Below, in pieces: positions 1-64,000 of a stretch of 64,000 nucleotides of DNA. Source of the stretch: Dryococelus australis (lineage: Eukaryota > Arthropoda > Insecta > Phasmatodea > Phasmatidae); contig CM057003.1 in NCBI GenBank assembly GCA_029891345.1, forward strand, positions 11,882,709 through 11,946,708, given 5' to 3'. The notes beneath the pieces are model-generated. The model made no database searches, had not been told where the DNA came from, and saw nothing but the letters and a program-made list of their open reading frames with translations. Every line of letters begins with the position of its first letter. The stretch's first letter is position 1. The translations under genes and the position numbers were made by a program.

Positions 1-805
1 GTGGTAATGAATGTAGGAATCAACGAACTTTGATCGAGTCCGACTGGTTTAGCGTAAATTAGCAACATCCCCGTAATGTATCAGAGCATTAGGAACAGAA
101 CATAAACAAGAAAATGTGTTAGAACTTTCAGTTTTAATTTTGCGTTAGACAAATATGGCGTAGGTTCCATTACTGCCCTGTCATAAAAGCGGGATTTAAT
201 GAAAATTATAATAAGTTTAATTAAAATATACCGTTGCCTTTATGATATATAGTAAATATTCGTATTTAGCACTGAGTGCTTGCGCTTATGGGAAATCCGG
301 GAACCTCAATTAACGGCACCGAAACCTACCTCACTGCTATTATAACAGTTCCCGAGTTAAGTGATTCTTTTTTATTTATCGGCAACGGAGCCCAGAGTCC
401 TAAGCTCTTGGCATCACCACCTTTCAGCCAAAAAAAAAAAAGTTGAAACGACCTTCCAGCAGGTCCTACGGGAGTCCAGGTAAGAAGACAATTTGTTACA
501 TTAGGCGAATTTACCGCGCCGCTCTCGGCTCGCCCCAGTTAAACTGCCAGGGCTGATAAAGAACGACGCAGGCGGCGAGCGGCATAGGAAATGAGAAATA
601 CTGCGATGCGAAAAGACACGAGCACTCTAAAAACGTTTTTAACTCGCGTTGCCCGACTCGTTGCAAGAGGTCTGGCGCCTAATGGGACGAGTTTGTCTTC
701 GACGCCTCCTTCTATAGTCCATTCCACGAACGAGTGCACTTTTTTTAACAGGTCTAGTCCTGCGCACTGTACTTTGTTGGAAACAACTTTGTTGCAATTT
801 TTTGG
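1..805. other. AT-rich unique-looking DNA, no gene seen
   Basis: No reading frame here looks protein-coding, and I recognise no repeat family from elsewhere in the window. A short oligo-A run lies near 430 and a moderately GC-rich patch at about 515-700. The overlapping short frames on both strands in that patch have no recognisable domain. Confidence 0.5.
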
Positions 806-809
806 TGGC

Positions 810-1248
810 CAGCTGTAGGGATGTTGAAAAAATGCCGATAAATCGAAATGACAATATTATATCAACTTTGTATCGATGTAAATAGTCGTTATATTTTAAC
901 GTAATTTTATCGAGATCAATATCTTTTTCCAGGAATTCGGAAGAAAATATTTTAAAATTGTTTTTCAATAATCTCTGTTTTTGAAACAAAAATTGAATTA
1001 AAAAACTGATATGTTTACTTTGGAAACATGCACCTAAAACAGGCACCACATATCTTCTGCATTGCCTCGTTTTTTTTAATATGTAATATTCCAAACAATA
1101 TTTTACATTTGTCAAGTCCATTAATATATAAAACATCGAATTCCGATGTACCAAAAATCGATGTTTTTCTTTCGATATATCGTTTCATAAATAACCAGTA
1201 TAAATAATATCGATATATTTTTCCGATATCAACATTCCTAGTCAGCTG
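810..1248. mobile_element. Possible short TIR element with CAGCTG ends
   Basis: The left end reads CAGCTGTAGGGATGTTGA. The reverse complement of the right end reads CAGCTGACTAGGAATGTTGA, so the ends are imperfect inverted repeats about 440 bp apart. The interior is AT-rich with recurrent CGAT/ATCGAT words and no coding sequence. No convincing target-site duplication was found, so this could be an old MITE or a chance palindrome. Only one copy is present in the window. Confidence 0.35.
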
Positions 1249-1375
1249 ATTGTTTCTTTTTGTTATAATCATGTGATGAGACGGAAACACAGCTACTGCC
1301 ACGGAAACAGCTATACACGCGACTACGTTCAGAGCTGTAAATGAAAAAAAAAAAAAGTGCACTCGTGTTCGTGGA

Positions 1376-1640
1376 ACAGGCCATACCCGCGTCGTGATTG
1401 CCACTTCACGGAGGATTTGGCGTCGGCGACCCCCCTCGCCTGGTCGTGTGATCTGGCGATGATCCTCCCCTTCTTCGGGGCTCCTCCCCAGTACTGGGTC
1501 GTGCACGCCAGGCGAGGGATGCTGCCGACTCCAGCAAGTGGTCTTCTCGCCTTTCGAATCAACAACCCGGGAGACAAATCGACTCGTTAACCTCGCCGCT
1601 ACTGTAAGCTTCCTTTGCTACGGCTGTGCGCGAGCCCAGT
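1376..1640. other. CpG-rich patch
   Basis: This block is clearly richer in G+C and CpG than its AT-rich surroundings. Open frames exist on both strands (about 77-82 codons), but neither has a recognisable domain. The composition could reflect an old exon, a promoter island or a repeat fragment. Sequence alone does not decide. Confidence 0.3.
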
Positions 1641-1653
1641 TACGTGATCAGGT

Positions 1654-1971
1654 ACGCTGTTCACGGTCAAATGAGCACTTTTGAAACCAACCTTTGAAAA
1701 ACGTCACTGCCCCTGCCTGCATGTCTTTTAACGGGCACACTGTTCGGCAGGCGTCCAGTAAAGTTGGTAACGACTGAGGGAAAGTACCTCAACACCATAA
1801 AATCGAATTAAAAGTCTTAGATAAACATTTGTGAATACCGGAATGATTCCTTTTGCTTTCTGTTTATTTGACGCATAAAGTGCAAGAACTAGCAAATTTG
1901 TAAAATATTTACATTGCTAATAATTTCAAAGTTTCACTCGACCGGAGCATGAACAAAGTGATCAGGCCGAC
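1654..1971 (+). mobile_element. MITE-A copy, 3' truncated
   Basis: The 5' end has GCTGTTCACGG followed by GAGCACTTTTGAAA, then the MITE-A interior: CAACCTTTGAAAA, AGTAAAGTTGGTAACGA and a Y-rich stretch ending near GATCAGGCC. The 3' terminal repeat is absent. The copy stops where repeat F begins at 1976, so F either replaced or was inserted next to the missing end. No coding capacity. Confidence 0.8.
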
Positions 1972-1975
1972 GGAT

Positions 1976-2211
1976 GTTCATAAAATGTTCATAAAGTCTC
2001 TGGCTGGATACAAATCGTTTTAACTGGCGTACTACATCAAAGACGTGTGGTTTTCGGTATTGTACGGTAAAAGCAATTCTGAACCTCGTTTGCATTTATC
2101 ATACGTTATACGTTTATATTGGTTTTATTACTAAGCTACAGTTTGCCTGCCACGTCCCGGATCTATTTTAACCAATAAGAATCAATTAGCGACAACATGG
2201 CCCAATCACGT
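1976..2211 (+). repeat. Repeat F, copy 1
   Basis: About 236 bp closely similar to 15021-15257. Shared landmarks include TTCATAAAGTCT, GACGTGTGGTTTTCGG, CATACGTTATACG and GACATGG/GACAGTATGG before a CCAATCACG-type end. Here it directly follows a truncated MITE-A; at 15 kb it lies inside a long inverted-repeat element. Its class is unknown. Confidence 0.8.
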
Positions 2212-2224
2212 CCGACCGAGTCAA

Positions 2225-2345
2225 AAGTGAAAATGGCACCTGAGCTCCGCGGAAGCCAATAAACAAAATACCTCGACTCGAATATGTATAGGAGGGTGAA
2301 GCTCATCGTGCAACCATAAAATAACGCGAATTTTGCACGTCTCTA
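2225..2345. mobile_element. hAT-like MITE-E fragment (one end)
   Basis: The segment ends AATAACGCGAATTTTGC followed by ACGTCTCTA, which is the right terminus of the MITE-E family. No matching left end was found upstream, so this is a truncated copy. It lies immediately after repeat F. Confidence 0.55.
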
Positions 2346-2463
2346 TCAATAAGCTGTAGGCTTTGAGTTCGGTGATCAGTGATATGAACCAATCATAACG
2401 CAGAACAGTAGCATTGTGTACTAACAAGTTATCCCAGGGAACATTATTGGGCACTGAGTCTCA

Positions 2464-2545
2464 CTGTGTACAGTACTGGTCAAATATAATCTTCCTGTGC
2501 AACATGCAGACAATTGTCTACAATGGGCGTGGAAGGGTTAATCCC
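2464..2545 (+). repeat. Repeat G fragment
   Basis: A short segment containing CTTCCTGTGCAACATGC, then a GGGCGTGGAAGGGTTAA-like end. It resembles the G segment at 47.5, 50.5 and 59.2 kb. Too short and diverged to classify. Confidence 0.4.
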
Positions 2546-2559
2546 TTAATGTATTATCC

Positions 2560-4020
2560 CAAGTAGACTCGTTCTCGCATGTGTTGCAAAATAGGCAAAA
2601 CCTTGGTCGGTGCTGTACAAAGTCAGAAGCTAGCATCAACAGAAGACGCGTCTTTTCCCTGGTTAATGCTGCTGACGACTGATAGCACACCAAAATTTCA
2701 TTATTGGTTGCTTCCGGTGCCAAATACCAATAGAAATCCTTTTCATAGATTCCATTGTGTGAATTTGTAAGTACTTGTCAGACCAAAAATCTCCTCTTTT
2801 GCAACACCTGGACCGAAAAATTAATGCCTGAGTTATGGGTTAATCGCATATCAGTCATAGTGCCCTTTATCTGAGACGTTGCAAAAGAAATCGTTTTAAT
2901 AGCCTTCACTGTACACAGCAGAAAGAAGGAATGAGGAAGTGTCCTTTACTAGCGGGACATACAGTGTATTCCTTGTTGAGGCTATATCACTCAGTCTTGT
3001 AAAAAGAGCTGCTGTCACCCTTATGAAAGACAAACACATTTTCGTTCGTCCCTAAATGACACAAAGCGTTATACCGATAACAGCAAGATTGCGAACAAAA
3101 AATCGGATTGCTGCGGTGCCTGAAAACCACGTGTGACCTAAAGGGGTAATAATTGATAAAATGGACAAACGTTAGATGTTTTTGGCAAATCTTTGAGCAA
3201 ATAACATTTTTTCAGAGTGACGCGTTTCTTTCACTACATTACAATGTTGTGAAACAAACAAAGTAGGCGTACAGTTAGGTTCTCACCATTTAATAAGTAG
3301 ATATAAAACGGAAAATGAAAAAAGCCAACAGAATATGTGGTACATTAAGTAGAACTCTACGAAAACTATTCCGAAATGTTACAAGACCTTGGCGGAACCA
3401 ACAGGTCTGTATGGAGCGGAATCGCCGATTCTCACCAATAAGTACCACATCAGAATCTAAGCCTCGGCAAAGAGGTCAATTCAATCATCGAATGTATAAG
3501 CATATCGATCAATATCTACAGTCTAAATGAAAAAATCTCGGAATACCACCAAAGTTAGAGAAAGAACGTATAATGTATGCATAAATGTTACATGTACAAA
3601 AAGGAAGGCCAAAAATAAACAATGTTCGAATGGCCTTATGCTTGGCGTAGAAGGGAATGGGAGAGTGAAGTTAACTGGATTTGTTGAGCTCATCGACTCA
3701 TCTACAACAACAGAAACATTTTACAGATTTTATCAGTGCTCGGCCATTGGCTATAACTGAACTCTATTATATTTCTTTTAAAATTAAAGTTAATTAATGC
3801 ACTTCCTATATAACGTTATTCATTTCTCTTATCGGGTAGTAGCCGAAATCTCCTCCTTCCCCACGTTGATCCCAATTTTTAAGTCGTGAAATCTGTTACA
3901 TAATCAGTTAAATTAAATTTAAATTTTGTTTTATTTGGGGGGAGGGGGTTTATTTTTGAAGGAAGTTATTTAAATAATCCTTTTAAGATATATGGAAGAA
4001 AATACATTTTTGATATAATT
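2560..4020. other. No supported gene or repeat
   Basis: Two adjacent short plus-strand frames (3315-3530, 71 codons; 3527-3760, 77 codons) overlap slightly and are rich in Arg/Lys/Thr. They match nothing I recognise and show no domain pattern. The rest is AT-rich. Confidence 0.45.
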
Positions 4021-4029
4021 AAAATGATT

Positions 4030-4720
4030 GAGAATCCACTGTCAAGAGAACATTACTACAGAGTGTATCGACTCGTTCAGCGGAGTACTGTGCATCAGGG
4101 AGATAGTCGCCGTGTGCTACATTCCATATCCTGGCTCCGCCAAACGCAGTCATCACGACAGGTCGCCACTCAACGAGCTCCCTGCTTTCTTCCCCCACCC
4201 CCCAAGACCCATTATGCTGCGTTTGCCTCATCAGGAACGGACGTTGTCGTGACCCGATTTGACTCTCCCCCCGGCCTCCTCCTCCACACGCTCCCGCGGG
4301 GACAAATGGCAGGGTTTCCATAACGCGACTCCGGAGAGAGATGCTCCAGCTGGCTCACGTCCTGTCCCCACACGTGCCTAACTGTTGTCGACCCACCGAC
4401 CACATTCGTCACAAGACAGCGCCTACAAGACACTTCGCTCCGCGGGGCCCCGGAATTACTCACGCACCGGCCGCTTGGGACGGCCGCCATTAATCGCGCG
4501 CGCCGGACGCTCTCTTCCGTCACATCTCGGAGATATCACCGGCCTTCTTGCCCTTGAGGAATGGAGGCGTTATTTTTCAACCGGGTGGATTTTACCCGCG
4601 TCCCCGCTAAGGAGCTAGAATGTACAGAACCCTAGCTCATCTTTCGTCACGTCTTCACCTCGTTGTCTGCGAGGCTTCCGCGTGCCCTGGCCAGACGCGC
4701 CACTTTGTCGCTAAAAATAG
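4030..4720. other. CpG-rich block, function unknown
   Basis: About 690 bp are much richer in G+C and CpG than the neighbours, with clusters such as CGCGCGCGCCGG near 4495. Frames are open in several registers for about 75-100 codons, as expected for GC-rich DNA, and none shows a recognisable protein pattern. An old CpG island, promoter or 5' exon of an unseen gene is possible. A MITE-B follows at its right edge. Confidence 0.3.
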
Positions 4721-4730
4721 CTGCTTTCCT

Positions 4731-4976
4731 TATACACGCTGTTCACTGTAAAGTGATCACTTTTTGAAGCCCTCTCATTTGGATTAGTAGTCAATACATA
4801 TATTTTATTGTAGCCTTAGACGTTAACTTACGAGTCCGGTGAAATATTTATACACTGTGTTTATTACTTACATGACAATATTTATTTTTAAAAGTGGTGG
4901 AAGGATAAAGTACGGCTGATAGGAAAAAAAGTAACTTGGGCCTCAAAAGTGCTCACTTTACCTTGAGCAGTCTATA
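4731..4976 (+). mobile_element. MITE-B copy
   Basis: Both ends are present: left ACGCTGTTCACTGTAAAGTG, right GTGCTCACTTTACC then a diverged TTGAGCAGTCTATA. The interior carries the B markers TTAGACGTTAACTT and TTACTTACATG. Length about 245 bp. No open frame; it would move only with a transposase supplied in trans. Confidence 0.85.
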
Positions 4977-5072
4977 TCAAGCGGGATATTCTTCCTGTTT
5001 CCCCGAAGTCAGTACGACTCTCTTCACACTCGCCGCAGAACCCATTTAATATAGCCAGTTGAAATTTAACAT

Positions 5073-5308
5073 CATACTATTCACATTGAAGTGAGAACTC
5101 TCCAAGTCTCCTAGCAGGCATTAAAACAAAAACCAAATTATATTTTACTGTAGCTCCTGAGACGTCAAAATTAGTTCGCTATAAAATGTATGGGTAATTA
5201 CATTTTTTTTTTTTAATATTAACGTTTGCTAAAAGGATACAAATAAACTGAATGGAACGTTGAAGCACGGCTTCAAAAAGTACTCACTTTACCTTGAACA
5301 ACATATAG
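5073..5308 (+). mobile_element. MITE-B copy, strongly diverged
   Basis: The left end CTATTCACATTGAAGTGAG and right end GTACTCACTTTACC, followed by TTGAACAACATATAG, are decayed forms of the shared terminal repeat. GAGACGTCAAAATTAG sits where younger copies have the TTAGACGTTAAC motif. It lies about 100 bp from the previous B copy in the same orientation. Confidence 0.7.
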
Positions 5309-5900
5309 AGTACATGTGTCTGCTGGACGAACGTGTTTGACAAACGTAATTCCTATAAAATATATTTTTAGTTTACTGAACTAAATAATATTCAAAATGT
5401 ACTGCTTCTAGAGAAAAAAGAACTCTATTAACTAAGCTTAAACGTAACGTTACGTAAGGACTTGTCTGATGGCATACTCGTATAGCCATTAATAGGCTAT
5501 CTCTTGGAAAATGTCATGAGGAAAACGATAAGTTGAAAAATGTAAACTCTTAATGAAGTTATAAATGTTCGTAATGTTTAATCGTAATTCTGCACAACGT
5601 AATGTTCCTAAGAACTTGCCATTTTCCTGTAGTACGTAATTAGTACCATATCTATGGATGTAATAACGTTTATGGAATAAATAAATTACAAGATAAGCTG
5701 TGTTTATCGCAATCATAAATACTTTTAGGGTAAACACAACTATCGTGTGATGTTTTTTGGCTACACCGCTTGTGAGTAAAATTGACCGAAAGTGCACATT
5801 ATTCCGAAGTGGCTTATCGAAATTTGGCTGGAAGTGATTGTTGTTCCAAATTAGCCTTGGTAGCCTAATGCAGCTTTACTTAAAAAATATAAGTCATGTC

Positions 5901-6195
5901 TATGGACCAGCAAAATTCGCGTTAATTTTGGTAGCAAGTTAAAATTCACAATATTGTATATACTCGAGCCGGCGTCGTTTCTCCATTGGCTGCTGCATAA
6001 ATGTGAATTTACGCCTCTCTCTAAGTGAACTGCACGTGATTGTGGCACGCAATTGTGAAGGGTACACTTATTGGCACAGAGTCATCCGGGGCGTGTCGAG
6101 TAAAGAATGGTCCAATGACAAACGTGTTGCATAGGTAAAAATGTTTTTAAGTTTAAAATGCCCTTAAATAGAAACGCGAGTTTTGCAGGTCTCTA
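5901..6195. mobile_element. hAT-like MITE-E copy with near-perfect 8-bp TSD
   Basis: The left terminus reads TATGGACCAGCAAAATTCGCG and the right GCGAGTTTTGCAGGTCTCTA; they are inverted repeats. They are flanked by GTCATGTC (5893-5900) and GTCATATC (6196-6203), an 8-bp duplication with one mismatch. Eight-bp duplications and termini of TAGAG type are characteristic of hAT elements. The interior is non-coding. Confidence 0.8.
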
Positions 6196-6549
6196 GTCAT
6201 ATCCGGTTGGAAACTGAAAAGCCGTAAAAAAAATACAGAGAAAGAACATACAGTCACGTACTCGTTCGGATGTAGGTCCATATTGTCTGCAGCTGTCAAA
6301 AACTGAGAACAGGAGCACACATTCTCTCCCCTAATGTTGTACCAGCTGTATTACTATTACTAAAACAGTGATTTTTTTTGTTATCTGTGAGTCGTCGGTA
6401 CCTAATGTTGCAGTAAAATGAATTTTGTGTTAAACTGAGGCTAACATTTATGTAAAAATATTTTTGTTTTAAAAAAAATATTCAGGGGTAAAGCAAATTA
6501 AGTAAAATTATTCTGTCACAAAAAGAAATATTACCAACGAAGAAAAAAA

Positions 6550-6614
6550 TGACAGCCGGCAGGGGAATTAAACCCGCGCCGTGAGTGCTTGACGTCCCGC
6601 CAACTGTTTGACTG
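6550..6614 (-). other. tRNA-like segment, possible SINE head
   Basis: On the minus strand the segment has a B-box-like GGTTTAATTCC preceded by a GC-rich arm, and an A-box-like region nearer its start. It does not fold into a convincing complete cloverleaf by eye and has no CCA end. A decayed tRNA-derived SINE head is the likeliest reading. Confidence 0.35.
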
Positions 6615-6619
6615 TGTTT

Positions 6620-7290
6620 CACATTGTGGATATTCAGATCAACGTAACGACAAACTGCAGTTCTCTTTCGTCGTGTAGAAATACTTTCTGCGCTAGAAAT
6701 ATATATTCATATTTGGAACACGTAAACTGTTTTTCAAGGCTTCAGAGCTGGTCTAAGCTACATTTAGTTCTCATATTATTCTTTAAAATTTAAAGACAGT
6801 AGTTTAATTTTACGAGCTTGGCTTATCACTGTTCACTACTACCCGCCATTTTACAACCCCAAGTCTGTGTAAACTTGTGTTAGTTGGACATTACTTTGGT
6901 GTCGCACTAACACAAAATGTTTTGCTCTTCCTGCTAATTTTAGAGTAATACAACATTTGGCTGCGGCAACATAATTTAGAGGCTTTATTAAAATTAGCAC
7001 TTAATCTGTATGTTTTCATTATAGTAATATAAGGCTTTGTAAATCGTTAAGATTATTAACTTTGTTATAGCATTATTAATTTTTACTACAACATAAACGT
7101 TTAAAGAAATGCCCCAATAGAAACGTTTCGTTGCAAGAACCTTAGATTTTTTTTTTCTGTGATAGTGAACTGATCATCCCCAAGACATTCTTCTTTACTG
7201 CCGATGCTTTATAACTATGACAGTTTCTCCAGCATCATTGCAGTATTTACAGCCCCGTGCTAAACTGCGCTTCGTTCTGCATTTCATCCT
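6620..7290. other. AT-rich flank, nothing recognised
   Basis: AT-rich DNA with no repeat seen elsewhere in the window and no credible coding frame. It forms the left flank of the A/C-only tract. Confidence 0.5.
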
Positions 7291-7294
7291 TGTT

Positions 7295-10013
7295 CCACAC
7301 ACCCACCCAAACAACCACACAACCCTAATGCAACCACACCACACACCACCCCACCACCACCACCACCCCCACACACACACCCACCCACCCACCCACCACA
7401 CCACAACCACACCACCCACACACAACCACCCACAACCACACACACCCACAACCACCACACACCACACCACCACAACCCCACAAACCACCACCCCACCACA
7501 ACCACCCCACCACAACCACACCACCCAACAACCCACACCACCACCACCACAACCACCAACCACACCACACACCACACCACCACCACCACAACCACCACAC
7601 ACCACAACCACCACCCACCACCACACACCCACCACACCACCACACACCACACCACACACCCACACACACACACCACCAACCACACCCCAACCACCACCAC
7701 ACAACCACCACAACCACACACCACACAACCACAAACCCACACCACCACCACACCACCACACACACACAACCACAAACCACAACCACAACCACACCACCAC
7801 CACCACAACCACCACCACCACAACCACCACACACCACCACCACAACACCCACACCACACCCCCACCACCACCACAACCACACCACAAACCACAACCACCC
7901 ACCAACACCACCACAACCACACCACCACCACAACCACCACCACACCAACCACCACACACACCACACCACCACAACAACCACCACAACCACAACCACCACA
8001 CAACCACCACCACCACACCACACACACCACCACACACACCACCACACCACAACCACACACCACACCACAACCACCACACCACCACCACACACCACCACCA
8101 CACACCACCCACACAACACCACCACAACACCACCACACCACCACCACCACACCACCCACACACCACCACACACCACCACCACAACCACCACCACCACCAC
8201 CACCACCACAACCACACCACCACCACCACACACCACAACCACCACCACCACAACCCCACCACACCACCACCACAAACCACCACCACCACAACCACCACCA
8301 CCAACCACAACCACCACAACCACCACACCACAACCACCCACCACCACCACCACACCACCACACCACACCACCACCAACCACACCACCACCACACCCAACC
8401 ACACCACACACCACCACCACAACCACCACCACCCACACCACAACCACACCACACCACAACCACCACACCACCACCACCACACCACACCACCACCCACCAC
8501 CCACAACAACCACCACCATCACACCACCACAACACACACCACCACACAACCACACCACCACCACCACACCACAACCACCACCACACCCACACCCACCACC
8601 CACCACAACCACCACCCCACCCACCCACCACCACCCACCACCACCACCACCCACCAACCACAACCCACCACACCCACCCACCACACAACCACCACCACCA
8701 CACCCAACCACCACCACCACACACCCACCAACACACAACACCACACACCACCCACACAACCACCACCACCACCACAACCACCACACCACACAACCACCAA
8801 CCACCACAACACCACCACACACAACCACCACCACCACCACACCACAACCACACCACCACAACCACACCACCCACAACCACCACAACAACCACAACCACCA
8901 CCACCACAACCACCACCACCACAACCACACACCACCACACAACCACCACCACCCACACACCACAACACCACCACACACCACCACAACCACCACCACCCCC
9001 AACCACCACCACCACAACACCACCACCACAACCACCACCACACACAACCACCACAACCACAACCACCACCACACCACAACCACCCACCACAACCACACCA
9101 AACCCACCACCACAACCACCACCACCACAACCACCACCACCACCAAACCACCACCACAACAACCACCACAACCACCACACCACAACCACACCACAACCAC
9201 CACCACCACACCAACCACCACACCCACCACAAACCACCTCACCACCACCAAACCAACACACCACACAAACCACCACCAACCACACCACCACCACAACCAC
9301 CACCATCACCACCACAACCACACCACCACAACCACCACCACCACAACCACCACCACCACACCACCACCACCCACCACAACCACCACCACACACCCCACAA
9401 CCACCCAACCACCACAACCACCACCACAACCACCACCACAACCACCACCATCACTCCACCACAACCACCCACCACACACCACCACCACAACCACCACCAC
9501 CACAACCAACCACCACCACCACAACCACCACCCACCACAACCAACCACCACCACAACCACCACCACAACCACCACCACCACCACAACAACCACCACAACA
9601 ACCACCCACACCCACCACCACAACCACCACCACCACAACAACCACACCACCACATCACACCACCACAACCACCACCACCACAACAACCACCACCACCCAC
9701 AACCACCACCACACCACAACAACCACACCACACCAACACACCACCACCCACCACAACCACCACCACCACAACAACCACCACCACACCAACACCACACACA
9801 AAACCACACCACCACAACACCACCACCACACCACACACACACACCACCACCATCACCACCACAACCACCACCACAACAACCACCACCACCACAACCACCA
9901 CCACAACAACCACCACAACAACCACCATCACCACCACAACCACCACCACAACAACCACCACCACCACAACCACCACCACCACAACAACCACCACCACCAC
10001 AACCATCACCACT
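7295..10013. repeat. 2.7 kb A/C-only simple-repeat tract (G/T on the minus strand)
   Basis: The plus strand is composed almost wholly of A and C, built from irregularly mixed CCA, ACC, CAA and CACA words rather than one fixed unit. No G or T occurs at 7331-8518, and none again at 8520-9238. The rare interruptions are mostly single T residues (ATC in place of ACC). The distal third (about 9300-10010) is more regular, with ACCACCACAACC-type phrasing. Because neither TAA/TAG/TGA nor its complement can form easily, both strands carry giant open frames encoding only Pro/Thr/His/Asn/Gln or Val/Trp/Cys/Gly/Leu. These are not genes. The minus strand has dense GG dinucleotides and could form G-quadruplex-like structures. 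Confidence 0.95.
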
Positions 10014-10080
10014 TAACAACTGCCAAATCACTGACTTTATTCCACCGCTGCGACGATACGCCAGTGGGAGCTGTTATAAT

Positions 10081-10374
10081 TAGGGATAGGAACTTTTCGC
10101 GAGTTCAATTCAGGACAAGATAGACGTCAAACACGTATACACTGAAGTTGACTTTGCAATTGGATCGCAGTTTATTAGACACGCCCTGGAAGACTCTGAA
10201 CCAATAGCAGACTTGTAAGGAAACAAGTAGCGAGTGCCATACTGCTAGGTGTGAAGTAACACTGCCTACTCTATGGGACAGCAGCCAATGAATAAACATA
10301 TGAGGCTCGAGTATACACATGACTGTGGAGTCTAGCCCACAGGTCATTGAACTCGCGAATTTTTCCTATCCCTA
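10081..10374. mobile_element. hAT-like MITE, TIR TAGGGATAGGAA
   Basis: The left end TAGGGATAGGAAC then TTTTCGCGAGTTCAAT is mirrored at the right by ATTGAACTCGCGAA then TTTTTCCTATCCCTA. The flanks GTTATAAT (10073-10080) and GTTACAAC (10375-10382) agree at 6 of 8 positions, suggesting an aged 8-bp duplication. Length 294 bp, similar to MITE-E (283 bp), and CGCGA(A) lies at the same depth in the terminal repeat. It is probably a sister subfamily. Non-coding. Confidence 0.8.
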
Positions 10375-10750
10375 GTTACAACTAAAGCCAGTTACTTTCT
10401 ATATATGGCAGTGATTTTACACCGAAATCGCCTATTTTATGTGCTTCTGCACCCGAATCAGTGATAATGAGTGGAATACTAGTGACTGATAGTTGAGAGA
10501 CTGTTACAGACTGGTCAATCAGTCCAGTGAAATGAAAATGAATCAGTGTCACGGAGAGATACTTGTCATTTCTGAATCCATTTTTCTTCTTTCACTTGTA
10601 CTTGAGATTGCGACTTTGTTATTTTGTATACAATAAATAACATGAAACGTATTTTTGTAAATTTTAAAAGAAATAAAATATATCTCATAATTCATAAATA
10701 ATTGCAGAGCTAGGAGGGATAACACCACGGTCAAAAACGTATACAGTAAA

Positions 10751-11185
10751 ATCTATTCGCAGTTTCTTCATGCTTTTCGAATCAAGACTTTGAAAAATCC
10801 CCCCCATTTATGACGTGTTTGGTTGTTTCCTAAATTTGCCACGTATCACAAGTGTTTCAAATTTCCATTAACATTAAATAATTTAATTTTTGGTTAAATA
10901 TAACTTGTACTTATATTTTATGTATAAATTATAATATTTCATTTATTATGATTACGAATAAAAATAGTGGGAAAATAAAAATAGGTGTGTTGGTAATGCC
11001 TAGTAAAAAATTGTTCTTATGCAAAATATTATTACAGTCAGTGCGCACGAATGCGGTGTCGTATCGATATGGTGGAATTTTCTGGGCCGGCTACGCATTG
11101 TAAACATTACGAGAAGGAATATCCTGAAAGTAGAACTTTAGCAGGCCTTCAGAAAAGTTGGAAGTAACAGTGAATGCGCTATAGT
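10751..11185 (+). mobile_element. MITE-C copy
   Basis: It contains the C markers GGTGTGTTGGTAATGCC and CAGTGCGCACGAATGCG, and the complement of TCCAGGATATTCCT near its right end. The ends are diverged: left CTATTCGCAGTTTC, right GAAGTAACAGTGAATGCGC then TATAG. Length about 435 bp. No open frame of note. Confidence 0.8.
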
Positions 11186-11189
11186 AGAT

Positions 11190-12180
11190 TTCGCGTTCGC
11201 AAGTAGACTATTCTACTCATTACACTGTTCGAACACCTAAATTAGAACAACGAATTCCGTGTCAAATGAACAATAATCGTTTCGCCCCGTCAAAGTACAT
11301 CATGCTTTGGTAGTAAATGTGCCTTCTACATTTAAACCACTTTGCAAATTTTTTAAGTATAACTTCTTTAAAAGTATTCACTATTCTACAACGCCCACGG
11401 AGCCAACTTTAAATAAGTGCATTTCAGTCACCATAATAAATAGTTAAGTCGTAATTGATTTCCGGTGGAGCAGTTTTTAACTGGTTTGGCTCTATTTTTC
11501 ACTATTTCATATTTAGAGAGTAGATCCAGAACTGTATGCCCTCGTCTTAGTTTTTAAGTTGACTATTTAAGCGTTTGCACGGAAACCACGTAACCTAACT
11601 CAGAGTCCCTGTCAATTGAATAAATGTTTCTCGTAAATAACAGCAGATAAAAAACGGCGCAGTTATAGGTTTAGGTCGGTGAAACTTGATTACGCACTCA
11701 GCTTATTATTTTTTTATATGTATCATTACATCAACATTAGTTATGTTAACAGTAAATCATGTTGGGAATACAGCGCCTAGAGAAAGTGCGTCGTTATCGG
11801 TTCGCTGGCTGTAATTTTCCTACCCTGTCATTATCCACGCCTCCTGGGCTCCAACAGTGCGGTGGAGGTAGTGGAAAAAAACACAGGCCGTAAAAAATTT
11901 TTACTTTCGTCGAGTTTTAAAGCTGTAAGAATTTCTTGCACATGTGGGTTGCCTACGCTGTTCAAGCGTATTTCCTTGTAATCAGGGGCTTGCAAATGTA
12001 TAATTATTACTCTCGCGAGTAGCCAAAGGCAACCAATACACTTCGTGTAGAAAAAGTAGGCAAACTAAATGGCCGAACAAAAATATTTCTGGTCTTATTA
12101 CATCCATAGACTAATGCTTGCTATTTACCACATCGGGACTGCTGATTTGCTGATTTATTCTACTTAGTTTCAGCTGATTC
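11190..12180. other. No gene or known repeat recognised
   Basis: Ordinary AT-rich sequence. I see no domain-bearing frame and no similarity to the other families in the window. Confidence 0.45.
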
Positions 12181-12186
12181 GCGTTA

Positions 12187-12243
12187 GCTGAGCACTTTTG
12201 GAACTAGCCTTTGAAGAGGTTATTATTGTAACTGCATATACAA
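12187..12243 (+). mobile_element. Possible MITE-A 5' remnant
   Basis: GCTGAGCACTTTTGGAAC followed by TAGCCTTTGAAGAGG resembles the first ~60 bp of MITE-A just inside the terminal repeat. No further match continues. Short and therefore uncertain. Confidence 0.35.
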
Positions 12244-12575
12244 AAGATTTTCCTGAACTACAGGAACAAATTTTCTTTAGATTAATTGTTTGGGAGACAG
12301 TGTATCATCAAAAGGACAGAACCCTCTTGAAAACTGGGAATTAGAAAAAGTTATTTAAACAGAAATCTCGTAAACTACGCGAGATGAAGCAACAGCTCGT
12401 CAATAGATTCAGCTTGATCTGATATCTGACACGTGTTAACGTTTGGCGACTGTTAACTTTTCTTTTATTTTCCCCCTTGAGATAGAGTCCAGTTTTTGAA
12501 CGTAGTAAGAATATTTTTTTTTGTCACATGGAAAGCTTTTAAGAAATCTAGAAATAAATATGACGAAATTCATTA

Positions 12576-12996
12576 TAGGCTGTTCACGGCAAAATGAGCA
12601 TTTGAAAGCACTGCTTGGGATCTACTTGTATGCACGTTGTGTATTCTTCCGCCTTATATAAAATTAGCGTTGTATTGGACCTCATCACTTTATTCATTCG
12701 TCGTCAAGTGAAACTGTAACATTGGTAGAAAAGGAAAATTTCAAAAATCTGCTCATTTTTACACTTCGATGTATCAAAATAAACAGTAGGTGAATTAATT
12801 TGAATTATTATAAATGGTTACCTGGCAGTTTTAAATCGCCGTTAAGATATGGAACTACTTTCCCTCCATCATTACCAACTTTACTGGGCGCATGTCACTC
12901 AGTGCGCCCGTTAAAATGCTGTATATACAGGCAAGGGCAGTGACTTCTTTTCTGAGGTTGATTTCAAAAGTGCTCATTTTATCGTGAACAGCCTTT
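12576..12996 (-). mobile_element. MITE-A copy, full length
   Basis: The left end TAGGCTGTTCACGG and right end CGTGAACAGCCTTT are both intact, with ATTACCAACTTTACTGGG and GATATGGAACTACTTTCC marking the interior. Length about 421 bp. TA precedes the left end, consistent with a TA target duplication. It serves as a good local reference for subfamily A. Confidence 0.9.
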
Positions 12997-12999
12997 GCG

Positions 13000-14870
13000 T
13001 GCATATGCCGGAAAATGAAACTGCGTCCTGAGAAACTAGTGTCAGGGAGGCCAACAATTTACTGTTTGTCTGGGGATTCCCTAACACGATTTGAAGAGAG
13101 ATCGCGTGCACTAAAAAATTACAAGAGTTGTTTTTTTTTTTGGTGATGTTTTTTTGCCAAAAGCAGCACATTTACTTCTTTTTTTTTTATCGCAGTGACC
13201 GAGTCAGACACTTAGAAAACATGTCCACATTGCTTCAGACAGCAGGTTGTCTACCGTACCGTAAGTCCATTTCACACGAACAAATTTTTCTTCAAATTAA
13301 GGTCAACATTGAACGCTACTGTATATGACGTGATAAAAACGTCTTAATCGCAGCCATTTTCTTTTACAATGTCTTGTATGTCTCGTTTTCCTTCAAGATT
13401 TTCGTCTTGAACTAGTCCTATATTTTCTTGAATTCAAAATTTCTATCGCTCGTGACAAATTTTCTGACAATATTAATGCAAGTAACCAATCTAACAATAA
13501 TAGAGCTGTGTGCACACACTCAAAGTTTTTGCAAATAAGGACGCATATTTTTTTTAAAAGAAAATCTACAGTAAAATGAATATAATTTTCTGGTGTTTAA
13601 CCAATTATTCTCGTGTCGTGCATGAATCGCAGATGCTTCATAGAAATGTACTTTTGGTATTTTTTAAAACTAGTTTCATTAAAAAGTTTGTGATAAGTTT
13701 TCATGTGCAGACTTGAAATCTTATTGAATGCAATTCACTGAAAGGCAAATGGAAATGTTTTTTAGTTCAATAAATTGAATTCAATAAACATTTGATCGAG
13801 TGAAATGCCCTTTACACAGCTATAGTCGCTTCCATTTTTTAACTATAGTATGACGTCTCTTTCAGGAGTGTCAAGCTGACCTTTGTCACTACGCTGTTTA
13901 CATAATGGTGACGGCATTAGCTCCTACAAAGGAAAATTTCATCCACTGTCGTCCACGTTGTATTTGCAATGTTTCATTCCGGCCTTGAGATATCGCGTAG
14001 ACGTAATTCAAAAGGGTATACACAAGTGCAGTGCTAAATGCCATCACTGGAAGAGAAACTCAGCCTAAAGATACGAAGAGTGGACGAATTTAAATATTTT
14101 GTTAACAAAGGGCCAGGTTTTATTTACAAGAATAATGACGTGCGCCACTGATTTTCTATTTAGTATTTTGGATTTTAAGAAACTTTCATAGTTCCAAATT
14201 AAGTTTTACCAACTTCAAATTATCTCCTCGTTGGAAAAAAATGTAAGTGGATTATATTAATTTACAATTTTAAAAGTATGTTAGCGTATTAATAGTAGTA
14301 AACGTTTTATTTAACCTTACATCTAAATTAATTTTAATAAAATTGTCCTTGAAATTGTCATTGACCTGGCTTGGCCACTCGAAGAAAGTAAATTTGAAAT
14401 CAATTTAAATTTTAAGCACTAACTGTTCAAATTTTTTGTGTCTTAATTTCACTATGACCTATGTACTATGTACAGTGTACTATTATTATTACCAGCATAA
14501 TAATCACTATTATTATCACCATCATCATTATTATCATTATATATTTTCCTTAACACACACTACGTTTGGCGGAACACATATGTTATCGTGTTCCATCCAA
14601 AATAGTTACCCGCAATTTGCACGATTCTATTGTCAATTATATCCTGACTTCAGTTTATTATTTTATGTTTGTAATCGCGATTTAAACAAGCGTGTTATAG
14701 AAAAATAAGAAAAATGCTCTCAACCTATTGGTTTATATTACTTCTCATCTAACTTAAATTATGTTTCAATTGCAATGGATTTTCATAGCAAGTTAAAACT
14801 TTATAAAACTTTTTTGGATTTTACTTTGGTTATAAATTTTATGTCGGAGGGATAACATGAAATAGAAGGG
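13000..14870. other. AT-rich stretch with a (ATT/ATC)n microsatellite
   Basis: Only simple features are seen: oligo-T runs near 13131 and 13177, and an impure ATT/ATC/ACC trinucleotide tract at about 14479-14543. Short frames are unconvincing. Confidence 0.5.
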
Positions 14871-14880
14871 AAGGAGGAAA

Positions 14881-15541
14881 CCGGTTTAGAGAAAATGATT
14901 CATGTTCGAGTACCGGATAAGTCACGTGAGTATATTTACTTTCATCTGATTGTTTATTAATTCGTCACGTGGTCTGAAAACTGTACATCACAAAGTAAAA
15001 AATTCTTGCTGTGGCGTTTTGTTCATAAAGTGTTCATAAAGTCTTTGAATCGCTACAAAACGTTTTAATTGGCGTACTACATCAAAGACGTGTGGTTTTC
15101 GGTATTGTACTGTAAAAGCAATTCTGAACCTCGTCTGCATTTATCATACGTTATACGTTTATATTGGTTTTATTACAAAGCTAAAATTTGCCTGTCACGT
15201 CCCGGACCTATTTGAACCAATAATAATCAACTAGCGACAGTATGGCCAAATCACGTCAGGAACCTATTACATATATTAACCCTGTCATTCCCACATTAAT
15301 TTATTATTTATAATGTTATAACAGTCGATGAGTAGAGACCTGTAAATTTTTGTCCTCAAATAATAACGCGAATTTTTACTCTGGACTCGGAAAAGAATGC
15401 CATGGTCCAAAATCACCAGAGCAATTTTTTTTTTTACTTTGTGTTGTACAGTTTTCAGACCACGTGACGAATTAATAAACAATCAGATGAAAGCAAATAT
15501 ACTCACGTGACTTATCCTGAATCATTTTCTCCCTAGGCCGG
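14881..15541. mobile_element. Long-arm inverted-repeat (foldback) element
   Basis: Arms at about 14881-15009 and 15419-15541 are inverted copies. An 88-base core (from GGATAAGTCACGTGAG to CACAAAGTAAAAAA) differs by only about two substitutions between the arms, while the left arm has an extra ~12 bases after GATTCA. The ends are CCGGTTTAGAGAAAATG and, inverted, CCGGCCTAGGGAGAAAATG. The ~410-bp loop holds repeat F and a MITE-E-like fragment near 15331. No coding sequence. Confidence 0.85.
15021..15257 (+). repeat. Repeat F, copy 2
   Basis: Counterpart of 1976-2211, very similar along its length, here inside the loop of the inverted-repeat element. Either F is an independent element inserted in the loop, or it is the element's interior and the first copy lost its arms. 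Confidence 0.8.
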
Positions 15542-16133
15542 TAAGCGAATAAACAACTCAATGTGGGAACGTGGCAGGAGTTTCCGGCGGGTTTTCTCGG
15601 CGTACTGCCATTTGTCCCCAACCTTTCATTCTGCCACTACTTAATATTCAGCTAGACTGACCCTCACCGGAGCTCAAGATCCCGATGTTAAGTTTTTCAA
15701 CGACTAATTTTTTTCTAGGTTTTGAGAACATTTTATGCTTTCGTGATATAATATCACCGATAAATTCACAAAAAATTAAATCAAATAATTTTAAAAATGA
15801 CACGCGTAGTGTCTTTAACAGCATGTAAGAGAAACTGAACTCAACATTTTGATTGGCATAAATCTCAAAAGCGGTTTTAAGTGTTAATTGAAATGAGGGG
15901 AGTGACATTTTGCAGTTTTTTTTTTTTAAATCTGGCACTTGGCTCACTACTGCAAGTGTCAAGTTTTTAAACAGTTTAACTATAAAATTTATCTCAAACT
16001 TTAAGGTTGAACTACGGGAAAACCACATAGCAAGTTTCCAATAAATATCGTTCAAGAAATTATAACAATATAAGCAGTTATTTTGAGCATTATCATACCT
16101 TATTTATTTTGTTTCAATTTAAGATAAGTATAC

Positions 16134-16136
<3 letters not shown>

Positions 16137-16182
<46 letters not shown>
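16137..16182. repeat. (AT)n microsatellite
   Basis: About 23 pure AT dinucleotides, adjacent to a SINE. Confidence 0.95.
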
Positions 16183-16185
<3 letters not shown>

Positions 16186-16198
16186 AAATTCATAAACT

Positions 16199-16377
16199 CT
16201 TGGAGCCGGTGAAGGTGAAATGAGGTGAGAATGGTGCAGCGCCGAAATGCAAGGCGGGAGAAACGGAAGTTACCCGACCAGATGTATCGTCCGGCACGAT
16301 TTCCACATGCGAAAGTTAGGGAGCGACCGCACTTAGGTGGGAGGCGAGTTGTCTAACCACTAAACTACCGCGGCCCC
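16199..16377 (-). mobile_element. tRNA-derived SINE (family 1), B-box deleted
   Basis: On the minus strand it starts GGGGCCGCGGTAGTTTAG then GGTTAGACAACTCGCC, the tRNA-like head, and continues with the family body (ATCGTGCCGGACGAT, CACCTTCACC). The interval that should hold the GGTTCRAATCC B box is missing between the head and GGTCGCTCCC, so this copy cannot have an intact Pol III promoter. Confidence 0.75.
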
Positions 16378-16839
16378 ATTTTTGAGAAATAATTTTACTC
16401 TGTTAATATATATATTTTTCATAAGTATGCTATAAATGATATATATTGATATTAGCATCTTAAACAGTAAAGGTAAAATGGGGTGGATTGGGAGCCCAAG
16501 ATGCACATCGGTCCGAAAACTGGACCATTTTACTGCCAACACGCCTGCCATAAACGACGCGGAGACGATTTGAAGTTGGAACAGTGTTTACGTAAATAAA
16601 CGCTTGAGATGTTTTTATACTTTCCCTAACCAATTTTGAATGGAATGAGATAAAATTCTAATTAGTAAAAGTGATCATATAAAAAGGCTTGTATTATTCA
16701 AATTAAGAGAGAAAGAAATAAATTCATCACTGTTTATCATGTGACTTCGACAGTTGTGATGGTGTAGGGTAGGTCAAAGCCGGGTATACGCGCAAGAAAC
16801 CGACAATCGGTGTACGTCGTATTAAAAACCTAACTCCAC

Positions 16840-17130
16840 GGAGGTCGGATGACTTGGCCGCGGATGTGGCAAGTCGCTAGTACTGTAGATGCTAAGAGGG
16901 ATGGGCGCAGGCATTCGTGTTGTACCGTGTAAGCGCGGCTTCCAGCAGCACGACGTACACGCTCCGGTTGCTCGGCGTGTAGGTAGCACCGCGCGCGCGC
17001 GCGGGCTCCGAGAGAAAGTTACCGCGGTAATATACGAGCGAACGTCTCGACTGCTGGGTCGCATTTGTCCGCTGTAAAAAAACCGCCGCACACGGCGCTC
17101 TCGCGAGTGTACGAGAGAAAGCTGCAACCC
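16840..17130. other. CpG-rich block with (CG)n run
   Basis: High CpG density with a CGCGCGCGCGCG run near 16990 and a poly-C run near 17128-17146. No credible exon is identified. It could be an orphan CpG island or a GC-rich repeat fragment. Confidence 0.3.
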
Positions 17131-17244
17131 CCCCTCCCCCCCCCCATTTTTTTCCCCCACAGCTGTCGCAAATCGCCGCTCATTACACTTGTGGGGCCGC
17201 CGTATGCAGTGGCTAGAGTGCTCTCGTACATTATATCGAGCGCT

Positions 17245-18289
17245 ACTAGTCCATTTCCAGTTACTTCACACTTTTCTCAAGCCGTGCTTAAGTTCTACTT
17301 CCAGGATATTCCTCCGCCTCGTGCAAACTAACCATAACCAATTCTAGAAAATCACACAAAGGAGCACTCACTCACTCTACTAATATTCTTCATAAGAACT
17401 ATTTATTACCAGGTATTACCAACATATCTATTTTCTCCCTGTTTTTATTCATAGGTCTATTAATTTTTATAGGCACGATATAGTTTATAGATAAAATTTT
17501 GGTAAAATTTCATTTTAATCAAAAATAATAAGTTGTTACGCACTCGCTGCTTCGCATCCCGCGCGAGCGAGGGGAGGTGAAGGACAGAGTAGTTATATGA
17601 TAACAGAGGCAAGTCACAATGGATAGTTTTGAATGACAGGCGGGATGCATCGAACTTTCCAGTCCAAGACCAGCAGAGTACGAATTGTCCGACTGGCCTC
17701 CGGGCTGAGAGTAGTTGATGAGTGAATGAGTGACTGAGTTCCGAGCGGTAGAAGAACGAGCGGCGAGAGAAGAGACCAGCGGAAGGGAAGTCTGCGACTG
17801 CGAGTATCAAGCAGTGAAGGGTGCGGCTGGGCAGACTGGACTACTGGACTGGATGCGTGAGTGAAAGACATTACAAATTATGGTAACATACTGACAGAAC
17901 GTGTTAATGAGTATGAGTTAATTGACTATAAAGAAACAGTGACACTGAGAATGACGTTAATTAGAGTTGAAATATACATTAAATATTACGCTTACTAAGA
18001 AATAAAAAGATTAAGGTTTGGAGATTGATAATTGAATGTTGTAAATAATAACTGTGTAAATAAACAAGAAACCAAATTTGTTTTTTCTTCTTTTTTTTTA
18101 AGACCTCTGTCCCTCGCGAACTCAGATACTCCCCTCAGGCGTCCATGCAAAAATATTTTTTATGTGAACATAAGTGTAAAACGCGTGTGATTCATGGCAT
18201 ATTTAGTTAACAACGAAATACGTTATATACGGAGTGAGTTGTCAAATGTTTGATTCAAAAAAGTGTGAAGGAATCACAAATAGCCTATA
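17245..18289 (-). mobile_element. MITE-C copy split by a ~620-bp insertion
   Basis: The right half of MITE-C in reverse orientation occupies about 17245-17527, with TCCAGGATATTCCTCCGC, TATTACCAACATATC and TTATAGATAAAAT. The other half resumes at about 18148, with AACATAAGTGTAAAACG, ATGTTTGATTCAAAA and a TATAG-type end. The two halves join in register with the uninterrupted copies at 41.6 and 48.8 kb. Confidence 0.8.
17528..18147 (+). mobile_element. Insertion in MITE-C, solo-LTR-like
   Basis: The insert begins near TTGTTACGCACTCGC. It has a purine-rich GAGTGA/GACTGG body, then AT-rich DNA with AATAAA-type signals (TAAATAAACAAG near 18057), a T-run, and AAGACCTCTGTCCCTCGC near its end. CAAAAATA stands at both junctions (17520-17527 and 18148-18155) and may be the target duplication. 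A region at 31.27-31.95 kb has the same order of parts. A solo LTR or another non-autonomous element is likely; it lacks canonical TG...CA ends at these exact borders, so the class is open. Confidence 0.55.
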
Positions 18290-18749
18290 TTAAAATTCTC
18301 ACAAATATTTTACGTGGTACTATTTTCTGTGCAAAGGTGGTCAAAGTTTTTTTTTTTTTTTTTTTTTAAAGTGATATCTTGAAAGTTGACTGAGACACAC
18401 CTAAAACAATTTAACATGTAGAACCTTATCATCCAACTTCCGCTTATCGGGAACACAATTACGTGAGCGTCGCGTGCTATTTTCTCAACCAAACGTAATG
18501 CGCTTTGGATTCTTTCGTTGTTAAGAATAACCATTAGTGATGTTTATCATGAGTACCCAAGGCCTGTGCATTGTGGCTCTCTATTAATATGCAAAATTAG
18601 TTACGAAGGCTGTTTAATCGAGTATTATAGTGGCATAATGACCAGTGACCATAGAAATAACAAGCAGTTAATGAAACTAATGAAGTGGTTGTAGCAATAG
18701 GCTTCCTGCGCTCAGTTATACTTAAAGAAATGCCAAAATAAAAAGTGAT

Positions 18750-18930
18750 GAATGATCACGTTAGGGACGCCTAGTCAGAAATGTTATTAAACTGAGTGCG
18801 TACAAATGTGATTTGTTGTAGTTTTGGTGTAATTTGGTAGATTTAGTTCAGTTTTATTTGCGTGAGGCTGGGAATAGCCTAAAAGTAGAACTTGAGCAGG
18901 GATTCATAAAAATTTGGAAGTAAGCATGAG
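18750..18930 (+). mobile_element. MITE-C fragment
   Basis: Matches the distal half of MITE-C: CGCCTAGTCAGAAATG, TATTAAACTGAGTGCG, AAGTAGAACTTGAGCAGG and TTGGAAGTAAGC. The proximal half is absent or unrecognisable. Confidence 0.65.
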
Positions 18931-19012
18931 TGTGTTCGTCTTACCTGAGTGCTGTCAGGCTCTTCGAGTGTTAGCCGTTAGAGAAGATTTTTCGTACATA
19001 TTTATAAAAAAA

Positions 19013-19254
19013 AGAAGCGAAGAGATTTGGGTGGCTCTTGACGTCGAAGTCTTGAGACACGATGAGGTTGAAGTGAGGTGAGTATAGAGCAGCGCCGGAA
19101 TGCTAGGGCGGGGGAAACAGGAGATCGCCGAGAAAACCCTGTGACCAACGGCATCGTCCGTGGCACGTTTTCCACAAGAGAAAATCCGGGAGTGACCCCA
19201 CCAGGAATCGAACCCGGTTCGCATTGGTGGGAGGCGAGCAGTCTAACCACTAAA
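19013..19254 (-). mobile_element. tRNA-derived SINE (family 1)
   Basis: Reading the minus strand, the head has GTTTAGTGGTTAGACTGC, then a good B box GGTTCGATTCC, then CACTCCCGGATTTTC and the body ending CCAAATCTCTTCGC. The extreme 5' bases of the tRNA head (GGGGCCGCGG) are missing, so the copy is 5'-truncated by about 15 bp. Confidence 0.85.
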
Positions 19255-19339
19255 CAATCTGTACACTTAAGCTAAATTTTTTTAAAAATTGTAACCTGCA
19301 TTTATGGGCTCCGTCTACTTGGAGAAACAAGCGAACGCT

Positions 19340-19433
19340 AAGAGCGGTAGTGACATGCGTACGTAATACCCCATCGCCCCTACGCGCAAGGCGCTGAACT
19401 GGCGTGCAGTGTTTTCGTCGTGCTACGTCTAGC
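19340..19433. repeat. Repeat D fragment
   Basis: Contains CCTACGCGCAAGGCG and GGCGTGCAGTGTTTTCG, shared with 24.6 kb (inverted), 45.7 kb and more weakly 50.6 kb. It is GC-rich relative to its flanks. The foldback element K begins directly at its end. Confidence 0.6.
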
Positions 19434-19810
19434 TTAAGGGGAATGGTGCATGAAAACAGTATATTTACCCGATTTTCGATATAAGTCGTTTTCCAAAGAG
19501 TTTATTGAAATTTTTGGCTCAACAAGACGAAAATAATAATTTTTAACAGATTTTTACGTTGTTAGATTTTCACTGCCTTCATTATTCTCGGAGCACTGAA
19601 GAAAGAAATAAAAGGAATTTTTTTTCTTATCTTCGATTAGAGCTCCGAGAATAACGAACGCAGGGGATTTTTAACCATGTAATAAGATGTTCACAATTGT
19701 TATTTACGTCTTTCCGAACCAAAAATTTCGAGAAAATAAAAATATCCCCTGTAAAATAAATTGTGACAAAAATTATATAAATGTACGATTTTCATGCACC
19801 ATTACCCTAA
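19434..19810. mobile_element. Foldback MITE-K, palindromic
   Basis: TTAAGGGGAATGGTGCATGA at the left is the inverse of TCATGCACCATTACCCTAA at the right. The inverted repeat extends about 33 bp. A second nested stem in the centre pairs ATTCTCGGAGC with GCTCCGAGAAT around a ~60-bp loop. Length 377 bp, no coding sequence. AGC flanks both outer ends, but the target duplication is not clear. Only copy in the window. Confidence 0.8.
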
Positions 19811-19906
19811 AAGCAGTGGCCCTGCCATTTCATTGGGGGAAAGTCTGAAGCAAAGTTCAGTGGAGGTCCTTATAATTTCGCGTGTTTCTGGCCAGTAGAT
19901 TATGAG

Positions 19907-20189
19907 TAGAGGCATGCAAAATTCGCGTTATCTCTCGGTGCCATGATAGACTCAACTGTCTTATAAACAAGTGGGCACGGTTCGTGGTTTCATTGGCCTC
20001 TACAGTGTAATCAACGTCACGTATCTTCTTTATCTCTCAAAAGAGAGTGGTCACTCCGCCACTGACCTCTGAAGAATTCCCCGAGGCGTGCCAATCATAT
20101 TTTCGACTAATGACCTAACTTGGTCAAACGCACAGTTATTTGGAGTTCATTCTGTCCTTAAATAATCACGCTAATTTTGCACGTCTCTA
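19907..20189. mobile_element. hAT-like MITE-E copy with perfect 8-bp TSD
   Basis: Left end TAGAGGCATGCAAAATTCGCG, right end GCTAATTTTGCACGTCTCTA. They are flanked by ATTATGAG at 19899-19906 and 20190-20197, an exact 8-bp duplication. The element is 283 bp, identical in length to the copy at 47.1 kb. This defines the E family boundaries. Non-coding. Confidence 0.9.
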
Positions 20190-20199
20190 ATTATGAGTT

Positions 20200-22050
20200 A
20201 CAGCAATGTGAAAAAAAAAAAACTTTTTTTTTTCTATGTAAGAGGGCTCGGAAATAGCATTTATTACGTATAATGATGTATTTAGAGATTTCAATCGTTC
20301 CTCTTTTGACGTGCTGTTTTTTTTTATCGTACGTCGTTATCGTGTTACGTCCAGTGGTTTCGTTTTAAGAAAAGCGCGGATTTCAAACACTCTGCAACAT
20401 AATTCACACGCCCGTAACGGAACTCATTCGCATACGCTCGCAGAAGTCAGGCTTCAGGTCCTCGAGTATCAAATGATTCACTGCGACACGTAAGGCACGA
20501 AGTAATTTATAACAAATCGACCCAGCAATTTTCATAAACACATGTATTCACTGAACCTGTATGCAAACCTTGCCGCGTACAATTATGGAACAACTTACTC
20601 TGCGAGGCGGTTACGGGTGCCTTTAGATGTATTCTTTGTCCCCGCTGGTTTTTTTCTTCTCTCTCCATGTTACCTGTCAAGAAGGCGGAATTGGGTTTTC
20701 CCCGCCGCATTGCAAAGAGAGGAAAGATTAGAATGAAGGAGAAGAAAAAGAGAGTTACCCACGACAGTAGTAGGGGCGTGAGTGTTCTAGTTCACTTTTG
20801 ATCAATCGGATTATCAATTTGAGATCAAATAAATTGACAGGGTTGATCAAAAAAGGTCAATCCTTAGTCCGATTTTAATGCGATAAAAAATTCTTAATTC
20901 GATTAAAAATTTCTTAAAGAGATCAAAATATGGAAAGGGTTAAAATTATTGAAAGGGTTAAATGTATTGAAAATGTTAATCATCTTTCTTTCTTTCTTTT
21001 TTGGGTGGGGGTAGCACGAGCTCTATACGGTGTTGACGGTGTGGTGTTCTACAGGCGACTGACCAGAGTGATGGGTTGCAATGGCTTATATAGGTGTAGA
21101 GTTTAGAAGAGTGGGCTAAGGGTAATTTTTTTCTAATTTTTCTAATTTTGATGTGTTTGTATGGATATTGGTTGTAGATAGGCGATTTTTACAAATATAT
21201 TTAGCAGACAAGAGAAATTCAGAGTGTTCTATGTATGAATAAATAACACGCATCGGATCGCAAATTTCAAACGACTACTTGAATAGTAAGTGCAATTATG
21301 TGAGTCTCGAGCTTAGAAATATAATTTACACGATAGAGAATTTTAACATCTGGTGTCGACAAGTGCAAACTCACTAAACGAAATCTAGCGAAATCCAGCT
21401 AGTCAGTATGATTAAATAATACATTAACACGATTCAGCGTGGAGAATGATATCTTATAGTAAAAAAGCTCTGAATACTATTTAAACCAGACACAAACACG
21501 TATGTCTATTCTGATAAGTTTATATACGATAGAAAATCTTACCCCGAAATTATTTGTTTCAAAATAACTAACTTGTGTAAGAGAGTAATCCCACATCACT
21601 TTATATATGTAACGGGAAAAATGCACAAACATACTCGGAAGAGAAAATTATTTTTTAAAATAATGAATGTACTACAAATTTCCATAAATAGAGAACACTT
21701 GTTAATGCAAACGGTATTTTCGTCTACCGAACACAGGATCAATTACTTATCACATACACAGTATATCGATCCGAAAAGAAAAAATAAGTTAACACACGAA
21801 AATGTATATATTTCCCGTACATTATAAAACGTTCATCGCGGCTATCACTAGAGATGGTCGTCGGTCCGTAGGCGAGGTAACCCGCGATCACATGCTCGTC
21901 GGCCGCCAACTGCTTACCCTCCCGATGTAGACGAGAGAAAGAGAGCTGTACACAACAGTCTCCTCCAAGCTTCTATCACGATTTGAAGATTGCGGAGAGT
22001 GGATAGCTGAGGTCACTTCGCTCCAGAGCTCCCTACACCCCCTCCCACCT
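20200..22050. other. AT-rich stretch, no gene seen
   Basis: Notable only for a low-complexity area at about 20810-20990 rich in GATCAA and GAAAGGGTTAA words, followed by a (TTTC)n run near 20983. The 84-codon frame at 21573-21827 shows no recognisable domain. Confidence 0.45.
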
Positions 22051-22054
22051 CTCG

Positions 22055-22480
22055 CCAGACCCCGGGCTACCTGCGATTGTCAATTTTTTTTTAGCACTAA
22101 GGTAAGATGGCGTCAACTGATTAGTTAAGTTCAGATAGGGTCCCCCTCGCCTTTAGGCATCCCCTACCCTCCCACCCTACCCTGCACCCTTCAGAACCGG
22201 CCATACTCCAGGATGCCAACCACCCTCCAACCTATCCCCTCCTGTCAGCGAGGTCCTGAGGGTCATTCACCTGAGCTGCCTGCGATAGTAATTTTTCTCA
22301 ACTGAGTCAAGATGGCGACAAATGCCTAGTTGCGCGCAGATCGGGGGCTGCCTGCTCGTAGCCACCCTACCCTTCACCCCTCGCCCTCAGAACCAGCCCT
22401 TGTCCAGAGGAACATGCCCCTGTCCAAGCACCCCACCCCACCCCTACTCCAGAAGCTGTCTTTGTGCGAAAAGCGAGTTC
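22055..22480. repeat. 209-bp degenerate tandem dimer, C-rich
   Basis: CCTGCGATTGTCAATTTTT and AAGATGGCGTCAA at 22069-22115 recur as CCTGCGATAGTAATTTTT and AAGATGGCGACAA about 209 bp later. Each is followed by CCACCCTACCCT-type C-rich text and CAGAACCRGCC. The two copies are considerably diverged. The C-rich halves give spurious open frames. Confidence 0.6.
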
Positions 22481-23268
22481 TTCTCCAAGACCACGGCTAC
22501 CCATCCCCCCCGCTACAGTATTTAGAACTCGTTTTTTCTAGCATTGGCTTCCCTGCTTCGACTCGCCGGCCCTTCACCTCCAGAGCGCTGCCTCGGCTAT
22601 GAACGAAGCTTGCTTCAAGGCCAAAGCGACCGTTTCCAAAGGGAATGCAGCAGTGGATTTTGAACTGACCTGGACTATTTCCGGTCACCCCTACCAACTA
22701 TTATTTTCGCTCAGACACTTAATCTTATTCCTATTTTTTTCGAGATGCAAGAGGTTGGCGCATTCCGACTTAAATAAAATTTCACAATTATCTACCACCG
22801 ATAAAACTTTATTTTCCTCGTCACTAAGAAATACGTTCCAAATTCGTATGTGAATCAATTAAAATTGCATGGAATTTTAGGAAAATAAACATGTTATTTA
22901 TATGTCAAGTCTTAATTTTTCATGCGTAAGATAAGATATAAAATAAATTTAAAGTTTTCTTGTTCACAAAATTTAAATATCGCACTTTCAATACGATTTT
23001 TCAACATTGAACTAGCCTAATGTTTATAATTTACCGGGAGCATGCTAGACACTGGGTCCAGAATATGTGTACACTTTCGGGCAGAAGTTTTTTTTTCTCA
23101 GATAACAGAAAGGTTGGTTTACCGAAACATGTATAGGGTAATAAAGAGTGGGCACAAGTAATATTAAACTGTGTTGTCCCTTTTAAGTATTATAAATAAA
23201 ACTATTCCTTTCGTGATTTATTTTTTGTAGCTACACGTCCACGTTTATTATCACTATAGAGACATTTG

Positions 23269-23448
23269 AGAGCCAATCAGGGTGAAATGAGGTAAGTATG
23301 GAGCAAAGGCTAAATGCAAGGGCGAGGTAACGGGAGATCCCCGAGAAAACACGCTGACCAGCGGCATCGTCCGGCACGATTATTCACACGTGTGAAAATC
23401 CGGAAGTGACTTCGCCGGGAATCGAACGCCGTTCACCTTGGTGGGAGG
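23269..23448 (-). mobile_element. tRNA-derived SINE (family 1), 5'-truncated
   Basis: The minus strand carries CTCCCACCAAGGTGAACG, then the B-box-like GCGTTCGATTCCC, then the body with ATCGTGCCGGACGATGCC and TTCACCCTGATTGGCTC. The A-box half of the head is replaced by unrelated AT-rich DNA at the right edge. Confidence 0.75.
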
Positions 23449-23644
23449 ATTATTTAACTTCGCCTACAAATTAATATTATAAATAATGTAAATAATCATG
23501 AAATGGAAACAATTTGAAATCACTGTCACGAAATGAAAGGATTTCCATGCGTCAGTGAAGTGAGAACATTGAATGTGTTATAATAGTCTGTTCTGTTATT
23601 TGGCACTATTGAAATTAACCCTTGAGAAATGTTACTGTCCCGTA

Positions 23645-24022
23645 TAGGCTTCCACGATAAAAATGAGCACGTCTGAAATCAACCTTTGAAAAAATCACTG
23701 GCCGTTCACTTTACGTTACCAGGCACACTGGCATGCATTCTTATTAAGTTAGCAGCGAATTAAGAACAATAGTTCTAGGTCTTGAAGTTATTTTGCGAGC
23801 CTAATATTTAAATTTAATCAAGTTGATGTTTTTCTGCTTAATACACATTAAGAGTACGTTACGTATTTGTCATACGTTTGAGGTCTTCCAAAAATTTGAA
23901 GTTTTCGCTTTACTGATGCATGAGTAAAGCCATGAGGTATGGCAATGCTAATTTCACATATGTCAAAAGGATACGAAATAAGGATAAAAGTACATCTGTA
24001 GCAGGGCTTTCAAAAGTGCTCA
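23645..24022 (+). mobile_element. MITE-A copy joined to the next copy
   Basis: The left end TAGGCTTCCACGATAAAAATG and interior CAACCTTTGAAAAAATCAC are present. It runs to GCAGGGCTTTCAAAAG then TGCTCA, and there changes abruptly into the interior of a second MITE-A. Its own last ~20 bp are missing. Confidence 0.75.
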
Positions 24023-24379
24023 GTATTTAAACAGGCACATTGAGTGGTACGAACCCAGTACAGTTGGCAACGACGGACAGAAAGTAGTTGCATTTCTTCA
24101 CGCTGATTTAAAAGCGTTAGGCAAAATATTGTATGAGTACTGAAATTTCTTATTTTGCTTTTTTTTTTTTTTTAATGCACGTAAGTGTAAGAATTAGCGA
24201 ATTTGAAAAATATTTACTTTCCCGACAATTTCACAGTTTTACTTGACTGACGCATTAATGAAGTCATCAGGCCCATGTCAGAGTTATTTTTACATGTGGT
24301 GGAGGAATACACATTGTGCGCGCAAGTAGATTTTAAGCAGGGCTTTTATAAATGTCCAGCTTATTGTGAACTACCTTTA
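24023..24379 (+). mobile_element. MITE-A copy, 5' end lost at junction
   Basis: It starts inside the element at TATTTAAACAGGCACATTGAGTGG, about 65 bp from where a full copy would begin, and continues to TTATTGTGAACTACC at its 3' end. It stands head-to-tail with the preceding copy. Confidence 0.75.
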
Positions 24380-24429
24380 ATATGCAAGTTCGTACTCTGT
24401 GATGTGTATATAATAAGAAAAACGGCAAC

Positions 24430-24690
24430 CTTAATTGCCACAAATGGTTAAATATCGCATTTTTAAAGCTTGTCTAAGCAGTTTCCTTAAGCGGCGAGAG
24501 AAAAGTAGGAAGATACTGGCGTAGTTTAATCTGTGGTCTTTCATCGCGTGTAATAAAACTCCTATGTTAGAGATCTGAATTGCGCAGTACAGCGTTACGA
24601 CGGAAACACTGCAGGATTTGCGCGTAGGAGCGATGAGGTACTAGGCGTGCGTGTTAGTGTCGCCCGTATCGCTCCCGCGCTTCTTAATCT
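24430..24690 (-). repeat. Repeat D copy
   Basis: Inverse of the 45.65-45.91 kb copy: AAGCAGTTTCCTTAAGCGGC, TCGCGTGTAATAAAAC, GCGTAGGAGCGATGAGG and GTGTTAGTGTCGCCC are shared in reverse order. The family has GC-rich and AT-rich halves and no visible terminal repeats; its class is unknown. Confidence 0.7.
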
Positions 24691-24699
24691 AGGATGCGG

Positions 24700-25150
24700 G
24701 TGTACATCTCGCTCTTAACGCGCTGGATGTGATGAACGTATCGTGGCCGCCCTCCCTGGACATAAATATATCGTCGTGCCCTTGCGAACAATGCAGGCCG
24801 ACAGCGGGGAGACATGGTCTAGGCGCCCTACCTTCGAGACAGTCTGCGAACCGAGCGCTGGCTTCTCATTAGGCGGCTCTTGTTAATGAGCCGGCGGCCT
24901 CTTTGAGCCCCGCTTTAACACCTCTCTTAGCACTGCCGGGCTTCCCCGACTCACCTACCTCCCTCCTACTGACGGGGTTCGTGATCCCACTGGTTTGCGA
25001 GAAGTACTGTTTGTAGAAAGCTGCAGCCTCCTCCCCCCCCCCCCCAATAACAACGTACCCACGACGTGGATGTGTGCCAGTATACCTCACGGTTCCACAC
25101 TGCGGTCAACAACTTAGACCGCTTCTGTCTACCTCGAGGACTTGCATGGC
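24700..25150. other. GC-rich block, no supported exon
   Basis: Open frames of about 54 codons (plus, starting near 24706) and 73 codons (minus, 24869-25090) exist, but the latter overlaps a poly-C run and neither shows a domain. It adjoins repeat D. Confidence 0.3.
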
Positions 25151-25657
25151 GGAGAGTCAGCTGTTGCCCTCATCATCATTTTAAATTTGATTTTCAGTGT
25201 TAAATAACACAGTGAAAATAAATTATTTGTACGCTTTACAATTAATTCCTTTGAAGCTAGCCGCCAAAACTATTTGGTAACACTCCAATAAATTATTAAA
25301 TATTTACGACACTGAGCTACAGTATATGAAACATACAAATAATTAGAGGCCTATATCTCCATATTTTTAATGAACCAGAAGTCTTGACGTCTTCAGTGTT
25401 TGTTTACTAACACCTGTATATTTTTCACATTGCAAACTGTTGTGTATTTTGTTATAATACATTTTGCGTTATTATAAAAATATATTGCCAACTACAAACC
25501 TAAAAAAAAAAGTTCTGCGCTACACAAACAGCTATATACGGTTTTACGTTGTTGGTTGAATGTTCGCCATTTCGCTGAAGTTCGTGAATACGGGTCAATA
25601 TAGTACAAACATTTCTTGAGTTCTGCTACAAACACGGCTCTTGTAGTTTTACAAGAG

Positions 25658-25872
25658 TGCCGAGTGAAGAGATTTGGACGGCTCATAACATCGAGGGCTT
25701 GAGAGCCGATGAGGGTGATTGAAGTGAGTATGGAGCGGCACCGGAATGAAAGGTCGACCAACGGCATCGTCCGGTACGATTCCCACATGCGAAGATCCTG
25801 AGTGATCGGGGATTGAACCCGGATTGCCTTGGTGGGAGGCGAGTATGCTAACCACTCAGCCACCATGGCCCC
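25658..25872 (-). mobile_element. Full-length tRNA-derived SINE (family 1) with 14-bp TSD
   Basis: Flanked by TAGTTTTACAAGAG (25644-25657) and TAGTTTTGCAAGAG (25873-25886), a 14-bp duplication with one mismatch, so the borders are secure. The minus-strand head is GGGGCCATGG then TGGCTGAGTGG (A box), followed by GGGTTCAATCC (B box). The body holds AATCGTACCGGACGATGCC and CACCCTCATCGGCTCTC, and the 3' end is CCAAATCTCTTCACTCGG. Length 215 bp. Long target duplication and a non-palindromic structure indicate L1/RTE-type retroposition. Confidence 0.9.
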
Positions 25873-26160
25873 TAGTTTTGCAAGAGAAAATCTTTATATT
25901 GTTAGAAGCATTTGTAAAAATTACAAACAATTTCTCAGTTAAAATTACAAAACATTTTTATTGTGTAAGAGGCCTAATATGCCTGTCAAATTTTGAAATA
26001 TAGTAAAATCAACATCTATAGAGTTGATTAAGACTATTCTTTTATTTTTTTTTGTTTTTAGGCATAGATCTTCTTGGAAGGAAAACTATTAATTGTAGGC
26101 TTACTTGGGGCTGCGATAATATCTTATTTTCTTATGTGCACTTGGCCGTAAATGCTACTA

Positions 26161-26585
26161 TAGGCTGTTCACGGTACTATGAGCACTTTTGAAAGTTTTG
26201 TTTAAGGTCTAGTTGTTTTCACATTACGTATTCTTCCACAATATATCAAATTAATATTGCCACGGGCTTCATTCTTTATTAATGCACTGTCAAGTTAAAC
26301 TATGGAATTATTAGAAAAGAAAATGTGGTACAAATTTGCTCATTATTAATCTGATATGCATTAAAAAAGAATAGAAAGAAAAAGAAATCTTTTCAATATT
26401 CCGAAAAATTGGCATCAGTTTGAAATTCACTCAGAGATAAGACATGGAACTACTTTTCTCCGTCTTTACACAACTTTACTAAGCGAACTCCAGTCAGCGT
26501 GCCCGTTGAAATGTACGCAGGTAGGGTCAGTGACATTTTTCCAAGTTTGATTTTTAAAAACGCTCAATTAACCGTGAACATCCTA
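26161..26585 (-). mobile_element. MITE-A copy
   Basis: Left end TAGGCTGTTCACGG, right end CCGTGAACATCCTA. The interior is more diverged than in the 12.6 kb copy (for example CACAACTTTACTAAGCG in place of CCAACTTTACTGGGCG). About 425 bp, non-coding. Confidence 0.85.
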
Positions 26586-26619
26586 AAAGATTGTTGATCG
26601 AAACAACTTTTGTTCCGGA

Positions 26620-27170
26620 ACTAGTCAAGCACTGGCGCTATTTCCGCAGTGGGACGCTAATAGCACGAGACGAAAGGAGAAAGCACACATTTCGTTCACG
26701 CATCATTGGGTACAGCGAAAGAGATTATCTAGCAGTTTTCATGCCCACTTTGCTTATAAAAAAATGTCTTCAGAGATCATACCTACTTTCACAATCTGAT
26801 AAATCATGCTGCTAAATAGCCTTTAATGTAATTTAATATTCGCCTGGATGATTTGCCCGATGCGGTGGCAATTTTAATTTCTTTCGCTTGAATACCAGGT
26901 CCGGCCACACGGAACTAGATCGGAATTAGGTCGCGAGGTGCGACTTTTTCACTGATACATTTTTGTTAACGGTTACTACGGTTCTTGTTTCGTAAGAAAA
27001 TGGTGTGAAATCATGAACCAAACGTTATTCATGAGAAGCTCTTTCGCTTATTTGTCTCACTTCAAGAGCGAACCTCCATGGAAGACTTTAACTGTGGCGT
27101 CCTCAGGGATCAAGGGTTTTGAGTCCGGTAATCGGATAAAGCATTGATGTTTGCCTCAGACATTTTCTAT
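26620..27170. other. No gene or repeat recognised
   Basis: The frame at 26591-26815 begins in the preceding sequence and shows no domain. Nothing else stands out. Confidence 0.4.
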
Positions 27171-27174
27171 GTCT

Positions 27175-27598
27175 AAAGGCTGTTCACGATGAAGTGATCA
27201 CTTTAGAAATCAACCTTGGAAAGAAGTCACTGCCCCTGTATGCATATATTTTAATGGGCGCACTGAGTGACATTCTCCCAGTAAAGTTGGTAACAATGGA
27301 TGGAAAGTAGTTCCATATCTTAACGTCGAATAAAAAGTTAGGTGTCATTTTGAGATAACTTAAATTATTATTTTTTCGCTTTCTCTTTTTTATAATGCGC
27401 CGGAGTGTAAAAATTACCAGATTTGTAAAATGTTTAACTTTTCTAATATGTTCACAATTTCACCTGATCGACGCACGAATAGAGTAATGAGGCCCATGGC
27501 AATGTTAATTTCACAAGAGGCGGAAGAATACGTAACGTGCATTAAGTTAAATCATAAGCAGGGCTTCCAAAAGTGCTCATTTTACCGCGGACACCCTA
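27175..27598 (+). mobile_element. MITE-A copy, full length
   Basis: Left end AAAGGCTGTTCACGATGAAG, interior AGTAAAGTTGGTAACAATGG and GTTCCATATCTTAACG, right end TTTTACCGCGGACACCCTA. A 95-codon frame inside it (27430-27717) runs past the element and is spurious. Confidence 0.9.
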
Positions 27599-28118
27599 TA
27601 TATGCTATGATAAAACACTATCTTAGTTTCAGTCCAAACTTGGCAAATATACTTACGGTAATCGTATTCAATGCTAAAAGCTGCCAGACACGCCAAACTT
27701 ACCAGAAGTACCTTTAAACTTACTGAAAAATATTGCCCGAATCACACACTTTCGACATTATTTTATTTAGAAATTAACTTATACCTAATAACGTAGTAAG
27801 TTTTATTCCACCTAAGGTTAATCGTGCACCCAATTTGGCATTTTAGGCGTTATATAATAGCACATATTTTGTACCTAGTGGTATAATGACTGCAGATCCC
27901 ATGAAGTTTTATATTTTTGTTTCCTGTTTTTATTTCGGTGATAGTGTTCAGAATGCAGTTAGTCATTCTAACTGAATGTTACCTAAACACGACGAATTCG
28001 AACTCCAAATGAGAGTTTCAATCCTTGAAAACAAGGCTTGACCTATAATCGTGTACGATAAAGAACTCTAAAACATCCACCTTGATTGAAGTGAAAATAT
28101 TGATGAAAATCCGTTCAC

Positions 28119-28158
28119 CATATCGAATTGTTATTTGACATATCGAATCGTTATTTCA
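28119..28158. repeat. 20-bp tandem duplication
   Basis: CATATCGAATTGTTATTTGA is followed directly by CATATCGAATCGTTATTTCA: two units with two mismatches. Confidence 0.85.
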
Positions 28159-28517
28159 CGATAAAGTATCGTTTTCTACAAATTTATTTAATTTTAGATG
28201 TGATATTAACTAAGCAGTTTCTATAACAGTAGAACTGTGTTTTCATCACTATGGATTGGACTTTGTTGACTACACTTACAATGGAATGTTATCTAAATAG
28301 GGATGATTATTTTGTAAATAAACATTTTAACACGATCTCAGCGCGACGATTTTTTTTTCGGTGCTTATTTTAATGAATAATTCAGACTGAAAAATGGCTG
28401 AGAAAGTTAGGAAACAGTAGAAATATGTTGGGATCTCCGCATAAATGTTGATTGTGTATTTTATTATTGCCCAATGTACTATGCGGCACACAAAACTGTG
28501 CACTCTTATAGCTAGTT

Positions 28518-28700
28518 ATATATCCGTGAGCAGTGTTTCAGTTAATTCTTCATTGTAATTAACAGTCTATTATCTTGGCTTAGTACCTATACGTACATTC
28601 TCACATCACGATATATCCATGAGCAGTGTGTCAGTTAATTCTTGATTGTAATTAAGTTTATTCGCTTCGCTTAGTACCTATACGTACATTCTCACATCAC
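28518..28700 (+). repeat. ~92-bp tandem duplication
   Basis: Two adjacent units start at 28518 and 28611. Each has GAGCAGTGT, CAGTTAATTCTTSATTG and CTTAGTACCTATACG then TACATTCTCACATCAC. They differ at several sites and by small indels in the middle. It is an isolated duplication, not part of a longer array. Confidence 0.85.
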
Positions 28701-28709
28701 AGTAGCACT

Positions 28710-30530
28710 GGCGATGAGAAAGTGTCATTGTTCGAATACCTCTCTCTAAACGTATATCATTTGTTGTAGCTAGAAGCGAATGTCTTGTTGGATGTATTTT
28801 AACGTCACCACCAAAATTAAAATTTGACAGCAGTATGTTTTCTACAAAAACAGCTCGATATTCGACCGAACATATATTGTTACAATCACAACTTTCAATT
28901 TACAATAGTTCAGTATTACACGCGAACAGTTAATGTTTACAATAAAAAAATTTTAAGTATGTATTAATTTTAGGTCTCCAAAATTCAGCATGGATTCACA
29001 CGTTTCTGTGCTGATATTATATGACAAAGTCCTGATGAATCTTTGTGAAATTGTACTAATTTTTTATTTCTGTTTTTTTTTTTTCGCAGCTTATACTACC
29101 GATTTCATTGCATTCTGTGACGGCAGAGCATAATGTTTTTTCCTTGGTGTTTTTTTCTTACAACAGTATTGTTTGACTATGGTTTCTATCATCATTTCTA
29201 TAATTAGTCATACAAATCAAACTGTTCTTTCTTCCTAGTTAATTTAGATGAGAAGTTATTAATTAACGGCAGTAAAACTGTAACACCGTAGGGTAATTTA
29301 TATGCCAAAAATTTTTTTTTTTGATTTTGAGGATATTTTGTGGTTTAGAGACACGACATCAATGATAAATGCGTAAAACCATACTTAGTCACTTAAAAAT
29401 AATTTAATAATATTTAAAAGCATAAATATAAAAATTCAAACATAAATTATTTATTCTTACAATTTCCAAAACATATTTTTTTTGGTTCCAGCTTGAGATT
29501 TTCTTGAAGTCAAAGGAGTGGCCCGTTTCAATTTATTTAGAATCCTAATAGCTTAAATTTAAATAATGGCAAACTGCGTAGTGAATTTCTATAAAAATGT
29601 TATGACATTCTAATAACACGAAAAATTATTTTTCAGTATACGCTAATTTATTAATTTTGTTGATTTTTGAGATTTGTACGGGAAGATCTTTTGACATACT
29701 ATGTATTACTTTGTTTTTTTAAATTATTTTATCACGTATTAAATTTATTATGTATCCAAAAATGTATAAAATTAAAAATTGCCAATTTTTTATTCAATTT
29801 AAAAACAAATTTTCGTCATTATATTATTTTTGCGAGATATTAATTCATATCACAACAAAAAAGTATGTAATATGTAAAAAAAAAAAGGTAATCTATAATT
29901 TTAAAAAAATTCTGGACCTAAGATATTACACGTCATTCTGCAACATTTAAGAACACTATATTCGTTTTCGCAATAAAGTTCGATAATAATACCCACTGAT
30001 TTCACTGTTTGGTGTAGCTTTACCAGCACCCCTAAGAATGTTTAGAAAATACATTTTTACGTTCGTGTACAAGGTGCTTGTTCTGGCCGTGTACAAATTA
30101 GTTGTTCTTTGATTCAAGTATTTTGAGAATTAAGGGGGATGAAATTTGAACTGCACTTGGCAGCGCTACTTTTAGTTAATTTAGGACCTACGCTACAATT
30201 TTCTCGTTTTTTTTGTGTAAACTTAAACAATAAAATTTCAATAAACGAATTTTATGTAATGCCGTTCTGAAAAGTTATAAAATAAATTTTGTTTACACCC
30301 TTCCTGACAGAGAATGTCCATCAAATTAAAGATGTTCAAATGTTTGTAAAAATTTATTTAAGCTCCATCAAAATAGATGCGAAACAATATTTAGATTAAG
30401 TGCATATGTTTTTGCGACTTAATTTGTTTATTTTATGTGCTTTTGTAGGGCAGTAAATTTGTTCTATAAATCCCCAAATACGTATCCTAAGTCAGTCACA
30501 TTGTTAATGTAGGATTTTATTTGGTAGGGA
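28710..30530. other. AT-rich stretch with no recognised feature
   Basis: Very AT-rich with many oligo-T runs. No coding frame above about 66 codons is convincing, and no match to other families in the window. Confidence 0.5.
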
Positions 30531-30544
30531 GTCCGATTTATGAC

Positions 30545-31062
30545 GCTAAATGGGACATGTGGTTGATTTAGGGTCATAATTTGGGTAGGAGTTAACGCCT
30601 GATGGACAACGAGGGCATTGAGAGATGGAGTAAGTTACTCAGACAAGCAGGAACACGGAAGGGCGAGACCATGGCATGTATTAAGGAACCATTCTAATAT
30701 TCGCCTGGAGTGATTTTAGAAAACCATAGAAAAACTAAATCAGGATTGCCGGTCCGCAAATTGACCTGGGTACTCCCGAATGCGAGTCCAGCGTGTTACC
30801 ACTGTACCTCCTCGCTTATTGTGGTTGATTTAGGGCCATACCTTGTAAATGTGGCTGATCTAGGGCCGTAAAAATGTCCCACTGGTGCTTTATTGATTTA
30901 GGCCTCTAACTTGTTGCCCTGTTAATGTAGGGCACCTAACTGGGTAAATTTGTTGATTTAGGGCTTTAATTTGGTTGCGTGTTGATTTAGCGCTTAACCT
31001 GGTCTCGTGTTGACTAAGGGTGCTGTCTTGGTCCAGTGTTGATTTAGAGCCATAAATAGTCT
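30545..31062 (+). repeat. ~29-bp decayed minisatellite, block 1
   Basis: Repeated GTTGATTTAGGGC words occur about every 28-30 bp from 30823 to 31062 (for example near 30825, 30853, 30892, 30921, 30951, 30981, 31009, 31038), each followed by a CTAACTTGGT-like half. One unit lies at 30559, left of an inserted SINE. The units are strongly diverged, so the array is old. Confidence 0.75.
30602..30822 (-). mobile_element. tRNA-derived SINE (family 2) inside the minisatellite
   Basis: Minus strand: the head GCGAGGAGGTACAGTGG then TAACACGCTGGACTCGC has an A-box-like region, and ACCCAGGTCAATTTGC stands at the B box (decayed). The body ATCCTGATTTAGTTTTTC, ATGGTTTTCTAAAATCACTC and CAGGCGAATATTAGAATGG resembles a conserved SINE body that I recall from many arthropod genomes. 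I do not assert a database name. It interrupts the 29-bp array. Confidence 0.75.
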
Positions 31063-31074
31063 CATGAATAGTGT

Positions 31075-31945
31075 TAGGCGCCGAATGACGCATGAGCTAT
31101 GCATGGTCCGGCTCTGTGGGAGGTGACCTATCTCGACCCTCCCCTCTCCCCAGGCGGACCCGTTCCACGAGGGAATGATTGACAGCGGCGACATAGCTGG
31201 CGTCACAGCCCCTCCTCGTCCCCTGCAGGATAAGCCGACGAGTTTATAGAATATGCAATAATATTCTGGGAACTAGGACTCTCTACGCAACACGTAATTT
31301 AGAAAACAATTTCTGGGCGATGGCCTACGATTCTATAAATATTGCAGCGGCCCCAGGGTCGGGAGTCTTGGTAAAAGCCTTCTGGCTGAGTGCAGTAACC
31401 GGACAAGTCGGGTTCCGGCGAGGGACATCTGTGTAGAGAATGGACGACGACGGGAGATTGCGAGACGACGGCGGATGAGGTGTTTGTGGTGTGAATGGAC
31501 GAGAGGGCGTGAAACCCGACGAGTGAAGACTACGTGTATGAGAGCGCCTGGTGACCTCTAGAACATTGCGGACTGGTGGAATCTGAACTGAACTGAGGTG
31601 GGACTGAATGAACATCTGATACGGACTTTACTGTCAATATTTTAACTGTTAAATATGGACATATAATTTATAAAATAATTCAATAGGTTTGGTACACTGT
31701 CTATTGGGGCGGATTTCTAATTATTTAACTACATCAATTTATATGAAGTAATTGTAAATTGTACTGATTGAAGTCATTGATTGTAAACAGCAAGTAATGC
31801 CAATTTATTGTGAGGATTCGGGTCGAGAGAATTTTGTTTGTAGTTATTGTAAATAAAACTAGTAAATTATAATCAACTATTTTTTTTAATTAAGACCTCT
31901 GGCCCTTAACGAACTTAATTCAACCCACCGATTTAAAAAAAAAAT
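31075..31945 (+). mobile_element. Large insert between minisatellite blocks, includes solo-LTR-like part
   Basis: This segment separates the two minisatellite blocks. Its right part (about 31270-31945) parallels the insertion at 17.5-18.1 kb: a GA/TGG-rich body, then AT-rich DNA with GTAAATAAAAC near 31849, a T-run, and AAGACCTCTGGCCCTTAACG. The left part (31075-31260) is GC-rich and not shared. Borders and class are uncertain. A 96-codon minus frame at 31325-31615 is rich in Ser/Pro and probably spurious. Confidence 0.45.
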
Positions 31946-31947
31946 TG

Positions 31948-32182
31948 TAACGCTATTAAGGGCCCTAACTATACGTTGGGTTGATTTAGGGTTCCAGCGT
32001 GGTTCCACGTTGATTTAGGATCCAAACTTCACCCATGTTAGTTTAGGGCGCTAACTTGATTCTATGTTGATTGAGTGCACCAACTTGGTCGCGTTTTGGT
32101 TTAGGGCCCTAGCTAAGAGTCGTGTTGAATTAGCGCCCTGGATTGGATATGTGGTAAATGTAGCGCCCTAAGCGGGGAATCA
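31948..32182 (+). repeat. ~29-bp decayed minisatellite, block 2
   Basis: Units near 31980, 32009, 32037, 32066, 32095, 32123 and 32153 carry GTTGATTTAGG or variants with the GGCCCTAACTTGGT half. Same spacing and consensus as block 1, so the two were one array before insertion. Confidence 0.75.
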
Positions 32183-32635
32183 GAGCATGGGTAGAGTGAC
32201 CTTGGTGTGGCGCAGGAGACATTGTTTGTCGGCGTTTGGCAAGGAGAAGGTGGCTGATCGCGCATGCAAGACCCGCGGCTAAGTGGGCCAGGCCGCCAGG
32301 GTGGCTCCAGGCGGCCAGGTTCTCGCAACTCGCCTGATTGATGGGCAGCGTGACTCCTCTCTCTCTCCCTCTCCTCACCCAACCCGGGAGACCTAAACAG
32401 AGATAGAGAGTTCTCCGCGCTGAACCGGGTTCGCTCTACATCGGTTACCGTCATTCTTAAATATAGTCCACCGCATCTCGGGGTCTATCACCTCTTCTTC
32501 CTCGCTTCCTACAACTGCCGTCTTTACAACGTTCCTCTCTTGCTATAGCAAGTGAACTGCTTGCACTATTTTCATCAATCTCAACATTTAATATTTAATA
32601 ATTGTGTCCTGTTTATAATTTCATATAGTATAGTT

Positions 32636-33268
32636 GCAATGCAAAAAAAAAAGAGGTAAAATTCCCTTACAGGTAAGGGAAGCAACCTCTTAAATGTAGA
32701 GTAAATTTACTTAACAAGTAAACTACTATTCCCCAATCGTACGGGAAATGTACCTGACGAAAATGGGGGGAAAACGCATACAAGTAAGGGAAAATTAACT
32801 ATATTGTAAAATATAATTTTTTTTTTTTTTTAAATAACCCGGAGTATTAGTATCGTTATTTTTTTTATTACCTATACCGTCAGATGAATAGTAACCGAAA
32901 CCTCAACAATACAATCTTCGACACTTGGTGGTGGATGGGCGCGAACCACGGTCCTCTGTAATGATAGGCCGACGCGCTCTCCATCACACCACGACGACAG
33001 AGTATTAGTAATCACTGAATATTATCGTGTTTAAGTATTGTTTCTTCCGCCCGTCCCTCCACTTAGCTTTTGAAAATGTTCAAGAGATGCACGCGTCGTA
33101 AGGTAATTTCCCCATCCATGTATAGAATGTTCCACTACCATGTACGTGAATTTTACTCCAGAGTGCGGTAGTTTTACCTTACACGTAAGGAAAACTGTGT
33201 ATCCCCCACAAGTTTGCGAATATTACCTTACACTTGTCATATAATTTTACCATTATTTTTTACAGTAT
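32636..33268. mobile_element. Variable-arm element 1 with tRNA-like core
   Basis: The left end GCAATGCAAAAAAAAAAGAGG then TAAAATTCCC, and the inverse of the right end CATACTGTAAAAAATAATGG then TAAAATT, are inverted repeats. Both arms are filled with short self-complementary words based on TTACCTTAC/GTAAGG. A tRNA-like segment lies near the centre. Two other elements (42.49 and 51.28 kb) share the layout and the CACTGTAAAA-like ends but use different arm words. Confidence 0.6.
32930..32999 (-). other. tRNA-like core of variable-arm element 1
   Basis: Minus strand: GTCGTGGTGTGATGG (A-box region), GAGCGCGTCGGCC, then GGTTCGCGCCC (B-box-like) spaced as in a tRNA gene. The acceptor arms do not pair convincingly, so it is more likely a SINE head or captured tRNA relic than a functional tRNA. 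Confidence 0.5.
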
Positions 33269-33299
33269 GTATATTTATGTGTTCCGGTCGCTGCTGAAG

Positions 33300-36200
33300 T
33301 AAGATGTATGTTCGTGTCACAGTTAATACATTTTATATATACATAGGTCTACATAAGATATGTGTGTGTGTGTTCATTTCAATGCTGTTGTTGACTGGTG
33401 GAGTCCCTTGTCTCTGCACCTGTTGATTGTACTGTGTTCAATTTTAAAAAAAGTTTATCAAGATTATTACATTTTATGGGGGAATGCTTAAAAAATAAAT
33501 AACGTACTTGCTACCGAATAGCTATTTTGTTTCGAGGTATAGAGTGAAGAGTTGGCATGCGGGTGAAACTGGTATGCGGATGTAATCCTCTATCATTTAT
33601 ACAACAGGGCTTGCCTACTGACATTCAGCCGGTGAATATGTGCAACCATAACATTTTATTACAGAATAACTACATTAGTGTGTTAAGACTACGTGTTCCT
33701 AATATTCGTCTATATTTTTTGTTTATATTGTTTTGAGAAAAGAATAGTTAAATGTAAATATATGTATACACATCTTAAAAGCCGAAGATCTAATCTAAGA
33801 ACTTGTACTTGGGCGTGCAACACTTTGAGAGAGTTATTCGTGAAAATATGCCACTACGTAGAAATGTGAACTGAGGATATATTATGGGGACGTAACCAAC
33901 TTCTCCGGTGCTTCACCATTGAGTCTTAATGGACAGCTGTACTTAATAGTAATTATCGAACTACATTTTAAATATTATAGAATCAGTTTTCCGTATGTCT
34001 TGTGTCTGGCTTCGCTAACAGGGCAGATTGCCATCTTAGTAATTATCTAGATAGGGGGACAGGGTTGTAAAACCATAAACTGATCCGTATAAGACTATTG
34101 GCATATCTAAGCATCGGCTACCGATTTTCCCTATCTTTGTTCCTCCCGGTAATGTTTATATCTGCTAGGTGATTTCTAATCAGTTGCTGAGGTTTTTTTT
34201 TTCCGTCGGCTATAACTTCTGTATTCTTGTCGTTTGGCAAAGTAGTCTGCATATTCGATGGAGCGTGGACCTTTTACGGGTTAATCGTCGGATTTACAAG
34301 TATACTTGTTATACTTGTATATATATATTTTTTTCTGGGAGAGTTTCCTAGTTCGTAAAGCGGCCATAAAACCAGGAGGTAAGATGTGAGCACCCGTGCA
34401 CTCGTGTCGCCGCAGCCTCCTCGATGACCTGCTCGGGAAGAGGAGGGTTTATTGGGGCCGAGGAGCTTCCTAATAGCCTTACTTGCTTTCGCCGTGACTT
34501 CTTGAGGCGAGTTTTTATTTCCACTCCTTCCTCGGGTTGTAAAAGTATACCAGGTAGCGATATGTTCTCATCCTGGTTTTCAAACCACTTCGTCGCAAGA
34601 ACTCGCGGCTGAACAACTTGCAAAAGTATAACTAACCTTATAAAACCTCTCCTCCCCCTTTTTTTTTTTTTTACCTTCTCTACCACTAGCATGACTCTGG
34701 CATGTTTTTAAAACTACCACACGTAAGATATGTCTATGTTCTTGCTGCTGTACTTACTTGGAAATAAAACCCCTTTGCTTTGAAAGTTTGCTGCCATACC
34801 CATCACAGCAAAAGGTTAATCGCTTCTTTACATGTCCAGGATTCGGAAAGTTCACTCCGAGAAGTAGGAAATTCTTTAAATTTCAATCACATGAAAAATG
34901 TTGTTCAAAGGATAATAAATGATCAATTAGTTTGCAATGTGGACTTCACAAACAGCTTGAAAGTACCTCAGTACGTTTAATAAAACTCTTACAACTGCAC
35001 GAAGACTACATTTACAATAGTTTCGACCAGTAGACTTCAGATCAATCTGCTTTGGAATTACAGCAGAACAATTCTGATCATATAAACACTAGTTACTTTT
35101 GCAGTAACGCTTATGCAGGCCTTGATCTTAATCATTCCAGTTTTAGACTTGTCTCTCTTTGTTTTCATGATTTTCACGTTTTATAAACTTAAAACTAAAT
35201 GTTTGATTAACTAATAATCCTAATGACTATTTGTTTCCATTTATTCACTTTAGAACATGAATGTATTCATACGCAATAATTTCATGAACATTAAAAAAAA
35301 ATGTACTTTCTCACGAAATATTTAAAGTAATGACACAAATTGTGTGATATTCAGAAACGTACATTACGAGCGTATTCAACTTGAATCTTGCCTCACAAAA
35401 GGGAAATATTACAGCATTGTCAACGGTTGGTAACATTCTTTTCAACACATGTCTTATTTATTCTTACACGCGAATTTGCACTATAGCACCTATGCATTTT
35501 GCGCCATTACGCTCGACAGTAGATTTCATTAAAGCTATAGTGTTTATTTGGTGAGGCTTTTCTTCTAATAAAAAATTACAATGTACTATCGTCGTCCTTT
35601 TGATTTAAATAGTGTACGATATCACCATGGTGACGTTTCCAGATAAACTAAATGAAATGAAAGGAATAGTGAAACGTACAGGGCTTATTTCTGTGATTTC
35701 ATTGACTAGCAGTGTTAGTCTACTCTTCTGCACAGAGAAGTAATTTTAAACTTGTACAGACTCTTTCATTTTACTGCCACAACTAATTATTTGCTTTAAT
35801 TTCATATTGAAAGAAAAAAAAAACACCGGAATGTCAAAGTGTAGTCCCTGGACCGCAACCTCATCACCTCGGTTTTGAAAACAATCTGTTAGGTTTGTCT
35901 CACTGCCGTCATTATTTATATTTTCCTTTAACTGGAACGTGGAGAATTACTGTGAATCGGCATTCACAAGTACGTATTAAATTATCTCATTGACTTTTCA
36001 TAAAGAACTGGAGTACTGTAAATGCACTTTTATGCAAATCATTACTATTTTCGCAGTCTTTTTAACGTAAAAGTATACAACTCTGCATGCTTAAATCTGT
36101 AAATTCATGCGTGTTAAGTTTTAAACATAATTTGGTGTTTTTTATCTTCCTGAACACACTTGTATTAAATTATACATATTATTAGAATTCTTAAACTTTT

Positions 36201-38500
36201 AAATTTGACTTCTAGAGACACTTGCTTTTCAACGAGAGATAAAACTTGTACAGTTTTTGCTTGGCAAAATATCGTTTACAAAAATATATATCGTAACATA
36301 TTTTCTGGAAGTAGTCGGAGGTCAAACGAGAATCGCCGCAGTTTTCCAGTGATACGGAATAACATGTTTCTTTCTGACATGGTGTAGTTGTAATGGATGT
36401 ACGCCCAGCTGGCAATCAGAGTCGAATTACTGCACGGTAACTCACCATTTATACCGCTTGTGTTGTCATTACGGAATTAGGTATCCATCTTGCTTCAATT
36501 ACGAGGGTAAGAGACTTTGAACAAGTCGCAAGGTTGATGCGCTTCTAGGCTACGTTTTCAGACGACCTCATTCGTCAACATGCAGCAATGTCTTCCAACG
36601 ATTTTAAAACGTCGAGGGATAAATAACTTTCCAATATATAACAAAAATTTGAGGCCGTATCCTAGTGTGAATAGCCCCTTTTGATTTTAAAAATTGTCCT
36701 GCCGAAAATAATAAAACTTTCTGTTATTTAAAAATCTGGATGTAAAAGCATGTTTTCTGATTCGCATGTAGGCACAAGCGTATTCATACTTGTTAAGCTG
36801 TAAGTCTGTCGACAAGTCAAGTCAGAGACAAAATAACACAGCGCGCTTCGCAACATTTCCAAACGATCGCTACATCACTTGGAAACAACTTGGCCAGCGC
36901 TTCGGTAGTTCGCATGCCTCATTAGCTTCCCAAGTGCCTTGCGCAAACGTAAGAAGACGAGTGACGGAGCCTCGGACGCGTTTATCTCCAGCACGCATCA
37001 CAGGTTGGTGCATGCGGCTCATGTACTTGACAGCGCTGACGTAATGACTTGGAGACTTTAACGCGGGTGTAAGACAGTAACTCGACACAATGGCAGCGAG
37101 AGTGGCATCCTAACACGGAAAAGCAATCTCTGCCATCCTGGGACGTGTTAATCTTCAGAAGGGAATTGCACTGTAGACAGAACGAACTATGGCTTCATAA
37201 TTTTTATTGATAATGCTCCTACAAATACCCAACGCTACAGTAAATATTCCATTAAAGTGGAGAGTAATAAAATTTAAATTTATGTGTGCCACATCTGCTA
37301 CTACAAAAACTTATTATAAATTGTATTGTTATATCTTTTAATGCTAGTAAATATTTACAAGAAAAAAAAAGAAAAAAAGTGTCATACTAATATGTGGTGG
37401 AAGAGTAAACACAAATTACATGAATCCCTTGTCGATTGCAAAAGCCTAAGAATACATTTTAAAATGCAAGCAAAATTGTTCCAGTTATCTCTTCATACAA
37501 ACATAAAAATTTGCGCAAATTATTCCAAAGATAGAAGTGTTCGATTTCAAGATATTTTAATGTAATTTCAAATACCAAAATGTTATTAGTTCTATATACC
37601 TGTAAATGTATGTGTTTGTGTGTGCTTGTGCATATTTAATCGTCATCGAAAAACGGTTGAACATGCACAAGTAAATTTTTTAGTTTATTTTCCTGTTCCT
37701 AAAAATATAGGGCAAATGACCCTACCAATCCTTTAACTGAAGTATGGCAATGAATAATGAAAATTTAAGGTATTATTATCACGCAAAATTTTAGTGGAAG
37801 CAAACTGACAGAAGTTACTTAACACCAGTTATCAGAAATAAGAATAAAAGCACTTTGTGTTGTAATTCCAAGCCAAAACACAGATTAACGCATGAACATG
37901 GGCAAGCACGAAGTATGGGAACTGGCATGCCCTAGCGTAGCGTAGGTGTTTTAATACACATTATTAAGGAAAAATGTCTAGTTTTTTTTATATATATTAG
38001 TAGTGAACTTCTTTATACTTCCACTAGCATACTGAGTACGTAATCAAATCGCCGAGCTTTTTAAGCGATAAAAAATCTTTGTTGCAGGGAGTAAAAAATA
38101 CTTATGTATTTATTTTATGCATGTGGGTTAATAATACATTTAATAATATTAAGGGGGTAGTGTAAAGACGCATTTCGATGATACATTTTCTTGGAATAGC
38201 AATGAAAAAAACACACCTCCCCCCCCCCCCCGCGCTTCACGAAAAAAGTATTTATTGAAACCTAACAGGACATGATACATCATCATGGACAACCGCGTTG
38301 AGTTAGTAGAAAAACAGTGAAGACGAGCTCCGAAAATACTCACGTTCGCTGCTGGTCAGAGTCAACTAATATATATTACTGTATCACTCGCCGTCTTGAT
38401 TTATAGCGCTTGTCGACTAGGCCACCGCGTGTCATTAACACTCACTCACTAAATACTCACTTCAGAAGAGCAGGAAGCACAAGTTAACGGTTACATGGAT
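33300..38500. other. Repeat-poor stretch, no gene supported
   Basis: About 5 kb with none of the families found elsewhere. It includes a (TG)n run near 33362-33371 and a poly-C run near 38220-38230. The longest frames (114 codons minus at 34348-34692, rich in Arg/Lys; 84 codons plus at 36790-37044) show no domain. If a gene's intron or regulatory DNA lies in this window, this quiet region is a plausible place, but nothing in the sequence proves it. Confidence 0.4.
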
Positions 38501-38512
38501 AGGCCCCTCCCC

Positions 38513-38668
38513 CGCTACCACCCACGCGATGCTTCGGGTTCTCACCTTGGACTGATTCTCTTCGGGATTTCCGGCATGAGTTCGACACGTTGATGGAGAT
38601 GCCCGGACTGCTGCCGTCGAACGATTAATCGAACCCGCCTCGAGTCGCACCATCTAGGCAAGGCGGCC
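38513..38668 (-). mobile_element. Possible tRNA-derived SINE (family 3)
   Basis: Minus strand: GGCCGCCTTGCCTAGATGG then GCGGGTTCGATTAATCG forms an A-box/B-box-like pair with tRNA spacing, followed by a GC-rich body (CGGCAGCAGTCCGGGC, GAACCCGAAGCATCGCG). Only one copy is present, so family status is inferred from the promoter-like layout alone. Confidence 0.4.
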
Positions 38669-39028
38669 ATCCTTCACGTACAGCGCACCCAAGGCCACTC
38701 CTAGACGATTTTTACAATCGCCCACGTATGAGCGCCGCACGCGATCTTGCGTTCAGATGGCCGAGCCAAGGTCGTCGACAATGAGATCGGTACCACGTAC
38801 GTTAACAAACGACTTCGGCTTGTTAAGTTTTCGCGGCGAATGTGGAGGACTTGAAACGCCAAAGCGCAGCACGGCCATCGTGATGTGGAGGTATGCTGTG
38901 ACGTTATCCCAGAGAAAGACGTATGGCCGCAAATGAGTTCTATGAATCCACAGCCCTCGTAGACTGTTAGCACTTCCGGCATTCGGCAGCGAAATTATAG
39001 CTCGCAACTATTCTAGCCGGAAGCTAAA

Positions 39029-39248
39029 TATCTATTCACGGTAAACTGTTCCATCAGAAATAATAACCAATAAATATATTTAATTCTGGCCTCGGACTTC
39101 TGGTTTTGGGTATGGTGAATGTACACGCTGTGTTGTATTACTCGCATGGCAGGGTTTACATTAACAAGTGGCCGAAAGATATAAATTGGTTAAAAGAAAA
39201 AAGTAACTAGGGCTTCAAAAGTGCTCATTTTACCGTGAACGTCCTATA
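39029..39248 (+). mobile_element. MITE-B copy
   Basis: The left end TATCTATTCACGGTAAAC is partly decayed and lacks the GTGAGCAC word. The right end is intact: CAAAAGTGCTCATTTTACC then GTGAACGTCCTATA. The interior has TTACTCGCATGGCAGG, matching TTACTTACATGGCA of other B copies. Confidence 0.8.
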
Positions 39249-39573
39249 TAACCACGGGTGTGGAGAGATCTGAACATTTCCTTGAACGATGCTTATTTTG
39301 GTCACTTGTTCACAGAGAGCTCGTAAGTTGTGCCGGAAAATGTTTGCTAGTAGCTCGCTATGTTAAAAGGCGTGAGTATCACGTTCACCTATAACAACAG
39401 CGAGCCAAATAATGCTCATCAGTTTATCAAGCTCATTATATATTATGGTGGAGCAATGTTTTTGAGCCCTGCAAGATTATTTTCTCTTATGTTTCTTGTT
39501 TGCCAGGCTTCTAGTAAAATTTGTTTTATCAAAGCATGGGATTTTAAAATTCAGGGAATATAAATAAATTATT

Positions 39574-40399
39574 GACAGTAAGGTATATGAACACCGCGTT
39601 GAAAGTAACGACGGGACAGTAAGGTATACGAACACAGCGTTGAAAGTAACGACGGGACAGTAAGGTATACGAACACCGCGTTGAAAGTAACGACGGGGCA
39701 GTAAGGTATACGAACACCGCGTTGAAAGTAACGACGGGGCAGTAAGGTATACGAACACCGCGTTGAAAGTAACGACGGGACAGTAAGGTATACGAACACC
39801 GCGTTGAAAGTAACGACGGGACAGTAAGGTATACGAACACCGCGTTGAAAGTAACGACGGGACAGTAAGGTATACGAACACCGCGTTGAAAGTAACGACG
39901 GGACAGTAAGGTATACGAACACCGCGTTGAAAGTAACGACGGGACAGTAAGGTATACGAACACCGCGTTGAAAGTAACGACGGGGCAGTAAGGTATACGA
40001 ACACCGCGTTGAAAGTAACGACGGGACAGTAAGGTATACGAACACCGCGTTGAAAGTAACGACGGGGCAGTAAGGTATACGAACACCGCGTTGAAAGTAA
40101 CGACGGGACAGTAAGGTATACGAACACCGCGTTGAAAGTAACGACGGGACAGTAAGGTATACGAACACCGCGTTGAAAGTAACGACGGGACAGTAAGGTA
40201 TACGAACACCGCGTTGAAAGTAACGACGGGACAGTAAGGTATACGAACACCGCGTTGAAAGTAACGACGGGACAGTAAGGTATACGAACACCGCGTTGAA
40301 AGTAACGACGGGACAGTAAGGTATACGAACACCGCGTTGAAAGTAACGACGGGACAGTAAGGTATACGAACACCGCGTTGAAAGTAACGACGGGACAGT
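39574..40399. repeat. 41-bp minisatellite, 20 units
   Basis: From GACAGT at 39574 to the last GACAGT at 40394 is exactly 820 bp, or 20 units of 41 bp. Each unit contains GTATACGAACACCGCG and GAAAGTAACGACGG. Units are almost identical: differences are ACAGCG for ACCGCG in unit 2, TATATG for TATACG in unit 1, and GGGGCAG for GGGACAG at four boundaries. Because 41 is not a multiple of three and the minus strand has no stop, all three minus frames are open with the same 41-residue period. These are not genes. Confidence 0.97.
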
Positions 40400-40499
40400 T
40401 AAAGGATGTGTTGCTGCTGCTAGTACCAGATTCGCTACACCCCAAAAAAAAAAAGTTTTGTACCACCGGGATGTCTGGGTTGCTAGATTAATCGTAGTG

Positions 40500-40970
40500 C
40501 AAGAGAATGTATGGAATAAAATTTACACTGTCTGTACAGAATACCACAGCTAGAGTTAACAAATGTCTTTTGTAGTGCGCCGACTGTACCAGCGAACATT
40601 ATTCATGTGCAACCAATTACAGATGGTGCAAGATATTTTTTTTCAGTAGTATACGGTAATAATGGGTAATGAACATAATTATACCAACACAAATGCCTGT
40701 TGTGGACTTGTGTTTGATTGTACGTACGCATGTAAATTGATTCCCACGACTTAGTACTCCGTTTTTACTATAGAGGAAATAAATGGTTTCTCCGGCAAAA
40801 CACGAATTATGTTTTGATTTTTCCTACAAGTATGATGGCTGTGCAAGGAAACACAAAAATAATATTGCAATCACCTTGTCAGTAAATCTTATTAATAACT
40901 TTAACTAAAACAAATAAATGTCCGGAAGTAATAGAATATTTCATATTATCTATAAAACTGAAAATATTTG
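40500..40970. other. AT-rich spacer, nothing recognised
   Basis: No coding frame and no family match. Confidence 0.45.
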
Positions 40971-40980
40971 CCAGGATATT

Positions 40981-41178
40981 TCTTATTCATAATAAATCAA
41001 ATATAATTTACAGATAAAATATAAGTAAAAGTGTAATTTAACTAAAAATAAGATACTTTTAAGTTAACAGAAGTATAAAACACTTGTGATGCATGGCATT
41101 TTTAGGAAACAACCAAACTGTGTAGTTATACATGGGATGAATTTTCAATGGTTTGATTCAAGAAGTGCGAAGAATAGA
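40981..41178 (-). mobile_element. MITE-C fragment
   Basis: Matches the proximal half of MITE-C in reverse: TTACAGATAAAATATAAG, GTATAAAACACTTGTGATGC, GGAAACAACCAAAC and GGTTTGATTCAAGAAGTG. The TCCAGGATATTCC half is absent. Confidence 0.7.
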
Positions 41179-41269
41179 ATACATCAACACAGCTCATTTC
41201 TACGTAATATTTTTGTCCTGGAGTATCTACAGCTATAGCTTCAAATATATTTCCGTGTTCAGGAATGTC

Positions 41270-41500
41270 TACTTTGGCGGCATGCACCAGCCGTGTCTGG
41301 AAATAGAAAGTAGGTTCCCCTCTCGTTTGTCACTCGGGACGATCGCTTTGGCGCGCGTGATCGCAAGATACGTGCGTGGGTAGAGATTCTCATCTCTGGA
41401 CGAAGCGTGAAGCATGGCGGCGCTGTGTGGCTACGCGCAGTGTTTCGTCTCCAGGGCGACCGACGCGGCCGCGACGTGCAGCTGGAACTTTATAAACGTG
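41270..41500. other. CpG-rich patch
   Basis: High G+C and CpG with CGCGGCCGCGACG near 41467. Short frames on both strands are without recognisable domains. It stands between two MITE-C copies. Confidence 0.3.
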
Positions 41501-41562
41501 GGGCGCCCTGGAAGCAGTTCGCCTACCCGGAGATTGAACTGCGTCGCAGTGTGTTTGAAATA

Positions 41563-41988
41563 TAATCCATTCACGGTCACGTCACCCTTTTCTGAAGCCC
41601 TGTTAAAATTTTCTTCCAGGATATTCCTCCGCCCCATAAACACTGACCTTAAATAAGAATATAAATTTACACCAGAGGGACAACGCACCGAATTCATACG
41701 CACTCAGCTGTAACGCTATTTTGTATAAGAACTATTTCTCACTAGGCGTTACCACCACACATGTTATCTCGCTGTTTATATTCAAATTATTTACAAATGA
41801 AGCATTATAATTTATAGACAAAATATGAATAACGTTTAAATTTAACAGAGTAAAAGTAACTTTTATGAACACGCGTATAAAACGCTTGTGATATATGGGA
41901 TATGTTGGAAATAACTAAACACGTCATACATGGGGAGCTTTTCCAATGGTTTGATTCAAAAAGGGTGAAGAAACGCTAATAGACTATA
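41563..41988 (-). mobile_element. MITE-C copy, full length
   Basis: Contains TTCCAGGATATTCCTCCGC, CACTAGGCGTTACCACC, TTATAGACAAAATATG, ATAAAACGCTTGTGATA and GTTTGATTCAAAAAGGGTG, ending AATAGACTATA. The left end is TAATCCATTCACGGTCACG. Length about 426 bp, uninterrupted. Confidence 0.85.
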
Positions 41989-42026
41989 CACGTTTTTCAA
42001 CGAAAGTATTACATGTGTGTACAATG

Positions 42027-42230
42027 TGCTCATTTATGAAAAAAGAACACACACTTCAAGCGAGGGGAAGTTGAGTACTTTCAAGAATTCACGCATATTA
42101 GAAACATCATTCCAGAGTACTTTAAAATTACTAAAAACGGCATTTTCAAAGTGCCTTTTCTCAAAATATACGCGCCTGATCCCACAAAACTACCCAAGGG
42201 ACCTGCATGGAACCTTTCTACAGACTTTCC
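42027..42230 (+). repeat. Repeat I, copy 1
   Basis: Shares AAAAGAACACACACTTCA, GAGTACTTTCAAG versus GAGTGCTTTGAAG, a CATTAGRAACAYTATTYCAGAG-like stretch and TCAAAATATACG versus CAGAATATACACG with 47.83-48.03 kb. Short frames exist but neither copy preserves the other's frame, so a non-coding repeat is more likely than a gene. Confidence 0.6.
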
Positions 42231-42349
42231 ATCAACAGAATAACAGGATCAAAGCTGAAAGTCCCATAGGTACACGCAGGGCAACGAGGACACTGCACGC
42301 CATTTCATAGCCTTGTTTCTTAGCGGCGATGTCGCACTTGGGGACCACA

Positions 42350-42486
42350 CAAACATTAGAAGCACACAGTTTATAAATATCAGATAACAGGATAAACAAA
42401 CGAGACCACATATTTCAGAAATTTCTTATCTTAGACCAGTCATACAACAGAAACACACAACTAAGAACCAATATTCGTTAGAAACA
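42350..42486 (+). repeat. ~30-bp minisatellite, left block
   Basis: Decayed units carry TTAGAA, a CATACAACAGAAACACACAA-like word and AGACCAGTCATAC. The block continues to the right of the variable-arm element inserted at 42.49 kb. Confidence 0.6.
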
Positions 42487-43211
42487 CACACTGTAAAAAA
42501 AAATTCCTTCATTTTACGGGAAAGTGCTGGTAAAAATTTATCCAGAAGTGTCCGTAAACTCTCCGTAAAATTACGGACACATTAACTATCAGAAACGGAC
42601 TTTCCGTAAATTTCACGTAACCTCTCCATTAATTTCCAAGTTAGTTTTCTGTACTTTCCGTTTAAAATAAAAAGAGATAATGAAAATATCTTTAATTTTC
42701 GTTACGTTGGTGTTCTACCGTGTATAAAAATGATATTTTAAAAAAAGTTAAAATATTTTGTACTTAACCCGAGTCAAAATATTACCAATTCACGACTCTA
42801 GCCGGTCACCTACAACTCTCACTTGGTAATTGTAGCATAACCTTTATATCTGTATTCCAAAAGACAAAAGAAAACATTCAGTTTCTATTAAATTTAGTGT
42901 ATTTTTAGTGTTGCCAATGTTTCAGACGCTTCATGCTATTTTCTAATGTTTGAAAGAATAGGTCATAACTACGTGGATAACCTTAACTGCCGCAGAAACG
43001 ATAATTTTCTTGTTACAGTGGCGAAGAAAGCTTCGTGTGGAATCGGCATTGTTCGTTCCCGTAACTCGAAGCCAAAGGGAATACGGAGACTTTCCGTACT
43101 TTGTATTTTCGGACTTATCTCCGTTTTTCGTCATTACTGATTGCCTTTCCGTATATACACTGTACATTTCCCTAAAACATTCAGTAAATATATGGAAATT
43201 TTTAACAGTAC
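42487..43211. mobile_element. Variable-arm element 2
   Basis: The left end CACACTGTAAAAAAAAATTCC and the inverse of the right end CTGTACTGTTAAAAATTTCC match. The left arm repeats CCGTAAA/TTTACGG words (TCCGTAAACTC, CCGTAAAATTACGG, TTCCGTAAATTT). The right arm repeats TACGGAGACTTTCCGTA-like and TTTCCGTATA words. The element lies inside the 30-bp minisatellite. Overlapping frames on both strands within it (for example 42943-43383 minus) are not coding. Confidence 0.65.
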
Positions 43212-43214
43212 AGA

Positions 43215-43445
43215 AAATGGAGCAGTCACACCAGGAAAGCACAAGTGTTAGAACAGTCATACAAGAGAAACACATGTTAGAACGATCGTACAAAAGAAAC
43301 ACAAACATTCTAGAACCACGTATTGCAGAACCACAGATGTTAGAAACGTCGTACAACCGAAATGCACAATCTAGAACGATCATACAAGAGAAGCAGAGAT
43401 GTTAAAACGATCGTGCGATGGAAACACAATGTAGAGGCATCCAGC
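43215..43445 (+). repeat. ~30-bp minisatellite, middle block
   Basis: Clearer units: GTTAGAACAGTCATAC, AAGAGAAACACATG, TTAGAACGATCGTAC, AAAAGAAACACAAAC and so on, spaced about 29-31 bp over seven or so units. The spurious frame 43010-43405 runs through it. Confidence 0.75.
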
Positions 43446-43449
43446 CGTC

Positions 43450-44090
43450 GCACACATACGACACTTATCCTTCCTTCTCCTCTCTTAGAACTCTCTTGGT
43501 CTACTCTCGCACAATATAGACATCGTAGAAGGAAGGTTGCCTCTGGGAACGTAGCTGTCGATGGTCAGACTAATAAGGGAGAATGCTGGTTCAAATAACA
43601 CATTTACTATAACAACAATTAAGCTTCAATTACTATAGTACAACTCGACAAGGAACAAATATCAAATATCGTCATGTAATTATTATACTCTTGACAGCAC
43701 AAACATTAGTCCAATATTAAACGGTAGATAGACTTTAACCCTAGCCTTGTCAGCTTTCTTACGTTAAGGAATTAAAAACGGAGACTCGCGAACTAAAAGT
43801 TACGCCCTACTGCAATGTGGGTTATGCTCGCCATTTAACTCACTGCAGCATGGACCTAGTGGTCCTCTAGGCCTGGTTTTGTAAGTTGACTTCTGCTTCA
43901 TTCTGACTGTTCTTGCGTCGCGTTGCCGTCTGGAGTAACTTTGTAGATTGGGGGGGGGGGGTGACGCCTTGGATGGCGCTCAAGTACTCTGGCGATGTAG
44001 AGCATGTTATCCAAACATCTCGATCGGCCACAAACTATAGTGCGTAGTACCTTAGGTGGTATGTGTGCGACGCCTGGTTGCCGCTACAAC
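43450..44090. other. Unclassified spacer with poly-G run
   Basis: Contains a poly-G run near 43951-43961 and no recognisable gene. It separates minisatellite blocks. Confidence 0.35.
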
Positions 44091-44094
44091 ACGC

Positions 44095-44245
44095 TTAAAG
44101 AACTATCGTACACTGGAAACTCACATATAAGAACCGTCGTACATTAGAATCACGTAACACAGAATTTGTTTTCGTTAGAATGTTCTGTCTTTTGTGGTTC
44201 TATGGTATGTTGTTTCTAGTGTATGTGTTTCTAAGTTCTTACGGC
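44095..44245. repeat. ~30-bp minisatellite, right block, partly inverted
   Basis: Units at 44100-44165 are in the same orientation as before (GAACTATCGTACACTGG, GAACCGTCGTACATTAG). From about 44175 to 44242 the reverse complement reads GAAACACATACACTAG, GAAACAACATACC and AGAACATTC, i.e. the same unit inverted. Confidence 0.6.
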
Positions 44246-45333
44246 ACCCCTCGCACTTGGTGCGAGTGGCAGTACCGCCCTTATTGCTGCCGCGCTCCTC
44301 ACCCTCAAACGATGGAAGTCTCCTTGGGAGTCTCCATGCAAGCTTACATGGTCGCTGGTGTATATGGATGGTTCTGTGGTAAACATAGCCGACTGCTGGC
44401 CGTTTTCGTAATTGGTTGGGTGCAGTTTTCGAGAGACGACTTCCTACAAGGTTGGCATTTTTAACCAATCATAAAGAAGGCGGTGGAGCGTTGCATTGGG
44501 GATAGTTGTAATTTTATTTTATTTCGTTTTGAGAAACAGCGATAAAAACATTAAACAGGGTGAACAGTAAATAAAATCCGCGAAAATGTTTACCTATGAT
44601 CTTTATTTAACACAATTTGTAAATTAGAACAACCAAACATATAGGGCCCAGTGCATAAGCGGATACTGCTGGAGACATGAGCGAAGTCCTTTCCTGAGTA
44701 AAATCACAGTATCGTGTGACAGGTTATTCTGTAGAAAAACCTCCATCCCCTTCTTGCTCGGATATCAGGTCTCGTAGAGGCTTGCGCCCATGGTACAGTA
44801 GCGTAACCATGGAGGGTGATAAGGTGCATCGATCACCCCCAGTGGCCAGAGTCAGTGAGCATATTCAGCGGTACTGGCCGGTGACTAAGATCAGTAAATA
44901 ATTAACATGATCTCTTATGGAAATATTTCCCTCAATGGGCGATACTCATTCCATCAAAAAATGGATAGCAATTAATAATTTGGAAGTTAAATTTCAAAAA
45001 TGTTTTCCCGTGGAGGACTCCCGCAGACCCACCCAACTGGGGGGTTTTTTCCCCCTACCCCACATTCCTCGGCAGCATACCTTCCCCCAAAGCCACTATT
45101 TACTCTATAAAAAAAAGTAGTTCTGGTAAACATCCTTAACTGTAACGGAAGTTTTTAACACATACACGTAATGTAAATTATAACACATATCTGGCTGCAA
45201 TTATAAGAATTTTTAGCTTTGCTTCTATACAAAGCTGTGATCTTCCTCACTCATTTGACTCTGTTCTGAGCAAATGTAGGAGTGTTCTCATGGATGTATG
45301 GGAAAATAATTTACCATTATCGCTTTGTCACTA

Positions 45334-46178
45334 TAGTCTGTTCTCGGTAACTGCAAACTTTTTGTATCAAACCTTTTAAAAATCACATATGTATGACGTG
45401 TTTGGTTTTTCCTAAATTCCACGTATCACAAGCGTTTAATACTTCTATTAACATAAAAGAGAGTTATATATTTTTTTAAAATAAATATAACTTTGACTTA
45501 TATGTTATCCATAAATTATAATTCATTTACAATCAATACGAATGGAAACAGAGAAATAGGTGTGTTGGTAATGCCTAGTAAGAAATAGTTATCATACAAT
45601 ATATTATTAAACTGAGTGCGAGGCACGAATGCGTAGGGTGGACCCGTGCGTCCAAGGCCAAGAAGCAAGGGAGCGATAGGGGCGACACTAATACACACGC
45701 CTAGTGCCTCATCGCTCCTACGCGCAAGGCGTGCAGTGTTTCCCTCCTGACGCTGTACTGTGTTAATTACATTTGTAACAGTGGGGTTTTATTACACGCA
45801 ATGAAAGAACACAGATTAAACTACGCCCGTATCTTTGTGCTTTTCTCCTGCCGCTTAAGGAAACTTCATAGGTAAGCTTTAAAAATTCGATATTTGACCA
45901 TTTTTACGAATTTTTTCTCCAAGAATACACTTAATACAACAAAAGAAAAAAAAACCGAGTTCATAGATAATAGTTTTTTCATCTTTTCTGACAAAAAGTC
46001 GTATTTTCAGAACATTTATTCACGGAGACACGCTTATTCGCGCAAACAACGATTTCACGGAAAATGCGGGGGTTGGTCCCACACTGAAGCTTCGTTTGCA
46101 TGAGGCGAAGGTGCAGCCTGACAGTAGAATTTGACCAGGGCTTCCGAAAAGTTGCAAGTAACCGTAAATGTGCTATAC
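45334..46178 (+). mobile_element. MITE-C copy split by an insert that includes repeat D
   Basis: The left part (45334 to about 45632) starts TATAGTCTGTTCTCGG and has GGTGTGTTGGTAATGCC and TATTAAACTGAGTGCG. The distal part resumes at about 46085 with AAGCTTCGTTTGCATGAGG, GACCAGGGCTTCCG and GTTGCAAGTAACCG. The ~450 bp between are foreign to other MITE-C copies. Confidence 0.75.
45650..45910 (+). repeat. Repeat D copy
   Basis: Inverse counterpart of 24430-24690: GGGGCGACACTAATACAC, CCTCATCGCTCCTACGCG, TTTTATTACACGC and CCGCTTAAGGAAAC. Together with adjoining DNA it interrupts the MITE-C copy, so D (or the unit carrying it) was mobile after that MITE inserted. Confidence 0.7.
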
Positions 46179-46205
46179 GTGAAATATTTACAAGTAATTT
46201 CTTGT

Positions 46206-46628
46206 AAAGGCTGTTCGCGATGAAGTGAGCACTTTTGAAATCAACCTTAGGAAAAAAGTCACTGCGCAGGGCTGCATATATTTTAACGGGCTCGCTGAGT
46301 GACATGCGCCGAGTAAAGTTGGCAATGATGGGATGGAAAGTAGTACCATATCGTAACGTCGAATAAAAAGTGAAGGTAATCATTTGTGTTAACTTAGATT
46401 ATTTCTTTTTTTTTCTTTTTACTGTTTTTAATGCATAAATCCTAAAAATTACCAGATTGGTAAAATATTTACTTTTCTAATAATTTCACGGTTTCTCCTA
46501 ACCGACGCATGTATAAAGTGATCAGGCCCGTGGCAGTGTTAATCTTACGTAAGGCGATACACAACGCGCATACAAGTAGATCTTAAGCAGGGCTTTCAAA
46601 AGCGCTTCATTTTTCGGTGAACAGCTTA
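46206..46628 (+). mobile_element. MITE-A copy
   Basis: Left end AAAGGCTGTTCGCGATGAAG, interior AGTAAAGTTGGCAATGATGG and GTACCATATCGTAACG, right end TTTTTCGGTGAACAGCTTA. The 134-codon minus frame 45979-46383 crosses its boundary and is spurious. Confidence 0.85.
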
Positions 46629-46639
46629 TAGTGTAGCTA

Positions 46640-46960
46640 CGTCACTGTCGTGGCGAACAGGCTTCTTAGTATGCGAGGGGACATTTCGCGACCCTCCGTG
46701 CGAATCTCGGTTCGCGTCGACCAAGTCCAGCCGTCGATTACTTTACAACCCGCGCCGCGCCGCGCCGTAAATCGCGCCCTGAGACGAACGAGAGGAAACT
46801 TTTCCCGCCGCCGTTTTCCATTCATTCCTGCGCTACCTCACGCTGCCTGTGGTAGATCACCTACTGGATGCTTTCCGCCTGCTGCGGCGAGCTGCGTGAT
46901 TGTCGAGGGGTTCGAATAGCGTTCGTTCTTCAAGGTCGCGTGTATCTGGCTTCCGTCCGA
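46640..46960. other. CpG-rich block
   Basis: Strong CpG density with CGCGCCGCGCCGCGCCG near 46751. Frames open on both strands (62 and 89 codons) lack known motifs. It lies directly upstream of repeat H. Confidence 0.3.
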
Positions 46961-46989
46961 ACGGGTTACTCTTGTTTATCCTTTTAGTC

Positions 46990-47105
46990 CCGAATTAATT
47001 TACGAGGTCAAGTGTCGCAATCGTGAGATTTCTTGGTGGGTGCTGTACCTGCGTCTAGTGGGCTTCTCGCTATCAGTAAACAACTTACTGCGTGCTCTCT
47101 GACGT
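46990..47105 (+). repeat. Repeat H, copy 1
   Basis: CCGAATTAATTTACGAGG, GTCGCAATCGTGAGATTTC, GCTGTACCTGCGTCTAG and AACAACTTACTGCGTGCTC recur at 49.92 and 58.62 kb. Here it is followed by a hAT-like MITE and then repeat G, whereas the other copies carry MITE-A between H and G. Confidence 0.75.
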
Positions 47106-47129
47106 CATTATTGACCGCTTACAAATGAG

Positions 47130-47412
47130 TAGAGACATGCAAAACTCGCGCTATTATTTGGTAACATGCTAGACTTCAATGCTGTATATCTACTTGAGCG
47201 CCATTCGTGATTTCATTGCCTACTGACATCATTTACATGTATTACTAGTACACTGCAGATTGATTATTCAACTGTTGAGTCTCTACTATTGGTTGAAAGC
47301 GTCCTTGGAACGTGTCAAAAAAGTGTCGGCCAATTGCAGAAGTCAAATAAGCATAAAATGTCTTTGAGTCTAGCCTGAAGGCATAAAATGACGCGAATTC
47401 TGCAGGTCCCTA
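47130..47412. mobile_element. hAT-like MITE-E copy with perfect 8-bp TSD
   Basis: Left end TAGAGACATGCAAAACTCGCG, right end CGCGAATTCTGCAGGTCCCTA, flanked by CAAATGAG at 47122-47129 and 47413-47420. Length 283 bp, the same as the 19.9 kb copy. It occupies the H-G junction of the composite repeat. Confidence 0.92.
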
Positions 47413-47420
47413 CAAATGAG

Positions 47421-47580
47421 AGACGTAGAAACTTCAACAAATCAGATTACTCAGAAGAAAGACGAACAAAATACCTGTCACTGATTCCTTGGTGTGTACA
47501 GTTCAAACCATAAATATCCTTCATTTGCAACATGTACCCGATCGTGGACACAGGGACTCAACGGGTTAAAGTGTTTGACT
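47421..47580 (+). repeat. Repeat G copy
   Basis: AAATCAGATTACTCA, CCTTCATTTGCAACATG, GACACAGGGACTCAACGGG then TTAAAG correspond to the G segments at 50.4 and 59.1 kb. A 60-codon frame starting at 47532 is not conserved in those copies. Confidence 0.65.
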
Positions 47581-47829
47581 GCCGGGGACGAAAGGGATCA
47601 GCACTCTCCCAGGAGCAGCTTAGTTCTTGGCAGATAGATATTACGAAAGAAAATACAAGATGGCGCACAAAGCGCTCATGTTTGGACATATGTGTAACGT
47701 CATTGATTTATTAATATAAAACAATGTTATAAAGACCCCCGCATACCTGGCGTGCTTCAACTGCATCGCAAAGTGTCTGGAATACTCGTTTTTTTTTTTC
47801 ACGATGCCATTAAACGTACATCCCATGTG

Positions 47830-48030
47830 CTGATCTACTAAAAGAACACACACTTCAGGTGAAGAATGTTGAGTGCTTTGAAGGTGTCATTTACATTAGG
47901 AACACTATTTCAGAGCATTCCAAAATGGCGAAAAAACAACGACTGCTTTCAAAATGCTGTAACTCAGAATATACACGTCAGGTACATACAGAACCACTCA
48001 AGTGCCCTGCTTTGAATGGGCAAGCTCGAC
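47830..48030 (+). repeat. Repeat I, copy 2
   Basis: Starts GTGCTGATCTACTAAAAG then AACACACACTTCAGG and parallels 42027-42230. The same opening, GTGCTGATTTAATAAAAG then AACA, reaches the right edge of the window at 63979-64000. Confidence 0.6.
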
Positions 48031-48798
48031 GGATATATATTTACTCTGAAAATATGAGCAGATAAATTACTACAGTACATTTCTGAAGTCTGGTTTTATG
48101 GTAACAGGGGTAAAACTTTTCTACCATCAACATGATATCATCTTATCATATCTCATATCTGTTTGTTGCGGGAACAAGAAAACGTAAGAAAATAGAACAA
48201 CAAACTCTCGCGGGATGTAATCAATACTATCGAGTTCACCAGTTGTCGTTTATCCGCGTTGTTTTGCATTCACGCAGTGTTCAAAAACGAGCGATGCACA
48301 CAATCTTTGGCGAATGTACCAACAGGAAATAAGGAAAAACGTAAACAACGGGAACAAATCATTAAAAAAAACAATTGTTCCGAATATATTTTTTTGGGGT
48401 TTCGGACAGAAAATCTAATCGATGGATGTGATAAATTAAAGCTTTGCGAGATGTAGCATGCGGGTTTATTTAAAATTGTGTTAAATAATTTAGTGTTACT
48501 AATCGGTGAGTAATAATCGACAAGTAATGTTCGAATGACGCCGATGGTCGTGGTATTGGCCGATTAATCGCTACCGGCAAAGACATCGGCCCATCTCTAA
48601 ACAATACAAATATCGCTAAAGTTGTGTTGAAGGGATTATTGTTTTGAATATTTAAAACAGAATGCTCTGCTGTTGGAACTATGTGTATTCATAGTTGCGT
48701 ATAAAATCATAGACAAGACAACAACACACAGTTCTGTTGCTAATCCTGTAACAATATTTAGATGGTACCAAATCTAATCTGATTGCTGCCCCTAAATA

Positions 48799-49226
48799 TT
48801 ATAGTGAATTCACTGTTACTTCCAACATTTCTGAAGCCTTGCCAAAGTCCTACTTCCAGGATATTCCTCCGCTTCACGAAAACATAGGTTAAGTAAGTCC
48901 AGAAAATTACACCAAAGTACAACACACCGCAATAGTGCGCACTCAGTTACATCATATTTTACATGAGAACTATTTCTTGCTAGGTATTACCAACACACCT
49001 ATTGCTTCACTGTTTTCATCTATATTAATTATAAATAGAATTATATAATTTTGCAGATAAAATACGAATAAATGTTGAAATAAAAAAATAAGGCACTTTT
49101 ATTTTAACACAGGTATAAGATGCTTGTAACACATGCAGGCCTATTTTGGAAACAACCAAATGCTACATGAATGGGGTGATTTTTCGAAGGTTTGATTATA
49201 AAAGTGTGAAGAACCGCGTATAGACT
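48799..49226 (-). mobile_element. MITE-C copy, full length
   Basis: Has CTACTTCCAGGATATTCC, TTGCTAGGTATTACCAAC, TTTGCAGATAAAATACG, CAGGTATAAGATGCTTG and GTTTGATTATAAAAGTG, ending GTATAGACTG. The left end TTCACTGTTACTTCC is diverged. Used here with the 41.6 kb copy as the reference for the two interrupted copies. Confidence 0.85.
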
Positions 49227-49598
49227 GTAACAAGAGAGGTGAATACGGGTACAGACATTTTTGGTCCCCACAACCACAGTTTTACTAAGTGTGGCGTGAC
49301 AATACGGAAACTCCCTGGCGTGACGTAGTCGGTATAAAATCCGTAGCTTCGGTCCACGATAAACCGACGAGAGAAAGAAAGGAAAAAGTGACAAGTGTTG
49401 CCTTGTGCATCAGCGCACAGCTGCGAGGCGGCCATGACTGCCAACTTTCCCGCCATGATTCACCCGCGAAACAAACACACACACACATCGAGCAGCGCGC
49501 TGTCTACGTACCTCGCGAGAAAAAAAAAGGCGTGGGAACTTGAGGACACGAGCAAGAACTGGATTTTGGGGACTCGGGAGGAGCGGGAAGGATGAAAT

Positions 49599-49616
49599 TA
49601 TATATATAATATATGT

Positions 49617-49681
<65 letters not shown>
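49599..49681. repeat. (AT)n microsatellite
   Basis: About 80 bp of AT dinucleotides with a few TAATAT and TATGTA imperfections at its left. Confidence 0.95.
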
Positions 49682-49683
<2 letters not shown>

Positions 49684-49919
49684 GGGGATCTGGAACTATC
49701 AAAAGAGGGCTCGTTTGCCTCCGCAGGACCTCTGGAGCGGAACGGTTGGCATTTCGTGCGCGAGATAACCTCTAGCCCGGACGAAACAAAAACGAGATTG
49801 TAGGTGAGCGAGGTCTGGTAGTCAGGCGCTTGCCAAATACTCTCGAGAAATTGCAGTAACAGGTGGTTTTCCTAGTGGACTGACCTTCGCACAGTAGTTC
49901 TTCGTCTGCGGGGAACAGT

Positions 49920-50032
49920 TCCGAATTAATTTACGAGCTACAGTGTTTCAATCTTTCAATTTTTTATGTGTAGTGTACTTATGTACAGCGTACTTCTCAC
50001 GACCAGTTAACAACGTGCAATGTGCTCGAGGT
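49920..50032 (+). repeat. Repeat H, copy 2
   Basis: CCGAATTAATTTACGAGC, GTGTAGTGTACTTATG and AACAACGTGCAATGTGC match H. It is followed without spacer by a MITE-A. Confidence 0.7.
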
Positions 50033-50033
50033 T

Positions 50034-50412
50034 AAAGGCTGTTCACAATATAGTGACCACTTTTGAAATCAACATTGAGTGACATGCACCCAGTAAAGTC
50101 GGTAACGTTGAATGGGAAGTAGTTCCATATCTTAACGTCGAATGAAAAGTGTCAGGTAACCATTTGTGATAACTTGAATTATTTCTTTAGCGTTCTGTTG
50201 TTTTTTAATACATCGAAGTGTAAAAATGAGCAGATTTGTAAAACATTTTTTTTTGTAATAATTTCACAGTTGCACTTTACCGACGCATGAATAAAGTGAC
50301 GAGGCCCATGGTAATGTATAATTTTGCATAAGGCGTAAGAATACACAATGTGCATAGAAGTGGATCTTGAGCAGGGCTTTCAAAAAGTGCTCATTTCATC
50401 GTGAACAGCCTA
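50034..50412 (+). mobile_element. MITE-A copy with internal deletion
   Basis: Both ends are intact (AAAGGCTGTTCACAATATAG; CATCGTGAACAGCCTA). About 45-50 bp are missing just inside the left end: TTTTGAAATCAACATT passes straight to GAGTGACATGCACCC. It lies between repeats H and G exactly as in the 58.7 kb copy. Confidence 0.88.
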
Positions 50413-50419
50413 TACCACT

Positions 50420-50580
50420 ATTAACCATTCACAAACGAGATGATGCGAAGAAACTTGAGCAAGTGAGATTCCTCACCAGGAAGACACTAGAAACACCGGG
50501 TACAGATTCCTTGCTGCGTGTACCGGCCATGAGTATCCTTCGCGTGCTGCATGTCTTTGACACTGGGAATGGGTTAAGGC
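50420..50580 (+). repeat. Repeat G copy
   Basis: ACCATTCACAAACGAGATG, AAACACCGGGTACAGATTCC, ACCGGCCATGAGTATCC and GACACTGGGAATGGG then TTAAG. Spurious frames at 50367-50714 and 50429-50650 run through it and the following D segment. Confidence 0.7.
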
Positions 50581-50593
50581 TGCCTTCCACCGG

Positions 50594-50695
50594 GAGCGAT
50601 AAGGGTGACACTGCATCGCGCAACAAGTGCGCCATCGCCACCAACCGCAAGGCTCTGAACTGGAGTACAGTATTCTCGTCGCACTGGGTTTACCT
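50594..50695 (+). repeat. Repeat D fragment
   Basis: GGGAGCGATAAGGGTGACAC, ATCGCCACCAACCGCAAGG and CTGGAGTACAGTATTCTCG resemble the GC-rich half of D at 45.65-45.75 kb and 19.36-19.43 kb. More diverged than those copies. Confidence 0.5.
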
Positions 50696-51275
50696 GTGGG
50701 ACTTTCAACGGTGACCTTATTATTTTATTGGTGGAAAATCTGTAGGAAAGTTCGATGCAGGGCCCCTGAGTATTCTTGTGTGTATCTGACACATCTATTT
50801 TGGGATAGAGCACTTTCAAATGGCCGTTTTTAGCCATTCAAAAATGACGTTTCTAATGTGCGTGCCGTCTTAAAAGCACTAAACAGCTCTCGTCTGAAGT
50901 GTTCGTTCTTTTCTTAGATGAACACATTGTGAGTATGTTTAACAGTTTCGAAGGAAAAGGTGAATTTATAACACTTTTTAACGCAGCTTGAGCGCCAGTT
51001 AGACGGGGGCCTTAATCCCTAATTGTTATGCTTTCGTGCCAATCTCCTTTCTATGTAAGTAGAGGCCTGTAAAAAAATTCCTTTTTATTATTTAGCAGAA
51101 CGATAGATTTCATCTCAACACGCTTAGATATGTTAAAAGTCTACGCGGTGTCATTATTTTATTAGCTTATACAACGGTATGGTGATTCAGTTTCCTTCCA
51201 TCTTGACTTGGTTTTAAGTGATTGGGTAATGTCATTTATTAGTTGTTTCCTATTAGCCCACTGCCGTCCAGAGCG

Positions 51276-52134
51276 TTACACAGGCAGAAAATCGAACAAA
51301 ATATTGATTTGTATAGGGGCAAAAATATATTTAGTTGTCCTAACAAAATATATTGTTGAGAAAAAATTAACTTTGTTCATCTAACAAAATATGTGTTTGA
51401 ATAAACAAAATCTCTGTGTTGGTCCAAAAAGACTAGACTGTCAACTAAATATGTTGTTGAATCAACTGTATATATTTGTTTGGTCACTCATTTGATTGCC
51501 TTCGTCCGAAAACACAGCTCGAGAGTTTGTTTGTATTTTTTGTGACAATTAGGATAGAAACCGTGTTTGTTAGTGCATCTGTTTATGCTTAATAATTGTA
51601 TACACACATTATAATTCAATAAGAAACTGGAAAGTAAAGCTGTATATCTGTATAGAAGCATTCCAACTTCTTTAATAGTCACAAGCCCTGACCCCATAGC
51701 TCAAGGTTAGGTTGGCCGACTTGTCGGCGAGTGGTCATGTGTTCGCGCCCCAGCCCTTCCGCAGCAGATCTTCAGTTCGCGTGTTGTACTGGGAATTTGT
51801 CAGCAAGTCGGTCTAACTTGAGCTCAACAACGTCACTTCAATTCAACTTCAACAACAACGACAAACAAACATCAGTAGAGGTTACTGGGGCTCAGTGCTC
51901 GCAAGCAGGACGTCCAGGTCCGAAAATCTGTCGAACTTGTAAACACTTTTTATATCAGCCCAAACTGTTTGATGTACGTGGGGCCAACCAAATCTTTGTC
52001 TGGACGCAACCAAATGAGAACAACAAAATAATTTGGTTTCGGGAAGAAAATATTTAATTGCTCTTATACAAACAAATAATTTGGTTGCACCAAACAAATC
52101 TTGTTTGAGTCAACAAAACCTCTTTATCAGAGTA
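51276..52134. mobile_element. Variable-arm element 3 with tRNA-like core
   Basis: Left end TTACACAGGCAGAAAATCG; the inverse of the right end CGTACTCTGATAAAGAGG. The left arm is full of TTGTT/AACAAAATAT words (CTAACAAAATATATTGTTG, CAACTAAATATGTTGTTG). The right arm is full of AACCAAAT/ATTTGGTT words (CAACCAAATGAG, ATAATTTGGTTGCACC). A tRNA-like segment sits in the middle. The 108-codon frame 51731-52057 is only a by-product. Confidence 0.6.
51685..51755 (+). other. tRNA-like core of variable-arm element 3
   Basis: ATAGCTCAAGGTTAGG resembles an A box with D-loop, GCCGACTTGTCGGC can form an anticodon-like hairpin, and GTGTTCGCGCCCC is B-box-like. The acceptor stem is not convincingly paired, so a functional tRNA is not claimed. 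Confidence 0.45.
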
Positions 52135-52443
52135 CGGAAGTATATTATGTCTTCAAACAATAACGCGAATGTTATAAGTCTTTAATAATAAGATCCCGAT
52201 ATCTGCTCGAAAACAGGTAACCATTATATAATTAATTAGATAATTAGAGTATCAAGGAATTTAAACGTCTTGAGGCCAGAAATTATGTACGTTTAAATTA
52301 ACATTGTGATTTAAAAAAACTGATATAAATTATTCTTCCCCTCGCCGTAAGTTCTGGATTTGCGCCTGATAAAGTGATTTTAATAGAAATTCCGGGGTGG
52401 AATTTCTCGCACAGTAGTTCTATGAGGGACGCAGATAGTAGGC

Positions 52444-52483
52444 ACGCTCAACACACCATATTCACGCTCAACACACCATATTC
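52444..52483. repeat. 20-bp tandem duplication
   Basis: ACGCTCAACACACCATATTC occurs twice in a row without a mismatch. Confidence 0.9.
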
Positions 52484-52499
52484 TGGTCCAATATTTGTA

Positions 52500-53200
52500 T
52501 AAGCGATGACGATAAAAATACCGGTTGTTTGGCTATAAAGGCAGTTCTGTATCTGGAGGAAATTAGACACACTTTTAATAATGGTGGCTCTCGCTTTCGA
52601 AAATTACCGGCAAACGTTCCATCGACGCCGAGTTTAGGGGCGATAGCTGGAGTAAGAGTTTACTCAAGGTCACGTTATTTGGAAGATAGTACTGATTAAA
52701 CATTTAAGTGCGTTGTATTAATCACCTGAGGTGCAGCGCGACCGCAGAAATCAGGCGGCATTAATAAATAGAGGCGGCGAACCTTGTTTGGTGTGTGTTC
52801 TCCACTAAACATCATCTCTATCGTAGAATCTTGAAATAAACGCGACAAATATGCGAGCTTTGCTGATGTGGAAGGGTGTTGGGGGGGGGGGGGACCAAAA
52901 CGTGTTCGCAACAAGAACTTGGAACAAGGCCAAAATTCTGCGCAGGCCAAAATTCTAACTCCATTTGTGCGTCAGAGTTGTTCACCTCAGATTGATGAAA
53001 GCGTTTTGGAGAATGTATGGAAAATCTTGATCGAAGTAATAGGAAAAAAATTTTTTTTTCATACAAAAGAAGAGAAAGAGAGCCATAAAAAAATCGCAAA
53101 TTTACACAAAAAATAAATCAAGTTTACTTTATTATGTATAAATTTAAAAACAGTTACATTATTTTTAATTTTCACAATTTTTTAAGGCAAAAACTAAAGA
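52500..53200. other. No gene supported; poly-G run
   Basis: A poly-G run lies near 52880-52892. Short frames on both strands cross it. Nothing recognised. Confidence 0.4.
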
Positions 53201-53212
53201 AGAAAAATTTAG

Positions 53213-53400
53213 GATATTCACGGTAAAGTGAGCACTTTTGAGGCCCCAGTTACTTTTTCCTTTCAGCCATTTATTACCCCCTTAACCACCTTTTTATATA
53301 AATATTGACATGTATGTAATAAACAGTATGTGCATTCCACTGCACTCTGAAGTTAACGTCTAGGGCTAAAATAAAATATATTTATTGACTATTATTCCAA
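53213..53400 (-). mobile_element. MITE-B copy, one end only
   Basis: The left end GATATTCACGGTAAAGTG then AGCACTTTTG is intact, followed by GAAGTTAACGTCTAGGGC, the inverse of the B marker. The expected second end after AAAATATATTTATTG is missing, and AT-rich DNA follows. Confidence 0.75.
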
Positions 53401-53409
53401 ATGCAATAA

Positions 53410-54880
53410 TTATTGATAAATTATTGTAAACTACGTGTTACATTATTTTCAAATTATGTCTTGTTTATAGGTGTTAACGTAACCAACAACACCATAGTTT
53501 TTATGAGAAAACGTGTATTTAAGTATATGAACCGTGATCTACAGTAAATAAATGTTATGTACATAACCACATATACAAGCATACAACGCACATAACGAGA
53601 GAGGAGATAAAAATGGCTGGTTTGGTAAGATCAGTGAGAGATGAGATGTACATGAGTTTATGGTCACTGTCACAGAAAGTTATAAGTTCCCTCATTACTC
53701 CCTTCTCGAGACAAGATCTCGGAGCATATGCACTGAAGTGTACGTAAAACACGCCAGTCTTTACTGTACACACTTATACTTGTTTAAAATACCATGTACT
53801 CCACGTAATAATTACAGAATAACTGAATGTGTGTAAATTTACATTAGTAGCATACATACAATATTACGCAAATGTCTACGGAATGAAACGAACAATTCTG
53901 TTTGAAGAGCCTTAATGTATAGATTTATAAACAATCAAATGATTTTTGAACTGCGTTGTTTTAGAATCTTTATGTTAAATTCGTTAATATGTGAAAAATG
54001 TACGAGTTTTATCACACATTTCCAACACCTTGAAACATATGTCACCAACAAACGAAAGTCAGAGGTGGAATTTCTCATTCTGTATGATTTTGATGCAAAG
54101 AAGCCCATGTGCGCTAATAAAACATAAGAACTATGCATAGTAACATGTTCTCACTGAACCACTGTGTTTAATTTACAGTAAATATTTTGACGACTCCCAA
54201 TTTTAAAAACTCCGTGGCTTCAGGTATGATAGACAGCATTCCGTTTTTTGGCGTTCTTGTCAAAGATAGACGTATACCACCTAGGACTTTTTGAACAGAA
54301 AAATAGGCGATTATTTGATATCGAAGCCTTTCGTAACTATGTATAGTCTGTTGTCTGGCGAGATCAGAAAACTTAGTTATTAAACAAAAAATTACTGAAA
54401 AACAAACTGTCATATTTGCGTCGATACAGATCCTGAGAGTATTATTTCTCACACTTATGTTTTCGTTTAAAGTTTATGTCTTCAAAATTGGCTTCAAGAA
54501 ACCGAATTTCATTAACCTATGTCAAATTCTCAATTGTAACAAAGATTATAGGCCTACATCACCCGTGATGTCATATACAGATTGCTACTTTCCAGGTTCC
54601 AAACTGAATGTCTCTCGACATCACTTCGGTAAGTGTTTCTTGGCCTGTAGAAATTACAGCAGCAGTTTAAGTGGCGTAATTATGGGCGTATGGTATGGAC
54701 CCCAAAGGACAAATATTCCCCCCTCCCCCGTTTTTCCATTATTTTCCTCTTGGGGGAGCCACTTGCGCACGGCCAGCCAGACGCGAAGAGTTCTGGGAAT
54801 AAAAACTGGCGGCCAGATGAGGCCGGAATGCCTGGCGCCCGCTGGAGCCTGACGGCTCCTGATTCCAGCCTGGATACGAG
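53410..54880. other. No gene or repeat recognised
   Basis: The 131-codon plus frame 54457-54852 is the longest non-repeat frame nearby, but its second half lies in a GC-rich patch where all frames are open. It has no recognisable motif. A weak coding possibility cannot be excluded. Confidence 0.35.
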
Positions 54881-54884
54881 GGCA

Positions 54885-55125
54885 CAGGTGTGGCCGTCCG
54901 GCATGCTACTCCGGGCGACATCTCCACTAGGCAGAAGAAACAGGTGTTGTCATGCTACACTTGGTGACAGCTCTGTTAGGTAGCAGACATAGGTGTGGCC
55001 GCAACCCTACTTGGCAGCGGGAACAAGTATAGCCACCGGCAGGCTACTCCTGACGACAGCTCTGTTATTAGGTATCAGTCACAAGTGTGACCGCCCGAGC
55101 GCCGCTTTAGGTGACAACCCAGCTA
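54885..55125 (+). repeat. ~50-55-bp decayed minisatellite, main block
   Basis: Four to five units share AGGTGTGGCCG, CCGGCATGCTACTCC, GGCGACAGCTC and TRGGCAGCAGAC, with lengths varying from about 40 to 57 bp because of deletions. Outlying units at 55.5 and 55.9 kb show the array was once longer. Confidence 0.7.
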
Positions 55126-55489
55126 AACTGTGGATTTTTATTGTATTTTTACAAACAACAATTCTTTGCAAACTACTTGCCAAGATAATTTCTGCAACAC
55201 TGCAATTAAATTATACGAATTTTAGAACACGAAACCTTGGAATATGTATAATAAAAGTTGGATTCAAACAAGCAAGTACTGTGAACTTCAAATTTATTTA
55301 AAACACGGAGTTACACAAACTATCTTGTGTTTCATAGAATAATGTTTTGTAAAGTTACAATGTTTTACTTGTAATGACGCAAGAAAATATTTGGAAACTA
55401 GTTTCCAAAATAACTCTGCAAAACGAACATTTGTTTTTGCTGTGTTGGAAACGTATTGTGGTGTGGTTCTCCAGCGTGTTTCTTCGGAC

Positions 55490-55565
55490 GAAAACCTCGC
55501 TAGGCAACTAGAATAGATGTGGCCGTCAGGTGTGCTACTCCTGGCGAAAACTCCGCTAGGCATAC
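55490..55565 (+). repeat. Outlying unit of the ~55-bp minisatellite
   Basis: CTCGCTAGGCAACTAG, GATGTGGCCGTCAGGTG and GCTACTCCTGGCGAAAAC then TCCGCTAGGC equal about one and a half units. A MITE-B follows within 25 bp. Confidence 0.65.
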
Positions 55566-55585
55566 AGCAATCTACTACACGACTA

Positions 55586-55809
55586 TAGGCTATTCACGGT
55601 AAAGTGAGCACTTTTTAAGGCTCTGCTTAATTTTTCCTTTCGATTAATGTGTACAATGTAAACATTGCAAAAAGACTAATAAACACAGTTTATACATTTC
55701 ATCACTTTCAAAAGTTTACGTCTATGTATGCAATGAAATATATTTATTAGGGGTTATAATGTCTTTTGAGAGGGCCTTAAAAAGTGCTTACTTTACCGTG
55801 AACAGCCTA
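55586..55809 (-). mobile_element. MITE-B copy, full length, inserted in the minisatellite region
   Basis: Left end TAGGCTATTCACGG, right end CCGTGAACAGCCTA, with TA on each outer side (TA-TAGGC ... GCCTA-TA). AGTTTACGTCTATG is the diverged B marker in reverse. Minisatellite units lie on both sides, so it inserted into or beside the array. Length about 224 bp. Confidence 0.9.
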
Positions 55810-55909
55810 TAAAAGGAGAGTGGGAGGCTCAAGGTAGAGATCGGACGTAAGAGCCCCACAGGGCAGAGCCTAAACTTGAAGGAAAATATCTAACTACCGG
55901 GAGCGGGCT

Positions 55910-55995
55910 ATGCCGCAATTCCGCTAGACAGCAGTCACAGGTGTTGCTACCCGGCGTACTATTCCTGGTGACAAACTCGCTAGGCAGAGCTGGCC
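55910..55995 (+). repeat. Outlying units of the ~55-bp minisatellite
   Basis: TCCGCTAGACAGCAGTCAC, AGGTGTTGCTACCCGGCG, TACTATTCCTGGTGAC and CTCGCTAGGCAGAGC correspond to the 54.9 kb units. Confidence 0.65.
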
Positions 55996-56099
55996 TGCAA
56001 GCGGGCAGACGGAGTGACGTCATGAGCGCGGTGACCTCGCCCACCAGGATCAAGTCAATCCATCGCGGAGTCCGTTAGCTTTCACAGCTGACAGCATGC

Positions 56100-56990
56100 A
56101 GTTATTTAGGCGCTAAACTTTATTAAATATATAGGCCTATTTTTTATTCTATGCAAAAATTTGTGGCCATCTGTTGAGAGTATGTGACTCATACTTGGCG
56201 CGATAAATATTATGCATTGTGTGTTGTCCTGCATAACAAAAATACATCGAATGAGACATTTCTATACTAAATTTAATATAACATACATATGTTCATTACT
56301 CTGTTAATTGTAATGTAATTATCTGTGTAAACAAGCCAAATGCAGTGTACATGAAAAGAAACATCTACCAACATCTTCCAACTTCACCAGTAATGCTAAG
56401 CGGTTCGAAGCTGAGTTGCACAGCCGGTTTCTCGACTTATATGTATATGTGTGCGCATATATAAACAAATGTGTAAACACACAAACACGTCCCGGAAGAC
56501 TAGGAGTAATTCGTGTTATCAGCGGTGGAGTGATAAGAATGTTAGCCTTTTCCTCTTACAAAGCGAACTGTGCTACGGAGTTGTTGTCTAAGGTTATAAC
56601 AGACCGCATAACACAATAAGAATGATGATAGCATTCGTCAATCAGTTTCGACCCAAACGGAGTTCCTGCAAGAGATTTTACGAAAATCTTAAGTTCGAAA
56701 TTACACAACGCAAAAAACAGTCAGTTATATGAATATTTCTTGCGCCGTTCTAAACAAAACTTCTGGCTTCTTTCTCGACTACCCTTCTAGAAGTTATGTT
56801 TATGGAAAGCGTGCAAAATATTTTGTTTAAAATTGTATTTTATGAAAGATTGGCGATACTTGGAAAGAAAACTATAGGCCTGAATTTTTTTTTTTAGCGA
56901 ATACTGACAGCAATGTTTTACTTAACTATGCATCAATCAGAGTTGCACTGTTTGATTAGCGAAGTGAGTATAGCATTTTCGTGGATTTTC
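56100..56990. other. No gene or repeat recognised
   Basis: AT-rich DNA before a SINE. No credible coding frame. Confidence 0.45.
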
Positions 56991-57000
56991 AGTTGAAATT

Positions 57001-57258
57001 GGGAGGTCGCGGTGGTATGGTGGTAAGACTACTCGTCTTCCTTCTAGAAGAGAAACGGGTTCGATTCCCGGCGGGGTCGCTCCCTGATTTTCGCAGGTGG
57101 GAATCATGGCGGATGATGCCGCTGGTCGAAGGGTTTTCTCAGGGATCTCCCGTTCCCCGCTCCTTTGCGACCCGGCAGTGCCCCGTACCTCGCTTCAACC
57201 TCATCGGCTCTTGGGGCCTCGGTGTTATGAACCGGCCAAATCTCCTCACTCATTCGCT
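57001..57258 (+). mobile_element. tRNA-derived SINE (family 1), intact promoter boxes
   Basis: The head GGTCGCGGTGGTATGGTGG has an A-box-like TGGTATGGTGG, and the B box GGTTCGATTCC matches the Pol III consensus. The body has GATTTTCGCAGGTGGGAATC and CAACCTCATCGGCTC, and the end is CCAAATCTCCTCACTC. CAGTTGAAATT (56990-57000) and CAGTCGAAATT (57259-57269) are a likely 11-bp target duplication with one mismatch. Frames of 99 and 72 codons inside it are spurious. Confidence 0.9.
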
Positions 57259-57289
57259 CAGTCGAAATTTAGCTCCTTGACCATTCACT

Positions 57290-58610
57290 TGGATAATCAC
57301 GCTTTAACGAGATGACTTTTACGAGGTTGCTAAGGTCCTGTCGAGCTGTTGCAAATAAAGATACCGACGTCTTCAGACTACTCGATATAGTTGTGGAGCA
57401 CGGTGGCTTTGCAACTTGCGCATGTTATTATAGCATGCCGCGACACGCTTCATCGACACCCACGTCCGGTGGATAATTCGAATTCAAGGAGAAACGTTTT
57501 CATTGTCGAGGCAAAAGAAGTGTGATTTATTTTATTGAGTTGCTTGGAGTAGTATAACTTTAACTGATTTCGTATTTAAAACGTGGACCTCAGCCCTCGG
57601 TTCTCCGTTCCTATTACTCCAAAGCGTGACTTTGAGAGAAAAAGAGCTTTTTTTTTCTACGGGTTGAATACCCCGTTTTAGTAACCGGATGCTGGAACTC
57701 GAACAGGTGAATCTCGATCAAGTGGCGATCTTTACGGCTCGGAGGGGAGGGGGGGGGGGGGCAGGCGGCAGGTGAGAAGCTACACTTCGTGACAACTACG
57801 GATGGCAGAAACTCACTAAGCTACAGAAGAGTATTTTACACAACAGAGACTAAATTACTTTTGTAGTTATTTCAAACAGCAGTAGCGTGTTTGGAAGAAG
57901 ATTACAAAAGCTTTAGGCCTCTCAGGTCTATGAAGGAAATTTATCTTTTCTATTTACAATTTACTTCTACATATGAGGGGTACGATATTTTCATTACTAC
58001 AGTTAAATTTTGCTTAACGTTTCATAACCACTTAAGAGAGTTAATTTTTAATTGTTAATTTGTTATTAATAGAATTGATTTACTTTTTAATTATTTTATA
58101 ACTACACAATTGCTTTTAAGTTATTTATTGCATATCAAGTGGCGTAAATAGTTAATCCACTACTTATTTATTTTAAAGTTTTATTTTCTAGGAAAAATGA
58201 ATTGAAAAATCAGAGTGGAGCAATTTCGAAACCATACGTTGTCTTGATTATTATTGTTATTATTATTTTATTTAAAAGCTTTTGTGGATCGTGACTTTGA
58301 AGTTGGCAGACTTTCTTGTTAATAATCAGATATTTCCTGACTCTGTAGCCGCCTATGCTTTCGGAGTTAGAGGTTGATGAATTAAAAAATCCGGGCGAAA
58401 TTTTGTTTAAATTTGGAAGCTGAATGCCTAGTTCACCAACAAGACATAAAAATTTGAAGCTGTTGCCCAGATGATTTTCTTACGCCCACTAGAAACGCTC
58501 ATATATTATGAGTATATGGAGTTCTATTTCTATGCTCTAGAGATATTTTTGGGTAAGTTTTTTTTCCTTGCAATGTGTTCTTTATTCCGAAATAATAAAA
58601 TGATCATATT
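57290..58610. other. No gene recognised; poly-G run
   Basis: A G-rich run lies near 57742-57760. The remainder is AT-rich with a short (ATT)n run near 58245-58268. Confidence 0.45.
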
Positions 58611-58616
58611 TGTTCA

Positions 58617-58706
58617 TGTGTTGCAATTGTGAGATATTTTGGCGTGAGCTGTACTCGCGCCGAGATAGCTTCTCGAAACGAGTAAAAAATGTGCTGCATG
58701 CTCTGT
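58617..58706 (+). repeat. Repeat H, copy 3
   Basis: TGTTGCAATTGTGAGAT, GAGCTGTACTCGCG, AGCTTCTCGAAACGAG and GTGCTGCATGCTCTG match the distal part of H. The proximal CCGAATTAATTTACGAG part is missing. Confidence 0.65.
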
Positions 58707-58709
58707 GTT

Positions 58710-59130
58710 AAAGGCTGTTCACGATAAAGTGAGCTATTTTTGATATCAACCTTAGAATGAAGTCACTGCTCCTGCCTGCATATATTCTAACGGATGCACT
58801 GAGGGACATGCGCACAGTAAAGTTGGTAACGATGGTTGTAAAGTAGTTCCATATATTAACGCGGAGTAGAAAGAGTTAGGTGACAATTTATAACAGCTTA
58901 AATTATTTATTTCGCTTTCTGTTTTTTTTTTGTATCGAAGTGTAAAAATGAGCTTGTATGTAAAATAAATATATATTTATTATAATTTCGCAGTTTCACT
59001 TTACCGACGCATGTGATAAGGGATGAGGCCCTTGCCAGTGTTAATTTTACATGAGGTGGAAGAATACGTAACTTGCATACAAGTGGATCTTAAGCAGGGC
59101 TTTCGAAAAGTGCTTATTGCGAGCAGCCTA
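58710..59130 (+). mobile_element. MITE-A copy, full length, between H and G
   Basis: Left end AAAGGCTGTTCACGATAAAG, interior AGTAAAGTTGGTAACGATGG, right end decayed (GTGCTTATTGCGAGCAGCCTA). It sits at the same position in the H-G repeat as the 50.0 kb copy but lacks that copy's internal deletion. Confidence 0.88.
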
Positions 59131-59137
59131 TACCAGC

Positions 59138-59305
59138 ATGAACCATTCATGCACGAGATGTGAAAAAAATTCCGCAAATCAGATTACACTCAAGGAACGT
59201 GCTTAGAACACCATTCACACATTACTTGATATACTCAGCACCGGCCGTGAATTTCTTCCTTGTGCAACATGCTTTCGGACGAGGACACGGAAACTGAATG
59301 GGTTA
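59138..59305 (+). repeat. Repeat G copy
   Basis: ACCATTCATGCACGAGATG, AAATCAGATTACACTCAAGG, CACCGGCCGTGAATTTC, TGTGCAACATGC and GAAACTGAATGGG then TTAGG. Aligns with G at 47.4 and 50.4 kb. Confidence 0.7.
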
Positions 59306-59319
59306 GGTAAATATGACTA

Positions 59320-59678
59320 TAGGCTATTCACGATAAAGTAAGCACTTTTGAAAACCCTGCATAAGATCTACTTGTACGGAAGTTGCGATTTCTTCTGCCT
59401 TATGCAAAATTAGCATTGTCATGGGTTTCGTCACTTTATCCGTGCGTCGGTCAAGTGAATCGGAAATAACTAGAAAAGTAATGATTTTACAAATATGCTA
59501 ATTTTTACACTTCGATGCATTAAAAAAAAACATAAAGCGAAAGAAATAAATTAAGTTACTACAAATGATTATCTAACATTTTCTATTCGACGTTAAGGTA
59601 TGGGAACTACTTACCCTCCATCATTACCAACTTTACTGGGCGCATGCCACTCAGTGCTCACTTTATTATGAACAGCCT
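59320..59678 (-). mobile_element. MITE-A copy with internal deletion
   Basis: Ends TAGGCTATTCACG and TTATGAACAGCCTTT are present. At the right, CATGCCACTCAGTG runs directly into CTCACTTTATTATG, removing about 60 bp; a CAC/GTG microhomology sits at the junction. Confidence 0.88.
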
Positions 59679-59689
59679 TTGAAGATCAG

Positions 59690-59902
59690 GGAATTTTGCG
59701 GATGCAATGGCAACAATTTAGGACAATACAATCACTTGTGTACTCGAGCCTCAGACTGATAATACAGTTTTCCTCCAGACCAGACAGCACGGAAATCAGG
59801 CCTCTTGTTCGCACAAGTTATCTATTGGCTCAAATTCGTCCAGGGCGCGGCTGACAAACTACGTTCCAGTTGAACAGAAAAAGTCAAATGTGCATGTCTC
59901 TA
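59690..59902. mobile_element. Possible MITE-E relic
   Basis: The right side ends GTGCATGTCTCTA like the E terminus, and the interior contains TTGTGTACTCGAGCC and CTATTGGCTC as in the 5.9 kb copy (TATATACTCGAGCC). The left terminus is eroded, and no target duplication is seen. Confidence 0.45.
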
Positions 59903-59912
59903 AATACTACTA

Positions 59913-60293
59913 TAAGCTGTTCACGGTAAACTCAGCACTTTTGTAAGTCCTGCATGAGATCTTCTTGATTGCACAATATGTATTCTTCCGCTATATACAA
60001 TATTAACACCGCCATGGGCCTGATCACTTTGTTCCTGCGGCGGTCTAGTTAAACTGAGAAATTATTATAAAAGCAAACATTTTGCAAATCTGTTAATTCT
60101 GACACTTAGGTGCATTGATAAAAAAAACAGAAAGCGAGAGAAATCATCTCGGTTTTTGCAAATGTTTTACCTAACACTTTTAATTCAACATGGGACTACT
60201 TTCCCCTCCCTCCGTTGTTACCAACTTTACACGGTAGGAAGAGTGACATTTTTCTAGGGTTGATTAAAAAAATACTCGCTTTATCGTGAACAG
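59913..60293 (-). mobile_element. MITE-A copy with internal deletion
   Basis: Left end TAAGCTGTTCACGGTAAAC, right end TTATCGTGAACAGC. CCAACTTTACACGG jumps to TAGGAAGAGTGAC, a deletion overlapping the one in the neighbouring copy but with different breakpoints. Confidence 0.85.
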
Positions 60294-60449
60294 CAGTTAT
60301 CGTTGCTTCCATCCTAAGTTGTCCGAGGGAATACACCATAGGCGCGGGCGGCGACCAGACAAGATAAGGGCCGGACACTTAGTGTTTACACTGCGGGTAG
60401 GTGACGTCATGACAGCCTGGTAGAAACCACTGTTCCAGCCACTGGAGGG

Positions 60450-60764
60450 TGTGTATATTAACATAAAAATGCATTTTTTGTTTAAATTGAATTTTTATTG
60501 ATATTTTATCTATAAATTGTATTTCATTAAAATTTAATATGAATAAAAGCAAGTTAGAAATAAGATGTATTGTTAATGCCTAGTAAGAAATAGTTCTTTG
60601 CAATATATTTTTACACTAAGGGTGCGTGAGTGCTGTGCGTTGTCCTTTTGGTGCAATTTTCTATACTTGGTTAAGCTTTGTTTGCATGAGGCAGAGGAAT
60701 ATCCTGAAAGTATAACTTTAGCAGGGCTTCAGGAAAGTAGGAAGCAACCCTGCATGGACTATAC
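60450..60764 (+). mobile_element. MITE-C copy, 5'-truncated
   Basis: ATGTATTGTTAATGCCTAG, GGTTAAGCTTTGTTTGC, GGAATATCCTGAAAG and GCAGGGCTTCAGGAAAG then TAGGAAGCAACC. The first ~100 bp of the family are not recognisable. Confidence 0.75.
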
Positions 60765-60834
60765 TTTGCTGCCGTGCGCGGTTTGTTCAGGAAACCAGCT
60801 TCGGACGCCGTCTTGCATTTATCTTCATTAACAC

Positions 60835-61565
60835 TTTGAGGTCGGCACAATTAACGCCATTTTCAAAATAAATACCTAACAAAGTTTAATTACTCATATT
60901 TACCTGGCCTATCATACAATTTATGCCAAATTTGGCGAAGATTGGTTCAGTAGTTTCCGAGATATAACATAAAAGCTTAATTTTTCATGTGGCACTATCT
61001 TACAGAATGGCAGAGAAAAGCGGTTCTTATTTGGCTTACATGATGCATGTAACAGTTACTGTAAACATACAAAGTTTGGTTGGGATTGGTCACACAATAT
61101 GGTAGTAATAACAAATAAACCTAAAAAAAAAAAAACTGCGTGGCCGCCATTTTGGAAATAAATTTCTAATAAAGTTCAATTAATGACATTTACCTGGCCA
61201 ATCATTGTATTATTTACGTGTAAAATTTGACGATAATACGTTGAGTAGTTTCTCAGATATAATGTAAAAGCTTAATTTTTTTATGTAGTGCTATCATCCA
61301 AAATGGAGGACCAACAGCAATATTCACCTTTAAATTTAATGCCTAGAACTTGCGCTGTCAGCATACAAAATTAGGTTAAAATAGTTTTAATGGTTTCCGA
61401 GATATGACACATCGTCCTAAATTTTTTTAATGGCCACCATATAGGGAGTAAGTGCCCGGCGTGGTCGAAAACTATAAAATTCAGGTGTCCTTACATAGTA
61501 CTATACGTTTACCGAGTTTGGTGAAATTAGGTTCACGCGTTCAAAAATTGAAATGGTAAGGACTG
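60835..61565 (+). repeat. 290-bp tandem repeat, ~2.5 units
   Basis: ACGCCATTTTCAAAATAAAT (from about 60854), CCGCCATTTTGGAAATAAAT (about 61144) and TGGCCACCATATAGGG (about 61431) recur every 290 bp. Units share AATAAAGTTYAATTA, TTTACCTGGCC, a TTTGGCGAAGATTGG-type word and TAGTTTCCGAGATATAA. Within each unit there are two related half-sequences (CAAATTTGGCGAAG; CAAAGTTTGGTTGGG). Units are strongly diverged. I recall similar KTTTGGTGAAGATTGG words from other arthropod repeats, but name no family. Confidence 0.7.
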
Positions 61566-61569
61566 ATTT

Positions 61570-62290
61570 AATATGCCGTACAAACATTCGGTGTCATTAC
61601 AGGAAATCCCATGACCAGCATGTATAGTCCCTCAGATATAGGCGCGTAACTGCTATAAGAGCCAGAGATTGTAGAATTTCTTTCACTGAAACGGAGTCTC
61701 TCCGAGATTATGCCATCCTAGAAAAATGTCAATCACCAAAAGATGGTTTACTGCAGGACAGTTCTGCATCGCCTGGAATAATTGTCTTTCGGCGCGTGGT
61801 CTTAAGTGGGACAGTTGAACACTGTGGGTCTTCATACTCGGTGCACCGGAAGGATGTCCGGGTTCCGGCCTCCGGCACTTAGCGTGACGCGATTTCGCGC
61901 ATCTTCGTCAAGTCCTGCGATCCTCTCTCTCCCCCCCCCCCCTCTCCACTTAGGGGCTGGCGGGAATAACGTCTCAATTCCAGAGTCGAGCCACAGAACA
62001 TGTTAAGTACACAGAAGTAAAATGGCGTTGCGGTTACCTTCATGTGGATGTACCCATTCGCTTATTGGTTGCGCCACGCTCTGGTAACGGGCATTGTGTC
62101 TGATTGAGACAGGCGCCATCTGTTCACGCCCCCAGACATAACGCGGAGATTCAGTCGCATAGTTCCCATTTAAAAAACCGTTCCATATTTTCGAGCGGCG
62201 GTTGATTACGAATAGCATTTAAGAAACTTTTCATATCATAATATTATCTCCCGTGTTAGGCGATATTTCCGTCTTTAATTTGTATTTTTC
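61570..62290. other. Unclassified; poly-C run and GC-rich patch
   Basis: GC-rich at about 61800-62000 with a poly-C run at 61929-61941. A GGTTCCGGCC near 61860 is weakly B-box-like but has no partner A box. No gene supported. Confidence 0.35.
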
Positions 62291-62312
62291 TAGAATGAAA
62301 TAAAAGTTAATA

Positions 62313-62553
62313 TAGGCTGTTCACTGTAAAGTAAAGTGAGCACTTTTGAAAGCCCTTTCATTTGGAATGTTAGTCAATAAATATATTTTATTTAAGCCTT
62401 AGACGTTAACTTCCGAGTGCGGTGGAATACACACATTGTGTTTATTACTTACATGGCAATATTTATTTAAAAAGGCGATTAAAGGATAAAAAATGGCTGA
62501 AAGAAAAAGTAACCAGAACCTCAGAAGTGCTCACTTTACCGTGAACGGCTTAT
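62313..62553 (+). mobile_element. MITE-B copy, full length
   Basis: The left end TAGGCTGTTCACTG carries a small tandem slip (GTAAAGTAAAGTGAG) before GCACTTTTGAAAG. TTAGACGTTAACTTCCGAG is the intact B marker. Right end AAGTGCTCACTTTACC then GTGAACGGCTTA. Best-preserved B copy in the window. Confidence 0.92.
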
Positions 62554-62559
62554 ACCAGT

Positions 62560-63130
62560 GTTTTACAATCAATTTTATGCACGAAATTTCAGGTATAGGC
62601 TACTTAATAAAGCAAAGGCACACATTTGTCTTTATTATGACACCATAAACTGACGTGGTCGCCACTGAATGTCCTATATGATGCGAGTCGACGAGAGAAA
62701 CACTTGCACGTCTTTCCAGTACTTTGCACGTAAAGGCGACCAGACATTCGATGCGCGTGCCTAGGTCGCCCTTGCCGCTCCCTCGCCTCTAGGTGTTGGA
62801 CATGCAAAATATCTGCAGTCAGACGGTGCTCGTAAGGATGAATGATAGTGGCGTTCTAATGGGGAACTGCGCCTTACTGTACAACGTGCAGAGATGCAGA
62901 ACTCATTAATAGTTCCTACATGTACTACAGACATGTTCGAAAACTTCAATATGTGCTGCATATGAAATAAAATTTATTATTTTGTGACATTGAAGCTATA
63001 AATGTTTACCAAAATTTATGAGAATTTATTTTTTACTAAACTGTAAGCGTGTGTCCTGTTTGCTTGCCTCAGAAAGAATATTTTGCGGGAAAAAACATCT
63101 TCGCCAAGCAAGACCATCGCAGTTATTGCT
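62560..63130. other. No gene or repeat recognised
   Basis: Short overlapping minus-strand frames (62604-62807, 62761-62961) show no domain. Confidence 0.45.
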
Positions 63131-63137
63131 CTCATCG

Positions 63138-63182
63138 TATATGATAAATATAGTATATGATAAGTATAGTATATGATAAATT
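63138..63182. repeat. 16-bp tandem repeat, ~2.8 units
   Basis: TATATGATAAATATAG, TATATGATAAGTATAG and TATATGATAAA follow one another directly. Confidence 0.85.
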
Positions 63183-63445
63183 CATAATTTATTTTATGAA
63201 CGTTCATTTTAGCCGCAAAAGTTATAACTCCTGTGCCTGAAATAAATGTACAAAAATAGTTAGAAATATTTTTCTAACCATTAACGCCAATATTTAACAA
63301 CCGTAGCAGATGTTACGATTACTATAATTCATAAAGATTTTCTTCGAAAATTTTCTTTTTAAAGCATCCACAGTGGAGGTGCACCTAACTTTTAACTAAA
63401 AGATTTTCTTCCATTTTCTGATTTTTTAAACATTTAAATAGCTTA

Positions 63446-63448
<3 letters not shown>

Positions 63449-63533
<85 letters not shown>

Positions 63534-63559
63534 TATATGTGTGTATATATATATATATT
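63449..63559. repeat. (AT)n microsatellite
   Basis: About 110 bp, nearly pure AT with two short interruptions (ATACAT; GTGTGTAT) near its right end. A TACACTGTTAAAAAATA word, like the end of a variable-arm element, follows at 63563. Confidence 0.95.
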
Positions 63560-63739
63560 CTACACTGTTAAAAAATATATGCTTTATTCGTTAATATGCA
63601 ACATAAATTGATTGTAATTTTCTGACAATTTTGGAAGCGTGTGTACTACTTTTTTAATGAACTCTGCATGTGGTACAGTCAGGTCCAATGGTCTGTTGGA
63701 AGCCGCTTTACTTCTACCATAATCGGTCGGCTTACCAGG

Positions 63740-63977
63740 TGCCGCGGTGGCTGAGCGGTTAGACTTCCCGCCTCCCACCAATACGAACCGGATTCAATCC
63801 CCGGCCGGGTCACTCCCAGATTTTTGCAAGTGGAAATCGTGCCGGACAATGCCGCTAGTTGGCGGGTTTCCTCGGGGATCTTCCGTTTCGCCCCGCCCTT
63901 GAATTTCGGCACTTCTCCATTATTATCTCATTCCACCCTCATCGGCTCTCAAGACCTCGTGGTTAAGAGCCGCCCAA
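63740..63977 (+). mobile_element. tRNA-derived SINE (family 1)
   Basis: GTGCCGCGGTGGCTGAGCGG gives a consensus-like A box (TGGCTGAGCGG), and GGATTCAATCC is a near-consensus B box. The body has AATCGTGCCGGACAATGCC and CACCCTCATCGGCTCTC. The 3' end stops at GAGCCGCCCAA, about 15 bp short of the full family end, and repeat I starts directly after it. A minus frame of 77 codons through it is spurious. Confidence 0.88.
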
Positions 63978-64000
63978 TGTGCTGATTTAATAAAAGAACA
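63978..64000 (+). repeat. Repeat I, start of a third copy (cut by window end)
   Basis: GTGCTGATTTAATAAAAG then AACA matches the first bases of the 47.83 kb copy. Confidence 0.45.

Follow-up and report, generated by a model that had tools for sequence, protein, structure and literature searches.

A 2.7-kb, nearly G/T-free tract in the Dryococelus australis assembly is most likely a common ACC array scrambled by uncorrected long-read errors

Composition of the tract and its surroundings

The window (the whole 64,000-nucleotide stretch of DNA that was analysed, C11:11882709-11946708) belongs to a Dryococelus australis genome sequence that, as searched here, comprises 3,415,067,245 bases in 646 contigs. 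The published description of the assembly gives 3,421,391,311 bases and 1,879 scaffolds (PMC10268593). Our guess is that small scaffolds were later filtered out.

The main feature of the locus is a tract composed almost exclusively of A and C. It begins with two runs of 1,188 bases (7331-8518) and 719 bases (8520-9238) without a single G or T, exactly as an earlier note on this DNA had described them, both in composition and in position. Six further A/C-only runs follow up to position 10005 (66, 144, 199, 197, 74 and 77 bases). Since no other two-letter run in the 64-kb window exceeds 78 bases (a stretch of A and T), the lengths of the A/C runs are beyond chance. The non-A/C letters in 8519-10006 are nine in number (including those at 8519, 9239 and 10006). 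Each is a single T, seven of the nine occur in the context CATC, and most are situated toward the right side of the tract, where the sequence is least noisy. The two-letter composition is probably real and that of a G/T-free trinucleotide array. The features identified at the locus are collected in Table 1.

Table 1. Features of the A/C-rich tract and its flanks (window coordinates)
Feature	Coordinates	Strand	Basis
Old dispersed repeat on the left flank; many genomic copies, about 72-82% identical	6403..7164	.	Scoring of 40 out of 2,523 candidates
Entire A/C-rich array with a period of 3 (ACC/ACA)	7295..10013	.	TRF (7333-10012) and A/C runs
Irregular part; 147 one-base indels relative to the three-base cycle, no G/T	7331..9238 (8519 excluded)	.	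Viterbi fit, tokens
Right part; 36 indels, 6 G/T letters (Viterbi count)	9240..10005	.	Viterbi fit, T sites
59-base exact repeat; copies from 9846 and 9921 (75 bases apart)	9846..9979	.	Repeat search
Clean end; free of indels, one T in 146 bases	9860..10005	.	Viterbi fit
MITE-like short element right of the array; 37-base inverted ends, 86% complementary	10073..10382	.	Sequence alone

The copies of the dispersed repeat on the left are too diverged for measuring the local consensus error. Scans of the 64-kb window for Rfam families (at the gathering threshold) and for tRNAs gave no matches. Elsewhere in the window, a 41-base tandem array (39574-40399) is present in 20 copies with 98% match and 0% indels. 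It uses all four letters and its copies are in exact register, so complex repeats assemble cleanly here.

Repeat unit and nature of the irregularity

TRF reports the tract as one ACC array (7333-10012; 896.7 copies, 75% match, 12% indels), with the period-3 tandem units across its length that characterize an (ACC)n trinucleotide array. The earlier note had seen no single short unit. The period-3 ACC/ACA array does provide one, interrupted by one-base changes in run length. We divided 7295-10013 into tokens, each consisting of a run of C plus a run of A. These include 509 CCA, 195 CA, 134 CAA, 45 CCCA and 16 CCAA, followed by rarer types (for example, seven CAAA and two CCCCCA). The chief departures from CCA and CAA are CA, CCCA and CCAA, each of which is off by one base. 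Transversion between A and C was rejected as the source of this noise: it predicts CCAA or CCCCCA in numbers similar to CA, and these are far apart in the counts. The share of CCA plus CAA per 200-base bin is 0.45 at the extreme left and 0.88 at the extreme right, although the rise is not monotonic.

Indels were counted using a Viterbi fit to a three-base cycle. This places 100 in 7331-8518 and 47 in 8520-9238, that is, 7.71 per 100 over 1,907 noisy bases, accompanied by 30 apparent A/C substitutions and no G or T. Going rightward, indel density drops from 9.0 to 4.0 per 100, and the final 146 bases have none. An (ACC)n array would be expected to vary by whole units and to keep its phase, which is not what the assembled tract displays, as these indels break the phase. 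We hold them to be consensus error rather than true sequence, with the clean end as the best guide to the true order of units.

It had also been suggested that repeated template switching or expansion-shuffling produced the tract. This idea finds no footing in the repeat structure: no exact repeat in 7331-8518 is longer than 33 bases, within the expectation of an order-1 token Markov model (median 32), and no shared blocks beyond token Markov expectation were found in 7331-8518 and 8520-9238. Because the irregularities are not common to distant parts of the tract, the noise was not spread by duplication. A pair of 59-base copies in 9240-10005 exceeds the 95% point of the order-1 and order-2 token models, but not that of order 3 (60 bases). 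A higher-order satellite was considered and rejected, there being no excess of long repeats in 7331-9238 and only this one duplication at the right end. A 33-base word taken from the right end has three matches in the genome, all inside the tract.

The G/T strand carries 69 overlapping matches of the 12-base left-handed quadruplex motif GTGGTGGTGGTG and six of AS1411, counted with the letters that we take to be the AS1411 sequence. The quadruplex potential attributed earlier to this strand is therefore present at the sequence level, and would be common to any GGT repeat. Left-handed quadruplexes are treated in PMC7897477 and PMC10961827, and the former gives more than 10,000 matches of the motif in the human genome. 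The tract shares its predicted motifs with the system described there (PMC7897477). It differs in that any sufficiently long GGT array has the motif, and in that the exact letters of the tract are doubtful.

Comparison with other ACC arrays in the genome

One 23-base word from the tract occurs at 45 places in the genome, 12 of them within the tract and several others in long ACC/GGT arrays. Read backwards, it also matches 31 times, as low-complexity words should. A word that includes one CA token matches in the tract alone, and its reversed form matches once. ACC microsatellites are common in this insect, since a perfect 11-unit ACC word occurs 1,091 times (overlapping counts).

Loci were extracted for the first 30 of the 45 places (the tract accounts for 12 places and for five of these loci). 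The comparison set consists of all ACC-like TRF arrays of at least 300 bases among the extracted loci, minus exclusions, and comprises nine arrays (L012, L017, L019, L020, L029, L030, L033, L034 and L035). Overlap with other loci of one and the same C7 array led to the removal of L031 and of the first part of L030; L014 (period 10-20) and L025 (period 24) did not qualify as ACC-like. This set supersedes an earlier one of five arrays chosen by length or by eye (69 indels in 3,681 bases).

These kilobase arrays have the same unit as the tract and a similar length (about 0.4 to 2.5 kb). They differ in containing 5-23% G/T and 0.6-4.3 indels per 100, whereas the tract (7331-9238) lacks G/T and has 7.7 indels per 100. 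Their ratio of indels to G/T is 0.05-0.57. Pooled, they have 160 indels in 10,559 bases (1.52 per 100), and the difference from the tract (7.71 per 100) is significant with bases treated as independent (Fisher P = 2e-42). The contrast is weakened by two less clean arrays, L012 (4.27 per 100) and L034 (3.16 per 100). In L034, a CCCAA token present 19 times accounts for part of the rate. The search revealed no second interior tract of the same kind (A/C-only and indel-rich) besides the one studied.

Telomeric repeats and assembly method

Insect telomeres are generally regular TTAGG repeats, and the true sequence of such a region can be expected to be regular. In this genome, TTAGG repeats are found at either end of C1 and close to the start of C2, among the matches listed (about 100 of 799). 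Three pure telomeric segments totalling 3,103 bases have 226 indels (7.28 per 100), 18 substitutions and no C, while two segments with variant units, totalling 897 bases, have 14 indels (1.56 per 100), 28 substitutions and 14 C; all come from C1 and C2 only, and the segments and their borders were chosen after reading the sequence. L069 1-559, L068rc 1-69, the whole of L071 and L070rc except 600-965 lie outside these counts. With bases treated as independent, the tract is indistinguishable in indel rate from the pure telomere (7.71 versus 7.28 per 100; Fisher P = 0.58) and distinct from the variant-unit telomere (P = 9e-13). The same noise thus occurs in a repeat of expected sequence in the same assembly. 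The match is imperfect as a control, in that chromosome ends are anchored on one side and the tract is interior. Overall, most repeats in this assembly that carry foreign letters are clean, and scrambling is seen in the pure repeats of kilobase length.

According to its methods text, the assembly was built from PacBio CLR reads with WTDBG v2.5, purge_dups and HiRise, and that text describes no polishing step (PMC10268593). Its origin is therefore that expected of a CLR artefact, namely CLR reads without polishing. The authors themselves state that a CLR assembly results in many indel errors, which short-read polishing might reduce (PMC10268593), and single-base indels are likewise what the tract displays. 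Their account, in the text available to us, does not discuss two-letter repeats (PMC10268593); we infer here that such errors cluster in repeats without anchors. The CLR data are deep (588 Gb) and include reads of more than 20 kb, able to span the tract (PMC10268593). Depth and read length speak against consensus error, as a better consensus would be expected from them.

Origin of the irregularity

We consider it very probable that the locus contains a real ACC array of about 2.7 kb with scattered ACA units, free of G/T apart from a few T, and that its irregularity is mostly consensus error. The evidence is the assembled sequence itself, the assembly method and the telomere control, and from these we infer the regularity of the true array and the role of alignment register. 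Errors would arise as follows. CLR reads are rich in single-base indels. Where a long two-letter repeat has no anchors, pieces of reads could slide over each other and align in many registers. Wrong run lengths would then survive the consensus vote, and stray G or T errors would be outvoted. The outcome would be a sequence that retains its composition and loses its order, starting from a true array that was presumably regular ACC/ACA. The sequencing or assembly artefact proposed as an alternative in the earlier note has the best support as the cause of the irregularity, given the similar indel rate and lack of foreign letters in the pure telomere; the two-letter composition is probably genuine.

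Errors in calling telomeric repeats from nanopore reads (PMC9414165) provide a likeness, being also systematic and confined to a simple repeat. They involve, according to that report, another technology and another type of error (basecaller miscalls). Searches on WTDBG2/CLR tandem-repeat consensus, HiFi GA-rich dropout and ACC/CCA satellites yielded, as judged by titles, none on this artefact, although an account may be in print.

We simulated the consensus by a MAFFT majority vote over an A/C array, a weak stand-in for WTDBG2. The kind of error was reproduced but not its full rate: at most about 6.2 indels per 100 were obtained (1.7 to 4.6 at depths of at least 15), below the 8.4 and 6.5 per 100 of the tract. 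No G/T remained at depth 15 in two sets and some was left at depths 3 and 5, while single runs at depths 15 and 30 retained two and six G/T, respectively. G/T anchors clearly improved the edit distance, from 36 to 15 at depth 15 and from 30 to 9 at depth 30 (single runs), but the indel rate by only approximately 1.1- to 1.5-fold at depth 15. The part played by anchors and alignment register may be as proposed, but is unproven by this model.

Should the assembled letters be true, the tract would be a kilobase array that mutates almost exclusively by one-base changes in the length of C or A runs and hardly ever by substitution to G or T, as might result from a polymerase slipping on a GGT strand prone to form quadruplexes. 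The 147 indels against no G/T in 1,907 bases, the 69 overlapping quadruplex motifs, the mostly cleaner state of the other ACC arrays and the shortfall of the simulated consensus are all in keeping with such a process. However, pure telomere in the same assembly has a comparable rate, also without foreign letters, and the assembly is of CLR type with no polishing described in its methods (PMC10268593). The process would also imply that mutations here run contrary to those in the nine other ACC arrays measured in the genome, where G/T exceed indels. We regard it as improbable. The open reading frames invite another reading, that the tract is part of a gene for a repeat-rich protein (with Thr, His-Asn or Pro-Gln repeats, depending on the frame): plus-strand frames of 984, 939 and 895 codons run through it, and the T of the seven CATC sites would be synonymous in the His frame (CAT for CAC). 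Against this, stop codons are almost absent from every frame of a strand so poor in T and G, the minus-strand frames are open as well and the indels shift the frame throughout. The open frames are thus due to composition, and a coding tract appears very improbable, even if an array freed of its indel errors could still be predicted to code.

The sequence also recalls the telomeres of budding yeast, which consist of C1-3A/TG1-3 repeats, and an irregular array of this type could have been made by a telomerase-like enzyme whose template slips. CA, CCA and CCCA together account for 749 tokens and fit the C1-3A pattern. However, a repeat of the budding-yeast type has only these three units, and 134 CAA, 16 CCAA and seven CAAA tokens fall outside it; moreover, the clean right end is ordered as ACC/ACA and TTAGG repeats occupy the ends of chromosomes in this genome (C1 and C2, among the matches listed). 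Such an origin is extremely improbable.

The tract is most likely a long simple-sequence ACC array of a common kind. As its irregularity is most likely due to uncorrected long-read errors, it gives no grounds for proposing a new mutation process. It does serve as a warning that, in unpolished CLR assemblies, long repeats without anchors can acquire an indel-only, substitution-free scramble that mimics an unknown mutation process. A built-in control is available in the assembly's own telomeric repeats wherever repeat units, reading frames or quadruplex motifs are counted in such tracts.

Further observations on repeats in the assembly

At the right end of C1, 4,253 telomere-like bases (L071 910-3501 and L069 1-1662) contain one C and 10% A, half of the A content expected of TTAGG, with G/T-only runs of up to 120 bases. 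We read this as a stronger degradation of the same kind, to which true TTGGG units may add. On the reverse strand of L070 (C2:4500-6500), clean telomere changes abruptly at 966-2001 to about 1 kb of A and T in which C is scattered and G almost absent. Strands or orientations may have been mixed in this consensus. On C7 (81794459-81800252; L029-L031), an array of several kilobases consists of CCACCACCACTGCTG-like units with 22-23% G/T and mostly retains its phase. It could be coding or an old minisatellite.
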